DNA of 64,000 nucleotides from Halomonas sp. MCCC 1A13316 (GTDB taxonomy: Bacteria > Pseudomonadota > Gammaproteobacteria > Pseudomonadales > Halomonadaceae). Below, piece after piece: positions 1 through 64,000 of the stretch (its first letter is position 1; each line of letters starts with the position of its first letter). The notes beneath the pieces were generated by a model. It did no database searches and had not been told where the DNA came from. It was given only the letters and a program-made list of their open reading frames with translations. Made by a program: the position numbers and the translations under genes. The stretch covers positions 3,658,001 through 3,722,000 of the forward strand of contig NZ_CP053382.1 in assembly GCF_014931605.1 (NCBI RefSeq). The letters run 5' to 3'.

Positions 1-1129
1 CGAGTACCGCGATGCCCTCCTGCAGGGTATAAGTGACCCCCTGGCGTCCGTTGAGCCGGACTCGCTCCTCCAGGGGACGTTGGTCCCAGCCATCCTGCTT
101 GGCACACACCGACGCGGGGCCATATGTCTCGGTCAGTCCGTAGACGTGGGTAATCTCGACACCGAGCTTCTCCATCCGCTCTAGCACGGACGCCGGCGGC
201 GCCGCACCGGCGATCAGCCCCGACACCTTATGATCGATCGTTGCCTGCGCAGCATCGGCGGCATCGGCGATCATCGAGTGGACAATGGGCGCACCGCAGT
301 AGTGACTGACCCGATGCTGCCTGATCAGGTGCAAGATCACCTCCGGGTCGACCCGGCGCAGACAGACGCTGGTCCCGCCGATCGCCGCCAGTGTCCACGG
401 GAAACACCAGCCGTTACAGTGAAACATCGGCAGGGTCCACAAGTAGACCACGCTGGAAGGCAAATTCCAGGACAGCACATTACTGACCGCATTCAGGTAA
501 GCACCCCGATGGTGGGTGACAACCCCCTTGGGATTGCCGGTAGTGCCTGACGTGTACCCCAGCGCAATCGCATCCCACTCGTCGACCGGCAGCCGCCAGT
601 CATCCAGCGCCGGTTGCTCGGCCAGCAACGCCTCGTACTCCAGGTTGCCGATCAAACGCTCTTCACCCTGGCTCGGGTCGGATACGTTGATCACCTTGGG
701 TGCCGGCCCCTCGAGCCGGGCCAAGACCTTTTCGACCACGTCCACGTACTCGGGGTCCACCAGCAGCAGTCGCGAGCGGCTATGCTCGAGGATAAAGGCC
801 ACCGCCTCGGGATCCAGGCGAATGTTGATCGCATTCAACACCGCGCCCACCATGGGAACCCCAAAGTGGGCTTCGTACATGGCCGGGACATTCGGCAACA
901 TGACGGCCACCGTATCGCCCCTTTTGATACCGAAATGTTTCAGCATGGCTGCCAGTCGACAACAGCGGGCATAAGTCTGCTGCCAGCTGTAGCGCGTCTC
1001 GTTGTAGATCAGCGCTGTCCTGTCAGGATAAACGGCAGCAGCCCGTTTGATGAAGCTTAAGGGTGACAGTGGTACATAATTCGCCGCCGTTTTCTCGAGA
1101 GCATCATTGAAATGGCAAAGATCACTCAT
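1..1129 (-). CDS. AMP-dependent acyl-CoA synthetase (DmdB/AlkK-like), C-terminus beyond window
   Basis: The leftward frame starts at the ATG at 1129 (MSDLCHFND) with an AGGGA-type ribosome site, and runs off the left edge, so about 376 residues are visible. It has the ANL-superfamily P-loop YTSGTTGNPKGV and the later motif YGLTETYG. These enzymes adenylate a carboxylic acid and then form its CoA thioester. The visible part (MLPNVPAMYEAHFGVP, LWTLPMFHCNGW) resembles the medium-chain/3-methylmercaptopropionate CoA ligase group, to which DmdB belongs. It is the third gene of a leftward set with the OsmC and crotonase genes (63-base gap). Substrate cannot be fixed from sequence; a DMSP-pathway role is inferred from the demethylase and C1 genes to the right. 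Confidence 0.85.
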   Translation of the reverse strand, partial: MSDLCHFNDALEKTAANYVPLSPLSFIKRAAAVYPDRTALIYNETRYSWQQTYARCCRLAAMLKHFGIKRGDTVAVMLPNVPAMYEAHFGVPMVGAVLNAINIRLDPEAVAFILEHSRSRLLLVDPEYVDVVEKVLARLEGPAPKVINVSDPSQGEERLIGNLEYEALLAEQPALDDWRLPVDEWDAIALGYTSGTTGNPKGVVTHHRGAYLNAVSNVLSWNLPSSVVYLWTLPMFHCNGWCFPWTLAAIGGTSVCLRRVDPEVILHLIRQHRVSHYCGAPIVHSMIADAADAAQATIDHKVSGLIAGAAPPASVLERMEKLGVEITHVYGLTETYGPASVCAKQDGWDQRPLEERVRLNGRQGVTYTLQEGIAVL

Positions 1130-1192
1130 GCTTTAATCCCTATTATGAACCGCGGCCTGACCGGTATCACGGTTATATGACGTGTAGTGAAG

Positions 1193-1993
1193 CTAGCGGC
1201 CTGGCTGTTCCCAGATAGGTTTACGCTTGGAGAGAAAGGCATCGATCCCCTCGCCTGCGTCAGCGCTCAACATGTTTTCGGCCATCACATCGCCGGCAAA
1301 GTCGTAGGCGTCCTCGAGGGCCATTTGACGCTGGGGGTGGAACATGGACTTTCCGAAACGCACCGCCGCGGGGCTCTTGCTCCGGATCTGTGCCACCTTG
1401 TCGGCCACGGCAGCGTCCAGGTCGGCATCGTCGGTGACGCCACTCAACAGCCCCCACTCCAATGCCGTATCCGCATCGATGAAGTGGCCAGATATCAGCA
1501 TGTCGAACGCCCGCTTGGGGAATATATTGCGCGACAGCGCCACGGCGGGGGTCGAACAGAACAGGCCCACGTTGATGCCCGATACCGCGAAGCTGGCTGA
1601 TTGGGCGGCGATGGCGAGGTCGCAGCTGGCTACTAACTGGCACCCCGCCGCCGTGGCCATACCCTGGACGCTGGCGATGACAGGCACTGGCAGGGCGACG
1701 ATACTCTGCATCACTCGGCTGCAACGACGAAACAACGCCTGGTAATAGGACTGTTCAGGATTGGAACGCATTTCCCTCAGGTCGTGACCGGCGCAAAACC
1801 CCCGCCCCTTGCCACCGATTACCACACAGCGAACGGCAGGATCGACGGCGATCGCATCCAGCTCCCGCTGCAACGCAGTCAGCATCGCCTCGGAAAGGGT
1901 GTTGAACTTATCCGGCCTATTCAACGTGAGATAGACAGCCCCGTCATTATCCTCTCTGAGAAGCACACTTTCAGAAGATTGATTGTTATTCAT
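1193..1993 (-). CDS. Enoyl-CoA hydratase/isomerase family protein, ECHDC3-like
   Basis: A 266-residue crotonase-fold protein. The oxyanion-hole segment GFCAGHDLREM and the second one around MATAAGCQLVASCD are present, and the C-terminus FLSKRKPIW matches the ECHDC3 subgroup. The two glutamates that act in classical enoyl-CoA hydratase, and in DmdD, fall at positions occupied here by Gln (AAGCQL) and Gly (VSGINVG). Ordinary hydration of an enoyl-CoA is therefore doubtful. It lies 63 bases upstream of the acyl-CoA ligase and 34 bases downstream of the OsmC gene, so co-transcription is likely. Family assignment is firm; the reaction is unknown. Confidence 0.85.
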   Translation of the reverse strand: MNNNQSSESVLLREDNDGAVYLTLNRPDKFNTLSEAMLTALQRELDAIAVDPAVRCVVIGGKGRGFCAGHDLREMRSNPEQSYYQALFRRCSRVMQSIVALPVPVIASVQGMATAAGCQLVASCDLAIAAQSASFAVSGINVGLFCSTPAVALSRNIFPKRAFDMLISGHFIDADTALEWGLLSGVTDDADLDAAVADKVAQIRSKSPAAVRFGKSMFHPQRQMALEDAYDFAGDVMAENMLSADAGEGIDAFLSKRKPIWEQPGR

Positions 1994-2027
1994 AATCTAC
2001 TCCCCGCCAGGCATAGTTGATTAAACA

Positions 2028-2471
2028 TCATTTGATCGTCACCTCGGCGGTGATAGAGTTACGGATAAAACAATTACGATGGGCATAGGCATGGATTCTG
2101 GCTATTGCATCCTGATTCGGCATGATATCGCCACCGAAGGTAATGCGCGGCGATAGCACAATACGCGTCACCTCCATCCCTTTATTAGCGCTGCTTTCCA
2201 AATGTCCGACGGGGTTGTCGTCATAGGAATCGACTCGATAACCTTGGAAGTCGGCAATTGCCAGAAAAAACAGCATGTGACAGCTGGACACCGCGCTGAC
2301 CAGCATCTGTTCCGGGTCGGCGCAGCTTGAATCCCCTTTGAATTCAACCGACGCGGAAACGTTGATCTGCTGGCCACCATTCAATGTGACTTGGTGCTTG
2401 CGCGAGTAGGTTTCGACCTCGGTTTCATGAGGATTTCGCTGCCAACGGATGGCGGACTGGTGAACTGACAT
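2028..2471 (-). CDS. OsmC/YhfA family peroxiredoxin-like protein
   Basis: A 147-residue cytoplasmic protein with the two-cysteine pattern of OsmC: the peroxidatic Cys in AVSSCHMLFF and the second Cys in AHRNCFIRN. OsmC-family proteins reduce organic hydroperoxides using dithiols such as lipoyl groups. That is notable because a lipoamide-dehydrogenase-like flavoprotein is divergently encoded at 2891. It is the first gene of the leftward operon with the crotonase and the acyl-CoA ligase. The start at 2471 follows an AAGGGA-like ribosome site. A role in detoxifying a reactive intermediate of the neighbouring pathway is inferred only. Confidence 0.85.
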   Translation of the reverse strand: MSVHQSAIRWQRNPHETEVETYSRKHQVTLNGGQQINVSASVEFKGDSSCADPEQMLVSAVSSCHMLFFLAIADFQGYRVDSYDDNPVGHLESSANKGMEVTRIVLSPRITFGGDIMPNQDAIARIHAYAHRNCFIRNSITAEVTIK

Positions 2472-2890
2472 GGATAGGCTTCCCTTTCGGCGAATCCCTG
2501 AATCCTATGTGATGCGGCAAACGCCTGGAAAGCGACGATTTCTAAGCAGTAGGATTAGCTTGCCTAACGTGAGGACTTGCAATTTGGTAAAATTGCAAAA
2601 GGGATGTTCTACCAACCTCCACGAGGGTCGACACCGGACTGCCAGGCCGCCCATGGGTTAGAAAAGATAACCCAAATGCTTAGAATCTATCGCTTTACCG
2701 CTTGTAAGGCTCCGGATAGCCTGCCTTGGGCTGTCGACATTCAACCTACTTCACTTGAAAAAACACAAGCTTTAAATATCCCCTCGCCAGCCTTTGTGAA
2801 TTTAGCGAGGGTTTGAAGCCAAGCGCGACACCTCTCAACCACTAAGTTACTCGTTTCAACAATTAAACACCCTATACGATGAGGCGCCGC
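2472..2890. other. Divergent promoter region between osmC-type and lpd-type genes
   Basis: This 419-base A+T-rich stretch separates two divergent transcription units and holds no convincing gene. Its outstanding feature is a perfect 9-4-9 palindrome at 2577-2598, described separately. Both flanking operons probably start here. No -35/-10 pair could be assigned with confidence. Confidence 0.5.
2577..2598. promoter_or_regulatory. Palindromic operator candidate (9-4-9)
   Basis: The sequence reads TTGCAATTT-GGTA-AAATTGCAA, an exact inverted repeat of 9 bases with a 4-base spacer. It sits 106 bases upstream of the OsmC start and 293 bases upstream of the flavoprotein start. The size and symmetry suit a dimeric helix-turn-helix regulator. 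The Lrp/AsnC protein at 4570 is the nearest candidate, by proximity only. Confidence 0.5.
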
Positions 2891-4321
2891 ATGAGCGAAT
2901 CTTCCATGAAGACCCTGAATGTTGAATACGCGATCATCGGCGCCGGCACTGCCGGGCTGGGCGCCTACTCGAAGATAAGCCGTAAGACCGATAGCCTGGT
3001 GATGATCCAGGACGGTCCCTACGGCACCACCTGTGCTCGAGTCGGCTGCATGCCCAGCAAGCTGATGATCACCGCAGCCGATTACGCTCACCACTTGAAC
3101 ACCAGTGAGTTTTTCGGGGTGACAGCGACGGGCCGAGTGGATGGCCGCAAGGTCTTCGAACGGTTGCGCCGAGAGCGAGATAATCGATTTGTTGCCAACA
3201 ATCTCCGCTATGTAGACAAGATTCCGGCCCACCATAAGCTTGAGGGGCGCGCCCGGTTCATCGGACCAGGCCGCCTCAGAGTGGGTGAAGCGGTCGAGGT
3301 CAATGCGAAGAAGTTCATCCTCGCCTGCGGCTCCAGGCCTGCTGTCAGCGAGGAGTTCGAGCCCGTAATGGCCCGCGTCCTCACCAGCGATACTGTCTTT
3401 GAGCTGGAGGATCTGCCCCGCTCGATAGCCGTGATAGGTACAGGAGTGATTGCGCTGGAACTGGGGCAGGCATTCCATCGACTGGGAGTCGAAACGACAA
3501 TTTACGGCCGCTCCGGAAGGATCAACGCCCTCACCCATCCGGCCATGCAGCAGCAAGCGCTCGATCTCTTCTGCACCGAACTGGAGATCTATCCCGTCGG
3601 CCAGGTGGTGAGCACACGGGAGGATGCCGAAGGCGCCTGGATCGAGTTTGAGCAATCAAATGGCCAGCGGGTCACCAAGGTGTTCGACAGAGTACTGGTA
3701 GCCACGGGGAGGATACCCAATGTAGACCGATTGGGTATGCAGCATACGGGCGTGGAAGTCACTGAAGCAGGCGCAGTGACATTCGACCCGCAGACGATGC
3801 GCTGCTCGAACCTTCCTATTTTCATAGCCGGCGATGTGACCGACCACCTGCCGTTGTGGCACGAAGCCTTCGATGAAGGACGTATCGCCGCCGCGAATGC
3901 ATTGAACTACCCGAACCCGATGCCTGCACAGCGTAGGCCGCCGTTGATGGTGGCCTTTACAGATCCTCAGATTGCTATAATCGGTCAGAGCTTTCGGCAA
4001 CTGGAAGGCCAGGAGATTGTCATTGGCGACCTGCCGTTTACTAGTCCTCGCCATGTGGTTTGGAACAAGGTCCAAGGGCGCATTCAAGTCTACCTGGACG
4101 CGAAAACCGGCGAGATACTGGGGGCCGAGCTGCTCGGGTACAAGGCTGAACACCTGGCACACCTGCTTGCCCTAGCCATCACACACGGTATGACGGCAGA
4201 GCAGGTCCTGTCGATGCCGGTTTACCATCCCAGCGCCGAAGAGCTGTTACGAGACGTCTTGATCAATGCTCGGGACAAGTGTAGGCGTTACGCAGCCGAA
4301 AACATGAGTCATCAAGAGTGA
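2891..4321 (+). CDS. Dihydrolipoyl dehydrogenase-like FAD pyridine nucleotide-disulfide oxidoreductase
   Basis: A 476-residue class I disulfide oxidoreductase. It has the N-terminal FAD motif IIGAGTAGLGAY, the redox CARVGC pair (Cys-X4-Cys), an NAD(P) Rossmann motif VIGTGVIALELG, the second FAD contact FIAGDV and a C-terminal YHPSAEE with the His-Glu dyad of lipoamide dehydrogenases. The start at 2891 is preferred over the ATG at 2879 because GAGG lies 6 bases upstream. No E1/E2 or glycine-cleavage P and H genes are present, so its disulfide substrate is unknown. It stands divergent to the OsmC operon, and OsmC proteins can be reduced by lipoyl systems. Its last codons overlap the BCCT remnant that follows. 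Confidence 0.85.
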   Translation: MSESSMKTLNVEYAIIGAGTAGLGAYSKISRKTDSLVMIQDGPYGTTCARVGCMPSKLMITAADYAHHLNTSEFFGVTATGRVDGRKVFERLRRERDNRFVANNLRYVDKIPAHHKLEGRARFIGPGRLRVGEAVEVNAKKFILACGSRPAVSEEFEPVMARVLTSDTVFELEDLPRSIAVIGTGVIALELGQAFHRLGVETTIYGRSGRINALTHPAMQQQALDLFCTELEIYPVGQVVSTREDAEGAWIEFEQSNGQRVTKVFDRVLVATGRIPNVDRLGMQHTGVEVTEAGAVTFDPQTMRCSNLPIFIAGDVTDHLPLWHEAFDEGRIAAANALNYPNPMPAQRRPPLMVAFTDPQIAIIGQSFRQLEGQEIVIGDLPFTSPRHVVWNKVQGRIQVYLDAKTGEILGAELLGYKAEHLAHLLALAITHGMTAEQVLSMPVYHPSAEELLRDVLINARDKCRRYAAENMSHQE

Positions 4322-4491
4322 AGAGTGTAACTGCCACCACTCAGGTACCCAGCGCAACGGGCCAGTTCAGTTGGCTGTACCTGCTTATCGGGCTGAAGGT
4401 AGTGATCTTCCTCGTTGCCCTGACGGTCAGTCGTTACGGGGACGTGCGCCTGGGTGAGCCGGCCATCACGAGGCCAAATTTATCGGTATGA
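4318..4491 (+). pseudogene. BCCT transporter N-terminal remnant (57 codons)
   Basis: A GTG-initiated frame overlaps the flavoprotein stop and encodes 57 residues before a TGA. One hydrophobic helix (WLYLLIGLKVVIFLVAL) is followed by SRYGDVRLGEP, which matches the conserved segment after the second helix of betaine/choline/carnitine transporters; compare PLGRIRLGGEN in the intact carrier at 9192. The remaining 450 or so residues are missing. A deletion appears to have removed the body of a transporter that was once translationally coupled to the flavoprotein gene. Confidence 0.6.
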
Positions 4492-4569
4492 TCTAAACTG
4501 AGCTTAGGCCAAATCCACATGAATCGATGAAGGCCCCACCTGCGGAATCACTATAAAGGCTGGGAACAC

Positions 4570-5061
4570 ATGAGGAAAATTACCATTGATGCTGCAGATT
4601 TGCGTATTCTTTGTGCAGTACAGCAGCACGGGCAGCTCAGCAAGATCAAACTTTCCGAACTGGTCAACCTTTCGCCGACGCCATGCTGGATTCGATTCAA
4701 TCGATTAAAGGAAGCCGGCCTGATACGCGGATATCATGCAGACATCTCGCTGGATAAAATCGTAGATGTCTCGAAAGTCATTGTAACTATTTCCTTGAAA
4801 GGCCATCAAAAATCGGCTTTCGAACGCTTTGAGTCTTATATCGGTCAAGTAGATGAAATAATCGAATGCATAGCGACGGGCGGTGGCATGGACTACGTCT
4901 TGAAAGTAGTCGCACCCAGCCTTTCCGCTTTTCAGTGCGTAATGGAAGAACTTCTTTCAGCGGAACTGGGAATTGAACGCTACATGACTTACATCGCAAC
5001 CAGAGACATAAAATCGACTCAGCCCAAACTTTCCAGTTTAATGGCTGAATCAGGTGATTGA
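4570..5061 (+). CDS. Lrp/AsnC family transcriptional regulator
   Basis: A 163-residue protein with an N-terminal winged helix-turn-helix (IDAADLRILCAVQQHG followed by KLSELVNLSPTPC and RLKEAGLIRGY), then an RAM/ActD-type ligand domain (residues about 65-150, with IECIATGGGMDYVLKV). Such regulators bind small amino-acid-like effectors as octamers. It lies between the flavoprotein and the demethylase genes and may sense the substrate or product of this locus. The gene is A+T-rich: a 60-base line within it (4801-4860) has 24 G or C. Effector and targets cannot be read from sequence. Confidence 0.88.
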   Translation: MRKITIDAADLRILCAVQQHGQLSKIKLSELVNLSPTPCWIRFNRLKEAGLIRGYHADISLDKIVDVSKVIVTISLKGHQKSAFERFESYIGQVDEIIECIATGGGMDYVLKVVAPSLSAFQCVMEELLSAELGIERYMTYIATRDIKSTQPKLSSLMAESGD

Positions 5062-5371
5062 ACCGGAAGCGAAAGATATCGGCGTAAAGCTCAGATATCT
5101 CTCCGGTAGTCTCTCCATGGGGACAAACAACTGGCATGCCACCGCTACCGAGACCCGAGCGGTCACCGAGATGCTTTGATCGACGAAGAGGCGCTGTTCG
5201 GGCAAGCCGAACCAAATGGTCTTCGCTGCGAAAGAAAATGGTCCGTTCAGTTTTAAATCACAGAAATTTTGGACCGTTTCACAGTGCCATGTGGGTCTAT
5301 AGTGATGTTGTCAAGCCAGCCAGCACGGACACTCTCTTGTATTTTACATCATGAATCGAAAGGAGATTACA
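5062..5371 (+). other. Leader/promoter region of the demethylase gene, with a direct repeat
   Basis: A 310-base region without a supported gene. It contains a near-repeat, TGGTCCGTTCA at 5239 and TGGACCGTTTCA at 5270, spaced about 31 bases (three helical turns). Such spacing would suit cooperative binding of an Lrp-type regulator on one face of DNA. No promoter boxes were assigned. Confidence 0.35.
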
Positions 5372-6541
5372 ATGACAAACGTTACTTCAATCAGCATAGA
5401 AAAAGAAGATGACTTTGGGTTTGGAACTCAGATTCGAAAGTCCCCTTACTTTGACGCAACAGTACGCTGGGGAGCAAAAGGGTTTTCAGTATACAACCAT
5501 ATGTATATTCCGCGTGATTTCGGGGATCCGGAGCAGAATTTCTGGAATCTCGTGAATGAGGCCATCCTTTGCGATGTAGCCGGCGAACGACAGGTCGAAA
5601 TCACAGGTCCGGATGCAGCGAAATTCGTGCAGAGCCTTACCCCGCGTGACTTGTCGGAAATGGCTGTTGGACAGTGCAAGTATATTCTCATCACCAATGC
5701 GGACGGTGGCATCCTTAACGACCCGATCCTGCTACGGCTGGCAGAGAATCACTTCTGGATCTCTCTGGCTGACAGCGACATCCTATTGTGGGCGCAAGGC
5801 GTTGCGGTTCATGCCGGGCTAGATGTCAGCATCCGCGAACCCGATGTTTCGCCTCTGCAATTACAAGGCCCGAACTCGGGCGAGGTGATGAAGAAACTCT
5901 TTGGCGAGAGCATCATGGACCTGCGCTACTACTGGTTGCGCGAGATCGAGCTTGATGGCATCCCACTGATTGTCTCGCGCACCGGCTGGTCGAGCGAACT
6001 GGGCTACGAACTTTACCTGCGTGACGGCACGCGAGGGGACGAACTCTGGGAAAAGATCATGGCGGCAGGTGCGCCCTTTGGGCTGAAGCCTGGTCATACC
6101 TCCACGATTCGCCGCATCGAAGGTGGGATGCTCTCCTATCACGCTGACGCGGACAGCAACACCAATCCTTACGAACTCGGGATGGACCGCCTGGTGAAAC
6201 CGGATATGGAGGCGGATTTTATCGGCAAGGCCGCATTGCAACGCATCCGTGAAAATGGCGTGAGTCGTAAGCAGGTCGGGCTGCGGGTAGACATGGCACC
6301 CCTCAAGAAACCCAACACTAGGTTCTGGCCGCTTAGCAAAGATGGCGAAACCGTCGGAAAGGTGACCTCTGCGGTCTACTCCCCACGCCTCGAGCAGAAT
6401 ATTGCCTTGGCCATGGTTACCGCTGAACATGCCACGCTCGGCACCGAACTGCAAATTCCAACGGCATCCGGACCCGTGCAGGCTGTTGTTGTCGAAAAGC
6501 CATTCTTCGACCCTAAAAAGAAAATCGCCATATCGGCTTGA
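5372..6541 (+). CDS. DmdA-like tetrahydrofolate-dependent demethylase (GcvT/aminomethyltransferase family)
   Basis: A 389-residue GcvT-fold protein, close in length to DMSP demethylase (about 370) and with the same opening architecture (RKSPYFDATV, YNHMYIPRDF, RQVEITGPDAAKFVQ, GGILNDPILL, WISLADSD). These enzymes move a methyl group from a sulfonium or ammonium compound to tetrahydrofolate. The GcvT C-terminal barrel follows (VGLRVDM to KPFFDP). The start at 5372 is chosen because AAGGAG lies 6 bases upstream; the ATG at 5351 has no such site. The MTHFR accessory protein, PurU and FolD follow, supporting THF chemistry. DmdA itself, a betaine demethylase or an O-demethylase of LigM type remain possible. 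Confidence 0.75.
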   Translation: MTNVTSISIEKEDDFGFGTQIRKSPYFDATVRWGAKGFSVYNHMYIPRDFGDPEQNFWNLVNEAILCDVAGERQVEITGPDAAKFVQSLTPRDLSEMAVGQCKYILITNADGGILNDPILLRLAENHFWISLADSDILLWAQGVAVHAGLDVSIREPDVSPLQLQGPNSGEVMKKLFGESIMDLRYYWLREIELDGIPLIVSRTGWSSELGYELYLRDGTRGDELWEKIMAAGAPFGLKPGHTSTIRRIEGGMLSYHADADSNTNPYELGMDRLVKPDMEADFIGKAALQRIRENGVSRKQVGLRVDMAPLKKPNTRFWPLSKDGETVGKVTSAVYSPRLEQNIALAMVTAEHATLGTELQIPTASGPVQAVVVEKPFFDPKKKIAISA

Positions 6542-6743
6542 ATAACAGGCCTAGTGGTTGGCTTACAAAGCAATTGCATTCGTGAAGCGCCATAGAGACA
6601 TAATTACCCACCTCTTGTACTGGGAAGTATTCTCTGGCAAGGCGTGAAGTTCCTTGTTGATACTGAAGAAGCAAGTTGGCGTTTCACGGATCCTGGAATC
6701 CATTTTCAGCTTTACAGTGGCGCTGCCGTGAAAGGAGAGACAT

Positions 6744-7220
6744 ATGTATTCCATTCGTCTTTGGGCCGTGCGGCACGCGAGATTCCTTGAGCACGTATAT
6801 AGATTATTCGAACCGGTAGTCGTCAATTTGCAGCCGCTTTGGAACTCGGTAGGCTACCAGCGCGCGGAAAAGACCGTGGGCAAACTGGAAAAGATCAGCA
6901 AAGAATTGCTTTTCGACTGCAAGATGTGTGGTCAGTGCGTCCTCATCTCTACCGGGATGTCATGCCCCATGAACTGTCCTAAATCATTGCGCAACGGCCC
7001 TTGTGGTGGGGTACGCACCAACGGCAATTGTGAGGTATATCCGGAGATGCGGTGTGTCTGGGTCGAAGCTTGGGATGGAAGCCAGAAGATGAAAGACGGC
7101 GACAAGATCCAGGTAGTGCAATTGCCCGTTGATCACCGTCAGAAGGGAACCTCGTCCTGGCTGCGTGTCGCTCGTAACGCGTCTAACTCGACACAAGGCC
7201 ATAAGAACCCTTCAAGATGA
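6744..7220 (+). CDS. Methylenetetrahydrofolate reductase C-terminal (zinc-ribbon) domain protein
   Basis: A 158-residue protein whose centre carries a dense cysteine cluster (FDCKMCGQCVL, GMSCPMNCPKSL, NGPCGG, GNCEV, MRCVW), as in the MTHFR_C family (PF12225). In many bacteria this protein is encoded next to or fused with MetF and probably carries iron-sulfur or zinc centres. Here no MetF catalytic gene is adjacent: the demethylase precedes and PurU follows. A strong GGAG site precedes the start. It probably helps oxidise methyl-THF together with a MetF encoded elsewhere, or acts directly with the demethylase; neither is shown. Confidence 0.8.
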   Translation: MYSIRLWAVRHARFLEHVYRLFEPVVVNLQPLWNSVGYQRAEKTVGKLEKISKELLFDCKMCGQCVLISTGMSCPMNCPKSLRNGPCGGVRTNGNCEVYPEMRCVWVEAWDGSQKMKDGDKIQVVQLPVDHRQKGTSSWLRVARNASNSTQGHKNPSR

Positions 7221-7362
7221 ACCTTTATGATGCGGAGTTCCTTCACAATAGTGAATAACTCGCCATGCAATCCATTTTACGCTTGAACAAAACAACACCA
7301 AAGACATCAAGTTACCGTCAGCTAAATAAACCAAAAAATACCCATACACAAAGGTTTCTGCC

Positions 7363-8238
7363 ATGAGTGAAATTTCGGATTACTCCAACCAGTACATCCT
7401 CACTGTCAGTTGCAAAACCGCACCTGGCATCGTTGCCGGTATCGCATCTTATATTACAGATCGTGGCGGCTATATCGCGGAGCTGTCTCAATTTGATGAC
7501 AAAATCAGTGGACAGTTCTTTTTGCGGACGTTGTTCAATATCACCCCGGACTCCAGCTACACCTTCGACGACATCTGCGCTGGATTCAATGACTTGGCAA
7601 ACAAGCATGGCATAGAGTGGGCGATGCATGAGGTCATCCATCCGACTAAGGTCTTGATCATGGTATCCAAGTTCGACCACTGCCTGGTCGATCTTCTTTA
7701 CCGTTATCGAAAAGGCGAATTTAATATCGATATCACTGCGGTCGTATCCAACCATCTGGATCTTCAACCACTAGTTGAGCGAGAAGGCTTTCACTTTGTT
7801 CACCTACCAGTGACAGCAGAAACCAAACTGGAAAAGGAAGCCGAGCTGCTCAACATCATCAAAGAGACCGGAACCGACCTGGTGGTACTGGCACGTTACA
7901 TGCAAGTCTTGTCTGACAGTCTATGTAAGCAGCTGCACGGCCGAGCCATTAATATCCATCACTCCTTTCTGCCCGGCTTCAAAGGGGCCAAGCCTTATCA
8001 TCAGGCATTTGAGCGTGGCGTTAAGCTGATCGGTGCCACTGCACATTACGTGACCGCGGATCTGGATGAAGGCCCGATTATCGAACAGGCCGTGCTGCCA
8101 GTTAATCATGCTTACTACCCGGATGAACTTGTTGCCCTTGGCCGCGACACCGAAACGAAAGCACTGGCAAGCGCCGTTAAGTTGCATACTGAGAACCGTG
8201 TATTCCTTTCAGGTAACAAAACCATTATTTTTAAATAG
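7363..8238 (+). CDS. purU: Formyltetrahydrofolate deformylase
   Basis: A 291-residue cytoplasmic enzyme that hydrolyses 10-formyl-THF to formate and THF. An N-terminal ACT domain (residues about 10-85) is followed by a formyltransferase-fold catalytic domain with [20 protein letters not shown] and the catalytic Asp in [11 protein letters not shown]. Length matches PurU. It lies 14 bases upstream of folD, so the two are co-transcribed. In THF-linked methylotrophic and demethylating pathways PurU completes oxidation of the C1 unit to formate and recycles the folate, which fits the upstream demethylase. Confidence 0.95.
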
Positions 8239-8252
8239 AAAAAGAGGGCATG

Positions 8253-9113
8253 ATGACTCAATTAATAGACGGAAAAAAGCTCTCGAACCAGATCTTGCAA
8301 GAAGTTGCCTCTGAAGTCGAGCTGCTCAAGGGCGAACATGACATAGTGCCGACGCTGGCTGTCGTGCTGGTGGGGGAGGATCCCGCCAGCCAAGTGTACG
8401 TGAGAAACAAGGTGAAGCGGGCGAAAGAGGCGGGAATGGGTTCTATTGAGCACCGCCTTGATGCCGAAACCTCCCAGAACACACTGAATGAGCTAATTGA
8501 TCATCTAAACAAAGATCCCGAGGTTCACGGCATTCTAGTGCAACTGCCGCTTCCATCACATCTCGATGAGGATGTGGTGATAGCCTCCATCCATCCAGCT
8601 AAAGATGTTGATGGCTTTCACCCACTAAACGTCGGGGCACTTGCTTCTGGGCGGCCATTGCTCGTGCCGTGCACGCCACAAGGTTGCATGATCATGTTGC
8701 ACCAGATCCATCCGGACCTTAGTGGCAAGAATGTCGTAGTGGTGGGGCGCTCCAATATCGTAGGAAAGCCAATGGCTGCACTGCTCCTACAGGCAAACTG
8801 CACTGTCACTATTGCCCATTCACGAACCAAGGACATCGAATCACTGTGCCGCGATGCCGATATTGTGGTCGCGGCGGTCGGCCGCGCGGAGTTCATCAAC
8901 GCTGACTGGATCAAGCCAGGTGCAACGATAATCGATGTCGGCATTAACGCCATTGATGTCGACGGCAAGAGAAAGCTCGTGGGTGATGTGCATTTCGAGT
9001 CGGTTGCCCGCGTCGCTGGTGCAATTACGCCCGTACCCGGTGGCGTGGGTCCAATGACGATCGCCTGCCTGCTCTTGAATACGACCCGTGCAGCAAGGTG
9101 TCAGTTGGCCTGA
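8253..9113 (+). CDS. folD: Bifunctional methylene-THF dehydrogenase / methenyl-THF cyclohydrolase
   Basis: A 286-residue enzyme converting 5,10-methylene-THF to 10-formyl-THF using NADP. It has the catalytic Lys region [11 protein letters not shown], the signature [20 protein letters not shown], the NADP loop [11 protein letters not shown] and [11 protein letters not shown]. Start 8253 is preferred over the ATG at 8250 because of spacing from GAGG. It follows purU by 14 bases. A second, housekeeping folD may exist elsewhere; this copy is probably dedicated to the local C1 pathway. Confidence 0.95.
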
Positions 9114-9191
9114 TCGTTAAACCTCACCAACACGCCAAGAATGTCCAGTATCGCTCACAGGCGACGCGACAATAACAATAGAGGACCTCGC

Positions 9192-10766
9192 ATGAACCAC
9201 AACGACGAAATCACCATGGCCCCGGGCCATGATAACACCCAGGTGCTGGGCCTGGACTTCCACAACCCCGTCTTTCCCCTCTCTGCCTTGGCGATCATCG
9301 CCTTCATCCTCTATGCCCTGATCTATCCCGACGCTGCCAACACTCAGTTGACGGCCGCCCGGGGTTGGTCCATCGAGCATTTCGACTGGCTGTTCATGAT
9401 CGTCGGCAATATCTTCGTGCTGCTCTGCCTGGTGCTGATCGTGCTGCCCCTGGGGCGCATCCGGCTGGGCGGTGAGAACGCCCGGCCGGAGCATTCGCGG
9501 CTCTCCTGGTTCAGTATGTTGTTTGCCGCCGGCATGGGCATTGGCCTGATGTTCTGGAGCGTGGCCGAACCGGTTGCTTATTACACTGACTGGTACGGTA
9601 CGCCACTGAACGCCGCCGCCGGAACCCCGGAAGGGGCTAGTGCCGCCATCGGTGCCACCATGTTCCACTGGGGACTGCATCCCTGGGCCATCTACGGCGT
9701 GGTGGGCCTCTCCCTGGCCTTCTTCGCCTACAACCGTGGGCTACCGCTGAGCCTGCGCTCGGCCTTCACCCCGCTGCTGGGTAACCGGGTACGTGGCTGG
9801 CCCGGCCACCTGATCGACATCACTGCGGTACTGGCGACCATCTTCGGCCTGGCCACCTCGCTGGGCTTCGGGGCCTCCCAGGCCGCCGGCGGCCTCAACT
9901 ACCTGTTCGACGTGCCCAACACCCTCGGCACCCAGATCGCCATCATCGTCGGTGTCACAGCGGTGGCGCTGTTCTCGGTGTGGCGCGGCATCGACGGGGG
10001 CGTGAAGCTGTTCTCCAATATCAACATGGTGCTCGCACTGCTGCTGCTGCTGTTCGTGGTGTTGACCGGCTCAACCCTGCTGTTCCTCAACGGCCTGTGG
10101 GACACCACCCTGGCCTACGCCAGCCATATCGTGCCGCTCTCCAGCTGGATCGGCCGCGATGACACCACCTGGTACCACGGCTGGACGGTGTTCTACTGGG
10201 CCTGGTGGATCTCCTGGTCGCCCTTCGTCGGCATGTTCATCGCGCGGGTCTCGCGCGGGCGCACGGTCCGCGAGTTCCTGACCGCTGTGCTGCTGGTGCC
10301 GACCCTGGTCACCATCGTCTGGATGAGCGCCTTCGGCGGCACCGCCCTAGCCCAGTCCGCGGCCGGCGTCGGCGAGCTGGCCAATGGCATCAGCGACGTC
10401 TCCCTGGCGATGTTCCACATGCTCGAGCAGCTGCCGCTGACGACCCTGACCTCCAGCCTGGCGATCCTGCTGGTGCTGATCTTCTTCGTCACCTCCTCGG
10501 ATTCCGGCTCGCTGGTGATCGACAGCATCACGGCTGGCGGCAAGACCGATGCCCCGCGCGGCCAAAGGGTCTTCTGGGCCACCTTGGAAGGAGTGATCGC
10601 CGGAATACTGCTATACGGCGGCGGCGACGCCGCACTCGGCGCCCTTCAGGCCGGCGCCGTGGCCACTGGCCTGCCTTTCTCCCTGGTCTTGCTGGTGATG
10701 TGCGTGGGCCTGGTAAAGAGCCTGCGCCAGGAACATCGCGATCTGGTGCTTGCGGGCGCGACCTGA
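9192..10766 (+). CDS. BCCT family betaine/choline/DMSP-type transporter
   Basis: A 524-residue inner-membrane secondary transporter with about 12 helices and the family hallmarks GMGIGLMFWSVAEP and FYWAWWISWSPFVG followed by RVSRGRTVREF. It has no long cytoplasmic C-terminal tail of the kind used for osmosensing in BetP, so it is more likely a catabolic importer. The start at 9192 follows GAGGA. It lies 78 bases after folD and probably feeds the demethylase, in the way DddT-type BCCTs accompany DMSP genes. From here rightward base composition becomes clearly G+C-rich. A hairpin terminator follows at 10789. Confidence 0.9.
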   Translation: MNHNDEITMAPGHDNTQVLGLDFHNPVFPLSALAIIAFILYALIYPDAANTQLTAARGWSIEHFDWLFMIVGNIFVLLCLVLIVLPLGRIRLGGENARPEHSRLSWFSMLFAAGMGIGLMFWSVAEPVAYYTDWYGTPLNAAAGTPEGASAAIGATMFHWGLHPWAIYGVVGLSLAFFAYNRGLPLSLRSAFTPLLGNRVRGWPGHLIDITAVLATIFGLATSLGFGASQAAGGLNYLFDVPNTLGTQIAIIVGVTAVALFSVWRGIDGGVKLFSNINMVLALLLLLFVVLTGSTLLFLNGLWDTTLAYASHIVPLSSWIGRDDTTWYHGWTVFYWAWWISWSPFVGMFIARVSRGRTVREFLTAVLLVPTLVTIVWMSAFGGTALAQSAAGVGELANGISDVSLAMFHMLEQLPLTTLTSSLAILLVLIFFVTSSDSGSLVIDSITAGGKTDAPRGQRVFWATLEGVIAGILLYGGGDAALGALQAGAVATGLPFSLVLLVMCVGLVKSLRQEHRDLVLAGAT

Positions 10767-10788
10767 TACACGGCTTTAACCCACCCTA

Positions 10789-10818
10789 TGACGCCCCCTT
10801 CCGGGGGCGTCAATTTCT
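10789..10818 (+). terminator. Rho-independent-type terminator after BCCT gene
   Basis: TGACGCCCCC, a TTCC loop and GGGGGCGTCA form a perfect 10-base stem directly after the transporter stop, followed by ATTTCTTG. This marks the end of the C1/osmolyte transcription unit. Confidence 0.75.
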
Positions 10819-10848
10819 TGCGAAGCGGATTCTCACGCGAGCTTCATT

Positions 10849-10895
10849 TGCCGAGCATGCTCCGGGTAGCTAGGCTGATTCCGGAATGCTCGGCA
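10849..10895. repeat. Long imperfect inverted repeat (hairpin)
   Basis: TGCCGAGCAT (10849-10858) pairs exactly with ATGCTCGGCA (10886-10895), extended inward by TCCGG/CCGGA after a 2-base bulge. It lies between the terminator and the toxin stub. Its function is unknown; it could be a REP-like element or a second terminator. Confidence 0.5.
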
Positions 10896-10985
10896 CTACC
10901 GAGGTACTGGCCTATTCGCCGCACCGTTTTCGACAGGAGGTTGAAAACCATGTCCAGACCTGAACACAGGCTAAAAACCTGAAGG

Positions 10986-11084
10986 ATGATCCAGAGCTTC
11001 AAGATAGGCATGTTGGGTATTTTGGAAGACGACATGCCTCAAGGTCAGCGAAGGCACGCCGCAATTCGGAGCGAGGCTCTATGA
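10986..11084 (+). pseudogene. Possible HigB/RelE-type toxin N-terminal remnant (32 codons)
   Basis: A 32-residue frame (MIQSFKIGMLG, LEDDMPQG, HAAIRSEAL) preceded by GAAGG. The start MIQSFK with a later EDD and HAA resembles the N-terminus of HigB-type plasmid-maintenance toxins (normally about 92 residues). No antitoxin gene follows, and the frame ends inside the start of the MFS gene. The match is short, so the call is tentative. Confidence 0.35.
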
Positions 11085-12265
11085 AGCGCCTTACTCCACT
11101 CGGCATGGCGACCCTCGGCAGTGGGGTAATTGCCATCACCTATGGCCTGGCCCGCTTCGTATTCGGGCTGTTCCTGCCTTCGATGCGCGAGGAGCTGACG
11201 ATTTCCTCCACCATGGCGGGTGTGATCGGCGCCCTGCCCTTCCTTAGCTTCGTTTTTGCGATTCTTGCGGCCCCTTGGGTGACTCGGAGCCTCGGGGTTC
11301 GGCACGCCGGAGCCGCGGCGGCTGGCCTGGCCGGGGTCGGGCTGATGACGATCGCCCTGGCACCTTCATCGCTACTGCTGGCCGCTGGCGTGCTGGTCTG
11401 CGGCATCAGTACCGGCCTCTCCTCACCGGCGATGGCCGAGGCTGTGTCCCGCGTCGTTCCGCCCGGGCTGCGCGGACGGGTCAATGCCACCATCAATGCA
11501 GGTACGAGCGTTGGGATCGCGCTCGCCATGCCCGCGGTGCTTATTTGGGCGCAAGCCTGGCGAAGTGCATATACCGGCTTCGCTGCGCTGGCGGCACTGG
11601 CTGCCTTGACGGCTTACTTCTACCTTCCCCGGGGCAAGCGCTCTACCTCTTCATCACGGCCCCGTTCAGCAGCCCTTCCTCGCAGTCGCAAGCAGTGGTT
11701 GAGAATCATCCGGCTAAGCGGCTTGGCCGCCGGGATGGGGTGCGTTAGCGCAGCCTATTGGGTGTTTGCCCCCGATGCGGTAATCACCGCCGGAGGGTTG
11801 GCGTCGAGCAAGACCGCTTGGATGTGGCTGGCAGTCGGCCTCGGTGGGCTAGTGGGTGGCAGCGCTGGTGATCTCATCTCGCGCTTCGGATCGCTCATCA
11901 GCCATATGACAGGCATCACGGTGATGGCCGCCAGCCTAGCGCTGCTGGCCCTGCATCCCAGCAACTTCGTCCTCGCCATGTCATCGGCGGCTCTGTTCGG
12001 CGCCGGGTACATGATCCTTACCGGGTTCCACCTGGTCAGGAGCGTTGAAATCATGGCCGACGCGCCCGCCTTCGCCCCGGTGCTTCCACTGCTGGCCACC
12101 TCGGTCGGCCAGGTCGCCGGCTCACCACTGGCAGGCTGGCTCGTCGGTACCGAAGGCCATGCCGCCACCTTCATGTTCTTCGCCACCCTGGGGCTCGCCG
12201 TCGCCGGGCTAGGGACCTGGCTGCTGAAGGAGAGAGCCGCTGTCGATGAGCGCACCCCCGGCTAG
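11081..12265 (+). CDS. MFS transporter, YbfB/YjiJ-like
   Basis: A 394-residue inner-membrane protein with 12 predicted helices in two halves joined by a basic loop near residue 190 (PRGKRSTSSSRPRS). The opening LGSGVIAITYGLARFVFGLFLP and the GLRGRVNATINAGTSVG segment fit the YbfB-like branch of MFS carriers. Substrate unknown. A GAGG-containing site precedes the ATG. It is convergent with the DUF2945 gene, whose stop abuts its own. Confidence 0.85.
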   Translation: MKRLTPLGMATLGSGVIAITYGLARFVFGLFLPSMREELTISSTMAGVIGALPFLSFVFAILAAPWVTRSLGVRHAGAAAAGLAGVGLMTIALAPSSLLLAAGVLVCGISTGLSSPAMAEAVSRVVPPGLRGRVNATINAGTSVGIALAMPAVLIWAQAWRSAYTGFAALAALAALTAYFYLPRGKRSTSSSRPRSAALPRSRKQWLRIIRLSGLAAGMGCVSAAYWVFAPDAVITAGGLASSKTAWMWLAVGLGGLVGGSAGDLISRFGSLISHMTGITVMAASLALLALHPSNFVLAMSSAALFGAGYMILTGFHLVRSVEIMADAPAFAPVLPLLATSVGQVAGSPLAGWLVGTEGHAATFMFFATLGLAVAGLGTWLLKERAAVDERTPG

Positions 12266-12481
12266 CTAGTCGTCTAGCTTGGAGAGCGCCGAATCCTTGT
12301 GCATGGCGATGTGATCGGTCTTGTCGCTCTTGATCTCGTATTGCGGCTCGTCCTCACTCGCATGGCGCTTGTGCCCCTTGTACTCCGTGTCCTGGGTATG
12401 AACCTTGATGATCTTGCCGCTTACCTGCCCCGCCTCGGAGTTCCAGCTGACGTGATCTCCCACCTTGAAGCGCTTGACCAT
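12266..12481 (-). CDS. DUF2945 (HVA1/Tudor-like) small protein
   Basis: A 71-residue hydrophilic protein (FKVGDHVSWNSEAGQVSGKI, KVHTQDTEYKGHKR, EPQYEIKSDKT) matching the DUF2945 family, a small SH3/Tudor-like fold of unknown role widely found in bacteria and fungi. It is a single leftward gene with its own upstream region; its stop codon touches the MFS stop from the other strand. Confidence 0.85.
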   Translation of the reverse strand: MVKRFKVGDHVSWNSEAGQVSGKIIKVHTQDTEYKGHKRHASEDEPQYEIKSDKTDHIAMHKDSALSKLDD

Positions 12482-12645
12482 GGTTCACCTCACACCTGTT
12501 GAATTGATTAGACGAACTGAAGCACGCCCAGGCTTCGATGGCTCGAATGTCGTCGGCGCGCCGATGTCGGCAGCCTACTATCGCGCTTGTCCATTGCAAT
12601 CTCATGCGCATATGACAATAACTTTCATTTAAGAATGGATGAGCC

Positions 12646-12857
12646 ATGGCCCCGATCACCCCGTGCCTGCCTCGCGTGCTGGTCGTAGAAGACGACAAAA
12701 CGCTGAACGGCCAGATCTCCCGACTGTTGGAAGGCAACGGTTTCGAGACGCAGCAGTGCTATGCGGGGGAAGACGGGCTGCTGACGGCACTCAGCCAGCG
12801 TTTCGACCTGATCCTGTTCGACGTACTGCTGCCACGGCTGGATGGCTTCGAGGTGCC
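12646..12857 (+). pseudogene. Response regulator receiver domain, truncated at a deletion junction
   Basis: About 70 residues of an OmpR-type receiver domain are intact: acidic pair VVEDD, LSQRFDLILFDVLLPRLDGFEV with the phospho-accepting Asp. After FEV the reading frame continues as nonsense, because it is reading the antisense of an AraC-type gene. The rest of the receiver, the output domain and any sensor kinase are missing. It faces the AraC fragment tail to tail, with the join at about 12855-12860. Confidence 0.8.
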
Positions 12858-13170
12858 CGGCCGCGTCGGCGAACGAGGCTTCGAGCTGCTCGGCAGGCAC
12901 GTAGAGCATCACGTAGCCCAGCCTGTTGTCGTCGCCCGGGTGACCGTCATGCACCTGCTCGGGATTGAACTGGATGACGTTGCCCGGCGGGCTGCGGTGA
13001 AACTCACCGCCACTGAAGAAGTCCTGCCGCCCGTAGAGGGTCACGCCGAAGGCGTACTCCTCGTGGGCATGGCGGTCGTAGCAGAAGTCGCTCAGCGACG
13101 CCTGGAGCACCGTGAGCTCGGGTATCTGTCGGCTCTTATAGTAGTCGAACCGGCTGGATTGCCTGGCCAT
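12858..13170 (-). pseudogene. AraC-family regulator, N-terminal ligand domain only
   Basis: From the ATG at 13170, with a GGGAGG ribosome site, about 104 residues of an AraC-binding cupin domain are clear (FCYDRHAHEEYAFGVTL, PGNVIQFNPEQVHDGHPG, YVMLYVPAEQLEASF). The frame then runs into antisense of the response-regulator fragment, so both AraC-type helix-turn-helix motifs are lost. Without the DNA-binding domain it cannot work as a regulator. Confidence 0.8.
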
Positions 13171-13267
13171 GTCGCGCCTCCCTGAACGCCATACAGGGAT
13201 AGCGTAAGCCGAGCCTCAGGGGAAGGCTTGGGTATTATTGCAGAAAACGGCTTGCCCCATGCCTGGC

Positions 13268-13756
13268 TCAGCGGAGCGGAAGATGCAGAATAGCGCCACG
13301 CAGCCCGCGCTCGTCGGCCCAGAGTTTGCCCAGGGTGATGGGTAGACGGAAGCGTCGCTTGCCTGCTGCACCGGGGTTGAACAGCAGTTGGCTGCCCTGC
13401 CATTCGTGGCGCGGCTTGTGGGAGTGGCCGTGGAGCACGGCGTCGCAGGGGGTGGCTGGGTCGAAATCCTGCAGGATATGCACCAGGTGCAGGTGCCAGC
13501 CGTTGACCGTGAGGTCCCGCTTCAGTGGCAGCGCCTCGGCCCAGGGGGCGGTGTCGATATTGCCGCGTATCGCCTTCACCGGCGCCAACTCCGCCAGCCG
13601 CTCGAGGATAGTGGCGTCCTCGTCCCGACTGCCCACGTCGCCCAGATGCAGGATGAGTTCGCAGCCCTCCAGCAGCGTGAGCGCCTCGGGGCGCAGCAGC
13701 CCGTGGGTATCGCTGATGATGCCGATCGGCAGCTCGGTGGTGATCGGGGACGTCAT
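13268..13756 (-). CDS. YfcE/MJ0936-type metallophosphoesterase
   Basis: A 162-residue metal-dependent phosphodiesterase with all family motifs in order: ISDTHG, HLGDVG, RGNID, HGHSHK and LLFNPGA, which supply the two-metal ligands. The substrate is usually a phosphodiester and unknown in vivo. Its ATG overlaps the stop of the deaminase gene by 4 bases, so the two are translationally coupled. Confidence 0.92.
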   Translation of the reverse strand: MTSPITTELPIGIISDTHGLLRPEALTLLEGCELILHLGDVGSRDEDATILERLAELAPVKAIRGNIDTAPWAEALPLKRDLTVNGWHLHLVHILQDFDPATPCDAVLHGHSHKPRHEWQGSQLLFNPGAAGKRRFRLPITLGKLWADERGLRGAILHLPLR

Positions 13757-14328
13757 GGCTCACGTGTGGCTCTCACGCCCTTCCAGTCTTCGAGGTCCAG
13801 CTCGGGCCGCTCGGCACGGAAGCGAGCATAGAGTTCGATACCGTGCGAATCTTCCAGGATATCTACCTGAATGCCCTTGTCGCGCAGCAGCGTTTCCGTA
13901 CCCGAGGCATTGGTCACGTCACCCACCACCACCCGAGCGAAGCCCCTCATGTGGAGCAGGGTCGCGCAGATCTCGCAGGGGCTCAGCGTGGTGAAGAGCG
14001 TGGCCCGGCTGAAGTCGCAGCGGCCGGCATCGCGAATGGCGGAGGTCTCCCCGTGGTTATAGGGGTGATTCTCCTGTACCAGGGTATTGTGCCCCTTGCC
14101 GAGGATCCGGCGCGTAGCGTTGTCGACGATCACCGCGCCGATGGGGCAGCCGCCTTCGTCATGGCTCTTCTGCGCCAGCAGTACCGCGATCCGCATGAGG
14201 TCGGCATCGGTCAGGCGTTGGGCGAACGCATCGTCCATCAATACCGGCAGGCTGGCGGTGGGCATGTGCGCGATGGCGGCCAAGGCTGCCTCCGTCACTT
14301 CCGAGCGTGAACTCAACAGGGTTTCCAT
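13753..14328 (-). CDS. Yeast-type cytosine/nucleoside deaminase
   Basis: A 191-residue zinc-dependent deaminase with the signature HGE and PCEIC motifs (GGCPIGAVIVD, NHPYNHGETSAI, LSPCEICATLL). The C-terminal IELYARFRAERPELDLEDW aligns with the yeast cytosine deaminase Fcy1 pattern rather than with the large bacterial CodA. Start 14328 is chosen for its GGAG site; upstream extension lacks one. It probably converts cytosine, or a related base, to the keto form in pyrimidine salvage. It is coupled to the downstream phosphoesterase. Confidence 0.85.
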   Translation of the reverse strand: METLLSSRSEVTEAALAAIAHMPTASLPVLMDDAFAQRLTDADLMRIAVLLAQKSHDEGGCPIGAVIVDNATRRILGKGHNTLVQENHPYNHGETSAIRDAGRCDFSRATLFTTLSPCEICATLLHMRGFARVVVGDVTNASGTETLLRDKGIQVDILEDSHGIELYARFRAERPELDLEDWKGVRATREP

Positions 14329-14389
14329 GATGTCTCCGATGCTCCGGTCGATGGGTAAAGCTCGAACCGTCCGGCCCGAAATCATTCCG

Positions 14390-14965
14390 TTAACGTGCAG
14401 CCAGGAACGTCAATACTCGCTCAAGCATGAGAGCCGTTGCCTCGGCATCATACGAACCCGGAGAGCTGTCGGTAAAAAAATGTTGATTACCCGAGTAGAG
14501 GAACAACTCTGACTCCTTGACGGCTTCGGCGAGCGATTGGGCGGCATCTATGTCCCCCTCGCCAACAAAAATCGGATCGGTATCCATGGCATGGATCTGC
14601 ACGGGCACGTTTTTGGGCCAAGCGGGCCCGAACTCCGAAACAGGTACGCAGAAATCGAATAATAGGGCACCACGCGCACCGGCTCGGGTTTGGGCAAGCT
14701 TCTGGGCCGGGAGCACGCCGAGAGAAATCCCGGCGTAGACGAGATCATTCGACAGCCCGTCTACCGCTCGCTCCCCACGTTCGATCACTTCACCAAACCC
14801 AAGCTCTTCAACGAATCCCATACCGCACTCGATACTGTCGAAAGTACGCCTACCGAAAAGATCGAGTATATGCGCTTCGTGCCCGGCCCGCCGCAACCTG
14901 TCGGCTTATGCGACGACACCAGGAGTCAGCCCTAGGGCGTGATGAAACAATACGATCTCAGCCAT
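14390..14965 (-). pseudogene. Dienelactone hydrolase family protein with in-frame stop codon
   Basis: The leftward frame from the ATG at 14965 begins MAEIVLFHHALGLTPG, the typical start of a dienelactone-hydrolase-like alpha/beta hydrolase. Codon 20 is TAA (14906-14908). After it the same frame continues with family sequence (RRAGHEAHILDLFGRRTFD, YAGISLG, HAMDTDPIF) to the stop at 14390. The nucleophile position lies in GISLG, where Cys or Ser is usual, so a second lesion is possible. A shortened product could start only at the TTG at 14896 and would lack the first strand. Confidence 0.85.
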
Positions 14966-15036
14966 TCGGTTCTCTCGTGCATGATTCGCGTCGTTCCATA
15001 CCGATAGCGATCCATTTCTGCATGAACTTCACCTAA

Positions 15037-15768
15037 TCACTTCATCTCGAAACCGCGCTTGGTCAGGAACTCGCGCATATGGGCGCGCAGCTTGCTGTCG
15101 AACAGCGGAGTGAGGTTGCGCGACCAGTTACTGTCCTTGTTGCCACCCTTACGTTCGCTGTAGTAGGCCTGCATGGCCTCGTCGAAGGCCGCCACCTGCT
15201 CCCTGTCGTCGGTGTAGTAATCCTCCTTGAGGATAGCGTCTACCGGCAGGCGCGGTTTGACGTCCGGATCGATGGCCGGATAGCCGAGGCACATGCCGAA
15301 CACCGGGAAAACGTGCTCCGGCAGGTGCAGCAGGTCGCTGATGGCCTGAGGATTGTTGCGAATACCCCCGATGTAGCAGATGCCGAGCCCCTCGGATTCG
15401 GCGGCGATGGCGACGTTCTGGGCCATCAGTGCGGTATCCACGCTGGCCACCACCAGTTGCTCGGTCATGCCGCGCACGACGTTGGCACCGGTGCGCTCGG
15501 AGGCCTCGGTAGGACGTTTCATGTCGGCGCAGAACACCAGGAAATCGGAGGCGGTGGCGACATACGCCTGGCCGCCGGCCAGCTCGGCGATCTTCTCGCG
15601 GTTAGCAGGGTCCTTTACGTGAATGACGGTGTAGGCTTGTACGTGGCTGGAGGTCGCCGCAGCCTGGCCTGCTCGAATCAGATCCAGCAGCAGCTCGTGC
15701 GGGATCTTCCGGTCGGTGAATTTGCGAATCGAGCGGTGGGATTTCAGCAGTTCGATGGTGGAATTCAT
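15037..15768 (-). CDS. nfsA: Oxygen-insensitive NADPH nitroreductase, NfsA type
   Basis: A 243-residue FMN flavoprotein. The N-terminal SHRSIRKFTDRKIP and ATSSHVQAYTVI contact FMN, GLGICYIGGIRNN is the central NfsA signature, and GMCLGYP follows. NfsA enzymes reduce nitroaromatics and quinones in the cytoplasm by two-electron steps. It is a single leftward gene with a 249-base upstream region free of other genes. Confidence 0.9.
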   Translation of the reverse strand: MNSTIELLKSHRSIRKFTDRKIPHELLLDLIRAGQAAATSSHVQAYTVIHVKDPANREKIAELAGGQAYVATASDFLVFCADMKRPTEASERTGANVVRGMTEQLVVASVDTALMAQNVAIAAESEGLGICYIGGIRNNPQAISDLLHLPEHVFPVFGMCLGYPAIDPDVKPRLPVDAILKEDYYTDDREQVAAFDEAMQAYYSERKGGNKDSNWSRNLTPLFDSKLRAHMREFLTKRGFEMK

Positions 15769-16017
15769 GTCGCCTCGCGTAATGCCTGTCTATCGTTACT
15801 CTGCTTAGTATCTTTCATTCGCCTGCGCATTGCATGGCCTGCCCTGGAGTATCGAATGCGACAAGCCATGCCGAGCCTTAGCGGGCGCCTGGAAACCAAA
15901 TGCGAATCGCACGCGGAGTCAAAATCAAGCAGCTGAATTTAAAGGAAAAATTGACCATAACTTCTATTCACCCTAGGATGAGCCAATCTACTCTCTTGCG
16001 TTAACACAGGGAACCGC

Positions 16018-16486
16018 ATGAAAGGCAAACAGACCATCATCGAGGCCTTGAACGGCCTGCTGGCAGCGGAACTCGCCGCCATGGACCAGTACTTCATCCA
16101 CTCCGAAATGTACGCTGACTGGGGGCTCACCAAGCTCTATGAGCGCATCGCCCACGAATTCGACGACGAAAAGGGGCATGCCAAGCAGCTGATCGAGCGG
16201 ATTCTGTTCCTGGAAGGCAAGCCCGACATGCATACCCGTACCCCGGTGCGCATCGGCCAGGACGTAGAGGAAATGCTCGGCAATGACCTTCAGCTCGAAT
16301 ACGAAGTGGGGTGATGCCCTGAAGGAAGGCATCGCCCTTTGCGAGCAGGAGCGGGACTTCCAGACCCGCAACGTACTGCTGGGACTGCTGGCAGACACCG
16401 AAGAAGACCATGCCTACTGGCTCGAGCAGCAGCTACGGTTGATCAAGATGCTGGGCAAGCCGAACTACCTGCTCTCCCAGATGTGA
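16018..16486 (+). pseudogene. bfr: Bacterioferritin, frameshifted in a G4 run
   Basis: The first 97 codons (KGKQTIIEALNGLLAAELAAM, HEFDDEKGHAKQLIERILFLEG) and the last 60 (ALKEGIALCEQERDFQTRN, DTEEDHAYWLEQQ) are a normal bacterioferritin in two frames. They join at GTGGGGTGA (16306-16314), where one G too many brings a stop. Removing it restores EVGDALKEG. Ferroxidase ligands (EL, DE..H, E..H) are present, but the haem-binding Met of E. coli Bfr is Lys here, so this is a haem-free subunit type. The extra base could be a real mutation or a sequencing error. Confidence 0.85.
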
Positions 16487-16556
16487 GCCCAGGACGCCCG
16501 GTCGAGATTGCCATGCTAAGCTCGTGTGACTTATTAGCTCGATAATGGAATGACGC

Positions 16557-17081
16557 ATGGAAGAGATCGGCCTGAGATGGCTGCTGGGCCAAGGGGTCAG
16601 CCTGGTGGCGCTTGCCCTGTGCATCGTGGCCTTCGCCAGCAAGCGCGACGACCGTCTGTTCGTGCTGCTGCTGTTCGCCAATGTCGCCTTCGCCGCGCAG
16701 TTCGCCCTCTTCGAGAGTTGGGTGGCCGCGGGTATCTCGGCGCTGATCGTGCTGCGCATTGCCCTGGTGCGCCGCTTTCGGCGCAATCCGGCGATCATGC
16801 TCGGCATGCTGCTGGCCACGCTTTTGGTCGCCGCTCTGACCTGGAGCGGCCCGCGGGACATTCCGGCCTTGGCTGCAGGCCTGCTCGGCACCTACGGCAT
16901 GTTCATGCTGAGTGGCATTCCGATGCGCATCGCCCTGGCCGGGGCAGCGCTGTGCTGGGTTGCCAGCAACGTGCTGGCGGGCTCGATCGGCGGCACCATT
17001 GCCGAGAGCCTGATCTTCCTGACCAATGTGCTCACCATGCTGCGTATGCGGCGAGACGCACGGTTGCAGTGTTCGGCATAA
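16557..17081 (+). CDS. YgjV family inner-membrane protein
   Basis: A 174-residue protein with about five hydrophobic helices and few charged loops (QGVSLVALALCIVAFASKRDDR, FANVAFAAQFALF, GTYGMFMLSGIPMRIALA). It matches the YgjV family of inner-membrane proteins of unknown function. It stands alone, 70 bases after the bacterioferritin gene. Confidence 0.8.
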   Translation: MEEIGLRWLLGQGVSLVALALCIVAFASKRDDRLFVLLLFANVAFAAQFALFESWVAAGISALIVLRIALVRRFRRNPAIMLGMLLATLLVAALTWSGPRDIPALAAGLLGTYGMFMLSGIPMRIALAGAALCWVASNVLAGSIGGTIAESLIFLTNVLTMLRMRRDARLQCSA

Positions 17082-17179
17082 GAAGAGGCGACATACTGTC
17101 GAAAACATCACGACTCAATCGACTAGCAGGAGTCAGCACAATCGACTAATCCTGTTACACCACTCGATGGAGTTTTCTT

Positions 17180-17590
17180 ATGTCGCGCATGATCTTCGTG
17201 AACCTACCCGTTGCCGATCTGCATAAATCGATGGCGTTCTACGAGGCGCTGGGCTTCACCAACAATCCGCATTTCACCGACGAGACGGCCGCGGGCATGG
17301 TGCTGAGCGAGACGATCCACGTGATGCTGCTCACCCATGATAAGTGGCGCACCTTCACCGACCGCCCGATTCCGCCGGCCGATTCCAGCGAAGTGATGCT
17401 CGCCCTGTCGTGTGAGAACCGCGAGGCGGTGGATGCCATGTGCGAGGCAGCTTCGGCCAATGGCGGCACGGCGGATAACAACCCTCTTCAGGATCACGGT
17501 TTCATGTACGGTCGCTCCCTGACGGACCTCGATGGCCACGTCTGGGAGTCATTCTGGATGGATCCGGCTGCAATACCATCGAACGATTAA
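17180..17590 (+). CDS. VOC (glyoxalase/bleomycin-resistance) family protein
   Basis: A 136-residue vicinal-oxygen-chelate protein with paired beta-alpha-beta modules (MIFVNLPVADLHKSMAFYEALGF, and DHGFMYGRSLTDLDGHVWESFWMD). Metal-ligand positions of the second half (Glu in WESFW) are present; the first half has few ligands. Such proteins bind or modify small molecules. No substrate can be read from context. Confidence 0.88.
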   Translation: MSRMIFVNLPVADLHKSMAFYEALGFTNNPHFTDETAAGMVLSETIHVMLLTHDKWRTFTDRPIPPADSSEVMLALSCENREAVDAMCEAASANGGTADNNPLQDHGFMYGRSLTDLDGHVWESFWMDPAAIPSND

Positions 17591-17836
17591 CGATCCGGCG
17601 GTTCACCGAACTCCGTAGCGTTACTGTGGCTGTCCAGATATTTCATTCTTCGAGCACGTCCCGCCCCTCGCTCAGTCAGGGCGAGCTGGCGGTGGGGCCA
17701 TTCCCGGTGGGTATCGCTGATTCTGACAAGCGGCTCTGGCTCGGCGATCAATGGCTGGAGCAGCCACCAGAACATCAGTTCGCCCAGGTAGGGCAGCGGT
17801 TCTTACTCGCGCCTCAGGCGCAGCATTTCGACCGCC

Positions 17837-18157
17837 TCATTCTTCATTGCGCTCGCTCTCATCACGTTCGCCGTCTCCGAGCAGGCCCTGCCAAGGGTCG
17901 GCATCGAGGCCAGCGGTCTCGCTGGTCTCTCCCTTCAACAACGACTGGACGGCGTGCCATTTTTCAAGCGGGATCAGCATCAGCCTGGCATTGAGGCCGT
18001 CCGCAGCGAGCTCAAGGGAGTTCAGGCGGGGGTTCCCTCCTTGCTCGAGACGCTGGTACTGCTGACGCACCATGCCGGTTCGATCGGCCATGTCCTGTTG
18101 CGTGAGGTGCAGCGTCAGTCGCCTTTGACGGTATTGATCGAGAAGCCTCATAAGCAT
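17837..18157 (-). CDS. HipB-like XRE family antitoxin/regulator without a HipA partner
   Basis: A 106-residue protein with an N-terminal helix-turn-helix (LTQQDMADRTGMVRQQYQRLEQG) followed by NPRLNSLELAADGLNARLMLIP, as in HipB-type antitoxins, and an acidic, probably disordered C-terminus. The ATG at 18157 is chosen as the first with a good match; a TTG lies at 18202. Downstream (17587-17836), where hipA would be expected, no kinase gene is seen. A GCAAC-N6-GTTGC palindrome upstream suggests autorepression. Confidence 0.7.
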   Translation of the reverse strand: MLMRLLDQYRQRRLTLHLTQQDMADRTGMVRQQYQRLEQGGNPRLNSLELAADGLNARLMLIPLEKWHAVQSLLKGETSETAGLDADPWQGLLGDGERDESERNEE

Positions 18158-18184
18158 CACATGTGTTGCATAGACACCAAATAG

Positions 18185-18200
18185 GCAACGTATAAGTTGC
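18185..18200. promoter_or_regulatory. Operator candidate upstream of the HipB-like gene
   Basis: GCAAC-GTATAA-GTTGC is a perfect 5-6-5 inverted repeat 28 bases upstream of the chosen start. A further GTTGC half site lies between it and the gene. XRE/HipB proteins typically bind such short palindromes in their own promoter. Confidence 0.45.
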
Positions 18201-18307
18201 AATTTATCGCCGTTGGCGATGAAACGCCAGTGTCTCGGTCCACTATCTTTTTGAGGCTAGAGCTTCGGGCATGCGGTCCTTGAGCTCACCCCGTTCCTTG
18301 ACCCGCC

Positions 18308-18325
18308 AATTTATCATGATAAATT
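18308..18325. promoter_or_regulatory. 18-base perfect palindrome upstream of yfcC operon
   Basis: AATTTATCATGATAAATT is a perfect palindrome 56-73 bases upstream of the YfcC start. Position and symmetry suit an operator for the transporter operon. The GntR regulator encoded at the other end of the locus is the natural candidate, by inference. Confidence 0.55.
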
Positions 18326-18380
18326 TTATGGTATGCGTCGGTACTCCCCTCGCCGGCGCCCGGCGAACAAGGACAACGAC

Positions 18381-19772
18381 ATGCAGACAACCGAACAGGC
18401 GCTGACACAGCGCAAGAAAAAATGGTACCGGACGGTACCCGACCCCATGGTCTTGATCTTCCTGATTCTACTGGCCACCTATGCCCTCACCTTCGTGGTG
18501 CCGGCAGGTGAGTACGAGCGGGTCGAGCAGGATGGCCGCACCCGAGTGGTGCCGGAGTCCTTCACCTATCTTCCCGATGTGGATGCCATCTCGCCCTTCG
18601 ATATCTTCGTGGCGGTCCCGCGCGGCCTCAACGAGGCGTCGCTCTACCTGTTCATCGTGTTCATAGCCGGCGGCTTGTTCCATATCCTGCAGCGCACCGG
18701 CGCCCTGGAGAACGCGATCGGCGTAGCGGTGAACCGGGTCGGCGTCGAACGACGCAACATCATCATTACCGCCGGCACCTTCATCTACGGATTCTTCGGC
18801 GTGGCAGTGGGCTTCGAGAACAATATCGCCCTGGTGCCCATCGCGGTGCTGATCGCCAGCGCCATCGGCTGCTCCAGCCTGGTCGGCACCACCATGGCCG
18901 TCGGCGGCATCGGTATCGGTTTTGCCCTCTCACCGATCAACCCCTACACCGTTGGCGTGGCCCAGGGCATTGCCGAACTGCCTACCTTCTCCGGTGCCTG
19001 GCTGCGCACCCTGCTGGTGGTCTCTTCGCTGGCCCTGCTCTCGTTCTACATCTGCAAGTGGGTTGTCAAGATGGATTTCGAGGAGCCGGACAACGCCAAG
19101 GCGATGACCAAGTCACTGGATGAATACCAGTTGACGAAGCAGAACAAGATGACCCTGGCAGTGTTCATCCTGGGCTTGGCGGCGATGCTGGTGGGCGTCT
19201 TCACTCAAGGTTGGTACATCAACGAGATTGCCGGCATGTTCCTGTTGATTGCCATCGTGATCGGCATCGTCAATGGGCTCACCGCCAACGAGATCGTCGC
19301 TCAAATGATGGAAGGTGCCTCCAGGGTTACCGCCGGGGCGCTGGTGATCGGCCTGGCCGCCTCCATTCAGGTGATTCTCAACCAGGCCCAGATCATCGAC
19401 ACCATCGTTCACGGACTGAGCGGCCTGATTCAGGGAATTCCCGGCGCCATGTCGGCGATCATGGCCAGTGTGGTGCAGGGGGCGATCAACCTCTTCGTGC
19501 CTTCCGGCTCCGGGCAGGCGCTGGTCACCATGCCCATATTGATCCCGGTGGCCGATCTGGTAGGCATGAGCCGCCAGTTGATGATCACCGCCTTCCAGGT
19601 CGGCGACGGCCTGACCAACCTGATCGTGCCCACTTCCGGCGGCACCTTGGCCATGCTGGCTCTGGGGCGGGTCTCCTACGTGAAGTGGCTGAAGGCCATC
19701 CTGCCCTTCATGGTGCTGGTTTATGTCCTGGCCTGGGTCGGCCTGGTCATCGGCCACTACGTCGGCTACTGA
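18381..19772 (+). CDS. YfcC family transporter (DcuC/arginine-ornithine-like superfamily)
   Basis: A 463-residue inner-membrane carrier with about 12-13 helices. Typical YfcC segments are present: PDPMVLIFLILLATY, TFVVPAGEYER, the re-entrant VGFENNIALVPIAV, NPYTVGVAQGIAELP and the C-terminal FVPSGSGQALVTMP and LIVPTSGGTLAMLAL. Members carry di- and tricarboxylates, amino acids or dipeptides. The start at 18381 has AAGGA 8 bases upstream; the ATG at 18333 does not. It is followed after 8 bases by the DUF1028 gene and then the carbamoylase, so it probably imports their substrate. Confidence 0.88.
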   Translation: MQTTEQALTQRKKKWYRTVPDPMVLIFLILLATYALTFVVPAGEYERVEQDGRTRVVPESFTYLPDVDAISPFDIFVAVPRGLNEASLYLFIVFIAGGLFHILQRTGALENAIGVAVNRVGVERRNIIITAGTFIYGFFGVAVGFENNIALVPIAVLIASAIGCSSLVGTTMAVGGIGIGFALSPINPYTVGVAQGIAELPTFSGAWLRTLLVVSSLALLSFYICKWVVKMDFEEPDNAKAMTKSLDEYQLTKQNKMTLAVFILGLAAMLVGVFTQGWYINEIAGMFLLIAIVIGIVNGLTANEIVAQMMEGASRVTAGALVIGLAASIQVILNQAQIIDTIVHGLSGLIQGIPGAMSAIMASVVQGAINLFVPSGSGQALVTMPILIPVADLVGMSRQLMITAFQVGDGLTNLIVPTSGGTLAMLALGRVSYVKWLKAILPFMVLVYVLAWVGLVIGHYVGY

Positions 19773-19780
19773 GCCACCAC

Positions 19781-20482
19781 ATGACCTTGTCACTCATTCA
19801 CGTGCAGCCGGCGACCGGCATGGTCGCCGCGCTGACGGCCACCGGCGGCGTGGCGGTGGGCGGCTACGTGCATCATGCCTGGCGTGGCCTGGGCGCTTGC
19901 GCCACCCAGGGGCTGGTCACGAACCCCTGGTACCCCGAAGGTATTCGCCAGGCCCTGGGCCAGCGCTGCACCGCCAAGGAGGCCCTGCAGAAGGTGATCC
20001 GGCAGGACAGCGGTGCGTCGCGCCGCCAGTGCCTGGTGATGGATGCCGGCGGCCAGGCCGCGGTGCACTCCGGCAGCGATAACGTCGCGGTGGTGAGCGC
20101 CGAGCTGCGCCCTACGGTAGCGGTGGCCGGCAACATGCTGGCCGATGAGCGGGTCGTGGTGACACTGCTGCAGACCTTTCTGGCGCTGACCTGCGCCAAT
20201 CCCGACGAGGTATGGACGCAGAGCGTCACGCCTCGCTATCACGACGGCTACGAAGCACACCTGCTGGAGACGCTGGTCGAGTCGCTGGACACGGCCTTGC
20301 AGGTCGGCGGTGACGCCCGCGGTACTCGCTCGGCCGCCCTGCGCATCGAGTCCTTCGATACGGCCCCCATCGACCTGCGGGTGGACTGGGACGACGACCC
20401 CGCCGATGCGCTACGAGCGCTGGCTCGTCGCGTGCGCGCCCCGGCGTTCTCCGCCTTCCTTGCCTCGCTGCCAACGCACTGA
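19781..20482 (+). CDS. DUF1028 family protein (possible Ntn-type hydrolase)
   Basis: A 233-residue protein with the DUF1028 pattern (SLIHVQPATGMVAALTATGG, ATQGLVTNPWYPEGI, CLVMDAGGQAAVHSG, VAGNMLADERVV). Structures of this family have, to my knowledge, an Ntn-hydrolase-like fold. Met-Thr at the start would expose Thr2 as a possible N-terminal nucleophile. It sits between a YfcC carrier (8-base gap) and an M20 amidohydrolase (14-base gap), so an amide- or imide-hydrolysing step is plausible. No activity is established for the family. Confidence 0.8.
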   Translation: MTLSLIHVQPATGMVAALTATGGVAVGGYVHHAWRGLGACATQGLVTNPWYPEGIRQALGQRCTAKEALQKVIRQDSGASRRQCLVMDAGGQAAVHSGSDNVAVVSAELRPTVAVAGNMLADERVVVTLLQTFLALTCANPDEVWTQSVTPRYHDGYEAHLLETLVESLDTALQVGGDARGTRSAALRIESFDTAPIDLRVDWDDDPADALRALARRVRAPAFSAFLASLPTH

Positions 20483-20496
20483 TTCAGGAGAGAAGC

Positions 20497-21756
20497 ATGA
20501 CCGATTCCACGACGCAGACGCCCCTTGGCCGAGACCTGATGGCGCGCCTGGACGAAGCCGCGCGCCACTCCCGGCCCGGCCCGGGCGTCACGCGCCTGTT
20601 CTGTTCCGACGAGCATCGTGCGGTACTGGAGCCGATTGCCGATTGGATGCGCCAGGCCGGGCTCACTCCAGAGCTCGATGCGTCCGGCAACCTGGTGGGG
20701 CGCAATGCACGCGCCATGGCGGGCGAGAAGAGTCTGATAATGGGCTCCCACCAGGACACGGTCGCCGAGGGGGGCAAGTACGATGGCATGCTGGGCGTTG
20801 CCCTGCCGCTGCAAGCCCTTCAGGCGCTGAAGGAAGACGGCATCGAGTTGCCCTATGGAATCGAGGTGGTGGCCTTCGGCGACGAGGAAGGCACGCGTTT
20901 CCAGTCGACCCTGATCGGCAGCCGCGCCCTGGCCGGCACCTTCGACCCCGCGAGCCTGGAAGCGCGCGACGCCGAGGGCGTTTCACTCGGCGAGGCCCTT
21001 GAGACTTTCGGCAGCAACCCGCGCAATATTCCTCATCTGGCGCGCAGGCCCGAGTCGGTCATCGGCTTCGTCGAGGTGCATATCGAGCAAGGCCCGGTGC
21101 TGGAACAGCGCGACCAGGCGGTGGGTGTCGTCACCGCGCTGACCGGGATCGAGCGCCATCGCATGTGCGTGCGCGGCAAGGCCGGCCACGCCGGCACCAC
21201 GCCGATGCCGGGCCGTCGCGACGCCCTGGTGGGTGCGGCCGAGATGGTGGTGGAAGCGGACAGGATACTGAACGCCACCCAGGACTTCGTTGGCGTGGTC
21301 GGAAAGCTGGAAGTCAGGCCCAATGCCGTTAACGTGATTCCCGCCGAGGTGAACTTCACGCTGGAACTGCGCTCCCCCGTCGCCGCAGTGCGCAAGCAGG
21401 GGCGCCAGGGAATCCTGGATGCCTGCCAGCGGCTTGCCCAGGCGCGCGGGCTCGAGCTGTCGAGCGAGCCTACCTACCAGGCCGAAGCGGTGGCATGCGC
21501 CGAATGGCTGATCGAAGCCTTGGAAGGCGCTTGCGAGGAATGCGGTGAACCCGCTGAACGCATGTTCAGCGGTGCCGGCCACGACGGCCTGGCCATGCAC
21601 GACCTCACCGATATCGGCATGCTCTTCGTGCGCTGCAAGGACGGTCTGAGCCATCACCCGGACGAAGCCATCAGCATCGAGGATGCCGACCGCGCGACCC
21701 GTGTGCTGATGCGCTTCCTCACCAATCTGGGATCGCAAGCGTGCGGCAGGAACTGA
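20497..21756 (+). CDS. M20 family N-carbamoyl-amino-acid hydrolase / allantoate amidohydrolase-like
   Basis: A 419-residue dinuclear zinc amidohydrolase of the HyuC/AllC group. Metal ligands are in place: His85 in GSHQDTV (usually GSHLDTV), Asp96 in GKYDGMLG, the Glu pair in GDEEGTRF, His in HIEQGPVLE, and His in LSHHPDE. The dimerisation-domain motifs RGKAGHAGTTPM and RRDAL are present, as is SGAGHDGLAM. Such enzymes release ammonia and carbon dioxide from carbamoyl or ureido compounds. A GGAG site precedes the ATG. It is the last gene of the YfcC operon and ends 20 bases from the convergent GntR gene. Confidence 0.9.
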   Translation: MTDSTTQTPLGRDLMARLDEAARHSRPGPGVTRLFCSDEHRAVLEPIADWMRQAGLTPELDASGNLVGRNARAMAGEKSLIMGSHQDTVAEGGKYDGMLGVALPLQALQALKEDGIELPYGIEVVAFGDEEGTRFQSTLIGSRALAGTFDPASLEARDAEGVSLGEALETFGSNPRNIPHLARRPESVIGFVEVHIEQGPVLEQRDQAVGVVTALTGIERHRMCVRGKAGHAGTTPMPGRRDALVGAAEMVVEADRILNATQDFVGVVGKLEVRPNAVNVIPAEVNFTLELRSPVAAVRKQGRQGILDACQRLAQARGLELSSEPTYQAEAVACAEWLIEALEGACEECGEPAERMFSGAGHDGLAMHDLTDIGMLFVRCKDGLSHHPDEAISIEDADRATRVLMRFLTNLGSQACGRN

Positions 21757-21775
21757 CCTCAGGCAAGGCGCGGTG

Positions 21776-22522
21776 TCAGTCGGTCAGGAAGCCGCGCCGG
21801 ACCTGGGCCTCGTTGTCGTTCATTACCGCCTGTGCCGAGAGCATGTGTTCCCGCATGAGTTCGCGGGCCAGCTCGGCATCGCCCGCTTCGATGGCATCCA
21901 GCAGCCGCGCGTGATACTGGCAGCCGGTGGGACCGATCTGGTGGTCCCCTGGCTCGTAGAGCCGACGATAGACGGTCAGGTCGGAGAGCACCTGCACGGT
22001 GAAGCGGATGATGAACGACAGCAGCGGATTGCCCCCCGCCAGCTCGGCCAGCATTTCATGGAAACGCAGCGAGTCGATATGCTGCTGGCGCTCGATCTCC
22101 AGGTCGGGCGCCGGCGTGGCGTAGGTGTGCAGGCTTTCACGCAGGCGAGCCAGATCGTCGGCACCGACCTTGCCGGCCAGCGAAGCGGCGAGTTCGGGCT
22201 CCAGCGCCAGGCGGATCTGGTAGATGTCCCGAATCGAGATGTCCTGGAAATAGAAATAGTGACTGAGCAGCGAGGTCGCCTTGGCCTCGCTCATACGACA
22301 GACGAAAACGCCGCCCCCCGGGCCGGTACGCGTCACCACCAATCCCTGCGCTTCCAGCACCCGCGTGCTCTCGCGAATGGTGCCCTTGGAGACGCCCAAG
22401 GTCTCCATCAGCTCGGCCTCGCTGGGCAGGCGATCGCCCGGCACCAACTGACGTTCCACGATCCAGCCCTTGATGGTATCCGCGACATGGTAGGGCAGGC
22501 GACGCGATGCAGAACCAGCCAT
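21776..22522 (-). CDS. GntR/FadR-family transcriptional regulator
   Basis: A 248-residue regulator with an N-terminal winged helix (YHVADTIKGWIVERQLVPGDRLPSE, LGVSKGTIRESTRVLEAQGLV) and an all-helical FCD ligand domain with Asp and His metal-ligand candidates (LRFHEMLAELAG, QYHARLLDAIEAGD). Start 22522 has an AGAGAG site. Being convergent with the YfcC-DUF1028-carbamoylase operon, it probably controls it in response to the substrate or product. Confidence 0.9.
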   Translation of the reverse strand: MAGSASRRLPYHVADTIKGWIVERQLVPGDRLPSEAELMETLGVSKGTIRESTRVLEAQGLVVTRTGPGGGVFVCRMSEAKATSLLSHYFYFQDISIRDIYQIRLALEPELAASLAGKVGADDLARLRESLHTYATPAPDLEIERQQHIDSLRFHEMLAELAGGNPLLSFIIRFTVQVLSDLTVYRRLYEPGDHQIGPTGCQYHARLLDAIEAGDAELARELMREHMLSAQAVMNDNEAQVRRGFLTD

Positions 22523-22677
22523 TGCTTCTCTCTTGCAACACAGGGAAACCAAGGGTAAGCCATTCATCGAGAAGCGAACAGAGTGCAGCCAATACCGACT
22601 CTACCCGGCGAGCCTTCGATCCGTTCGGTCCTGCCTGCCAGGCCGCAGCACCGCTCAAGTGAAGCAGGTTGGCTCAC

Positions 22678-23658
22678 TCACCCCTCTTGCCTGGCTTCAT
22701 CTCTCTTGCGCTTTTGACCGCGCCGTTCCAGTACCAGATAGACCAGGAAGGCTGCCGTCAGCGGCAGCAGGAAGTAGAGGGCACGGTAGCCGATCAGCGC
22801 GGCGAGTATCTGGCTCGGGGCAACGTGGTGCTGAAGAAGGGCGAGGAATATCGCTTCCAGCACGCCGAGACCGGCTGGGATGTGGGTGACAACCCCGGCA
22901 ATCGAACTGATCAGAAGAATGCCGAGAATACTTGGGAAAAACAGTCCTTGCGGCAGCAACAGGTAGATCAGCGCCCCCATCAACGACCAGTTCGTCGCGC
23001 CCAGGGCGGCCTGCATCAGCGCCAGCCGGAGCGGCGGAAGAACGACCTCATGACCGCGCACGTGCCATGCGCGTCGCTTGGAGTAGCGGCAGGCGGCCAG
23101 ATAAGCGAAGGAGACCGCCAGCAGCCCGAAGCCAATGAACTGCAAACCGGTGGCACCGATTTCCCAGTTCTGTGGCAGCTCGAGCAGGCGAAAGGAGAAG
23201 ATGACACCCGCGAGAATCATGTAGCCCAGCCAGTTGGCGATCAGGCTGATACTGAGAATGCGGGTAACGGTGCCTACCTCGAGGCCCAGTCGGGTATAGA
23301 GCCGGTAGCGCATGGCCAGACCGCCCACCCAGGCGCCCAGGTTGAGATTGAAGGAGTAGCACACGAAGGCGACCAGCAGCACACGCCCGGCCGACAGACC
23401 ATGACCGGTGTACTTCTTGCCCAGCAGGTCGTAGCTGCAGAAGGCGGAATAGCTGGCCGCGGTAATACCCACCCCGGCGACCAGCATCAGCGGGCTGTAG
23501 CCCCGCAAGGTTGACATGACCTTGGGCCAGTCGACATTGCGGGCCAGCGAAAACAGCAGCACCGCAACCAGCACGAAAAAAGCCAGCGTGATGCCTCGCT
23601 TCAACCAGCGTCGCCAGGTCCGGGATGGCTTGAGCCTTTCGGTGGCGGGAGCTTTCAT
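22678..23658 (-). CDS. ybhN: YbhN/UPF0104 family membrane protein (LPG synthase-like TM domain)
   Basis: A 326-residue integral membrane protein with about eight helices of the lysylphosphatidylglycerol-synthase transmembrane type (FVCYSFNLNLGAWVGGLAMRYRLY, SISLIANWLGYMILAGV, GVVTHIPAGLGVLEAIFL). Start 23658 has a GAGG site. It closes a ybhP-clsB-ybhN operon identical in order to E. coli ybhPON. A role linked to cardiolipin or envelope lipids is inferred from that linkage. Confidence 0.88.
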   Translation of the reverse strand: MKAPATERLKPSRTWRRWLKRGITLAFFVLVAVLLFSLARNVDWPKVMSTLRGYSPLMLVAGVGITAASYSAFCSYDLLGKKYTGHGLSAGRVLLVAFVCYSFNLNLGAWVGGLAMRYRLYTRLGLEVGTVTRILSISLIANWLGYMILAGVIFSFRLLELPQNWEIGATGLQFIGFGLLAVSFAYLAACRYSKRRAWHVRGHEVVLPPLRLALMQAALGATNWSLMGALIYLLLPQGLFFPSILGILLISSIAGVVTHIPAGLGVLEAIFLALLQHHVAPSQILAALIGYRALYFLLPLTAAFLVYLVLERRGQKRKRDEARQEG

Positions 23659-23675
23659 GTCGTTACCTCGTTGGC

Positions 23676-24875
23676 TCAACGCAGGGCCCGCTTCTTCGGC
23701 CGCTCTTTCGGGGTCAGCGGCTCGAGCCTGGGAGAGTGACCAGGGCTCCAACCTGCGCTGAGAGGAAAGTGGCGCAGGAAATGGAAACTAACGAACATCA
23801 GCGGCGCCCGCCACCAGCGCCCCTTGTCCGCGGCTTCGGGCGTGATCATGCGGCAGCTGTTCTCGATCAGCTCGGTAAGGTGTTCATGGATCTGCCGATT
23901 GAGGTCCGTATCGCGAATGAACAGGTTGGCTTCGAGGTTCAGCGACAGGCTGAGCGGATCGAGGTTGCTCGACCCCACGGTCGCCCAGTCGTCATCGGCG
24001 ATGGCGATCTTGCCATGCAGAGGGTGCTCCTTGTACTCATAGATACGTATACCGTCTTTGAGCAGGTAGCTGTACAACGAGCTGGAGAACATCCTCGCCC
24101 AAGGCATGTCAGGGCGGCCCTGAAGTATCAGTGTCACCTCCACACCCCGCCGGGCGGCGTTGCGCAATTCACTCCAGAGATGATAGCTGGGGAAGAAATA
24201 GGCGTTGGCGATCAATAGCCGCGACCTTGCCGTTCGAATCGCTTCCAGGTAGTGATCTTCGATATCGGTGCGATGCAGATGGTTGTCGCGAACGGCCAGA
24301 CGCATGGCGGCCTGCCCGACGGGTGAGGTGTCGCCGAGGCGCTGCGGCAACCCCTCGACCGCCTGATGCTCCAAAAGTAGTGTCGTGGCGGCGCGGCGGA
24401 CGTCCTCGACGACCGGCCCACGCACGCGCATGCCATAGTCCTGCTTGCCCATGACGTACTTATCGGGCAAGTGGTCCCAGCCGTAATTGATCCCGCTGAT
24501 GTAGGCTACCTCCCCGTCGACCACCACGATCTTGCGATGCAGGCGGCGGAACAGGTTGGTGCGCATCCCCAGACGGCGAGGGCGCGGATCATAGATGTGC
24601 ATGTTCACGCCGGCGTCGGTCAGCTCGGCGATATAGTCGCTGCTCAGGTCCGCCGTGCCGTAGCCGTCCACAGTGACTTCGATGCGCACCTCTCGGGCTG
24701 CGGCTTCGAGCAGGGCTTCTTTCAGCCCTTGGCCGACCTCGTCATCGAAAATGATGAAGGTCTCGATCAGTATTTCCCACCGCGCCGAGCGAATCGCCTC
24801 GAACACCTCGGGGAAGTACTGGTTTCCATTGATCAACAGTTTGGCTTGATTGCCTTCCTTCCATTGGAAATTCAC
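23676..24875 (-). CDS. clsB: Cardiolipin synthase ClsB (phospholipase D family)
   Basis: A 399-residue enzyme with two HKD motifs (LHRKIVVVDGEVAYISG and LHGKIAIADDDWATVGSSNLDP) that build one phosphatidyl-transfer site. Extended similarity to E. coli YbhO includes KLLINGNQYFPEVFEAI, YDPRPRRLGMRTN and FHFLRHFP. It joins phosphatidyl groups to make cardiolipin. The GTG start at 24875 is supported by a 4-base GTGA overlap with the upstream ybhP stop and by alignment with ClsB; longer frames upstream are antisense artefacts. Confidence 0.93.
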   Translation of the reverse strand: MNFQWKEGNQAKLLINGNQYFPEVFEAIRSARWEILIETFIIFDDEVGQGLKEALLEAAAREVRIEVTVDGYGTADLSSDYIAELTDAGVNMHIYDPRPRRLGMRTNLFRRLHRKIVVVDGEVAYISGINYGWDHLPDKYVMGKQDYGMRVRGPVVEDVRRAATTLLLEHQAVEGLPQRLGDTSPVGQAAMRLAVRDNHLHRTDIEDHYLEAIRTARSRLLIANAYFFPSYHLWSELRNAARRGVEVTLILQGRPDMPWARMFSSSLYSYLLKDGIRIYEYKEHPLHGKIAIADDDWATVGSSNLDPLSLSLNLEANLFIRDTDLNRQIHEHLTELIENSCRMITPEAADKGRWWRAPLMFVSFHFLRHFPLSAGWSPGHSPRLEPLTPKERPKKRALR

Positions 24876-25690
24876 AGGCCTATCTCTGCTATGAGTGGAA
24901 CATGATCGGAGAGATGCGACCACGGCTTGCGATAAAGGGCCCTGGGGTTGCGACAAGAGGCGTGGCGGACGTATATCCGGTCCAGGCACAGCAGGGGCCA
25001 GCGCGCCGGGAACGTTTTTGCCGGCCCTCCTTTGCAGTCCACGAACGCCTCGCGCAGCCCGCACTCGGTCAGCACCGCGTCAGCTTTCAATTGCCAGTCG
25101 TTGAAATCTCCCGCGACGATGACCGTCTTATCATCGGGTATCGAGTCCAGTAGTTGACATAACAATCTCAGCTGCAGCAGGCGATGTTTCTGGCGCAGCC
25201 CAAGATGGACGCAGACCGCGTGCACCGTGGGCTGACCGGGAACCGCCAACTGGCAGTGAAGGAGCCCACGCCTTTCCGTGCCGTGGATAGTGACATCCCT
25301 GTTTTCGTAATGAAGAATCGGGTAGCGGGACAGCAGGGCATTGCCATGGTCGCCGTCGGGGTAAACGGCGTTGCGCCCATAGGCGAAGTCGGGCCACATG
25401 GTATCGGCCAGATACTCATACTGCGGCACGCCCGGCCAGTCATGGTAGCGAAGGGAGTGTTTCTTGTGTTCGCCGTGTACTTCCTGCAGGAACACCATAT
25501 CGGCCGATAGGGTGGTCACGGCATCGCGCAGCTCCGGCAGGATATGACGACGATTGAACACGTTGAAGCCTTTGTGCACGTTGATCGTCATTACCTGCAG
25601 CGACTTTACCGGCGCTGCCTGCTGAATCTCCCGTTGCGGCGTCCTGTCCGTCACGCTCACTACTGACATCCTTTTCCCGCTGATTGACAT
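24872..25690 (-). CDS. ybhP: YbhP-like endonuclease/exonuclease/phosphatase family protein
   Basis: A 272-residue EEP-superfamily metal-dependent hydrolase: TINVHKGFN, VFLQEVHGEH (metal Glu), HLGLRQKHR, VAGDFNDW and the final SDHVPLIAE are the canonical Asn, Glu, Asp-Asn and Asp-His positions. It is the first gene of the operon with clsB and ybhN, with a 4-base overlap to clsB. The substrate is unknown; a phospholipid head-group or phosphodiester is possible from context. Confidence 0.88.
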   Translation of the reverse strand: MSISGKRMSVVSVTDRTPQREIQQAAPVKSLQVMTINVHKGFNVFNRRHILPELRDAVTTLSADMVFLQEVHGEHKKHSLRYHDWPGVPQYEYLADTMWPDFAYGRNAVYPDGDHGNALLSRYPILHYENRDVTIHGTERRGLLHCQLAVPGQPTVHAVCVHLGLRQKHRLLQLRLLCQLLDSIPDDKTVIVAGDFNDWQLKADAVLTECGLREAFVDCKGGPAKTFPARWPLLCLDRIYVRHASCRNPRALYRKPWSHLSDHVPLIAEIGL

Positions 25691-25833
25691 GGCGCTTCCG
25701 GCCATTCGCTCGAAGAAAGCTTAGCAGTAGAAGCCGAGACAGACGCAAATCCGATGGCTCTCTTCACTCCGACTTGCCCCTGTCCGAAATTGCTGGTGGG
25801 ATACGAGCCGTCGCCCGACGAAGGAGTGAGCGA

Positions 25834-26058
25834 GTGAAGCCCGAAGACTTGGAAAAGCTGGTCATCCGCAGGATGCCGTTCGGCAAGTACGAAGGCCGGT
25901 TGATCGCCGACCTCCCAGGGCCCTACCTCAACTGGTTCGCCCGGGAGGGCTTCCCACCCGGCGAGATCGGCCAGTTGCTGCATCTGATGCACGAGATCGA
26001 TCACAATGGCCTTGGCCCGCTGCTCGATCCGCTGCGCCGAGACGAACAGCGTGACTAG
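25834..26058 (+). CDS. DUF3820 family small protein
   Basis: A 74-residue protein (MPFGKYEGRLIADLPGPYLNWFAREGFP, LLHLMHEIDHNGL) matching DUF3820, related to a quorum-sensing-regulated factor of Pseudomonas. The GTG start at 25834 has AAGGAG 7 bases upstream. Its end overlaps by 4 bases the end of the convergent gene at 26055. Confidence 0.85.
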   Translation: MKPEDLEKLVIRRMPFGKYEGRLIADLPGPYLNWFAREGFPPGEIGQLLHLMHEIDHNGLGPLLDPLRRDEQRD

Positions 26059-26396
26059 CGCCCATCTCGAGCGGCCAGCGCACGCTGTAACTCCACGCGA
26101 TACGCCTCGGCATGCCGGGAGGGGTCGACAGGGAAGCGGCCCAATGCCACGGCCAGCTCGAAGAAGCCTGGCGCCGGGAGGTTGCCTTGCCTGCTTACTA
26201 CCAGTGCAGCGATGAAAGGGCGTCCCAGCTCGCCATCTTCGCGCATCAGTGCTTCGAGCGCCTGGGCGACACGCTGGATGGTACGCGGCGGCGTGAATCC
26301 CAGCGCTTCGGCGAGCTGCTGGTAGGTCATCGGCAGCGAGGCCGTAGGGGCGGCTTCGAGCAGATGGCGGGCCTGGCGTGCGTTAATCCCGCACAT
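26055..26396 (-). CDS. Conserved hypothetical protein
   Basis: A 113-residue protein of mixed helical character (MCGINARQARHLLEAAP, SLPMTYQQLAEALGF, RTIQRVAQALEALMRED, PAPGFFELAVALG). The segment around residues 20-45 could form a helix-turn-helix-like fold. I do not recognise the family. The ATG at 26396 has AAGG 9 bases upstream and overlaps the end of the DUF427 gene by 14 bases, so the two are probably coupled. Confidence 0.65.
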   Translation of the reverse strand: MCGINARQARHLLEAAPTASLPMTYQQLAEALGFTPPRTIQRVAQALEALMREDGELGRPFIAALVVSRQGNLPAPGFFELAVALGRFPVDPSRHAEAYRVELQRALAARDGR

Positions 26397-26760
26397 GCTG
26401 ATCGACCTTCTGCGTATCGAAGGCAAGCTTCCCGGCTATCGCCGACATGGCTTCGAATGGCGTTTCGTAGCTCCAGGCGACATCGCGCAGGCTTTCACCG
26501 TCGAGGACGACCGAGAAATAGTTGGCGTCGCCCTTGAACGGGCAGTGCGTGACGGTATCGGTACGCTGGAGACGCGCCATGTCCACGTCCTCCCACGGCA
26601 GGTACAGCCGGGGCGGATAGCCGGTTTCGCGCAGCTCAAGGGCATTGCGGGTGTCGGCGAGGAGCACATCGCCGACCCGCACCTGCACTCGCCGGTCGTG
26701 CGAGTGCAGGGAAATACGTCCCTTCGGGTCGTGATTCGAATCGTGTGAAGACGTTGTCAT
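26383..26760 (-). CDS. DUF427 domain protein
   Basis: A 125-residue beta-rich protein with the DUF427 pattern RVGDVLLADTRNALEL, YPPRLYLPWEDVDM, THCPFKGDANYFSV and DVAWSYETP. The function of the family is unknown. It lies 11 bases after the SDR gene on the same strand and overlaps the hypothetical gene downstream, which suggests a three-gene unit. Confidence 0.9.
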   Translation of the reverse strand: MTTSSHDSNHDPKGRISLHSHDRRVQVRVGDVLLADTRNALELRETGYPPRLYLPWEDVDMARLQRTDTVTHCPFKGDANYFSVVLDGESLRDVAWSYETPFEAMSAIAGKLAFDTQKVDQHVRD

Positions 26761-26771
26761 GTGTCACCTCG

Positions 26772-27818
26772 TTACGGGCCGCCGCTGCCGCCCGTGGCGC
26801 CATAGACTTGGCCGGTGGCGTAGCTGGACTCCTGCGAGGCGAGCAGCACATAGACGCCGGAGAGTTCCACCGGTTGGCCGGGGCGGCCCATTGGCGTTTC
26901 CTTACCGAAGCTGGTCACGTTCTCCTGGGGCTGGCCGCCGCTCGGCTGCAGAGGGGTCCAGAACGGACCGGGGGCAACGGCGTTTACTCGGATGCCCTGG
27001 CCGGCGACCTGCTTGGCCAGGCATTGGGTGAAGTTGACGATCGCCGCCTTGGTCATCGAGTAATCGAGCAATATTTCGGGTGGATCGTAGGCTACCACCG
27101 AAGCGGTGTTGATGATCGAGGCTCCCGCTTCGAGATGCGGCATGGCCGCCTGGGTGATCCATAGCATGGCATAGAGGTTCGTTTTCAGGGTGGCGTCGAA
27201 GTCCTCGGTGGTAATGTCACTGATCGAGGGCTTCCACTGCTGTCGGGCGGCATTGTTGACCAGAATGTCGAGTCCGCCGAGCTGCTCCACCGCAGATTCG
27301 ACCAGCTCGCGACAGAAGGACTCCTCGCGGATGTCGCCGGGAATGGCCACGGCCGTGCGTCCTTCCGCCTCGACCAGTTCGATCACTTCGCGGGCGTCCG
27401 ACTCCTCCGCTTCCAGATAGTTGATCGCCACGTCGGCTCCTTCTCGAGCATAGGCGATCGCGGCGGCCCGGCCGATGCCGGAATCGCCGCCGGTGATCAG
27501 CGCCTTGCGCCCCGTCAACCGGCCGCTGCCGCGGTAGCTCTCTTCGCCATGGTCCGGGCGCGGCTCCATCTCGCTGGCCAACCCCGGCCACTCCTGCGGC
27601 TGCTCGGGAAATGGCGGGCTGGGATACTGCTCGGTGGGGTCCTGCTTCTGCAGCAAGGAACCGCCCCCGGCTGCGGCGCCCTGCCCTTCGGCTCGTGAAG
27701 TAGACGGCAACGACTGCTGGCCAAGTGCCGGCCCGGCCATTGCCGCGGCGGCCACTCCCGAGGCCAGGCCACCGACGATGTGCCGGCGTGTGGGGTCGAA
27801 AGCTTGATCGGATGGCAT
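26772..27818 (-). CDS. YghA-like SDR oxidoreductase with Tat signal peptide
   Basis: A 348-residue short-chain dehydrogenase. The first 35 residues form a twin-arginine signal (TRRHIVGG, hydrophobic core, PALGQQ). A Gly/Ser-rich linker and the YghA-type pre-domain (PFPEQPQEWPGL) follow, then the Rossmann motif TGGDSGIGRA, NNAAR and the active-site pair YSMTK. Export by Tat would mean folding with NAD(P) bound before transport to the periplasm. Substrate unknown; related proteins are annotated as glucose/ribitol dehydrogenases. Confidence 0.88.
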   Translation of the reverse strand: MPSDQAFDPTRRHIVGGLASGVAAAAMAGPALGQQSLPSTSRAEGQGAAAGGGSLLQKQDPTEQYPSPPFPEQPQEWPGLASEMEPRPDHGEESYRGSGRLTGRKALITGGDSGIGRAAAIAYAREGADVAINYLEAEESDAREVIELVEAEGRTAVAIPGDIREESFCRELVESAVEQLGGLDILVNNAARQQWKPSISDITTEDFDATLKTNLYAMLWITQAAMPHLEAGASIINTASVVAYDPPEILLDYSMTKAAIVNFTQCLAKQVAGQGIRVNAVAPGPFWTPLQPSGGQPQENVTSFGKETPMGRPGQPVELSGVYVLLASQESSYATGQVYGATGGSGGP

Positions 27819-27865
27819 TGCGGCACCTCCCTGTCGTGCAGTTGCGACGATTTCTCACTAAGACC

Positions 27866-28024
27866 CTAGCCCGAGCCGACAGGAATACAATCTGCGTGCG
27901 GTAACCGAATGTTGCGAAACAGCACGCCTCCCACCGCCAGCAGTGCCGAGGCGTAGAATCCCGTCAGGGCGATAGCATGACCGACCGTCCATGGGTCCAT
28001 GTCGAGCGATGCTGTCCCAACCAT
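27866..28024 (-). pseudogene. CopD-like copper resistance protein, N-terminal remnant
   Basis: A perfect AGGAG site precedes an ATG at 28024, and 52 codons follow before a TAG. The start (MDPWTVGHAIALTGFYASALLAVGG, then VLFRN) matches the first membrane helix of CopD-type copper proteins, which normally have eight helices. Everything after the first helix is missing. The neighbours are unrelated to copper. Confidence 0.55.
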
Positions 28025-28080
28025 CGCCTACTCCTGGATCGTGAAGCAGTATCCACCCGACATGGAATGGCCGTCTTCAC

Positions 28081-29370
28081 TCAGGAAGGGTGTCGCTGCT
28101 GACCCTCTTCTTGGCCCTTGCCGTCGAGACCCTCTTCGGGTTTGGCCGACCCCTGGTGTGTCAGGCGTTCAGCCTGATCGAGCCGCGGATGGTTGTCGAG
28201 GAACGCCCGATGCGGGTCCGGCAAGGTGTCCAGCGCTTGGAGAGTGTATTTGAGCACATGGATAGCGGCCAGCACGTCCTGAGTGTTGCCGGTCTCGGAG
28301 ATGGTGTGCATGTTGCGAATGGGGAAACCGATGGAGGTAGCGGCGCAATCGATGGCGGCCAGCACGCCGGCCATCCCATCAGTACCGGTATCGGCGCCGA
28401 CGATGTCGCGCTGCATGGGGATACCGTGTTCTCTGGCGCTGGCTTCGACGATACGGTTGAGCTGCTCGCTGGCAATCGCGCCCACCGACATGGTGAAGCC
28501 CTTGCCCATCTCCAGCGGCTGCATGCGCCGCTCGCCGATGCCGGGGGCGGCCACGTAGTCATGATTCACGTCTACGCCGATCACTACGTCGGGTTCGAGC
28601 TCACCGGCCAGCACGCGGCTGCCGAAGCGGCCGATCTCCTCGTAGCTGGCGATGGCAAACAGTATTCGCACCTTCTCGGTACCACCGGCCTCGGCGATCA
28701 GCCGTGCCACTTCGGCGGTGACGAAACAGCCCAGGCCGTTGTCCAGGTAGGCGCCGTAGAAGGTGTCGGGGCTGAAGCCGTGGCGGATGGGGCGGTCGAA
28801 GAGGATCGAGTCGCCGGGTCGCACACCGAGGTTGAGCACCTGCTGCTTCTTGTTCTCGCCGTGGATCTGCAGGTCGAGGTAGATCTGCTCCTTCTTGATG
28901 CCTTTGCTGCCTTCGCGCTGGGCCGCGTCAGAGAAGTGAATGGCACCCAGTGCCTCCACGGTACCGCCCTGGATGATGCGGTAGCGGCCCGGCCGCTCCG
29001 GGTCCTCGCTGAACAGCTTGACCTCGTGACCGACCAGTACGTTGGGCAGGAAGGCATCGGTGTTGATCCAGATCTTGCCGTCGTCGCCAATGCTGCGCAC
29101 CTGCATGCGGATCTTGTCGGCGTGACCGATGAGCATCACTTTGAACAGGTCGTCGCGGCCCGGGTGGGTATCCCACACCACGCCGGCATGCCCCTTGTAC
29201 TGGTGCATGTGCCAACCCTCGGGAGCGAAGCTCTCGAAATGGGGCTTGAGCACACTGTATGTCATTGCCCCCTCCAGCCCCACGGGGCTGGGCGCATCCA
29301 GGATGCGTTGCATCAGGGTGAACTGCGTTTGCGGCATGGGCTCGGCCCAAGGCTTTTGCGTCTCGCTCAT
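28081..29370 (-). CDS. M42 family metallopeptidase (FrvX-like aminopeptidase)
   Basis: A 429-residue cytoplasmic dizinc aminopeptidase. Zn-ligand and catalytic segments of M42 are visible: IGHADKIR, YLDNGLGCFV, the Glu pair in ASYEEIG and the Asp in GVDVNHDY, followed by IGFPIRNMHTISE. The central PDZ-like insertion characteristic of M42 (residues about 85-190) is present. A hydrophilic tail of about 30 residues ends the protein. Substrates are unblocked peptides; specificity is not evident. Confidence 0.85.
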   Translation of the reverse strand: MSETQKPWAEPMPQTQFTLMQRILDAPSPVGLEGAMTYSVLKPHFESFAPEGWHMHQYKGHAGVVWDTHPGRDDLFKVMLIGHADKIRMQVRSIGDDGKIWINTDAFLPNVLVGHEVKLFSEDPERPGRYRIIQGGTVEALGAIHFSDAAQREGSKGIKKEQIYLDLQIHGENKKQQVLNLGVRPGDSILFDRPIRHGFSPDTFYGAYLDNGLGCFVTAEVARLIAEAGGTEKVRILFAIASYEEIGRFGSRVLAGELEPDVVIGVDVNHDYVAAPGIGERRMQPLEMGKGFTMSVGAIASEQLNRIVEASAREHGIPMQRDIVGADTGTDGMAGVLAAIDCAATSIGFPIRNMHTISETGNTQDVLAAIHVLKYTLQALDTLPDPHRAFLDNHPRLDQAERLTHQGSAKPEEGLDGKGQEEGQQRHPS

Positions 29371-29492
29371 ATGGCTTCCTTTCTCGACGGTTCAGGATAC
29401 GTTCAGCGTAGTTTGCCAGATGTCGTGCGGCATGGCCCGGCAGCGCCGGTCGCGACAAAAGGCGGTACTGCCGTCTTTTCGAACCCATGATA

Positions 29493-29518
29493 AAGGCAAG
29501 GCCTGGTGGCCTTGCCTT
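29493..29518 (-). terminator. Terminator hairpin for the PRC-barrel gene
   Basis: AAGGCAAGGCC and GGCCTTGCCTT form a perfect 11-base stem with a TGGT loop. Read leftward it follows the PRC-barrel stop at 29558 and is trailed by TTTATC, a short U tract. It separates that gene from the M42 peptidase. Confidence 0.7.
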
Positions 29519-29557
29519 CGCGATCGCCAGCGGCGTTGTCTATCCAAACGGGAAAGC

Positions 29558-30226
29558 CTAGCGCTCCATCGCTTCCGTCAGGGTCATGTCGCCGTCCACC
29601 TCGCTGTAGCGGCCCTCATCGTAATCGGTGGCCAGATCATCGAGCTCATCCTTACCGATGATGTCCTGCAGTACCAGTTGCTCGCCCTTGAACTGCATAT
29701 TGCTCAGCGGCAGGGCAACATCGGAGGCGCCGAAGATCCAGAAGCCACCCACCGAGACGACGGCATGCAGGTCGCCGGCGTCCTTGTGTCGCAGTACCTT
29801 TTCGACTTTGCCGAGTGTCTCGTCTTCGGCATTAACGATGGTCTTGCCCTCGACCTCACTGACCTGCATGGAAGCGATTGATGAATCGAGTGTTGCAGCT
29901 TCCGGCTCCATCTCCTCGAAGCCAGACGCAGTATCATTCCCAGCGGTCCGGCCCGCCTGCTGGTCGGCGGCGGCCTGCTCGTCCTCGGCGGCCTGCTCCG
30001 CATCGGGTTCGGTTGAAGTCGCCTGCTCTCCGGGGTCGGTCTTAATCTCCGCATCGTCATTGGCTCCCTGGGTTTCCCCGGTAGATTGGTCGCCCTCACC
30101 GCCGGCCTCGGCCTGGGAGCCTCGGGCATCGTCGCTGAGGTCAGCCTCGTGGTCTTGAGCCAGAGCGCCGTTGATGAGCCCGACGGAGAGAGCGCCGATG
30201 GCGATAGCCAGTAATGTCTTTTTCAT
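29558..30226 (-). CDS. Secreted PRC-barrel domain protein with acidic linker
   Basis: A 222-residue protein starting with a Sec signal peptide (MKKTLLAIAIGALSVGLINGALAQ). Residues about 25-110 are a disordered, strongly acidic Asp/Glu/Gln/Ala-rich linker, and residues about 125-205 form a PRC-barrel (VEGKTIVNAEDETLGKVEKVL, AVVSVGGFWIFG). The start has GGAGG. The acidic region fits a periplasm exposed to high salt. Function unknown; PRC-barrels often mediate binding. Confidence 0.85.
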   Translation of the reverse strand: MKKTLLAIAIGALSVGLINGALAQDHEADLSDDARGSQAEAGGEGDQSTGETQGANDDAEIKTDPGEQATSTEPDAEQAAEDEQAAADQQAGRTAGNDTASGFEEMEPEAATLDSSIASMQVSEVEGKTIVNAEDETLGKVEKVLRHKDAGDLHAVVSVGGFWIFGASDVALPLSNMQFKGEQLVLQDIIGKDELDDLATDYDEGRYSEVDGDMTLTEAMER

Positions 30227-30328
30227 TGGCACTTTCCTCCTTGGGTGGGCCATTGGTTTAGATTAGGCAGCGCCGATTACAAGCAGCCGGAACATAACGG
30301 AGCGAAACGTTAACGAAGGGATGCTGGC

Positions 30329-30817
30329 TCATGCCTCGGGATGGACATAACCGCGCCACCCCTGGCCGGTACCGAGATGAGTGGCCTCGCCGATAACATC
30401 CGGCCGATGCGGCGATACGATGCCACGTCCCTGCCGGGTGCCCATATGCGTGGCTACCATGCGCTGCGGCGCCTCCTGACGAGCCGGAATCGTCGTACCA
30501 CGCGGCACCGGCAGGCCAGCGTTGCCCGCAAGGGAATGTCCAGACGAGCCGGAGCGTAGCTGGGAGACCATCAGCCAGCCCAGCCCGACCCCGGTCACCA
30601 GCACAGGCATGGGATGCTCGCGGATCGAACGGCTCAGGCTATCGAAAAAGCCCTGTCCTACTCCGTTGCGCGCGGGCATATAGGCCGAGACGCTACGCTT
30701 GAGTTGAGCTGGCGAGAGCCGGCTCTCGAGCTCATGCAGGGTGTCGTTAAGATGGGTGCGGGATTGACGAATATCGGTCTCCAGTTCGTCTACCCGGGGT
30801 TGCTGATAACGGCTCAT
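30329..30817 (-). CDS. DUF3618 domain protein
   Basis: A 162-residue protein. Residues 1-45 match DUF3618 (VDELETDIRQSRTHLNDTLHELESRLSP), followed by a short helix-forming segment (HPMPVLVTGVGLGWLMV) that may anchor it in the inner membrane and a Gly/Arg-rich tail. The tail repeats the element THMGTRQGRG and THLGTGQGWRG. AAGGAGG precedes the ATG at 30817. Function unknown; such proteins often accompany envelope stress genes. Confidence 0.8.
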   Translation of the reverse strand: MSRYQQPRVDELETDIRQSRTHLNDTLHELESRLSPAQLKRSVSAYMPARNGVGQGFFDSLSRSIREHPMPVLVTGVGLGWLMVSQLRSGSSGHSLAGNAGLPVPRGTTIPARQEAPQRMVATHMGTRQGRGIVSPHRPDVIGEATHLGTGQGWRGYVHPEA

Positions 30818-30935
30818 GTTCACGCCTCCTTGGCTCACCATTGTAGTGATCTTCCATGACTTCAAGCTGGCCCTGGTAGTGGGCTTCGTCAAGTCACCGC
30901 CGTGCCCTGGCAATATGCCAGCGATGCCAGCGCTC

Positions 30936-31262
30936 TCATGCTGCTACACCTTCAAGAGTCTGTTCGATGGCTTCACCGCTAGCAGGGCGCACTAGCCGAG
31001 CCACCTCTTCGCCGTCCTGAAGGAATACCAGCGTGGGCCACAGCTTGATGCGAAAAGCCCGTCCCAGACGCCGCCCCGGTCCGTCTTCGACTTTGAGATG
31101 ATGCACGTCGTGGCGACGCGCCAAGGCCCGCTCGAGCCCAGGCTGGGCTATCTGGCAGTAGCCGCACCAGGGAGTGCCGAACTCGAGAACGGTAACTCCC
31201 GCCAGGGAACGTACCTCCTCGAGGCTTGGCGCCGATGCCATGTAATCGACCTGCATGGTCAT
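30936..31262 (-). CDS. Thioredoxin family protein (CGYC active site)
   Basis: A 108-residue thioredoxin fold with active site TPWCGYCQIA and the cis-Pro in IKLWPTLVFLQDGEEV. There is no signal peptide from the ATG at 31262, which has AAGGAGG, so it is cytoplasmic. The CGYC dipeptide differs from the CGPC of classical thioredoxin and suggests a different redox potential. It is the last identified gene of a leftward cluster with DUF3618 and PRC-barrel genes. Confidence 0.9.
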   Translation of the reverse strand: MTMQVDYMASAPSLEEVRSLAGVTVLEFGTPWCGYCQIAQPGLERALARRHDVHHLKVEDGPGRRLGRAFRIKLWPTLVFLQDGEEVARLVRPASGEAIEQTLEGVAA

Positions 31263-31406
31263 GCTATTTCCTCCTTGGTGAGCCTTGAGGAAACGATAGC
31301 AGCCACCTGCATTGCGAGATGTTGCAAAATGCATCTCCAGATGCGGCAGGCCGGTGCCTACATGGATATGCTAGGGGGTATCGTTCTAATGCTAACGGGG
31401 TAAGCC

Positions 31407-32183
31407 ATGTCCGCTCTGAATCGTCAACGCCGTCAACGCGGCGGGCGGTGGCCGACACGCATCGCCGGGTTCAGCGTACTGTTGCTGGTATTGGCAGCGT
31501 TGCTGCTGGCCGGTGCCGGCCCCGCCTACCGGCTGGACCTGCTGGCGTTGGGTGGCGCCTTCAAAATGCTGCGTTTAGGCGGCCTGGCGGGGCTGGGCGC
31601 CATCGCGGTCGCTCTGCTGGCACTGCTAGTGGCGCTGCTGTGTCGTCGCAAGGGCGTCGTCTGGATGGCGTTGTTCACGACCGCCGCCACCGTGGCGCTG
31701 TTGGCGATACCCTGGATGTATTGGCAGCGTGCCCAATCGGCGCCGCCGATCCACGACATCACCACCGACCTGGAGAATCCCCCGGAATTCGTGGCCCTGG
31801 CCCCCGCTCGCGAGGCCGCTCCCAACGCCGTCGACTATCCCGGCGAATCGTTCGCGCGTCGTCAGCGCGAGGCCTACCCCGACATTCAATCGCGTCATTT
31901 CCCCCTGCCCCTGGCGACGGTGCGCGCCGCCGCCGAAGCCGCCGTACTGGACATGGGCTGGAAAATCGCCGACATCAATATCGACGAGGTGGATACCATC
32001 GAGGCCACCGCAACGACTACCTGGTTCGGTTTCACAGACGACGTGGTGGTCCGCCTGACCCAGGAGCCCGACGGCATCCGGGTCGACGTGCGTTCGGCCT
32101 CGCGCCTGGGGCGCGGCGATGCGGGCGCCAATGCGCAACGGATTCGCGACTATTTCGAAGCGCTGCAACAGCGCACCGGCTAA
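31407..32183 (+). CDS. DUF1499 family membrane protein
   Basis: A 258-residue protein with three N-terminal membrane helices (about residues 18-40, 55-80 and 83-103) and a soluble C-terminal DUF1499 domain (residues about 115-255: PPIHDITTDLENPPEFVAL, MGWKIADINIDEVDTIEAT, FGFTDDVVVRL, RVDVRSASRLGRGD). Function of the family is unknown. Divergent from the thioredoxin gene across 144 bases. Confidence 0.88.
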   Translation: MSALNRQRRQRGGRWPTRIAGFSVLLLVLAALLLAGAGPAYRLDLLALGGAFKMLRLGGLAGLGAIAVALLALLVALLCRRKGVVWMALFTTAATVALLAIPWMYWQRAQSAPPIHDITTDLENPPEFVALAPAREAAPNAVDYPGESFARRQREAYPDIQSRHFPLPLATVRAAAEAAVLDMGWKIADINIDEVDTIEATATTTWFGFTDDVVVRLTQEPDGIRVDVRSASRLGRGDAGANAQRIRDYFEALQQRTG

Positions 32184-32287
32184 GGCTCGTGCTGAAGGCG
32201 TTGCCTTGCTGACATTCACATCGCCAACTATGTTGAAGCCGCTGACGGGTTGATATTGATCCGTCGCAGGGAGGCGTGGAGGCGAGT

Positions 32288-32902
32288 GTGAGCCAGGCAG
32301 AAACGGACCAGCAACAAGAGCCGCACAATCTCGAGCAGATGCTCGATCGATTCACGCAGGCCAAGCGTGTCGAAGACAGCGACCGAGTCACCTTGGGCAA
32401 TGTATTGAATGAAGTCGGCCGCCGGTCTTTTGCCCCCCTATTGCTGGTAGCCGGCGTGATTACCGTGCTTCCTGTGGTTGGGGACATCCCCGGCGTTCCC
32501 ACCCTGATGGCGCTGTTGGTCTTGCTGGTTGCCGTACAACTTCTGTTTCGAGCGCACCATTTCTGGATTCCCAAGTTCCTGTTGAACCGGTCCGTCTCAA
32601 AGAAAAAGCTCGACAAGGCAGTCAGTTGGAGCCGTCGACCCGCTCGGTTCCTGGATAAATTCCTCAAGCCGCGATTAACCTTCCTGACACACGGGCCGGG
32701 AGTCGTGGCCGTTGCCCTGGCCTGCATCGTCATTGCCCTGGCCATGCCGCCGATGGAGGTCGTGCCGTTCACGGCCAACGGCGCCGGCCTGGCCCTCACG
32801 CTATTCGCGCTGTCACTCATGGCGCATGACGGTCTGCTGGCGGCGTTGGCATTTGCCGTGACGCTGGCCACGCTGATCTTCGTCTACCAGGGGCTTTTCT
32901 AG
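32288..32902 (+). CDS. ExoD family exopolysaccharide-synthesis-type membrane protein
   Basis: A 204-residue protein with an N-terminal soluble part and about four helices, matching ExoD (SFAPLLLVAGVITVLPVVGDIPGVPT, KFLLNRSVSKKKLDKAVSW, FLTHGPGVVAVALAC, MPPMEVVPFTANGAG). ExoD affects exopolysaccharide in rhizobia by an unknown mechanism. The GTG at 32288 is favoured by GGAGG 5 bases upstream, over the GTG at 32276. Its 3' end overlaps the SCO gene by 4 bases. Confidence 0.85.
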   Translation: MSQAETDQQQEPHNLEQMLDRFTQAKRVEDSDRVTLGNVLNEVGRRSFAPLLLVAGVITVLPVVGDIPGVPTLMALLVLLVAVQLLFRAHHFWIPKFLLNRSVSKKKLDKAVSWSRRPARFLDKFLKPRLTFLTHGPGVVAVALACIVIALAMPPMEVVPFTANGAGLALTLFALSLMAHDGLLAALAFAVTLATLIFVYQGLF

Positions 32903-33552
32903 CCCTGGGCCAGAAGCCTGCGCAGATCGCTCAGCACATCCTCTCTCTCATCGTCCTGGCGGATGAGCAGTTGCGCCTCGCCGTTGCGAGCGAAGGCGAA
33001 GATCGCGCTGGGGTGGGAGACCATGTAGTACCCTTCACTATCCTTCTCGCCATAGCCGTAGGTCACACGGTAGCGGCGCGTTAGCGCATCCAACTGGTCT
33101 TCACTGCCGGTGAGGCCGACGAACTCGGGACCGAAGTTCTCGGTGTACTCACGCAGGGTCTCGGGATCGTCACGGGCTGGGTCCACTGAGACGAAAAGCA
33201 CCTGCAGGTCGTCGCGTGCCTCTTCGTCCAGCTCGCCCATGATCGAGTCGAGATGCGCCATCGTCGCCGGACAGACGTCATGACAGTGGGTGAAACCGAA
33301 GAAGAGCAGCGTCGCATCGCCGCGAAAGGTCTGCGCATCGACCTGCTCTCCCGACTCGCCCGTGAGCTGGAACTCGAGCGGCGGCATGAGGCCGGAAATA
33401 TCCTTGGTCTGCCAGCCGGGGTCGGAACAACCGCTCAGCAGTGCACCGAGCGCGAACCATCCCCCCACGAGCGTTGCTTTCGACAGGAGACCTGCCGAGA
33501 AGCGCGAGTGACGTCGTCTCATCGGGCTGGCTGTGTTCATCCTGGTCCTCAT
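32899..33552 (-). CDS. SCO1/SenC family copper chaperone lipoprotein
   Basis: A 217-residue protein with a hydrophobic N-terminus ending in a lipobox (GALLSGCSD) and a thioredoxin-like SCO domain carrying the copper-binding THCHDVCP (Cys-X3-Cys) and the distal His in YMVSHPSA. SCO proteins load CuA of cytochrome oxidase subunit II. The gene overlaps the end of ctaG (ATGA) and stands opposite to coxB. The ATG at 33540, with GAGG, is an alternative start. Confidence 0.9.
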   Translation of the reverse strand: MRTRMNTASPMRRRHSRFSAGLLSKATLVGGWFALGALLSGCSDPGWQTKDISGLMPPLEFQLTGESGEQVDAQTFRGDATLLFFGFTHCHDVCPATMAHLDSIMGELDEEARDDLQVLFVSVDPARDDPETLREYTENFGPEFVGLTGSEDQLDALTRRYRVTYGYGEKDSEGYYMVSHPSAIFAFARNGEAQLLIRQDDEREDVLSDLRRLLAQG

Positions 33553-34418
33553 GGCTGTGGCACCCTCCGTTCATGTGCTGTTTTGCCCCCATCCACGTCG
33601 CCCTTCTCGGAGAGGATGTAGCGAATCACGAGCAGTACGCCGATCACGCTCATCATCGATGCGGGTATCCAAGTGATCAAGCCGCCGAGCTGCTGGTCGG
33701 TCAGTGGCGAGATCGGCCAGGCGCGACCGCAGACGGCATAGACGTCGAACAGCACGTTTTCGCTGAAGGTGAGATAGGCCCCCAGCAGAATCTGTGGCGG
33801 TATCACTACCAGCAGCGCCAGAATTCGCGCGCCGTACCCCAGCCCGCCCTGCTTCGGTGTTCGCGGATCGAGCACCAGCCACCAGAACAGCAAGCCATCC
33901 AGCAGCATGCTCCAGTTCATGATCTGGTAAAGCCGATGGCTGAGCATGGCATCGAAGTGAACCTCCGGGATGAGCCAGAAGTAAATCAACCCGACGAACA
34001 GCAACGGGGCAATGACGGGATGCTGCAGCAGGCGGTATAGAGGGGATATGACTCGTCCCGCCGCGGCTCGCCCCGGTAGTTGCCGAAGACGACTCTGCAT
34101 GCCGGCCGCCAGCACCGGCAGCGGCGCAGCCAGGGCGATCAGGAACGGTGCAGCGTGGTGCAGCACCAAGTGCTGGGCACGATGGGTGAAGAACATGTAT
34201 TGGGACAGATAGTCATAGTGGGTCTGGGTCACCGCATAGATCGCGCCGACGCCCAGCAGGAAGGCGAACGGGCGCCAGTAGCCTACCCTCTGACCTTGAT
34301 GTCGTTGCCGCTGCATGCCGCGCAGATACACCGCCGCCGCCACCAGGCAGAAAAGTACCCAGGACGGCGAAAACTCCCAGGGCAGCAGGTAGCCGGCGAC
34401 TCGCTCAAGCTCGAGCAT
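33549..34418 (-). CDS. ctaG: caa3-type oxidase assembly protein CtaG (DUF1404-like)
   Basis: A 289-residue membrane protein with seven or so helices and the caa3_CtaG pattern (LLPWEFSPSWVLFCLVAAAVYLRG, SQYMFFTHRAQHLVLHHAAPFLIAL, HPVIAPLLFVGLIYFWLIPEVH, LDGLLFWWLVLDPR). This group, distinct from Cox11, is needed for copper loading of caa3 oxidase in Bacillus. It is the first gene of the leftward pair with SCO. Confidence 0.88.
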   Translation of the reverse strand: MLELERVAGYLLPWEFSPSWVLFCLVAAAVYLRGMQRQRHQGQRVGYWRPFAFLLGVGAIYAVTQTHYDYLSQYMFFTHRAQHLVLHHAAPFLIALAAPLPVLAAGMQSRLRQLPGRAAAGRVISPLYRLLQHPVIAPLLFVGLIYFWLIPEVHFDAMLSHRLYQIMNWSMLLDGLLFWWLVLDPRTPKQGGLGYGARILALLVVIPPQILLGAYLTFSENVLFDVYAVCGRAWPISPLTDQQLGGLITWIPASMMSVIGVLLVIRYILSEKGDVDGGKTAHERRVPQP

Positions 34419-34798
34419 TTTTCTTCCTTAACCGAGGCGGCATGTCTCCGCCTGGTGAATTGATCCTCAAGCATAGCGAACTTGGCCAGCCATGAACCAC
34501 AGGGAGGACTTTAAGGTAGAACGAATGACCTTGGCCCGACGCAAGGTAGCGACTGCATAAAGAAACGTAAAAAACCGTGACTATCCTTGGCAACGACGAG
34601 CAGGAAGCCTCCACCTGTACTAGGTTGAAGCCGAAACATGGTCAACGAGCCGACTCAGACCCAGAATGGGGTCTGGTGTGGCGTGCTCGTCCGGGAAGCC
34701 GGGCCGAATAGCGCGCGGCAAGACGCGCTTGTCGTTATTTGCATGGAATGCACCGCAGCCTCCGCTGCGCACACGCACGTAGCAATGGATTGTTAACG
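34419..34798 (+). other. Divergent region upstream of coxB with a leader hairpin
   Basis: A 380-base stretch without a gene between ctaG and coxB. It holds a 7-base stem, CAGACCC-AGAATG-GGGTCTG at 34656-34675, in what is probably the cox leader. No U tract follows, so it is not an obvious terminator. No good FNR/ANR dyad was seen. Confidence 0.4.
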
Positions 34799-35812
34799 AT
34801 GTCCTTCAGCCAGCACGTTCGGACAACAGTACTGCTCGGTGCCACCGCCCCGTTCTTGTCCGCCTGCGAAGGCCCCCAGTCGGCCCTCGATCCGGCGGGC
34901 TCGGCCGCCGAGCTGATTACCAGGCTGTGGTGGCCGACGCTATTCGTTGCCACCCTCGTCACGCTGCTGGTGCTCACCCTGCTGGCGGTGGCCATCTTCC
35001 GTGCCCATCGCCAGCGTTCCGCGCTACCGCTGAATGCCCGTCAGAGCCGTAACCTGGTGATTGCCGGCGGTATTATCCTGCCGCTGGCGGCTACGATTCC
35101 CTTCGCCCTGTCGAGCTTCTCAATCGGGCGCACGATGGATGCCCCCCTGCCTCAGGACGCCATGACCGTAGAGGTCATCGGCAAGCAGTGGTGGTGGGAA
35201 GTCCACTACCTCGACGAGGCGGGCAACCGCATCGCCACGACCGCCAACGAGATTCACATCCCCGTCGGCGAAGCGGTGCGCTTTCTGCTCAAGTCGGACA
35301 ACGTCATTCACAGCTTCTGGTTACCCAACCTGAAGGGCAAGACGGACATGATGCCGGGGCGTACCAACGTTACCTCGGTGACGGCGGACGAACCCGGGGT
35401 CTATCGCGGTCAGTGCGCGGAATACTGCGGCACGCAGCATGCGCTGATGGCCTTCATGCTCGTGGCCGAGGAGCCGGAAGCCTTCGACGCCTGGCTGGAC
35501 GGACAGCGCCAGCCGGCAACGATGCCGCAGACGGAGGCCCAGGCAAGCGGACGCGACGTATTCTTCGAGGCCGGATGCGCCGGCTGCCACACGATTCGCG
35601 GCACATCGGCTTCCGGCGACCTGGGCCCCGACCTGACCCATATCGCCAGCCGGCGAACGCTGGCCAGCGCCACGGTGCCCAACCGTATCGGACATCTCGG
35701 CGGATGGATCACCGACCCGCAGCACGTCAAGCCGGGCAGCAGGATGCCGCCGAGCGACCTTTCACCGGTGGAGCTCAAGACATTGCTCGGCTACCTGGAG
35801 AGCCTGGAATGA
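34799..35812 (+). CDS. coxB: Cytochrome c oxidase subunit II with C-terminal cytochrome c (caa3 type)
   Basis: A 337-residue lipoprotein. The signal ends in LSACEG, two helices follow (residues about 40-65 and 80-105), then the CuA cupredoxin domain with KQWWWEVHY, HSFWLPNLKGK and the ligand set CAEYCGTQHALM. Residues about 250-337 are a fused cytochrome c (CAGCH; axial Met in SRMPPSD). The fusion defines caa3 oxidases, which can take electrons from c-type cytochromes. The ATG at 34799 is chosen because it puts the lipobox about residue 22. It overlaps coxA by ATGA. Confidence 0.95.
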   Translation: MSFSQHVRTTVLLGATAPFLSACEGPQSALDPAGSAAELITRLWWPTLFVATLVTLLVLTLLAVAIFRAHRQRSALPLNARQSRNLVIAGGIILPLAATIPFALSSFSIGRTMDAPLPQDAMTVEVIGKQWWWEVHYLDEAGNRIATTANEIHIPVGEAVRFLLKSDNVIHSFWLPNLKGKTDMMPGRTNVTSVTADEPGVYRGQCAEYCGTQHALMAFMLVAEEPEAFDAWLDGQRQPATMPQTEAQASGRDVFFEAGCAGCHTIRGTSASGDLGPDLTHIASRRTLASATVPNRIGHLGGWITDPQHVKPGSRMPPSDLSPVELKTLLGYLESLE

Positions 35813-37719
35813 CGTTCGAGAAACCCACCAACTCTCGCGACGTGATCGATTCACCGGAGGAGACCTCGCGCCTGGAGCGCACCTGGCACTCGCCCGGTGG
35901 GTTGCTTGGCTGGTTCACTCACGTCAACCAGCGCATGATCGGCAAGCGCTTCATTATTACCGCCTTCTGCTTCTTCCTGCTGGCAGGCATCCTCGGCATC
36001 CTGATTCGCCTGCAGTTGGCCGGCCCCGAGCAGAAGCTGCTCGGGCCGGAGCTCTACAACCAGTTCTTCACCATGCATGGCACGGTGATGATGTTCTTCT
36101 TCGCCATTCCGGTGATGGAGGGCTTCGCCATCTACTTCGTGCCGCTGATGGTCGGCTCGCGCGACATGGCCTTTCCCCGGCTCAACGCCTTCGGCTATTA
36201 CGTCTATCTGATCGGCGGGATCGTACTGTTCGGCTCGCTGCTGCTGAGCATGGCGCCCAACGCAGGCTGGTTCAACTACGTGCCGCTGTCGAGCAAGCTC
36301 TACTCGCCCGGCTACGGCGTCGACGTCTGGACGACCATGATCACCTTTATCGAGGTCTCGGCACTGACCGCGGCGGTGGAGCTGATCGTCACGACGCTGA
36401 GAATGCGCGCACCGGGCATGTCGCTGAATCGCATGCCGCTGTTCGTCTGGGCGGCGCTGGTAATGTCGTTCATGATCGTTTTCGCCATGCCGGCGGTGAT
36501 CGTCAGCAGTACGCTGCTGATCCTCGACCGGCTGGTGGACACCCAGTTCTTCATCGTCGAGAGCGGCGGCGAACCGCTGCTATGGCAGCACCTGTTCTGG
36601 TATTTCGGTCACCCTGAGGTGTACATCATCTTGGTGCCGGCGCTGGGCATGATCTCGACCATCATCATCACCTTCACCCGGCGCCCGATCTACGGCTACA
36701 CGGCCTTGGTGCTGTCGGTGGTCGCCATTGGTTTCGTCAGCTTCGGCCTGTGGGTGCACCATATGTTCACCACCGGCCTGCCCCAGCTCGGCATGAGTTT
36801 CTTCACCGCCGCCAGCGTCACCATCGCCATTCCCAGCGGGGTGCAGATCTTCTGCTGGATCGCGTCGCTGTGGGGGGCCAAGATCCGTTTCGCCACGCCG
36901 ATGCTATGGGTGCTGGGGTTTTTCGCCATCTTCGTCATCGGCGGTCTGACTGGTGTCATGGTGGCCTCCATTCCCTTCGATACCCAGGTGCACGACACCT
37001 TTTTCCTGGTCGCCCACTTCCACTACGTGCTGATCGGCGGAGCGGTCTTCCCGCTGATCGGCGCGACCTACTACTGGTGGCCCAAGATCACCGGCCGCAT
37101 GATGAGCGAAGCGGCCGGCAAGTGGAGCTTCTGGCTGGCGTTTATCGGCTTCAACGTTACCTTCTTCCCCATGCATCAGTTGGGACTTGAGGGCATGCCG
37201 CGGCGTATCTACACCTACGTCGAAGAGATGGGCTGGGGCGACCTCAACCTGCTGGCGACGATCGGCTCCCTGGTACTGGCGACAGGCTTCGGCATTACGC
37301 TGATCAATGCCGTCTGGAGCGTGTTTCGCGGCCGGCGGGCCGAGCCGAACCCTTGGGGGGCGCCCACTTTGGAGTGGGCGGCGGACTCGCCCCCGGCCTC
37401 CTATAATTTCCGCCATATACCCGTGGTGCATAGTCGCTGGCCGCTGTGGGACTGGGACACGGATCGCGAACGTGCAGTCGTGACCGGCCTGCGCAACGAC
37501 CGCCGGGAGGTGGTGCTCACCAGCATTCTGGATGCCAAGCCCGTGGGGGTGCAGGTGCTTCCCGCACCGACCATCTGGCCGTTCGTCTCGGCAGTCGCCG
37601 CCTCGATGGGTTTCATCGGCATCATCTTCCATCCGATCTTCTTCGTGATCGCCTTCTTCCTGGTGGCGTTCACCCTGGTGGCCTGGTTCTGGCCACGCCG
37701 GCCCTGGAGGAACGATTGA
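35809..37719 (+). CDS. coxA: Cytochrome c oxidase subunit I (caa3 type)
   Basis: A 636-residue haem-copper oxidase catalytic subunit. Ligands are all present: the haem a His in FTMHGTVMMF, CuB His and the cross-linked Tyr in FGHPEVYI, the HH pair in WVHHMFTTG, and HFHYV for both haems. GHPEV marks an A1-type proton channel. After 12 helices comes a tail of about 130 residues (NPWGAPTLEWAADSPP) with two more helices near the C-terminus, typical of caa3 CoxA. Coupled to coxB and coxC by overlapping start and stop codons. The frame is open far upstream, but that part is antisense of coxB coding. Confidence 0.97.
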   Translation: MTFEKPTNSRDVIDSPEETSRLERTWHSPGGLLGWFTHVNQRMIGKRFIITAFCFFLLAGILGILIRLQLAGPEQKLLGPELYNQFFTMHGTVMMFFFAIPVMEGFAIYFVPLMVGSRDMAFPRLNAFGYYVYLIGGIVLFGSLLLSMAPNAGWFNYVPLSSKLYSPGYGVDVWTTMITFIEVSALTAAVELIVTTLRMRAPGMSLNRMPLFVWAALVMSFMIVFAMPAVIVSSTLLILDRLVDTQFFIVESGGEPLLWQHLFWYFGHPEVYIILVPALGMISTIIITFTRRPIYGYTALVLSVVAIGFVSFGLWVHHMFTTGLPQLGMSFFTAASVTIAIPSGVQIFCWIASLWGAKIRFATPMLWVLGFFAIFVIGGLTGVMVASIPFDTQVHDTFFLVAHFHYVLIGGAVFPLIGATYYWWPKITGRMMSEAAGKWSFWLAFIGFNVTFFPMHQLGLEGMPRRIYTYVEEMGWGDLNLLATIGSLVLATGFGITLINAVWSVFRGRRAEPNPWGAPTLEWAADSPPASYNFRHIPVVHSRWPLWDWDTDRERAVVTGLRNDRREVVLTSILDAKPVGVQVLPAPTIWPFVSAVAASMGFIGIIFHPIFFVIAFFLVAFTLVAWFWPRRPWRND

Positions 37720-38330
37720 TGAAAGTTGTGCAGGGTATAGACGTCTCGGACATGACCCGTTTCAACCCCGACCAGCGCGCACCCTTGTGGTGGGGCATTC
37801 TCGGCCTGATCACCATCGAATCGGCGGTGGTCCTGACCTTTTGCGTCAGTTACATGTATCTGGCGGCCTACGCCGAAGCCTGGCCGCCGAGTGGCGAGTC
37901 GGCTCCCCCCATGCTGTGGCCGAGCATCAATCTGGGGCTGCTGATGCTGAGCAGCCTCACCATGTATCTTGGTGGACGCGCCATCAAGCGCGGCAATCAA
38001 CGCGGCTTGGCCATCGGGGTCACCGCCAGCGTGCTGCTGGCGTCAGCGGTGCTGGTGCTGCGCTCGCTGGAGCTGATGGCCTACGAGTTCAGTTGGAAGG
38101 ATCACGCCTACGGCTCGATCGTCTGGACCATTTCCGGCTTTCACTACGTTCACGTAACGTCGATCGTCTTCGGCAGTGCGGTGGTGGCCATCCTCGCCTG
38201 GCGCGGCTATTTCACCCAGCAACGGCAGATCGGCGTCGTGGTGGATACCAACTACTGGTATTTCGTCTGCTTCGCCTGGATTCCCTTTTATCTACTCTTG
38301 TACTGGGGGCCTCGCGTTTATGGCCAGTGA
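37719..38330 (+). CDS. coxC: Cytochrome c oxidase subunit III
   Basis: A 203-residue membrane protein with five helices, the short form of subunit III lacking the first two helices of the mitochondrial type. Recognisable segments: WWGILGLITIESAVVLTF, MYLGGRAIKRGNQRGL, FHYVHVTSIVFGSAVVA and VDTNYWYFVCFAWIPFY. Start overlaps the coxA stop by one base (TGATG) with GGAGG upstream. It ends inside the next small gene (11-base overlap). Confidence 0.92.
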   Translation: MKVVQGIDVSDMTRFNPDQRAPLWWGILGLITIESAVVLTFCVSYMYLAAYAEAWPPSGESAPPMLWPSINLGLLMLSSLTMYLGGRAIKRGNQRGLAIGVTASVLLASAVLVLRSLELMAYEFSWKDHAYGSIVWTISGFHYVHVTSIVFGSAVVAILAWRGYFTQQRQIGVVVDTNYWYFVCFAWIPFYLLLYWGPRVYGQ

Positions 38331-38688
38331 GTCGAATCGCGGCGTGCTGCTGCATCCCGTGATGATGTGGTCCGGCTGGTTGATCGGTCCCGGCGCCTGG
38401 GCGCTGCATTTGCTGGGCAGTTACCTGCTGGTTTCCAGGGCCTGCGAATCCGGCTCCATGTGGTTGCTGCACGGCGCGACCCTGTTCACCTTGTTGCTGA
38501 GCCTGGCTGGCGCCGCGGTGGCCTGGCGACAGTGGGGCCGCGCCGGGAGGCGCTGGCCGGCCTCCGGCGATGGTGAGGCGGGGCGAGTACGCTTCATGGC
38601 CGTCATGGGCCTGCTTCTCAGCGCCCTGTCCGCACTGCTTATCGTGGCCGAAGCCATTCCCAACTTTTTCCTGAGTCCGTGCCTATGA
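38320..38688 (+). CDS. Small membrane protein of the caa3 operon, unknown function
   Basis: A 122-residue protein with three helices (PVMMWSGWLIGPGAWALHLLG, WLLHGATLFTLLLSLAGAAVAW, FMAVMGLLLSALSALLIVAEAIP). It overlaps coxC and the following cytochrome gene at both ends, so it is translated as part of the operon. It may replace the missing subunit IV or aid assembly. I do not recognise a named family. Confidence 0.75.
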   Translation: MASESNRGVLLHPVMMWSGWLIGPGAWALHLLGSYLLVSRACESGSMWLLHGATLFTLLLSLAGAAVAWRQWGRAGRRWPASGDGEAGRVRFMAVMGLLLSALSALLIVAEAIPNFFLSPCL

Positions 38689-39047
38689 CAGCGAGAACCG
38701 TGTGCTGCCTGCTGCTATTACCACTCCTGACTACCGGCTGCGGCGGTGACAAGGTCGAATCGACGCCGGGCGATCCACAACATGGCCGGGCCGCGATTCG
38801 CGAATACGGCTGCGGCAGCTGTCATGTAATACCCGGCATCGGCGGAGCGGACGGTCGCACGGGGCCGTCGCTCGAGCGCATTGCCAAGCGCGTCTACCTG
38901 GCGGGGGTACTACCCAACACACCCGACGACATGGCGCGCTGGATTCGCGAGCCGGAGGAGGTCGACCCGCGCACGGCCATGCCGAACATGGGCGTCAGCG
39001 AAAGCGACGCACGAGACATCACTGCCTACTTGTACACATTGAAATGA
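38685..39047 (+). CDS. Small c-type cytochrome lipoprotein
   Basis: A 120-residue protein with a lipobox (LLTTGCGG), then one cytochrome c domain: haem site CGSCH and axial Met in TAMPNMGVS. It starts with an ATGA overlap to the previous gene and ends with an ATGA overlap to the next. The domain is closely similar to the second domain of the following dihaem protein, indicating duplication. It probably passes electrons to the oxidase at the outer face of the inner membrane. Confidence 0.88.
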   Translation: MTARTVCCLLLLPLLTTGCGGDKVESTPGDPQHGRAAIREYGCGSCHVIPGIGGADGRTGPSLERIAKRVYLAGVLPNTPDDMARWIREPEEVDPRTAMPNMGVSESDARDITAYLYTLK

Positions 39048-39946
39048 ATAACCAGGATCGCCAAGATTCAGTCCGAAAGATCCGCAAGCGGATCGAGATA
39101 CATGTCGGCATCGCCATTGCGGCGCTGGTCGTCGCCATGGGGGTAGGCGCGGCCGGCTTCGTCTATTGGGGCGCCTATAACGTCTCGGCGCTGCAACAGC
39201 ATACCGAGCCCGTCTTCACCATCCTCAACTTGGCGCTGGACCGCTCCATACGCCAGCGAGCCGAGGAGATCGAGCCACCATCGTTGACGTCGCAAATGGC
39301 CGAGCAGGGCCGGCTTATCTACCAGCAAAAGTGCGTACAGTGCCATGGTGCGCCCGGCGTGGGCCGAGACGACGTGGGCAAGGGCATGACGCCGGTGCCA
39401 CCCAACTTGGCGCATACGGCGAAGGCCAAGGGCGCCGCCGAGGTTTTCTGGTCGGTCAAGCACGGCATCAAGATGACCGGCATGCCGAGCTGGCAGTTCA
39501 CATTCACAGACGAGCAGATCTGGACCATCGTCGCCTTTATCGAGCAGATGCCGGAAATGTCTGTGGCCGAGTACCAGGCGATGAACGCCAACGACAGCGA
39601 GGATCCTGCACCGCCTCGCGACGTGACGACCGCCAGCACTTCCGCTGAGGTACGCAACGCTGCGGAGCCCGACTCCGAGCGAGGAAAGCTGGCACTGTAT
39701 GGCTATGGCTGTATCGCCTGTCATCGTATTCCGGGCACGGTGGGACCGCATGCCGACGTCGGCCCGCCGCTCAAGGGCATCGGCGAGCGCCGCTACATCG
39801 CTGGCGTCCTGGCCAATACCGAAGAGAACATGGTGCACTGGCTGCGCCATCCCACCGAGGTGGACCCGCTTACCGCCATGCCGGACCTGGGCGTGACGGA
39901 ACAGGACGCGCGGGACATGGCGGCCTATCTCGAAACGCTGAGGTAG
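39044..39946 (+). CDS. Membrane-anchored dihaem cytochrome c
   Basis: A 300-residue protein with one N-terminal anchor helix (IAIAALVVAMGVGAAGFVYWG) and two periplasmic cytochrome c domains: CVQCH at about residue 97 (axial Met candidate TGMPSW) and CIACH at about residue 223 (axial Met in TAMPDLGV). A flexible Asp/Pro-rich linker joins them. It is the last gene of the oxidase operon and likely feeds it electrons or links it to the bc1 complex. Confidence 0.9.
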   Translation: MNNQDRQDSVRKIRKRIEIHVGIAIAALVVAMGVGAAGFVYWGAYNVSALQQHTEPVFTILNLALDRSIRQRAEEIEPPSLTSQMAEQGRLIYQQKCVQCHGAPGVGRDDVGKGMTPVPPNLAHTAKAKGAAEVFWSVKHGIKMTGMPSWQFTFTDEQIWTIVAFIEQMPEMSVAEYQAMNANDSEDPAPPRDVTTASTSAEVRNAAEPDSERGKLALYGYGCIACHRIPGTVGPHADVGPPLKGIGERRYIAGVLANTEENMVHWLRHPTEVDPLTAMPDLGVTEQDARDMAAYLETLR

Positions 39947-40003
39947 TTCGAAGCGTTGGAATTCGAAGCCCAGGAAAAATGCTGAGTTGCTACGCAGCAT
40001 GAC

Positions 40004-40033
40004 TCCCGGCCAGGCGGAATCGCCCGGCCGGGA
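40004..40033. terminator. Two-part hairpin between convergent genes
   Basis: TCCCGGCC pairs with GGCCGGGA, and inside it GGCG pairs with CGCC around a GAAT loop. It lies between the oxidase operon and the convergent beta-lactamase gene and may stop transcription from both sides, although neither side has a clear U tract. A second stem, ATGCTG/CAGCAT, lies at 39979-40000. Confidence 0.6.
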
Positions 40034-40042
40034 CCGCTTGCA

Positions 40043-40870
40043 TCACGCTTCGGGCGGCAGCGCCTCGATGGTACGCAGCGCCTCAGCGACGATACCCTGA
40101 CGCTTGTGCAGATCGGCCATGCGGTTGGGCGTTTCCATGTTGAGGGCGAAGAACACCGGGCCGCTGGGGCGCTCGACCCAGCCCACCCACCAACCGAGCT
40201 TGCCGCTCCAGCCGGTCTTGCCGCGCAGGATCCAGTCGCGGCCGGCGCCGACGATCATCAGATCCTTGACCAATCGCTGGTCGGCCTCGTCGAATGGCAG
40301 TTCGTTGCGATAGAGCCGCTCGAGGAACTCGATCTGCTCCTCAGCGGAGATCTCCAGCATGCCCTCCTCCAGCCAGAAGTTCTCGACGTCGTCGCCAATC
40401 TCGGCATTGCCGTAGTCGATCGCCTCCAGGTAGCGCTGCTCTCTCTCTTCGCCGAGTTCGCGGGCGAAGCGTTGATAAAGCCATACGACAGAGAGGCGCA
40501 TGCCCGAGCGCAGGTCATGATCGGCGTTCCACTGCGGAAAGTCTCGCTCGACGCCATCCCAGGGAAAGACCTGAAACTCGTCCTCCACCACATCGGCGTC
40601 GAGGACGAACAGACTATGTGGGATCTTGAAAGTGGACGCAGGCAAGAAGCGCTGCCGGGCACGTTCCTCGTCGTGCACCAGGATGTCCTCGCCACCTTCA
40701 CGCTTGTCGACCACCAACAGGGTGCCACTGGCCTCGTTGGCAGAAAAAATCTCGCTCCAATCGGCGCGCTCCTGCCAGGCGTCGGCCACGGCCGCGAGGG
40801 GAGTCAGGGCCAGCATCATGGCACCCCCCATCAAGATTCTTTGCGTCAGCCTCATGTATTTCGGGGTCAT
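40043..40870 (-). CDS. Class D (OXA-type) beta-lactamase
   Basis: A 275-residue secreted serine beta-lactamase. Signal peptide residues 1-30 end in PLAAVADA. Class D motifs are complete: Ser79-Thr-Phe-Lys82 (carbamylated Lys), Ser127-Val-Val, Tyr153-Gly-Asn and Lys218-Thr-Gly, followed by WWVGWVERP. It hydrolyses beta-lactams in the periplasm; spectrum cannot be predicted. It is divergent from an AmpR-type gene across 127 bases, suggesting inducible expression. The start at 40870 gives a normal signal peptide; the longer frame upstream does not. Confidence 0.93.
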   Translation of the reverse strand: MTPKYMRLTQRILMGGAMMLALTPLAAVADAWQERADWSEIFSANEASGTLLVVDKREGGEDILVHDEERARQRFLPASTFKIPHSLFVLDADVVEDEFQVFPWDGVERDFPQWNADHDLRSGMRLSVVWLYQRFARELGEEREQRYLEAIDYGNAEIGDDVENFWLEEGMLEISAEEQIEFLERLYRNELPFDEADQRLVKDLMIVGAGRDWILRGKTGWSGKLGWWVGWVERPSGPVFFALNMETPNRMADLHKRQGIVAEALRTIEALPPEA

Positions 40871-40930
40871 GGTTCCATCCGTTCGTCTTGAGTTGTCGTG
40901 ATTGGTTAAGCGACGCGTCGGATGGCAGAT

Positions 40931-40943
40931 TAGCGGTACGCTA
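40931..40943. promoter_or_regulatory. LysR-type T-N11-A operator between beta-lactamase and ampR
   Basis: TAGCG-GTA-CGCTA is a perfect dyad in exactly the T-N11-A form bound by LysR-type regulators. It lies 61 bases upstream of the beta-lactamase start and 55 bases upstream of the regulator start, the usual place for an AmpR site in a divergent bla-ampR region. Confidence 0.65.
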
Positions 40944-40997
40944 CCGGGGCTCACAAACCATGTTATCTTGCCTGAGCCATAAACTGAGTTAGGGCTT

Positions 40998-41891
40998 ATG
41001 ACCAGACCCTACCTGCCGCTCAACGCCCTGCGTGCGTTCGAGGCCTCGGCCCGCCACCTGAGCTTCACCCGCGCCGCCGACGAACTGAACGTGACCCAGG
41101 CGGCAGTGAGCCATCAGGTCAAGCTGCTGGAGGAACGCCTCGACGTGGCGCTGTTCAAGCGCCTGCCTCGCGGGCTGATGATTACCAGCGAGGGAGAGGC
41201 GCTGCTGCCGGTGATGCGCGATGCGTTCGATCGCATGGCAAACATGCTGGAGCGGCTCGAGGGCGGCAAGCTACGTGAGATTCTCAACGTGGGTACGGTG
41301 GGCACCTTCGCCGTGGGCTGGCTGTTACCACGCCTGGCGCGTTTCCAGGCCGAGCATCCACTGATCGAGGTTCGTTTATCGACTCACAACAACCGGGTCG
41401 ATCAGGCCACCGAAGGCCTGGACTATACGATTCGCTTCGGCGATGGCGCCTGGCATGGCCTCGAAGCGACCCGACTGTTCCAGGCTCCCCTGTCGGCGCT
41501 GTGCGCGCCGCACATCGCCAACCGACTGCGCACCCCGGCAGACCTGGTGCATCACACGCTGTTGCGTTCCTATCGTGAGAACGAGTGGACGAAATGGTTC
41601 ACCGCGGCCGGTATAGCGCATCCGCCTGCACGAACTCACGCCATCGTATTCGACTCTTCGCTGGCGATGATGGAAGCCGCGGTGCAGGGCGCGGGCGTGG
41701 CCCTCGCCCCGCCGCGGATGTTTGCCCGTCAGTTGGGCTGCGGCGAGGTCATGCAGCCCTTTCCTATCCATGCCGCGCTGGGCAGCTACTGGCTCACGCG
41801 GCTCAAGTCGCGCACTCCGAGCGCCACCATGGAGGCCTTCCAGGCGTGGCTGCTCGATGAGATCTTCCAGGCTTACGGCGACGAGGCATAG
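40998..41891 (+). CDS. ampR: AmpR-type LysR regulator of beta-lactamase
   Basis: A 297-residue LysR regulator that follows the AmpR pattern along its length: PLNALRAFEASARHLSFTRAADELNVT, SHQVKLLEERL, STHNNRVDQATEGLDYTIRFGDGAWHG, TLLRSYRENEWTKW, VFDSSLAMMEAA and GSYWLTRLKSRT. AmpR senses cell-wall muropeptides and switches on a divergent beta-lactamase. Here the target is a class D enzyme rather than the usual AmpC. GcvA, the related glycine regulator, is a less likely alternative. Confidence 0.88.
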   Translation: MTRPYLPLNALRAFEASARHLSFTRAADELNVTQAAVSHQVKLLEERLDVALFKRLPRGLMITSEGEALLPVMRDAFDRMANMLERLEGGKLREILNVGTVGTFAVGWLLPRLARFQAEHPLIEVRLSTHNNRVDQATEGLDYTIRFGDGAWHGLEATRLFQAPLSALCAPHIANRLRTPADLVHHTLLRSYRENEWTKWFTAAGIAHPPARTHAIVFDSSLAMMEAAVQGAGVALAPPRMFARQLGCGEVMQPFPIHAALGSYWLTRLKSRTPSATMEAFQAWLLDEIFQAYGDEA

Positions 41892-41980
41892 CCGCTGCCA
41901 ACGCGGGTGTCCAGGCGACCCAAGCGCCTTGTGTGCTAGCCTGTGCTGCCCTGCGCCCATTCAGCACGCACGAGGCCGAT

Positions 41981-42394
41981 ATGCTGCGACTCTCCAACAA
42001 CGTGGAAGTGCCCGACCACGAGATCGAGATCAGCCAGATCCGCGCCCAGGGGGCGGGCGGCCAGAACGTCAACAAAGTGGCAAGCGCCGTGCACCTGCGC
42101 TTCGACATTCCCAACTCGAGCCTGCCGCCCTTCTACAAGGAGCGACTGCTGGCACTTTCCGACCAGCGCATCACCAAGGAGGGCGTCGTGGTGCTCAAGG
42201 CGCAGGGCTACCGCACCTACGAGCAGAACCGCGAGGATGCCCTGACGCGGCTCAGATCGCTGATTCAGGAGGCGGTAAAGACGCGCAAGGCGCGCAAGCC
42301 TACCAAACCGACCCGCGCCGCGAAGCGCAGACGCATGGATAGCAAGACGAAGAAGGGGCAGACCAAGGCGTTGCGCGGCAAGCCCAAGATTTAA
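41981..42394 (+). CDS. arfB: Alternative ribosome-rescue hydrolase ArfB (YaeJ)
   Basis: A 137-residue release-factor-like protein with the catalytic GAGGQNVNKV (GGQ) loop and a basic C-terminal tail (RKARKPTKPTRAAKRRR, then KGQTKALRGKPK) that enters the empty mRNA channel of stalled ribosomes. It hydrolyses peptidyl-tRNA on non-stop complexes. A GAGG site precedes the ATG; it is probably separate from ampR. Confidence 0.95.
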   Translation: MLRLSNNVEVPDHEIEISQIRAQGAGGQNVNKVASAVHLRFDIPNSSLPPFYKERLLALSDQRITKEGVVVLKAQGYRTYEQNREDALTRLRSLIQEAVKTRKARKPTKPTRAAKRRRMDSKTKKGQTKALRGKPKI

Positions 42395-42452
42395 CTCGTG
42401 GACGGCTGCTAGGCTTAACGCAACGCTGCGCACTCAACGCCAAGGAGCCGCC

Positions 42453-43457
42453 ATGCCATCGAGAACGTCGTCGCGCCCGCTGAGCCCGATGCTGGAGCGC
42501 CTGCACCTGGCCTGGGATCTGCTGATCATCGTGCTGGTGGTGGCCAACCTGGCACTGCTGCTGTTCGACAGCTTGTTTCTACTGCCGCCATTGAACGATG
42601 CCTTCGCCGCCGTCGCACCGTCCCTGCACAGCGCCTACGATCGCCACGTGCATGCCAACTTCATCGAGATCGACCTCGTCTTCGTCGCTGTCTTCGTTCT
42701 CGACGTGCTGCTGGGCTGGGCCGCAGCCATCGCCGAGCGCCGCTATCACCGCTGGTTCTTCTACCCTTTCGTGCACTGGTACGACGTACTGGGCTGCATC
42801 CCGCTGAGTGGTTTTCGCCTGCTGCGTGTGCTGCGTATCTTCTCGCTGCTGTTCCGACTGCAGCGGCTGGGGCTGATCGACGTTCGCCGCTGGCAGCTCT
42901 ATGCCTTCTATGCCAAATACTACGACGTCTTCTTCGAGGAGCTTTCCGATCGGGTGGCACTACGCCTGCTGAGCAACATGCAGGAACAGATCCGCTCCGG
43001 TGATTCGCTGTCGACTCGGGTCATCGACCGGGTGGTGATGCCGCGCAAGCAGCAGCTGATCCAGGAGATCACCTCCCGCCTGGAGGAGATGACCGGCAAT
43101 GCCTATGCGCACAACCGCGACGATACGATGCGCTACGTCAGCGCACTGGTGGGGCGCACCGTGGCCGAGAGCCAGGAGATAAAACGCCTGCGCAGGCTAC
43201 CGATGGGCGAGCTCGTCGCCCGCGGTATGGAAACGAGCCTCGCCGATCTGGCCTGCCGCCTGGTACACGAGGCGATGGAAGGGCTGCGCTCGCCAGAGTT
43301 CAAGACGCTGCTGGAGCGCCTCACCGAGAGCGGCTTCGATAGTTGGGTGCAGGTCGACAAGCGTACCGAACGGGTGACCGAACAGGTGCTTGTCGACATG
43401 CTCGAGCTGACCAAGGAGCAGATCGCCGTGAAGCAGTGGCGAAACCGCTACGACTGA
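42453..43457 (+). CDS. Voltage-sensor-like membrane protein lacking a pore domain
   Basis: A 334-residue protein. N-terminal helices occupy residues about 20-45 and 72-95, then the amphipathic FRLLRVLRIFSLLFRLQRLG carries Arg at every third position, like the S4 segment of voltage-gated channels. No P-loop or S5/S6 pore helices follow. Instead residues about 150-334 are soluble and helical (MQEQIRSGDSLSTRVIDRVV, HEAMEGLRSPEFKTLLERL). It may be a voltage- or membrane-responsive regulator. Automated annotation may call it an ion transporter. Confidence 0.7.
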   Translation: MPSRTSSRPLSPMLERLHLAWDLLIIVLVVANLALLLFDSLFLLPPLNDAFAAVAPSLHSAYDRHVHANFIEIDLVFVAVFVLDVLLGWAAAIAERRYHRWFFYPFVHWYDVLGCIPLSGFRLLRVLRIFSLLFRLQRLGLIDVRRWQLYAFYAKYYDVFFEELSDRVALRLLSNMQEQIRSGDSLSTRVIDRVVMPRKQQLIQEITSRLEEMTGNAYAHNRDDTMRYVSALVGRTVAESQEIKRLRRLPMGELVARGMETSLADLACRLVHEAMEGLRSPEFKTLLERLTESGFDSWVQVDKRTERVTEQVLVDMLELTKEQIAVKQWRNRYD

Positions 43458-43473
43458 ACCGCAAGCGCAATGG

Positions 43474-44517
43474 TTACGGATGCCTCGCGCTGAGGATATG
43501 GTGCACCCCCCCACAGTCGACCATCGGGTCCTCGCAGTTGACGACGATATCCGAGCGGGAGATCACGTAGCTCTTGCCGGTGATGGTGTTCTCCACCACC
43601 TGGTGTCCACTGCCGGCTTCGCGAGCCTCGATGAACTCACCAATGAAACCGGTCTCGCGCAGCGAGATGGTTTCCAGCTTGTCGCCCGGCTTGATGGCGC
43701 CTTCGTAGTGCATCAGCGCCAGTCGCGCCGAGGTGCCGGTCCCGGTGGTGCTGCGACAGATGACGCCCGGATGGACGTAGGTCGCCGAACGCGAACGGTA
43801 GAAGTCGTCGGCCACTTGCTCCACCGGCCCCATGAAATGCAGGAACGGCAGCGGCCCCACGTCGCCCAAGGTGTAGTGCGAGAAGCCACTGTGGGCCTGG
43901 ATCGCCTCGACGATGCGAAACGCGCACTCGGATAGTGCCCGTTCCTCCTCGCGCTTGAGTGAAAAGCCCAGCTCGGCGGCGTCCACCAAGGCATAGAAGC
44001 CGCCGCTGTAGGCGATGCTGTAGGTTACGTCACCCACGGCGGGTACATGGATGCGCGCCCGGTGAGTGTCGATGTAGCTCGGCAGGCCACCGCAGGTGAT
44101 GGCTTCCACCACCCCGTTCTCCACCCTGGCCTCGATCTGCACCAGCCCGGCGGGCGATTCGAGGGTGAAATGCTGTATGCCTTCCCGCTTGGGGATCAGC
44201 CCGGTCTCGAGCAGCGCCGTCGCGGTACAGATGGTGTTGGAGCCGGAATAGATCGGATAGCCCATCACTTCCATGATGATATAGCCCATTTGCGCCTTGG
44301 GATCACAAGCCGGCACGATCAGATCCACCGACATTTCCGGGATACCGTAGGGCTCGCCCAGCAGCAGCCGGCGCAGACCGTCAGCGTCGTTCTCCAGGTA
44401 TTCCATCTGTTCCCGCACGGTACCGCCGGGTAGCGGATCGATGCCGCCGATCACGATACGGCTGACGTCGCCGCCGGCGTGGGTGTCGAGCAGTTGCAGG
44501 GTGAGTTCGTGGCTCAT
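43474..44517 (-). CDS. Proline racemase family protein with Ser/Thr in place of catalytic cysteines
   Basis: A 347-residue protein of the proline racemase/4-hydroxyproline epimerase/3-hydroxyproline dehydratase family (QLLDTHAGGDVSRIVIGG, PACDPKAQMGYIIME, SPAGLVQIEA, TGTGTSARLA). The first catalytic Cys site (usual MCGH) is YSGSNT, giving Ser91; the second (usual DRSPCGTGT) is CRSTTGTGT, giving Thr258. Dehydratases of the family pair Cys with Thr and some epimerases pair Ser with Cys; Ser with Thr is not a pair I know to be characterised. It is translationally coupled, by a 4-base overlap, to the oxidoreductase gene upstream. Confidence 0.85.
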   Translation of the reverse strand: MSHELTLQLLDTHAGGDVSRIVIGGIDPLPGGTVREQMEYLENDADGLRRLLLGEPYGIPEMSVDLIVPACDPKAQMGYIIMEVMGYPIYSGSNTICTATALLETGLIPKREGIQHFTLESPAGLVQIEARVENGVVEAITCGGLPSYIDTHRARIHVPAVGDVTYSIAYSGGFYALVDAAELGFSLKREEERALSECAFRIVEAIQAHSGFSHYTLGDVGPLPFLHFMGPVEQVADDFYRSRSATYVHPGVICRSTTGTGTSARLALMHYEGAIKPGDKLETISLRETGFIGEFIEAREAGSGHQVVENTITGKSYVISRSDIVVNCEDPMVDCGGVHHILSARHP

Positions 44518-45686
44518 GCGTTACCCTCGAGCGCGAAGGGCGCCCCGTGCTCGTCCCACTGCGAATCGGGCACGATGACGATCTTGCCCAGGTAGTTGCT
44601 GCCGCGATTGACGAAATAGCGCTCCGCCTGGTGCAGTTCGGAAAGCTTGAAGGCGGCGTGCAGCACCGGCTTCAGATGGCCATCGCGAATCCACTCCACC
44701 AGTTGCTCGGCCTCCTCGCGGGTGCCGTGGGAGACGCCGAAGATCTGCACCTGGTAGAGGTAGACACGGGTCCACATGATCTCGCTCAGGTTGCCACCGC
44801 TGGCACCGGCGATGGAGAGCCGCGGATAGGTGGTGCGGGCCTTCATGTTCTGGATCATGGTGTCGATGAACAGATCGGTCATCTCACCGCCGACCAGGTC
44901 CATCACGGCATCGATGGGAGCGCCGCCGGTGGCCTCGAGCACGCGCTCGACGAAGGTAGGCAGGTCACCGCGATCTATCACCGCCTCGGCGCCCAGCGCG
45001 AGCAGCGAGTCCGCCTTGTCGGGCTGGCTCACCGCATAGGGAATCGCGCCGACGATGCGGCACATCTGGATCAGCGCGGCACCCACACCGCCGCTGGCGC
45101 CGCTGACCAGCACCCGTTCGCCCGCTGCCACCTTGGCCGAGGTCATCATGTGATAGCCGGTCTGGTAGGAGCACATGCCCATCGCCGCCAGCTCGGCGTC
45201 GGCGAGCTCCGGATTGGGCACGTGATGGAACTGATCCGACGGCACGGCGATGTACTCGGCATAGCCCCCATCGGCACCATGGCCGTAATAGTCGGGTGTC
45301 AGGTTGATGTCGCGACGCTCGTCCGCGTAGAGGTTGAAGTCGAGCAGGCCGCGCTCGCCGATGCGCGCAGCGCTCACGCCCTCGCCCACTGCCACCACGC
45401 GCCCGGCCACGTCGGCGCCCTGTATTCTGGGGAAAGTCAGGGTCGGCTCGCCGCCCATGGCGAACGAGGTCACCTCACCTTTGTCCTTGGTCGGGTAAAG
45501 CCCTTCGCGGGCCTTGCGGTCGGTGTTGTTCTTGGCCGTGGCAGTAACCTGCACCAGCACCTCGCCCGGCCCCGGGCGCGGAGTGGCGACGTCATCGCGA
45601 TAGACGAGCTTGTCGATGTCGCCGTGGCCGGTCAGGACCATGGCGTCCATGGTGGCCGGGATGGTCGGCACGTTCTCTATAGGCAC
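44514..45686 (-). CDS. MDR family zinc-type alcohol dehydrogenase / quinone oxidoreductase
   Basis: A 390-residue medium-chain dehydrogenase/reductase. The GroES-like domain (GPGEVLVQVTATAKNNTDRKAR, FPRIQGADVAGRVVAVGEGV) is followed by a Rossmann domain (LVSGASGGVGAALIQMC, ALGAEAVIDRGD). The usual catalytic Cys/His zinc ligands are not obvious (NNTDRK at the catalytic site), so it resembles zinc-independent quinone or enoyl reductases. The GTG start at 45686 is supported by AGGAGG 6 bases upstream. It forms a two-gene unit with the racemase homologue, pointing to a shared substrate. Confidence 0.88.
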   Translation of the reverse strand: MPIENVPTIPATMDAMVLTGHGDIDKLVYRDDVATPRPGPGEVLVQVTATAKNNTDRKAREGLYPTKDKGEVTSFAMGGEPTLTFPRIQGADVAGRVVAVGEGVSAARIGERGLLDFNLYADERRDINLTPDYYGHGADGGYAEYIAVPSDQFHHVPNPELADAELAAMGMCSYQTGYHMMTSAKVAAGERVLVSGASGGVGAALIQMCRIVGAIPYAVSQPDKADSLLALGAEAVIDRGDLPTFVERVLEATGGAPIDAVMDLVGGEMTDLFIDTMIQNMKARTTYPRLSIAGASGGNLSEIMWTRVYLYQVQIFGVSHGTREEAEQLVEWIRDGHLKPVLHAAFKLSELHQAERYFVNRGSNYLGKIVIVPDSQWDEHGAPFALEGNA

Positions 45687-46091
45687 GGTGGTCCTCCTGG
45701 CTGAGCCTCGATGGCGGTCGCATTTCACGCCCGAATCATGAGTTCCTCTCGCCTTCAATCGCCCCGAAGTTTCCAGGCAACGACATGCCGAAAAGCCAGC
45801 GCTGTTTGCGCCGACAAGGCGTCGCGGTGGAACGAGGAAGACGAATGAGGTGGGAGCAGCCTGACCGGCGTGTCGATATGAGGCAGATTGAATCATGCCC
45901 TGCCCCGGGCTGCATACCGTTGAGCCAGTGGATTTTTTTCTGTTTTAGCGAGCTTCGAGTGGGTGTTCTTTCTTCCGCGTGAACTTCCTGCCCCGTCAAC
46001 GAGACGAACCGACATCACTTGGGCTAAGGCACAACAAATGCTTGCTCGCTATCCTTACACACAGGATTGGACTGAGGTGAAGGAAAACACC
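45687..46091 (+). other. Intergenic region between divergent oxidoreductase and lipid kinase genes
   Basis: About 405 bases without a supported gene. It must contain promoters for both flanking units. Short frames on either strand have no recognisable similarity, and I see no strong hairpin or palindrome. Confidence 0.4.
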
Positions 46092-47063
46092 ATGAACTAT
46101 TGGCTTATCGTCAATGACACCGCCGGCGATGGACGCCGTGGGGAGCACCATTGGCGGGAGCATCTGGAGGCAGCCGGCCTCAAGCACCTGCGGGTGGGCC
46201 AACTCAAGGATACCGACTGGGAGCGGGAGGTCGAGCCCGGCGACCGGGTGTTGGTGGCCGGCGGCGACGGCTCGGTGGGCCGGGTCGCCACGGTCTGTAT
46301 CGAGCGGAAGGCTACCATGGCCGTGCTGCCCTCCGGTACGGCAAACGATTTCGCACGCAACCTGGTTCTGCCCGAGGATCCGGCCGAGCTGTGCCGCCTG
46401 GCGGTATCCGACCATACGGCCAGCGTGGATGTCGCCTGGATCAACGACCGGTTGTATCTCAATGTCGCCCATATCGGGCTCGGCACCATGCCCGCTCGCG
46501 AGGCCACGCATGAGCGCAAGCAGCGCCTGGGGCGCTTCAGCTACCTGATCACCTTGGCCCAGCGGGCAAGATTGCAGCGTGGCTTTTCCGGACGGATCGA
46601 ATGCGACAATGGGGTGGTCGAAGGACGCTGGCTGACCATTGCCATCGCCTCGGGCGCCTATTTCGGCGGCGGTCACAGCATTGCCGAGGCCCGCATCGAC
46701 GATGGGCGGCTGGACGTGATAGCGGTGCGACACCGCTCATGGTTCAGGGTGGTAATGGCGTTTCTCGCGACTCGCCTGATGGGACATACGCCGCATCACG
46801 ATGACACTCTGGAGCACCTGCAGTCGTCCCAGTGCCATATACAGCTGCAGCAGGCCCGAACCCTGACCGCCGATGGCGAGACGCTCGGACGCATGAGCAA
46901 CGTCTCGGCATTTACCCGACGCGGCGTGCTCCGTGTCGCCTGCCATCCCCTTGTTGCGTCCCAACTGGCCACGCTACACCCGGCGGAAGACAGGCCTCCC
47001 GGATTCGATGCACCCATGGTGCGTCCCAACCCGCTCCAGGGACGTGATGAAGCCGGCCGCTAG
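46092..47063 (+). CDS. Diacylglycerol kinase/YegS family lipid kinase
   Basis: A 323-residue protein with the DAGK catalytic motif LVAGGDGSVGRV, the PSGTANDFARNL loop and the C-terminal beta-sandwich ending in TADGETLG. It phosphorylates a lipid such as diacylglycerol or phosphatidylglycerol with ATP. The ATG at 46092 has AAGGA upstream. It is convergent with the CBS-domain gene, with two hairpins between. Confidence 0.9.
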   Translation: MNYWLIVNDTAGDGRRGEHHWREHLEAAGLKHLRVGQLKDTDWEREVEPGDRVLVAGGDGSVGRVATVCIERKATMAVLPSGTANDFARNLVLPEDPAELCRLAVSDHTASVDVAWINDRLYLNVAHIGLGTMPAREATHERKQRLGRFSYLITLAQRARLQRGFSGRIECDNGVVEGRWLTIAIASGAYFGGGHSIAEARIDDGRLDVIAVRHRSWFRVVMAFLATRLMGHTPHHDDTLEHLQSSQCHIQLQQARTLTADGETLGRMSNVSAFTRRGVLRVACHPLVASQLATLHPAEDRPPGFDAPMVRPNPLQGRDEAGR

Positions 47064-47115
47064 GCACCGTGGCCAAGGGCATTGCTTACGAACATGAAAC
47101 CTTTCGAACCTGGAA

Positions 47116-47179
47116 GGGCATCGCCTCGACGATGCCCCGGTATGCTCACACTGAAACGTGCCGGCGCGATCTGCCGGCA
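47116..47179. terminator. Two hairpins between convergent lipid kinase and CBS genes
   Basis: GGGCATCG/CGATGCCC (47116-47137, 6-base loop) and TGCCGGC/GCCGGCA (47159-47179, 7-base loop) are perfect stems directly between two converging genes. Neither has a clear U tract, but position suggests transcription ends here. Confidence 0.55.
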
Positions 47180-47190
47180 TCAGTGCTTGC

Positions 47191-47613
47191 TCAATGGTAA
47201 TGCTTACTGCAGTTGGCGATCTCACGCGCCATTTCGTCGTCCTCGCAACGATCGGCAATGTCGCTCAAGGTCACCACACCGACGAGGCTCTTGTCGCTCT
47301 GGTTGATGAGTACCACCAGACGCTGCACTTTCTGTTCCTGCATGTTGCGCAATACGTCCTTCACGTCCTGATCCTCGAAGGCGTAAAGCACCTCGGAAGT
47401 GGCGATGGAACTCGCCTTGTCGTCCGGGTTCTTGCCTTCGGCGAGAGCGCGAACCGTTAGATCGCGATCCGTGACGGTGCCCATGATCCGGTCACCTTGA
47501 ACCAGCGGTTCGAAGCCTGAATCATCCTTGCGCATACGCTCGGCAACTTGGCGAATAGTCGCGTCGGCCGGACAATAATCGGGACGCTTGGTCATCACTT
47601 CACGTACCTGCAT
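47191..47613 (-). CDS. Tandem CBS-domain protein
   Basis: A 140-residue protein made of two CBS motifs: VREVMTKRPDYCPADATIRQVAERM with GTVTDRDLTVRAL, and YAFEDQDVKDVLRNMQ with LVGVVTLSDIADR. Such stand-alone pairs bind adenosine nucleotides and act as energy or salt sensors. AAGGAGG precedes the ATG. It is a single gene; its partner is unknown. Confidence 0.93.
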   Translation of the reverse strand: MQVREVMTKRPDYCPADATIRQVAERMRKDDSGFEPLVQGDRIMGTVTDRDLTVRALAEGKNPDDKASSIATSEVLYAFEDQDVKDVLRNMQEQKVQRLVVLINQSDKSLVGVVTLSDIADRCEDDEMAREIANCSKHYH

Positions 47614-47852
47614 GATTGCACCTCCTTATTTTAAATGTTGCGCGGCGAAGGCCGCACTGCTTCCTGCTGAATGCCTTGCCTCTTGCTACTTAAAAAATAG
47701 TTCGCTCGAGTGCACGCATCAAAACGAACTCTGTCTTGGTTTAATTGCCGTCGGTTAAATGAGGTTTCCCGGCCATTGACTACCCTCTCGCGGCTGCTAG
47801 CTTGACTAGCGAAGCCCGGCCACAACGACCGAAGACAACAATGGGGGCCGCC

Positions 47853-49394
47853 ATGACAATAACGGATTCTCGCGCCTGGCACTTGCTGGGCGCCCTGCCG
47901 CTGACGCTGCTTCTCTCCACGACGCCAGGTCAGGCACAGACGACCGACGAGCCGCCGCGTCTGGAAAGTGCGGAGTGCCCGACCGAGGCCCTCCGAGAGC
48001 TGGGCGCGACTTGCCATACCTTTCACGCACCCGAGAATTGGGAAGCACCCGACGGCAAGACTATCTCCCTGCCCGTGGCGGTGATCGAGCCGGAGAGCGG
48101 CGAACAGGACGAGGACACACTTCCGGTATTCTTCTTTCCCGGAGGCCCGGGCTACTCTTCGCTGGGAGAACTCGAGTACATGGAACAGCTGCTCGAAGAC
48201 GTCGGCAACCGCACCCTGGTGACCATGGATCACCGCGGCTTCATCCATGCCGACCCGGCACTCGAGTGTCCTGGTTACGCCGAGGTATCGCCTTACCACA
48301 ACATCATCCATACCCCGGCCATTACCGCCTCGCTGGAGCCGATGCACCGGCTGGGAATCATTACCTCGGCGGTGGAAGCGTGCTATCGCAAGCTGACCGA
48401 GGAGGGACACGATGTCAGCCAGTACAATAGCCATACCGTCTCGCGTGACGTGGACGAGCTCCGCCAGCTGCTCGGTCACGAGCGGATCGACGGCTTTGGC
48501 TCGTCCACAGGCAGCGGTACTCTTGCTTCCTTCATTCAGTACCATCCCGAGAGCATCCGCGCCGCCATCTTCGGCTGGCCGTGGTTCAACCACCTGCGCA
48601 ACCGCCCGCCGGTGGACGAGCTCTATACCGCCAAGCAGACATTCACCGATACCCTGGCCCTGTGCGCCGCTGAAGACGAGGCATGCCGGGAGATGCTACC
48701 CAACTGGATGCAGGCCTTCGACCGCGCCCGCCGCATGCTGGATGCCCGCCCCTATGTCGCCCATGTCGCCACACCCTACGGCCGCACCGAGACGCTCTAT
48801 TTCGATGGTGCAGCCTTGTTCGACACGCTGTACCTGACGCTGGCCTCCGATTATGCCGAACTGCCGAGCCTTCTCGCCGAAGTCGGGGCCGGCGACTACT
48901 CCCGGCTCGAGGCATTCTTCCGTACCGATGACTACGATCCCGAGCCCGAGGCACCGAACTATGCACTCGGCTATTTCCTCGCCCATGTCTGCAGCGATAT
49001 GGGCACGAACCGCCCGAGCCGGGATGACTCCATTTCCGCCGTGGAGCGCGAACCCGCGGTGCTCGGCTTCGAGCCACCCTGGCTGTGCGCATGGTGGGGC
49101 GAGGATGGGGACGTGCCGGCCGAACATAACGACCCGCCAGTGAGTGAGACGCCGGCACTGGCGATTCACGGCGAGATGGACCCATGCTGCGGAACGCGCT
49201 GGAGCCGTCATCTCCAGCGCACCATGCCCAACCTGCAATACGTGGAACTGCAGGCACTCGGCCACAGTCCGGTCAACGAATGCCGTTCGACCCTGATCCA
49301 GGCCTTTCTCGACGATCCGCACAGCCCGGTCGACGCCAGCTGTCGCGATGAAACCGCCCGGGAGCCTTGGGTGATCGAGACATCTGCAGAGTAA
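47853..49394 (+). CDS. Secreted S33/TAP-like alpha/beta-hydrolase peptidase
   Basis: A 513-residue protein with a Sec signal peptide (residues 1-30, ending PGQAQ) and an alpha/beta hydrolase fold: oxyanion segment FFFPGGPGYSS, VTMDHRGF, nucleophile Ser in GFGSSTGSG, Asp in HGEMDPCCG and His in LGHSPVNE. The C-terminal TAP-like segment is typical of prolyl- or tripeptidyl-aminopeptidases. Several Cys pairs (ECPTEALRELGATC, CAAEDEAC) suggest disulfides. The tricorn-type protease gene follows 196 bases downstream. The ATG at 47853 is chosen because the signal peptide begins there. Confidence 0.88.
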   Translation: MTITDSRAWHLLGALPLTLLLSTTPGQAQTTDEPPRLESAECPTEALRELGATCHTFHAPENWEAPDGKTISLPVAVIEPESGEQDEDTLPVFFFPGGPGYSSLGELEYMEQLLEDVGNRTLVTMDHRGFIHADPALECPGYAEVSPYHNIIHTPAITASLEPMHRLGIITSAVEACYRKLTEEGHDVSQYNSHTVSRDVDELRQLLGHERIDGFGSSTGSGTLASFIQYHPESIRAAIFGWPWFNHLRNRPPVDELYTAKQTFTDTLALCAAEDEACREMLPNWMQAFDRARRMLDARPYVAHVATPYGRTETLYFDGAALFDTLYLTLASDYAELPSLLAEVGAGDYSRLEAFFRTDDYDPEPEAPNYALGYFLAHVCSDMGTNRPSRDDSISAVEREPAVLGFEPPWLCAWWGEDGDVPAEHNDPPVSETPALAIHGEMDPCCGTRWSRHLQRTMPNLQYVELQALGHSPVNECRSTLIQAFLDDPHSPVDASCRDETAREPWVIETSAE

Positions 49395-49468
49395 CAGGGC
49401 GTGGCTACATGGTGCTTGCCGCTGCTTCCCGCTTCGATCTTGCAAGCGCAGGCACATCGAAATAAGGC

Positions 49469-49506
49469 CGAGGCGCCATCCTCAGTCACTTGGCGATGGC
49501 ACCTCG
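49469..49506 (+). terminator. Stem-loop after the S33 peptidase gene
   Basis: CGAGGCGCCATC pairs with GATGGCACCTCG with a single C/A mismatch, about 75 bases after the peptidase stop. No U tract follows, so termination is possible but not certain. Confidence 0.35.
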
Positions 49507-49590
49507 TGCCAAACTGACGCATTCAGACGGTTCGATGGGATACGGGTTTGTTGCTACGTTGGGAAGGCATGGCAACACTAAAGGAAAAGT

Positions 49591-52500
49591 ATGAGGAAGG
49601 TTCTCACCCGTCACGTCCTCACTCCCGCCAAGCCCTTGGTCTTTAAATTCTCGCTCCTGGCACTCATCGCCGGCCTGGCATTCAGCGCGTCGAGTGCCCT
49701 GCTGGCGCAATCCGGCCAGGTCGGATTACCTCGTTTCCCCTCGATCAGCCCCGATGGTTCAGAACTTATCTTCAGTTGGCGTGGCGACCTGTGGCGTGCA
49801 TCGAGCGACGGCGGCGAGGCGGTGCGCCTGACCCGTCACAACCTCGACGACCTGCACTCCAGTTGGAGCCCGGACGGCGAGTGGATCGTGTTCGCCTCGA
49901 TGCGCGACGGCTACCTCAACCTGTGGCGCATGCGCCGAGACGGCAGCGAACTCTCCCAGTTGACCCATGGCGACCAGCACCTGCGCAGCCCTTCCTATGC
50001 CAGTGACCAGAACGGCGAGCCTGTAATCACCTTCTCGGGCATGCTCGAGGCCGACGTCTACCGCGACCAGCGCCCTTACCGGATCGACCCGGAGGGTGGC
50101 GACTATTCCCGGCTGCACGATGCCTTCGGCTCCGAGCCTCAGTTCTCGCCGAGTGGCCAACAGGTCGTCTTCACCCGCGGCGGGGCCTACCACGACTGGA
50201 ACCGTCGACATTACCGCGGCCCGGATGCCATGAACATCTGGCTGCACGAGGTCGGCACCGAGCGTTTCGAGCCGTTGACCGAGCGCAACGGCGATGACGG
50301 CATGGCCCGTTGGGTCGATGAGGACACCTTGCTGTTCATGTCCGACCGCGAAGACCAGACGGTCAATCTTTACCGCATGGAACTCGATGCCGAGCGTACA
50401 ATCGAGCGGCTCACTGAGCTAGATCAGCGCGATCTGCAATATTTCGATGTTTCCCGCGACGGTAGCACTGCCGTACTGCAGGTGTGGGACACGCTGCTCA
50501 CTCTCGACCTGGAGACGCCGAACGCCGAACCCGAGCCCATCACTCTTCGCGCGCCCGACGATGGTCGCGACAGACATGCCCTGCGGCGTGTCGATCGAGA
50601 CGTCAGCGAGGCGGCCTTGAGCCCGGATGGACAGACCATGGCCTATATCGCCTATGGCCGCGTGTACGTGCGTCATGTCGATGAGCAGAGCCCGACCCGG
50701 CTGGTCACGTCAGGCACCCATGCCCGGCACCACAGCCTGGCCTGGTCGCCCGACGGCCTGCGGCTCTACTTCGTCAACGACGCCGACGGCAGTGAGTCGA
50801 TCTACGAGGCACGGGTAGCACTGACTCGGGACGAGGTGCGTCGCAGCCATGAACGCCAGCGTGCGCGAAGCCGTGTCTCCGCCCGTCACTGGGATGGCAA
50901 CACCACCGTCTCGCTGGCCTCGACGGGCCCCGATGTCGACCCCGAGCTCGACGTCCAAGAGAACACCGAGGCGGACTACGACCCCGACCTGGCAGTACGC
51001 GGCGAGGAGCCGGAGGATCCCTTCGCCCCGCAGGATCCAGGTTTCATCCTGGACCCCGTTCTGATTCCGCAACCCGGCGATCCCAACGACGTTCCCTCCA
51101 CTACCCAGGAACCCCAGGTGGAAATCGAGAGCATCCCCGAAGAGGACCTGGAGGAGGAGCCGCCCGAGGACTTTCCCACCAACCGTGACCCGACGCGCTG
51201 GCACGATGCCATTCAGTTCAATGTCAGCCCGGTGGTCGCCGGTGACGCTAACGATCGAGATGTGTCACCCTCACCGGATGGGCGCTTCCTGGCCTTCCGC
51301 CGTGGCCGTGGCGACCTGGTTATCCTCAATCTCGAGAGCGGAGAAGAGCGCACTCTGGTCGAAGGTTGGGACAGCTTCATGCGATGGCGCTGGTCCCCCG
51401 ACAGCCGCTACATTGCCTATTCCCAGAACGACCTCGACTTCAGTGCCAATATCTTTGTGGTCCCGGCGAACGGCTCGGAAGAGCCGGTCAACATTACCCG
51501 GCATCCACGCAACGACCTCAATCCGCGCTGGTCGGCGGACGGCCGCAAGCTGACCTTCATCTCCAACCGCTCCGGAGAGAATTACGACCTGTACCGGGTT
51601 TACCTGGACCGCGAGATCGAGACCTATACGCCACGCGAACTCAGCACCTACTACCGTAATGCCCGTGAGGAAGCGCGAGATCGCTCTCCGCTGCCGGTCG
51701 ACGGCGATGCTGAAGCAGCGACACAGGATGCTGCGGAGCTCGACTTGGAGAACGCCTGGCGCCGCATTGAGCGCATCACCGCCTCCCCGACCCACCAGAC
51801 AGCCAACGAGATGACCCCGGGGGGCGACCGCTACGTCTTCAATGACGGCAGCGCAGGGCTAGTGGCGACAAACTGGGACGGCAGCAACCGAACCCGCATC
51901 GGCCCCAGGGCCAACGTGCAGCAGCTCAACATTACCGGCGAGCAAGTGGTCTACATCGTGAATGGCCGGGTTGGCGTGGCCAATCTCTCCGGCAACGGCT
52001 CCCCCCGCTATCTGGACATCTCCGACCGGCTGCGCATTGACCTGCGCCAGCAGGCGCTGCAGAAGTTCTACGAGGCGGCCCGCGTCATCGGCGAGAACTT
52101 CTACCGCACTGATCTGAAGGGGCTGGACTGGCCTGCCGTAGTCGCGGATTACGCCTCGTTGATTCGCCGTGCTCGTACTTCCAGCGAGTTCAGTGACATC
52201 GCCAACCGACTGATGGGTGAACTGGCGGCGTCGCATATGGGCGTGTCCAACCCCGGCCCGGTGTCGGCGCTGCGTGAACCCTCGGGAAGGCTGGGTATCG
52301 AGTACGAAAGCATCGTCTCGAAGCAAGACGGCCGCCTCGGCTTTCGCGTCACCGAGGTGATACCGGAGGGACCGGCGAGCCGCGGCCCCATGCCTCTGGC
52401 GGCGGGTGACATCATTACCGAGATCGGCTTGCAGCCCTTCGAGGAGCACGAGACCCTGCTACAGCGATTGAGCGGCCAGGTGGACCAGGAGGTGATCGTC

Positions 52501-53223
52501 ACTATCGATCGTCCGGGCGAGGATGGTTATACCGAATACCGCACCATGCTACGTACGGTGGGTCTTTCCGAGCTCGCCCGCCTGAAATACGACGCCTTCC
52601 GCGAGGAGAGCCGGCGCCGCGTCGACGAACTTTCCAACGGTCGGCTCGGCTATCTGCATATCCAAGCCATGAACCAGACCTCGCTGGAGGGTTTCCAGGG
52701 CGATCTCTACGCCGCAGCAGAAGGCAAGGATGGCTTGATCATCGACGTGCGCAACAATGGCGGTGGCAATACGACAGATCGCATCCTGACCTCTATCATG
52801 GCGGGAGAACACGCCTACACGATTCCCGCGGGCGCCGATCGCAACGAGACCGGCCACTATCCCCAGGACCGCCTGGATGCGCCGCGCTATACGCTGCCGA
52901 TCAACATGCTGGCCAACGAGAAGAGTTATTCCAACGCCGAGATCCTGGCACATGCCTTCACCACGCTCGATCGCGGCAGGCTGATCGGTCAGCAGACGTA
53001 CGGCGGGGTAATCTCCACTCTCAGCCATACGCTGATCGACGGGGCCACAGTACGCCTGCCCTTTCGCGGTTGGTACCTGCCGGATGGCACCGACATGGAA
53101 CACAACGGCGCCATACCGGACCTGTTGGTCGAGCAGACGCCGCAGGACGAGGTGGCCGGTCGCGACCGCCAGCTCGAGGCGGCGGTAGACGACCTGTTGA
53201 AGCGCATCGATGGGGAGGAGTAA
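49591..53223 (+). CDS. Secreted tricorn-type S41 protease
   Basis: A 1210-residue protein with a signal peptide (residues about 1-40). Domains: WD40/PD40-like propellers (residues about 45-440 and 545-830, repeats such as FPSISPDGSELIFSW and SWSPDGEWIVFAS), tricorn core C1 with the Ser-His pair in GELAASHMG near residue 881, a PDZ domain (about 900-990), and an S41 domain with DVRNNGGGNT, nucleophile segment NEKSYSNAEI near 1113 and MEHNGAIPD. Tricorn cuts oligopeptides. A 95-residue Asp/Glu/Pro-rich insert (about 450-545) separates the propellers. Confidence 0.9.
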   Translation: MRKVLTRHVLTPAKPLVFKFSLLALIAGLAFSASSALLAQSGQVGLPRFPSISPDGSELIFSWRGDLWRASSDGGEAVRLTRHNLDDLHSSWSPDGEWIVFASMRDGYLNLWRMRRDGSELSQLTHGDQHLRSPSYASDQNGEPVITFSGMLEADVYRDQRPYRIDPEGGDYSRLHDAFGSEPQFSPSGQQVVFTRGGAYHDWNRRHYRGPDAMNIWLHEVGTERFEPLTERNGDDGMARWVDEDTLLFMSDREDQTVNLYRMELDAERTIERLTELDQRDLQYFDVSRDGSTAVLQVWDTLLTLDLETPNAEPEPITLRAPDDGRDRHALRRVDRDVSEAALSPDGQTMAYIAYGRVYVRHVDEQSPTRLVTSGTHARHHSLAWSPDGLRLYFVNDADGSESIYEARVALTRDEVRRSHERQRARSRVSARHWDGNTTVSLASTGPDVDPELDVQENTEADYDPDLAVRGEEPEDPFAPQDPGFILDPVLIPQPGDPNDVPSTTQEPQVEIESIPEEDLEEEPPEDFPTNRDPTRWHDAIQFNVSPVVAGDANDRDVSPSPDGRFLAFRRGRGDLVILNLESGEERTLVEGWDSFMRWRWSPDSRYIAYSQNDLDFSANIFVVPANGSEEPVNITRHPRNDLNPRWSADGRKLTFISNRSGENYDLYRVYLDREIETYTPRELSTYYRNAREEARDRSPLPVDGDAEAATQDAAELDLENAWRRIERITASPTHQTANEMTPGGDRYVFNDGSAGLVATNWDGSNRTRIGPRANVQQLNITGEQVVYIVNGRVGVANLSGNGSPRYLDISDRLRIDLRQQALQKFYEAARVIGENFYRTDLKGLDWPAVVADYASLIRRARTSSEFSDIANRLMGELAASHMGVSNPGPVSALREPSGRLGIEYESIVSKQDGRLGFRVTEVIPEGPASRGPMPLAAGDIITEIGLQPFEEHETLLQRLSGQVDQEVIVTIDRPGEDGYTEYRTMLRTVGLSELARLKYDAFREESRRRVDELSNGRLGYLHIQAMNQTSLEGFQGDLYAAAEGKDGLIIDVRNNGGGNTTDRILTSIMAGEHAYTIPAGADRNETGHYPQDRLDAPRYTLPINMLANEKSYSNAEILAHAFTTLDRGRLIGQQTYGGVISTLSHTLIDGATVRLPFRGWYLPDGTDMEHNGAIPDLLVEQTPQDEVAGRDRQLEAAVDDLLKRIDGEE

Positions 53224-53229
53224 GGCGCG

Positions 53230-53249
53230 TCCCGGTACTCCCGCCGGGA
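53230..53249. terminator. Hairpin between tricorn-type and ABM genes
   Basis: TCCCGG and CCGGGA pair around an 8-base loop, immediately after the protease stop and before the convergent small gene. No U tract. Confidence 0.4.
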
Positions 53250-53253
53250 TGTG

Positions 53254-53595
53254 TCAACCCTCAGAGTCGTTGCGATTGCCGAAAGCGTAGTCACGCTCGA
53301 CCTTGGCAATGCGTACCTGAAAGGCGGCATACCAGTCATTGCGTCCGAGGCGCTGTGCTTCGCGGTGCTCCACGTTCTGCTTCCATTGCTGGATTGCCTC
53401 GAGGCTCTCCCAATAGGAAATCGTCACGCCCAACTCCTCGCGTGCCGATTCCAGCCCGAGAAAACCCGGTTGCTGAGCAGCCAGCTCGGCCATACGCTCG
53501 GCCATCAACCCATAACCGTTGTCTCCCACCGTGCGCAGCGAGGTGAAGATGACGGCGTAATAGGGCGGCTCCGGTGTCTTCGCGATACGGGTCAT
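53254..53595 (-). CDS. Antibiotic biosynthesis monooxygenase (ABM) domain protein
   Basis: A 113-residue ferredoxin-like-fold protein (YYAVIFTSLRTVGDNGYGLMAERM, PGFLGLESAREELGVTISYWESLEAIQQWKQNVEHREA). The pattern with W..HREA fits ABM/heme-degrading-type small monooxygenases such as YgiN or IsdG relatives. Without the Asn-Trp-His set of IsdG, haem cleavage is not implied. Single leftward gene. Confidence 0.85.
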   Translation of the reverse strand: MTRIAKTPEPPYYAVIFTSLRTVGDNGYGLMAERMAELAAQQPGFLGLESAREELGVTISYWESLEAIQQWKQNVEHREAQRLGRNDWYAAFQVRIAKVERDYAFGNRNDSEG

Positions 53596-53754
53596 AAGAC
53601 CTCACAAATTGTGTCTCGGGATTTTCCTGGCGATCCGGGTTCGTGATGTCTCTGCGCCGCCAATGGCAGCGGGTATTTCCCCAAGTGCCATTCTCGGAGA
53701 GTATAAGCGCGCGTGCATACTGCACGCTCCTTTCCTCTGCTTGCTGGAGATGGC

Positions 53755-54918
53755 ATGCCGACGCTGACGCTCGATCACGGACGACGGGTCTCTCTGATCT
53801 ATTTCTTCGCCTTCATCGCCATCGGTATGTGTGTCGGTCTGCTCGGCCCGACCCTGCCCTACCTCGCCGACATGACGGGATCGGGCATGGGCCAGATTGC
53901 CATTCTGTTCACTGCTCGCGCCATGGGCACCATGCTGGGCTCGGTGCTCTCCGGTGTGCTGATCGATCGCTTCGACGGACACCGGGTATTGACGGCGATG
54001 TTGCTGCTGCTGGCAGTCGGCCTCGCCGCGGTACCGTTCAGCCAGACGTTGATACTGCTCGCTGCCCTGATGTTGTTGCTCGGCCTGACCGAGGTGTCGG
54101 TCAATGCCGGTGCCAATACACTGCTGTTGTGGACCCATGGCACAGCGTCGCCGCCCTGGATCAGCGCGCTGCATTTTTGCTTCGGCCTCGGCAACATGCT
54201 GGTACCGCTGGTGCTGGTGACAGTGCTGCGCCTGGAGTTCTCCTTTGCCTGGGCATTCTGGCTCGTCGCCCTGTATGTCGTAGTCCTGCTGTTTCCGCTG
54301 CTGAGCCAGGCCAGCCCTCGGTCACCCGACATCACCATCGGCGACCGCGCCGCCCCACCGCCTCAGGATGGCTTGCGGCTGGCGATTTTCCTGCTGATGT
54401 TCGGCCTCTATGTCGGCATGGAGGTCACCTTCGCCGGCTGGATCACCGCCTATGGCATGCTCAGCGGCCTGGCACCCACGGAGGCCGCCCTTCTGGTAAC
54501 GCTGTTTTGGCTGACGCTATCCGCCGGGCGCCTGTTGGCCATACCGCTGATTCGCCTGCTGTCACCTTGGAAAGTCCTGCGCGGCTGTCTTGCGCTGGGC
54601 CTGTTCAGCGCACTGGCGCTGCACGGCCAGTGGTTGCCGCTACCGCTCATTGCCCTGCTCTTCGGTCTCGCCGCGTCAGCGATCTTTCCCACCCTGTTCG
54701 GGTTGAGCAACCAGTTGATGCCCATCAGCGGGCGCACCACCGGCTGGATCTTCCTTTCCAGCGGGCTCGGCGGCATGGCACTGCCCTCCCTGACCGGCCC
54801 ACTGCTGGAACGCGCCGGCACGGAAGCCTTTCCCGTGTTGCTTGTGACCCTGGTCGGCTTGTTGCTCCTAGGGCTCATCGCTCTTCGCGCCAGAGTGAAG
54901 CGCAGTTCCGGTCGATAA
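53755..54918 (+). CDS. MFS transporter
   Basis: A 387-residue inner-membrane carrier with 12 helices and the loop motif GVLIDRFDGHRV (MFS motif A). The segment SVNAGANTLLLWTHG, then ISALHFCFGLGNMLVPL resembles the FucP/MFSD4-like sugar branch. Start 53755 is supported by GGAG; the frame upstream from 53713 has none. Substrate unknown. It is convergent with the DUF3422 gene, 4 bases apart. Confidence 0.87.
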   Translation: MPTLTLDHGRRVSLIYFFAFIAIGMCVGLLGPTLPYLADMTGSGMGQIAILFTARAMGTMLGSVLSGVLIDRFDGHRVLTAMLLLLAVGLAAVPFSQTLILLAALMLLLGLTEVSVNAGANTLLLWTHGTASPPWISALHFCFGLGNMLVPLVLVTVLRLEFSFAWAFWLVALYVVVLLFPLLSQASPRSPDITIGDRAAPPPQDGLRLAIFLLMFGLYVGMEVTFAGWITAYGMLSGLAPTEAALLVTLFWLTLSAGRLLAIPLIRLLSPWKVLRGCLALGLFSALALHGQWLPLPLIALLFGLAASAIFPTLFGLSNQLMPISGRTTGWIFLSSGLGGMALPSLTGPLLERAGTEAFPVLLVTLVGLLLLGLIALRARVKRSSGR

Positions 54919-54922
54919 CGCT

Positions 54923-56155
54923 TCAGTGCTGCTTCACCCGCCAGATTCGCCAGGCCAGCAGGCCGACGATCAATACTGCCAGCGGTCCCAGGACGGCCGC
55001 CGCGGTGTGGGGCGGGACTACGACGCCCAGTGCCTCCAAGCTATCCAGGCCCAACTTGAATAGGCTGAAGACATAGTAGCTGATGACGATGATCGAGAGT
55101 CCCTCCACCGCCTTCTGGATCTTGAGCTGACTGCTCGCCCGCTCGTCGAGGCTGTTGAGGATGCTTATGTTCTGCTCCTCGATTTCCACCTGGGCGCGGG
55201 TTCGCAACAGGTCGTTCAACCGAGCAGCGCTCTCGGCCAGGCTCTCCTGACGCTCATGAATGGCGGCACAGTAGTGCACCGTGGGGCGAAAGCGCCGCAG
55301 GATGAAGGTGCCCAGCCGGGGGCAGTGATCGACCCGCGCCTCCCGGAGCTCCTCGATACGGGAAAACACGATGCGAGCATAGGCTTCCGTAGCACTGAAG
55401 CGTTGGCGCGAGCGGGCACCGCTGCGTTCCAGTCGCGCAGAAAGCTGGGACAGTGCCGTCAACAGCGGCCGCGGACTGGCCTCTTCCTTCTCGGCGTTGC
55501 GATCGGAAAGCTCCCCCAGCTCGACCTCGTAGCCTTCCAGTTCCAGCGCCAGCTCCTTGGCCAGGGGCAGCGATAGCGAGGCCATCATGCGGTAAGTTTC
55601 GATCTCCAACAGACGGCGCACCATACGCCCGAGGCGGAAGGCATTGAGCCCCTCATTGAGCATCAGCAGACGATTGAAGCCCGCGCTGTCGAGGTGGAAA
55701 TCGCTCCACACCGTGGCGTCGCCGCCGCCCACCTGCGAACCGGCCGGGTCGTTGAAGCCGTACGCTTCGGCACTGCCCCGCCAGGTATCGACGCTTTCCA
55801 CCAAGACCAGAGTGGCATTCATCAGGGCAGCCTGCTGCGCCTCGACGACCTTCGTCAGCCATGCTGGCGGGGTGCTCCACGCCTCGCTTCCTTCGGCCTT
55901 TGGCACCATCAGGGTCAGGGTGGAGAACTCGGTATGACGCTCCCACTTCAACACCATGCCCTCGAAAGTAAGAATCTGCTGAGCCGCATCGGCATTGCAG
56001 GCGGCGCCGGTCGTTTCAGCCAGTTGTCCCAGCATGGCGGTGTGGGTTTGAACGTCAGCGAAGAAGGCGTAGTGGTAGAGGTGCGCTGGCTCGGAGAAAT
56101 AGATCGAGGGGCGTGCGTGCAGTTCGTTGTGCAATCGTTCTCGTTGGGGATGCAT
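54923..56155 (-). CDS. DUF3422 family membrane protein
   Basis: A 410-residue protein beginning HPQRERLHNELHARPSIYF, the hallmark of DUF3422. It has a long helical middle (residues about 170-345, including ERSGARSRQRFSATEAYARIVFSRI) and two C-terminal membrane helices (LSIIVISYYVFSLFKLGL and AVLGPLAVLIVGLLAWRIW). Function unknown. Single leftward gene. Confidence 0.9.
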   Translation of the reverse strand: MHPQRERLHNELHARPSIYFSEPAHLYHYAFFADVQTHTAMLGQLAETTGAACNADAAQQILTFEGMVLKWERHTEFSTLTLMVPKAEGSEAWSTPPAWLTKVVEAQQAALMNATLVLVESVDTWRGSAEAYGFNDPAGSQVGGGDATVWSDFHLDSAGFNRLLMLNEGLNAFRLGRMVRRLLEIETYRMMASLSLPLAKELALELEGYEVELGELSDRNAEKEEASPRPLLTALSQLSARLERSGARSRQRFSATEAYARIVFSRIEELREARVDHCPRLGTFILRRFRPTVHYCAAIHERQESLAESAARLNDLLRTRAQVEIEEQNISILNSLDERASSQLKIQKAVEGLSIIVISYYVFSLFKLGLDSLEALGVVVPPHTAAAVLGPLAVLIVGLLAWRIWRVKQH

Positions 56156-56252
56156 GCCAAAGGCCTGAAGAATGGTCGGCCCTTGAGACTAAGGTCTAAA
56201 CGCGGCGCCGCCAACCCCACCTTCGAAGGGAAAGTGCCGTCGTTTGGTCGCA

Positions 56253-57179
56253 TCAGGGGCCGATGGAGGCGTTCCGCTCGAATTTTTCCTGCGCGGCCTG
56301 CTCTTCGACCAGGGACTCGAACGACACCGGCCCTTGCAGGAAGCGCCCCATCCAGGCCAGGGCACTGGGCAGGCTTGCTCGCCAAACGCGCCAGGTGTGA
56401 CCGCCGCTGAGCACTTCCATCGTCACCAGGCCCGGTTGGTGTGGCGCCAGCGCCTCGCGCACGAGCCGAGCATGGTGTTCCGCATTGTAGGCATCGCGGT
56501 GGCCGGCACTCAGGTAGAGCGGTACGACGGTATCTCGCTCCATGTAGTCATCCAGATAAACGGTATAGTTGCGGCGCTGCCATAACGCCTCATCGAAGTC
56601 GCCCGTCGCGTTGAGAAAAGCGGGGTGCCGCCAGGCCGAAGAATTCCGGGGCGGCAGTGGATGATAGCTCGCCGGGCTGAGAGCCGCCGCGGCGGCGAAC
56701 AGATCCGGACGTTCGAGCACAAAGTTGAGCGTGCCATACCCCCCCGCAGAGAGCCCGGCGATGGAGCGCCATTCACGTTGGGGCACGACCCGCCAGGTCT
56801 CCTCGACATAGGGCATCAGTTCCTCGAGAAAGGCCGAGCGCGCCGCCTCGTTATGGCCGTCGATCCACCAACTCTCGCTGCCGGGCATGACGATGACCAT
56901 CGGCGGAATGATGCCATCGCGAATCATGCGGTCGGCGGTCCGTTCGATGCCACCGCGCTCGACCCAGTCCCGTTCGCTGCCAAACGAGCCGTGCAGCAGA
57001 TATAGGATGGGGTAGGCCTGGTTCGTCTCGCGATATCCGTCGGGCACATAGAGCGTGTAGCGATATTCTCGGCCCAGGATCTCCGAAGCAAAACGATGGT
57101 AGGTGACCTCGCCGGCCTGGACAGTCGGTCCATACCACAACGCTGCCAACAGAGCGATTACGGTGCGTTTGAAAGCCAT
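56253..57179 (-). CDS. Secreted alpha/beta-hydrolase esterase
   Basis: A 308-residue protein with a signal peptide (residues 1-22, ending PTVQA) and an esterase-D/ferulate-esterase-like fold: LYLLHGSFGSERDWV, MVIVMPGSESWW, nucleophile Ser in AGLSAGGYG, an Asp in SAGHRDAYN and His in SGGHTWRVW. Related enzymes cleave acyl or feruloyl esters, or are mycolyltransferase-like. GGGAG precedes the ATG at 57179. Confidence 0.87.
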   Translation of the reverse strand: MAFKRTVIALLAALWYGPTVQAGEVTYHRFASEILGREYRYTLYVPDGYRETNQAYPILYLLHGSFGSERDWVERGGIERTADRMIRDGIIPPMVIVMPGSESWWIDGHNEAARSAFLEELMPYVEETWRVVPQREWRSIAGLSAGGYGTLNFVLERPDLFAAAAALSPASYHPLPPRNSSAWRHPAFLNATGDFDEALWQRRNYTVYLDDYMERDTVVPLYLSAGHRDAYNAEHHARLVREALAPHQPGLVTMEVLSGGHTWRVWRASLPSALAWMGRFLQGPVSFESLVEEQAAQEKFERNASIGP

Positions 57180-57277
57180 GTAACTGGCTCCCTCGATAGT
57201 GGAATCTTTCCGTCTCGTCATGGTCCGACATCTTATCGACGATCGATGTTCCTGCCACCAAGGAAGGCAAGGCGCTC

Positions 57278-58339
57278 ATGAAGCGGATCGAAGAAATCTA
57301 CTGGCTGCGCTTCTATGGCTGCCTGGCCGTGTTCAGCTTTCACTTTTTCGATCGCTTGAACCAATACGTCGACAGCGTCTATATCGACCTGGCTCGCATC
57401 CCTACCGTGCTTGGTACGCCCATCTTCATCTTCATCTCGATCTTCCTGTTTTCGTCCCGCTATGGCGATCGGCCACCTTCGGGATTTCTGATCAAGCGCC
57501 TGAAGTACGTGATGCTGCCGTATGTCGTCTATGGCTTGGCCTATGCACTGACAAAATACCTGAACCTGCGCCGGGAGGGCGTGCCGGTCGACCTCGTAGA
57601 CATCCTGGTCGAGTACCTGATCTACGCTGGCTGGCACGGCTATTTCCTGATCATTGCGATGCAGTTCTATGCCTTCTATTGGGTCTACTCCCGCCATGGC
57701 CTGGAACGCTGGCTGCCGCCCGTCCCCTGGCTAGCGCTCGGCAGCCTGATCAGTATCGCTTACTGGGCCCTGATCCGTTTCTTCGACTTCGAACCGCCGG
57801 GTTATCTGCACTGGATCGCCCCGCTCGGCTGGATCTACCTGTTCTTCCTGGCCATGCTGGTGGTACGTCATTACCCGCAACTCGTCCCGCAGCGGATGCA
57901 CGAGATCCCGTGGATCGCTCGGCTGTCGAGGCCAGAGCTGCTGCTGGCCTATGTCGGCATTATCGCTCTGTTCACCTGGTTCGGCTGGCTGGAACACTCC
58001 TCCAAGGAGGCCTGGGTCGTGCCGCTCTTCATCCTGTTCACGCTGTATACCGTGACCCGGCTGCGTAACGTCCGGGCCACCCCGCTGGTCAAATTCATCA
58101 ACCGCTATTCGTTTGGCATCTATCTAGCGCACCCCATGTTCTTCGCCATGGTAGATTTCGCCCATGAATTCGTTCCCTTCTCGCTGTTCGTTTATTCACT
58201 GTTGCTGATTGTGGTGGGCATGGTCGGTTCCATCGCATTGAACCGGGTCGCAAACGGTATCCCTGGAGGCGGTATGCTGTTCGGCAAGACCCTGTATGTG
58301 TCCGAAAAGCGGCATACTACGGCCACACAAGCGCGCTAG
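57278..58339 (+). CDS. Acyltransferase-3 family membrane protein
   Basis: A 353-residue membrane protein with about ten helices. It opens EIYWLRFYGCLAVFSFHFFDR, with the family's conserved Arg and His, and has RLKYVMLPYVVYG and NRYSFGIYLAHPMFF, as in acyltransferase-3 proteins that O-acylate surface glycans. Acceptor unknown. It diverges from the esterase gene across 98 bases, an intriguing transferase/esterase pair. Confidence 0.87.
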   Translation: MKRIEEIYWLRFYGCLAVFSFHFFDRLNQYVDSVYIDLARIPTVLGTPIFIFISIFLFSSRYGDRPPSGFLIKRLKYVMLPYVVYGLAYALTKYLNLRREGVPVDLVDILVEYLIYAGWHGYFLIIAMQFYAFYWVYSRHGLERWLPPVPWLALGSLISIAYWALIRFFDFEPPGYLHWIAPLGWIYLFFLAMLVVRHYPQLVPQRMHEIPWIARLSRPELLLAYVGIIALFTWFGWLEHSSKEAWVVPLFILFTLYTVTRLRNVRATPLVKFINRYSFGIYLAHPMFFAMVDFAHEFVPFSLFVYSLLLIVVGMVGSIALNRVANGIPGGGMLFGKTLYVSEKRHTTATQAR

Positions 58340-58343
58340 AGGC

Positions 58344-59057
58344 TCAGTGGGAGCGCTCGTAAGCCGCCTTCAAGCGATAAAACTCGGCGACGATGTCATC
58401 CATGGCAGCAGGGTCGTATTCGCTCAGGCCGCTGACGACCAGCTTCTTCGAGCCTCTGCCGACAGACTCGCCTCGGTCGATGATACGAAACTCGAGCCTG
58501 ACGTCACCGCGCTTACCGACGACTTCGAGGCTAGAATCGACCAGCTCCAACGAAGGGGCGGTCAGGTCGAGCCGGTCGAGTGAAAACCCCATGCTGTCGT
58601 AGATCACCAGCGGACGCTTGGGGTTGAACATCACGCCCTGCGCCTCGAGCAGCGGCTTGAGTACGTGTGGGAAATTCTTCCCCGAAAAGGCGACATAACA
58701 GCGCGTGAAGGCTTCTATGGCTGCTGCATCGAGATTGGTATCACCCTCCCGGCTCACTTCGAGGTAACCTTTGCCCTCATCGTCCCTGACCACGAGCTGC
58801 CCCGCCTCGTTCTCATCCAGGCTCAACAGGGTTCCATCGCCTACCATGCTGCGAAAGCGAAAGTCCATGTGCCGGGAGAGGCCAAACCGACTCAGCACCA
58901 GGGCGAACAGCAGGTCACCGGGAACGCAGAATCGCCGCGCTCCCGGATCGTGGATGGGATTGAAGTCTCCGGCGACACGCTTGGCGAAGTCGCTGGCCTG
59001 CTTCGCGGAGATGCGGAAGCTCGCGCCCGCTTGCGTATGGTAAGAGTCGAGAAACAT
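58344..59057 (-). CDS. DUF3581 family protein
   Basis: A 237-residue cytoplasmic protein with the DUF3581 signature near its start (ISAKQASDFAKRVAGDFNPIHDPGARRFCVPGDLLF) and a hotdog-like character in the rest. The motif DFNPIHD resembles MaoC-type hydratase active sites. The ATG at 59057 is the first ATG of the frame and agrees with the family start (MFLDSYHTQ). It ends 4 bases from the convergent acyltransferase gene. Confidence 0.88.
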   Translation of the reverse strand: MFLDSYHTQAGASFRISAKQASDFAKRVAGDFNPIHDPGARRFCVPGDLLFALVLSRFGLSRHMDFRFRSMVGDGTLLSLDENEAGQLVVRDDEGKGYLEVSREGDTNLDAAAIEAFTRCYVAFSGKNFPHVLKPLLEAQGVMFNPKRPLVIYDSMGFSLDRLDLTAPSLELVDSSLEVVGKRGDVRLEFRIIDRGESVGRGSKKLVVSGLSEYDPAAMDDIVAEFYRLKAAYERSH

Positions 59058-59528
59058 TCGTGTTCTGGCCTGTCCTTGGTTGGAATTGCTCAAGTCGGCG
59101 ATAATGCCATTTTTTTCATTGATGAGACCACTTCGGTCCGGGAAGTGCCGTTTCGACGGGCGTAGCGACCGTCGGCCGACTCGCTCAGCTTGCTCGCCGC
59201 ACCCAAAACATAAGCCATTGAATTATTGATACCGCTGAAACGAAGCACGGCTGAGCTCATCGCCTTTGGCACCCCTTGCCCGTATTCGTCATTCTTGTGA
59301 TATATCTATATCGTACAACAAAGCTTGGCGGCTAAAGTGGGATACATAATCATCAGCTGGCATGACGCGACGGACACAGCCGCTCCAGCACAGTAAGGGA
59401 TCGGGGGACAACACTATCGATACGCGCAGGAAGCCCTGGCCAACTATCGTCTTCGTTGAGCCAGGCATGGGAACCGTTTTTCCAAGTCGAACGGGTGCGG
59501 TGCAGTCATACCTTCGGGAAGTTGGCGC
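59058..59528. other. Intergenic region upstream of the DUF3581 gene and the binding-protein gene
   Basis: About 470 bases with no firm gene. It should hold the promoters of both neighbours. A possible small leftward frame at 59090-59260 is listed separately; the remainder shows nothing recognisable. Confidence 0.4.
59090..59260 (-). CDS. Possible small protein (56 residues), unsupported family
   Basis: An ATG-initiated frame (MSSAVLRFSGINNSMAYV, KLSESADGRYARRNG) ends 32 bases before the DUF3581 start on the same strand. The ribosome site is poor (AAGG only 2 bases from ATG) and no family is recognised. Codon use is not atypical. It could be a leader peptide or chance. Confidence 0.22.
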   Translation of the reverse strand: MSSAVLRFSGINNSMAYVLGAASKLSESADGRYARRNGTSRTEVVSSMKKMALSPT

Positions 59529-59963
59529 GTGGCTGGATTGACACGTTGGCTGCTTCTGCCGTTGGTGCTGGCACTGCTTGCTTTGCCCGTGCAGGCCAAT
59601 GAGCGTCAGATCGTGCTGATTGCTCATCCGAATGTGGCCGATGCCGTTCTTACCCGCGACACCACCCGGGCGATCTTTGCCATGCGTCAGCGCAGCTGGC
59701 CCGATGGCCAGGCCGTGCGGGTCTTCGTGCTGCCCAGTGGCCATCCCGTACATGCACGCTTCGCCAAGGAGCGTCTTAGCGTGTACCCCCATCAGCTGCA
59801 GTTGGCGTGGGATCGCATGGTGTTTTCGGGGACAGGCCAGGCGCCCAGCCAGGTCGACAGCCAATCAGAGATGCTGGAACGCGTCGCCACGACGCCTGGC
59901 GCCCTTGGGTATCTGGAAAGGGAGTACCTGGATGAGAGAGTCCAAGTCATTACCATGGAGTAG
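59529..59963 (+). CDS. Phosphate-binding-protein-like (PstS-fold) small periplasmic protein
   Basis: A 144-residue protein with a signal peptide (LLLPLVLALLALPVQANE) and a half-size PBP-like domain (RQIVLIAHPNVADAVLTRD, TTRAIFAMRQRSWPDGQAVRVFVLP, HARFAKERLSVYPHQL, TTPGALGYLERE). Such proteins are annotated as phosphate ABC substrate-binding proteins but often accompany signalling genes. GTG start. Its 3' end overlaps the porin gene by 32 bases, so the two are co-expressed. Confidence 0.8.
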   Translation: MAGLTRWLLLPLVLALLALPVQANERQIVLIAHPNVADAVLTRDTTRAIFAMRQRSWPDGQAVRVFVLPSGHPVHARFAKERLSVYPHQLQLAWDRMVFSGTGQAPSQVDSQSEMLERVATTPGALGYLEREYLDERVQVITME

Positions 59964-61137
59964 ACGCCATCGTTCACGCTCAGTGCCCCTGGCGCTGGCT
60001 CTTGCCGCCTGGGCTCCCATGGCCACGGCGGAAGGCGTCATGGACACTTTGCAGGTACACGGTTTTCTCAGCCAGGCGCTCGTCATTACCGATGACAACG
60101 ATTTCTTCGGCCCCAGCAGTAGCGGAGACGGCAGCCTCAAGTACACCGAGATTGGTGCCAATGCCTCGTTCCGGCCCCGCCACGATGTGCTCGTGGCCGC
60201 TCAGGTACTGAGCAGACGCGCTGGCGGCGACGGCAGCGATGCCCGTCCGGCACTCGACTACGGTGTAATCGACTATCAGCCGTACTCCGACCAACGACGC
60301 ACCCTGGGCATCCAGTTGGGGCGCTTCAAGAACCCTTTCGGCTTCTACAACCAGACCCGGGACGTCGCCTTCACCCGCCCCAGCATACTGCTGCCACAGT
60401 CGATCTACTTCGACCGCACCCGCTCGCTCGGCCTTTCCGCCGACGGCGTCAGCCTGTATGCCGAGGAGCGAATGCAACACGGTACACTGCGCTTCACCGG
60501 TGGCGTCGGCACCCCCACCACACGCGATCTGGATAGCCAGCTCTACCCTGCCCACTTAGGAGTGGACGTCAACGGCAGTACCTCCTCCATTGCCCAGTTG
60601 CGCTATGAGCACTCCGATGGACATTTCACGGCTGCTCTCAGCGCCGCGGACGTCAACCTTGACCTGGGGCTCGGCCCGCATGAAGGAGAGCTCAGCTTCC
60701 AGCCGTGGATCCTCTCGCTACAGTATGACAAGGAGCGCTGGGCGTTGACGGGGGAGTTTGCCCTGCGCCAGGTATCGACGACCGCCACCGGCCCACTGCC
60801 TGGGTCCGACGTTACCGGCGAAAGCTGGTATGTACAGTATACTCGTCGCTTCTTCGATGATTGGCAGTGGCTGGTTCGCTACGACAGCCTGGTGAACGAT
60901 CGCGACGATCGCTCGGGCCGAGCCTACGAAGCCCAGGGTCGCGGCCCCGCCCATGCTCGCTATGCCGACGACATCACGTTCGGGTTGCAGTGGCGGGTCA
61001 ATCCCCGAGTGCTGTTGGCCGCCGAATACCACCACATCGACGGCACCGGCTGGTTGCCGTTGCGCGACGAGCCTGACCCCGCCGAAACCCAGCGGAGCTG
61101 GAACATGGTGCTTTTTCAACTCTCATTGCGTTTCTGA
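59932..61137 (+). CDS. Outer-membrane porin-like beta-barrel protein
   Basis: A 401-residue protein with a basic signal peptide (SRRHRSRSVPLALALAAWAPMATA) and an alternating beta-strand pattern ending in the aromatic C-terminal signature LFQLSLRF, the BAM recognition signal. Segments such as LGIQLGRFKNPFGFYNQTRD resemble phosphate-selective or FAP-type porins. The ATG at 59932 has GGGAG 7 bases upstream; the longer frame from 59620 is a shadow of the binding-protein gene. Confidence 0.83.
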   Translation: MRESKSLPWSRRHRSRSVPLALALAAWAPMATAEGVMDTLQVHGFLSQALVITDDNDFFGPSSSGDGSLKYTEIGANASFRPRHDVLVAAQVLSRRAGGDGSDARPALDYGVIDYQPYSDQRRTLGIQLGRFKNPFGFYNQTRDVAFTRPSILLPQSIYFDRTRSLGLSADGVSLYAEERMQHGTLRFTGGVGTPTTRDLDSQLYPAHLGVDVNGSTSSIAQLRYEHSDGHFTAALSAADVNLDLGLGPHEGELSFQPWILSLQYDKERWALTGEFALRQVSTTATGPLPGSDVTGESWYVQYTRRFFDDWQWLVRYDSLVNDRDDRSGRAYEAQGRGPAHARYADDITFGLQWRVNPRVLLAAEYHHIDGTGWLPLRDEPDPAETQRSWNMVLFQLSLRF

Positions 61138-61182
61138 TCGACGGTCAAACCACTCTTCAAGAATCGGCCAGGGATTGCCTGT

Positions 61183-64000
61183 ATGAGCGCTTCCTCCCCA
61201 CAAGCACCTCGTTCACGACTGAGCCTGACCTGGCGAGTGCTTGCCTTGAGCAGCCTGTTGCTGCTGGTGCTGGTAGGGTTGTTCACCTGGCTTGGACACG
61301 CCACCCTGACCCACCAGTTCGAAGAGAGCCGCAGGGAGAGCAACCAGCGGGAAGCGCGCGAAATCCAGCTCGCGCTACAGCGCTCCGAGGCGAGCCTGCA
61401 GCAGATCGCAGCGTTGACGGCCGCCTCCCCAGACCTGGGGCCGGCGTTGGCAAACGACGAGCAGGCGGAACTGATCGGCTCTCTCTCATCCCAATGGCCC
61501 ACGCTACAGCTCGAAGCCGGCGTCGACGAGATCCTGGTATTCGACGCCCAGGGCCGCCAGCTGGCCGAGTGGGGCGAAGCCCAGGCAGACAGGGAGCGCC
61601 CGGTGCAGGATTGGGTAAGCCAGGTTATGGAAACCGAGTATCCGCTCTCAGCGCTGCGCTGTGCCAACGACTGTCGGCAGTATGCCGCCGTGCCCGTCCT
61701 GGTCGAAGGCGAGAGCGTCGGCATCGTGGTTCTGTCACGCTCGTTGGCCGATGTAACCCGCCAGGCACAGCATGTTTCCGGCAGCGATGTCGCGCTGTTG
61801 ATCACCGGAGCTTCTGAAGCGGAGGTGCCGTCAGAGCGACACTTGACGAGCTGGAACGGTCTTCTCGTAGCATTGACGCACCCGGAACATTACCAGGCAA
61901 TGCTGCAGCGAGCGGCGCAAATGGCCATGCTCAGTGACATTCTGGCCACACCGCTGCGCCTGCAGCACGACGGGCGCGCTTATGAGTTGTCCGCCGTGCG
62001 CATGGAAGCCGACGATAGCCGACGCAGTAGCGGCTTTTTTCTCCTGGCGGCCGACATTACCGCCCAGATCCAGGCTATTCAGCAGAACACGCGTAACCTG
62101 CTGTTGGTCGGCATAGGCGGCTGGCTTGCCGCTGAGCTGTTACTGCTGGCTATCCTGCTGCGTCCGATGGCTAGGCTACGCCGGCTGGCCGGTGTCCTTC
62201 CGGTCCTGGCCCAAGGCGGCTTCGCCAAGGCTCGTAGCACCATACCCGTTCCGCACAGCCGCTTCGAGGACGAGATCGAAGTCTTGGAGGGCACGACACT
62301 GGCCCTCTCCGATCAACTGGAAGCACTGGAGCAGGAGGTCACGGCCCGAGGGCTTCAGCTTGCCGAGCGAGTGGACGAACTGGCGCGGGAGCGCGACTTC
62401 GTCGGCAGCCTGCTGGATACGGCTCGCGTCTTCATCGTTACCCAGAATGCGCAAGGTCATATCACGCTGGTCAACGACTACGCCCTGATGACCCTGGCCA
62501 TGCAGGAGGAGCGCCTGCTGGGCCGTACGTTCGATGAGGTCTTCACACCGCGCAAGGGTACTGAATCCATAGAGGAAATTCCCCAGGAGGAGCGCAGCCT
62601 GGTGACGGCGGATGGGCGGCAACGGACTATCGCCTGGTACCATGCACCCCTGGCAACACACAACGACTCTCGGGCAGCAAGGATTTCGGTCGGGCTCGAC
62701 ATCACCGAACGTAAGCTGGCCGAAGCGCGTCTCACCTGGCTGGCCGAGCGTGATCCGCTGACGGAGCTGTACAACCGGCGTTACTTCCAGGAGGCTCTGG
62801 GCCTTGTCATGCGCCGCGGGCGCTGCGGCGCTGTGCTGCTGCTCGACCTCGATCACTTCAAGGACGTCAACGAACTCAGTGGCCACCACACCGGCGACCA
62901 GCTGCTGCGCATGGTGGCGGATACGCTGTTTCAGGAATTCGGCCACTGCGGCATCATCGCGCGCCTAGGGGGCGACGAGTTCGCCATGTTGCTGGAGGGT
63001 GCCGACACCCGCCGAGCCATCAGCATTGCCAAGCAGATCGCCCCGCTGCTCGACAGCACCGGCCTGGATGCCGGAGGTCAACGTCACCGGGCAACCTCGA
63101 GCCTCGGCATCGCCCTGTTCCCGGCGCATGGCGACAACCCCGCCGACCTGATGGCCAATGCCGACCTGGCCATGTACAAGGCGAAGGAGGGCGGTTCCCA
63201 GCGCTGGCACCTGCTCTCGACGCTCGAGCGCGCCAAGGACGAACTGCAGGAGCGGGTCTACTGGGTGGAGCGGATTCGCCAGGCCATCGACGAAGAGGGA
63301 TTCGAGTTGATGGTGCAGCCGATCGTGCGCCTGAGCGATGGCGACGTGCGCCACTATGAAGTGCTGCTGCGCATGCGTGGTCCCAAAGGGGCTCTCATTT
63401 CCCCGGCGCACTTCATTCCGGTGGCGGAGCGCAGCGGCCAAATCGTCCAGATCGACCGTTGGGTGCTACGCCAAAGCCTGCGTGCCCTGAGTCGCGTTCA
63501 GGCCCAGGGCATCAGTTTGGCCGTCAACCTCTCGGGCCAGACCCTGCACGACGAGGGGCTCAAGCAATTCCTCATGGAAGAGCTGTCGGCCTCCGGTGCG
63601 GATCCGCACCACCTTATCCTCGAAATCACCGAGACGGCAGCCGTCACCGATTTTTCCAGCGCTCGCGGGGTTCTCCAGGCCCTGCGTGACCTGGGTTGCC
63701 GCACTGCCCTCGACGACTTCGGCGTCGGCTTCAGCAGCTTCCACTACCTCGGTGAGCTACCCGTCGACTTCATCAAGATCGATGGCGCCTTCATTCGCAC
63801 ACTGAGCACGAACAGAGACAGCCAGGTCATCGTCAAGGCCATTGCCGACATCGCGGCAGGCTTCGGCAAGCTGGCCATCGCCGAGTTCGTCGACCAGGAA
63901 GGACTGATACCAATTCTGATTTCCTACGGCATCTCTTACGGCCAGGGCTACCATCTTGGTCGTCCCACCCCTCTGGCTGAGGCCATTCCGGGAGTTTCGC
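61183..64000 (+). CDS. Membrane GGDEF-EAL protein with periplasmic sensor and PAS domain, C-terminus beyond window
   Basis: At least 939 residues. A helix at about 17-38, a periplasmic sensor (about 40-300, CHASE-like), a helix at about 305-327, a coiled linker (365-405), a PAS domain (about 405-520), GGDEF (about 525-680) and EAL (about 690 to the edge). The cyclase motif is intact at 596-600 (RLGGDEF), with no RxxD inhibitory site before it. The EAL signature reads EVL (726-728), but VNLSGQ, LEITET, LDDFGVGFSSF and IKIDGAF are kept, so phosphodiesterase activity is plausible. It follows the binding protein and porin genes, which may form a periplasmic sensing unit. Confidence 0.93.
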   Translation, partial: MSASSPQAPRSRLSLTWRVLALSSLLLLVLVGLFTWLGHATLTHQFEESRRESNQREAREIQLALQRSEASLQQIAALTAASPDLGPALANDEQAELIGSLSSQWPTLQLEAGVDEILVFDAQGRQLAEWGEAQADRERPVQDWVSQVMETEYPLSALRCANDCRQYAAVPVLVEGESVGIVVLSRSLADVTRQAQHVSGSDVALLITGASEAEVPSERHLTSWNGLLVALTHPEHYQAMLQRAAQMAMLSDILATPLRLQHDGRAYELSAVRMEADDSRRSSGFFLLAADITAQIQAIQQNTRNLLLVGIGGWLAAELLLLAILLRPMARLRRLAGVLPVLAQGGFAKARSTIPVPHSRFEDEIEVLEGTTLALSDQLEALEQEVTARGLQLAERVDELARERDFVGSLLDTARVFIVTQNAQGHITLVNDYALMTLAMQEERLLGRTFDEVFTPRKGTESIEEIPQEERSLVTADGRQRTIAWYHAPLATHNDSRAARISVGLDITERKLAEARLTWLAERDPLTELYNRRYFQEALGLVMRRGRCGAVLLLDLDHFKDVNELSGHHTGDQLLRMVADTLFQEFGHCGIIARLGGDEFAMLLEGADTRRAISIAKQIAPLLDSTGLDAGGQRHRATSSLGIALFPAHGDNPADLMANADLAMYKAKEGGSQRWHLLSTLERAKDELQERVYWVERIRQAIDEEGFELMVQPIVRLSDGDVRHYEVLLRMRGPKGALISPAHFIPVAERSGQIVQIDRWVLRQSLRALSRVQAQGISLAVNLSGQTLHDEGLKQFLMEELSASGADPHHLILEITETAAVTDFSSARGVLQALRDLGCRTALDDFGVGFSSFHYLGELPVDFIKIDGAFIRTLSTNRDSQVIVKAIADIAAGFGKLAIAEFVDQEGLIPILISYGISYGQGYHLGRPTPLAEAIPGVS

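Follow-up and report, generated by a model that had tools for sequence, protein, structure and literature searches.

The window analysed here, a 64,000-nucleotide stretch of Halomonas sp. MCCC 1A13316 (NZ_CP053382.1, 3,658,001 to 3,722,000), carries a run of genes on the forward strand that begins with an Lrp/AsnC-family regulator (4570..5061, +; PF01037 and PF13412) and a DmdA-like member of the GcvT/DmdA group predicted to be a THF-dependent demethylase (5351..6541, +). These are followed by a PF12225 zinc-ribbon protein (MTHFR C-terminal, DUF5981; 6744..7220, +; 92.8 bits, cut-off 23), a MetV-like subunit from the family to which we take MetV to belong, and by PurU, a formyl-THF deformylase (7363..8238, +; NF004684 381.8 bits, cut-off 223; TIGR00655 311.1 bits, cut-off 285.95), FolD (8250..9113, +; NF010785 454.9 bits, cut-off 396) and a BCCT-family transporter (9141..10766, +; PF02028 610.8 bits). 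The successive gaps from the demethylase to the transporter are 202, 142, 11 and 27 bp. This is the gene set and order that a sequence-only reading had given for 5372..9113 and the BCCT gene behind it, and every gene it named was found in its place; we put the start of the demethylase at 5351, 5372 being a later Met.

To the left, a lipoamide-dehydrogenase-like (dihydrolipoyl-dehydrogenase-like) flavoprotein lies at 2879..4321 (+; NF004939 553 bits, cut-off 435), and a second run occupies the minus strand. It consists of an OsmC-like protein of the thiol peroxidase family (2028..2471, -; PF02566 53.1 bits, cut-off 27.5), a crotonase-fold protein of the PRK08139 family (1193..1993, -; NF006008 408.6 bits, cut-off 313), an acyl-CoA synthetase of the PRK08162 family (NF006020 894 bits, cut-off 677), a second PF12225 zinc-ribbon protein (C1:3656930-3657412, -; 93.3 bits) and, last, a MTHFR/MetF-like gene (C1:3655887-3656933, -; PF02219 109.1 bits over 30-324). 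The window holds the first two of these genes and the 5' two thirds of the third (1..1129, -), which extends 512 bases beyond the left window edge; the last two lie outside it.

The demethylase scores 372.5 bits against the curated DmdA model NF009133, below the cut-off of 410, and the best score of its clade across 36 genomes is 387.6. Half of these genomes (18/36) also hold another gene over 410, that is, a DmdA. In a tree for which the program warned of long branches, 27 rows of the clade form one side of a branch with support 100/100, outside DmdA, and the 13 DmdA rows group elsewhere with six others (19 rows, support 100/99). The genome has six GCV_T places, and the one at 2339624 groups with Bacillus subtilis GcvT (95/76) whereas the window's protein does not. 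The view of the sequence-only reading that this is not a housekeeping GcvT is therefore borne out by phylogeny, the protein standing in a clade separate from both DmdA and GcvT. It shares the NDP motif of DmdA, where GcvT has DD (N123 corresponds to N107 of 3tfh), and the best solved match of its predicted structure is DmdA 3tfh, with a TM-score of 0.95 by target length. Nearly fixed differences set the clade apart, for example Ser-Glu-Leu in place of Lys199-Gln200-Gly201 of 3tfh. LigM-type O-demethylation was rejected, as the scores against the models for LigM and syringate demethylase fall far short of their cut-offs. Judged by sequence, the clade is a widespread, partly plasmid-borne marine family that is related to the known DMSP demethylase and distinct from it.

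Across 78 loci the recurrent neighbours of the demethylase are Lrp (61), crotonase (50), OsmC (48) and acyl-CoA synthetase (42). A BCCT match was found in 6 of the 78 and, beyond these few genes, no recurrent transporter offers a clue to the substrate, the sole recurrent cluster (16 loci) mixing many kinds of ABC ATPase. Apparent ectoine genes, named by reading their sequences, lie beside the cassette at L068, L083 (Nioella) and L088 (Primorskyibacter).

The demethylase, the synthetase and the crotonase each lack at least one defining feature of DmdA, DmdB and DmdD, respectively. The synthetase reaches 305.8 bits against the DmdB model NF005426 (cut-off 822), far below its NF006020 match. In the window's crotonase GCQLVASCD and SGINVG replace the two Glu-bearing motifs of enoyl-CoA hydratase and DmdD, and at the catalytic positions Gln and Gly stand in 57 of 60 crotonase rows, among them that of the window, the other three having both Glu; in DmdD the catalytic residues are Glu121 and Glu141, as given in PMC3660561. 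Searching the 78 loci with a single query, a PF12806 protein encoded in the window's genome, gave no dmdC-like acyl-CoA dehydrogenase; PF12806 dehydrogenases are present somewhere in all 36 genomes searched. At one locus, L200, a synthetase of this family adjoins a different DmdA relative that is accompanied by a dmdC-like gene. DddD was likewise rejected as the DMSP enzyme of the genome: the longest frame at its five CoA-transferase III places is 455 aa, too short for a two-domain protein whose length we take to be about 830 aa. Since no dmdC match occurs in the 78 loci and the crotonase lacks the catalytic Glu pair, the known Dmd route is not encoded by the cassette, and breakdown of DMSP by that route fails the comparisons made here with DmdA, DmdB, DmdC and DmdD.

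The protein might still be a divergent DMSP demethylase that converts DMSP to MMPA, with dmdC supplied elsewhere in the genome. Its closest family and fold are those of DmdA, SAR92 proteins only 38-40% identical to Ruegeria DmdA are reported to work (PMC10746254), and both the PF12806 dehydrogenases in 36/36 genomes and the arrangement at L200 would fit. However, a DmdA over the cut-off is already present in 18 of the 36 genomes, the clade is separate from the 19-row DmdA group of the tree and carries its nearly fixed residue differences, and the crotonase lacks both of the glutamates used by DmdD (PMC3660561). We consider this explanation unlikely, though one to be kept in view.

The genomic linkage of SBP56, the methanethiol oxidase family (PMC5739008), bears on the substrate. 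Of the 36 genomes, 20 hold SBP56 at all and 8 have a SBP56 gene 0.2-9.2 kb from the demethylase, these 8 standing against about 0.16 expected if genes were placed at random, the genomes not being independent. Among the eight halomonad-type genomes two have SBP56, linked to the cassette in one, and the window's genome is without it. The linkage in 8/36 genomes leads us to favour a methylated-sulfur substrate.

About as unlikely as a divergent DMSP demethylase, in our estimate, is an enzyme whose substrate is a nitrogen compound (glycine betaine, dimethylglycine or another N-methylated zwitterion), in which case the linked SBP56 genes would be incidental. The closest solved chains to the BCCT protein are, in order, a trimethylamine transporter (456.8 bits), a BCCT transporter (362.4), a choline transporter (355.3), BetP (325.9) and DddT (183.6), so that its nearest relatives include trimethylamine, choline and betaine carriers; BCCT substrates are reported not to be distinguishable by similarity of sequence alone (PMC13270143). 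A 58%-identical relative of the demethylase in Lichenihabitans lies near aminotransferase and amino-acid ABC transporter genes, and the apparent ectoine genes at the three loci above also speak for a nitrogen substrate. Against it stand the SBP56 linkage and the recurrent acyl-CoA synthetase and crotonase partners, enzymes that are not known to take part in the breakdown of betaine or dimethylglycine. The most likely type of substrate is a methylated-sulfur osmolyte such as DMSP or one closely resembling it. From the range of methylated osmolytes put forward earlier, DMSP by the known Dmd route drops out, and glycine betaine stays possible but less favoured.

The cassette also appears to encode the fate of the methyl group. 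The sequence-only reading had found no MetF, and indeed no MTHFR catalytic gene stands directly beside the zinc-ribbon gene at 6744..7220. This proved to be an effect of the window edge. The genome holds two MTHFR genes: a distant classical metF at C1:351826, in line with one of the two options of the sequence-only reading, and the second MTHFR with its own zinc-ribbon, which ends 1,067 bp to the left of window base 1 and about 8 kb from the window's zinc-ribbon in the same cluster. The start of the second MTHFR gene overlaps the stop of the adjoining zinc-ribbon gene by 4 bases, and three residues of classical MetF with a catalytic role, a Glu, an Asp and a Gln, are conserved in its product. 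In two relatives, Bisbaumannia pacifica and Halomonas almeriensis (L055, L129), a MTHFR occupies exactly the gap between zinc-ribbon and purU; at L052, L053, L056 and L057 the zinc-ribbon has no MTHFR behind it, as in the window. A remnant of a decayed MTHFR was sought in the 142-bp gap and its flanks, and none was found (best BLAST E 0.077, on the opposite strand).

The two zinc-ribbon copies of the genome are 60% identical, and seven Cys are invariant in an alignment of 16 rows, a pattern compatible with Fe-S clusters, flavin and a heterodimer of the MetV/MetF type. A MTHFR domain gene adjoining the gene of a cysteine-rich accessory subunit is the arrangement of that type, and the resemblance of the pair to acetogen MetV/MetF indicates that conversion of methyl-THF to formate is encoded locally. 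At L050 the same pair lies within a corrinoid methyltransferase operon (MTTB, B12-binding, RACo). It is very improbable that the window's zinc-ribbon works without MetF, for example with the flavoprotein at 2879 as had been proposed: zinc-ribbons without a MTHFR behind them in the window and at L052, L053, L056 and L057, and the folD and lpdA neighbours of metVF in Clostridium ljungdahlii (PMC8760232), lend that idea some colour, but a MTHFR some 8 kb distant within the cluster, a MTHFR directly behind the zinc-ribbon in L055 and L129, and Ruegeria marina L061, which has zinc-ribbon and MTHFR and no flavoprotein match in the DNA examined, make it unnecessary. Among the relatives' loci compared, matches to the flavoprotein are confined to L052, L054, L055, L056, L057, L129 and L046, where the identity is 62-87%.

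Coupling of a THF-dependent demethylase to methyl oxidation, the core of the earlier proposal, is supported by the synteny kept in relatives, by a second FolD (two PF02882 places in the genome) and by Lichenihabitans, where purU-folD lie behind the 58%-identical demethylase and a MTHFR gene lies divergently beside it. Two formate dehydrogenase alpha subunits score over cut-off in the genome, and formate dehydrogenase genes adjoin the cassette in L053 and L054. A PF12225 gene occurs in only 2 of the 28 genomes outside the eight halomonad-type ones, hence the C1 module is an add-on of the halomonad version. Overall, demethylation with C1 oxidation and a demethylase other than GcvT stand from the sequence-only reading, while the missing MetF and the alternative role of the zinc-ribbon do not.

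Collectively, our data suggest that the cassette very probably serves to demethylate a small osmolyte, one methyl group being removed and oxidised to CO2. In the favoured model, the BCCT protein would import a methylated, zwitterionic osmolyte, and the DmdA-like enzyme would transfer one methyl group to tetrahydrofolate. The PF12225 protein and the left-hand MTHFR, as a MetV/MetF-type reductase running in the oxidative direction, would act on methyl-THF and, with FolD and PurU, yield formate, the oxidation being completed by formate dehydrogenase encoded elsewhere. The acyl-CoA synthetase probably activates the demethylated carboxylate, the unusual crotonase without its Glu pair would process the CoA-activated product, and OsmC and the lipoamide-dehydrogenase-like protein may have a thiol or redox role. 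Built on gene content, protein families, the conserved MTHFR positions, synteny and the separate clade, and assigning from these a direction of flux, a sulfur-type substrate and roles for the CoA enzymes, OsmC and the flavoprotein, this explanation has in our estimate a probability of about 0.55 as a whole. A more speculative extension, which we rate as rather unlikely, is that Lrp, demethylase, OsmC, Glu-less crotonase and synthetase form a mobile and so far undescribed DmdC-free pathway from a methylated-sulfur compound to methyl-THF, a thiol and a CoA ester. The crotonase might then release the thiol from the CoA ester by direct elimination; alternatively, the demethylase would be the long-sought MMPA demethylase (MMPA to 3-mercaptopropionate), with subsequent elimination giving sulfide and acryloyl-CoA.

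If the favoured model is correct, many marine and halophilic bacteria possess, in addition to DmdA, another folate-dependent route of demethylation, whose genes surveys that count dmdA would miss or miscount because their scores fall just short of the DmdA cut-off. Estimates of which organisms produce methanethiol or other thiols from the osmolytes of algae would change accordingly, and the long-standing question of a second S-demethylase, named in PMC3160333 as unidentified, would become directly testable. In its halomonad version the cassette would also provide, as a small naturally occurring set (demethylase, MetV/MetF, FolD, PurU), the means to oxidise methyl groups as far as formate.

None of the titles and abstracts listed by our literature searches, which covered open-licence PMC papers, describes this cassette. 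The putative aminomethyltransferase SAR11_1265 of Pelagibacter is likewise a DmdA relative adjacent to a MTHFR gene, metF; the available part of PMC3160333 gives its substrate as unidentified and mentions no CoA genes beside it. The acetogen type II methylene-THF reductase MetV/MetF shares the MTHFR catalytic gene next to that of a Cys-rich accessory subunit, and the lpdA-metVF adjacency in C. ljungdahlii is a real precedent (PMC8760232); here the reaction is presumed oxidative, and the two MetV-like copies are split over two gene runs. The cmu chloromethane pathway of Methylobacterium extorquens CM4 (CmuAB, MetF2, FolD, PurU) shares a dedicated MetF2, FolD and PurU, which oxidise demethylation-derived methyl-THF to formate (PMC3621897), but there the methyl group comes from chloromethane via corrinoid enzymes rather than through a GcvT-fold protein. 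DMSP demethylation (DmdA-DmdB-DmdC-DmdD/AcuH) in Roseobacters, SAR11 and SAR92 shares the DmdA-type fold and NDP motif, the acyl-CoA synthetase and crotonase partners and, in some genomes, linkage to the methanethiol oxidase family. In contrast to that pathway, the cassette has a demethylase that forms its own clade and scores under the DmdA cut-off, a synthetase of another family than DmdB, a crotonase without the Glu pair and no dmdC match in the cluster, and its recurrent partners include Lrp and OsmC.

The sequence-only reading had placed a DmdA-like C1-oxidation cassette with a MetF accessory domain here, and all the genes that it named were confirmed by the ORF list and family scans of the window (C1:3658001-3722000, within a complete 4.49-Mb genome). 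Its claim that MetF was missing did not hold: a PF02219 search of the genome, with the left flank locus L003, gave two MTHFR genes, a classical metF at 351826 (292 bits) and a divergent gene (109 bits) directly left of the window with a zinc-ribbon of its own. These end a minus-strand run whose first genes are within the window: OsmC (2471-2028), followed by a crotonase (1993-1193), an acyl-CoA synthetase (1129 to 512 bases past the left edge), the second PF12225 zinc-ribbon and then the MTHFR, with a 4-base overlap between these two genes. The second zinc-ribbon is 60% identical to that of the cassette (6744-7220). Aligned with the genome's own MetF and seven relatives, the second MTHFR retains three motif residues, Glu in SEI(x)PP, Asp in LTGD and Gln in TQY; in one relative (L061) Asn replaces this Gln. 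Two MFS transporter genes (11081-12265 and L003:8395-9735) stand one on each side of the cluster.

The related loci of Bisbaumannia pacifica (L055) and H. almeriensis (L129) show the order demethylase, zinc-ribbon, MTHFR, PurU, FolD. Four others (L052, L053, L056 and L057) have the same zinc-ribbon/PurU gap without MTHFR as the window, and L053 carries an MTHFR with a second zinc-ribbon beyond the BCCT gene, adjoining formate dehydrogenase genes (families assigned via L054 homologues). The MetF puzzle thus has two sources, the window edge and, in some halomonads, relocation or loss of the MTHFR. The same kind of zinc-ribbon and MTHFR pair is contained in a corrinoid demethylation operon (MTTB, B12-binding, RACo; L050 6125-13712), which marks it as a transferable module for methyl-THF oxidation. 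L049 and L051 look similarly arranged when read by eye. The window's genome encodes two formate dehydrogenase alpha subunits that score over cut-off. Support is strong both for the gene calls and for the local completeness of methyl-THF oxidation.

The window protein (5351-6541) is probably an active demethylase. Its closest named relative is in Halomonas cerina (93%; very near records may be missing from the search), and its AlphaFold model (pLDDT 89.3) has the DmdA structure 3tfh as nearest structure. Against the DmdA model it scores 372.5 bits, below the cut-off of 410. This cut-off was missed by all clade members (best 387.6 bits) in 36 genomes; besides the window's genome, 35 were taken from among the 78 related loci, so that by choice each contains a clade member. 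DmdA above cut-off is also present in 18 of the 36, and in none of the eight halomonad-type genomes (the window's own, six named halomonads and one Aquisalimonas) by profile score. In a tree of 59 of the 95 collected rows, for which the program gave a long-branch warning on outer rows, a fully supported branch separates the clade from 19 rows including all 13 DmdA rows. The NDP motif is common to 57 clade and 19 DmdA rows; nearly fixed differences between them include 3tfh Lys199-Gln200-Gly201 to Ser-Glu-Leu and Trp58 to Cys. A 58%-identical demethylase on a Lichenihabitans plasmid (L220 7615-14969) is followed by purU-folD and stands next to a divergent MTHFR gene; genes for an amino-acid ABC transporter and an aminotransferase are close by.

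Neighbours were counted by tblastn in the 78 loci (at least 40% query coverage, weak matches included, some loci cut by contig ends). Lrp was found in 61, crotonase in 50, OsmC in 48 and acyl-CoA synthetase in 42, with PurU and SBP56 in 10 each, FolD in 9, zinc-ribbon in 8, BCCT in 6 and MTHFR in 4; the dihydrolipoyl-dehydrogenase-like flavoprotein (2879-4321 in the window) gave matches in 8, two at 24% identity. Under stricter identity limits, the 57 loci flanked on each side by 4 kb or more gave 44, 36, 35 and 28 for the first four. Full-set Roseobacter loci carry Lrp, demethylase, OsmC, crotonase and synthetase on a single strand, and full-set halomonad loci divide them between two divergent runs. 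On Phaeobacter inhibens pP30_b (L219 7259-13987) exactly these five are the annotated genes between two oppositely oriented tyrosine recombinase genes (68% identical to each other), as would suit a mobile cassette. Related recombinases occur in L058, L081, L086, L115 and L204. Ruegeria marina (L061, L118) has four demethylase copies with identical scores. Two of these share a stretch of 4,627 identical bases that runs to the ends of the DNA examined, consistent with either real duplication or an assembly effect.

SBP56, the methanethiol oxidase family (PMC5739008), occurs in 20 of the 36 genomes (23 genes). By coordinate comparison it lies 0.2-9.2 kb from a clade demethylase in eight (G195, G207, G216, G217, G223, G224, G227 and G228; in G217 measured from a 64%-identical member), as against about 0.16 expected for random gene placement; because the genomes share ancestry, the probability calculated from this comparison is too small. 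The remaining 12 SBP56-bearing genomes have none within this range, and a search found no SBP56 in the window's genome. The window BCCT (9141-10766) is closer to trimethylamine, choline and betaine transporters than to DddT. On balance we rank a methylated-sulfur osmolyte first as substrate, with moderate confidence, and an N-methyl zwitterion second. In L052 and L129 a nearby flavoprotein resembles sulfide:quinone reductase by reading; Pfam gives just Pyr_redox_2.

The synthetase was rejected as DmdB, scoring far too low for the DmdB equivalog (305.8 bits versus 822). DmdD uses Glu121 and Glu141, and it is unable to release methanethiol from MMPA-CoA (PMC3660561). At these positions 57 of 60 crotonase rows have Gln and Gly; the window's gene and the Halomonas gemina gene each count twice among the 60, which also contain a gene from L207, where a DmdA over cut-off stands alongside. 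Both Glu are kept in three: the crotonase of L200, beside another DmdA relative, and, at a distance of 6-8 kb from the demethylase, a second crotonase in each of L058 and L060. The L200 run (8971-14200; G211, Gemmobacter aestuarii) reads DmdA relative (341 bits), acyl-CoA synthetase, dmdC-like gene, Glu-bearing crotonase. PF12806 genes occur in all 36 genomes, and a dmdC query matched in none of the 78 loci by tblastn. The cluster is not the known Dmd route, and the putative pathway behind the CoA ester is its most interesting part. For C1 oxidation, the zinc-ribbon and MTHFR pair resembles MetVF of acetogens, and in C. ljungdahlii folD and lpdA adjoin metVF (PMC8760232); the cmu pathway (PMC3621897) is a precedent for MetF2, FolD and PurU running towards formate.
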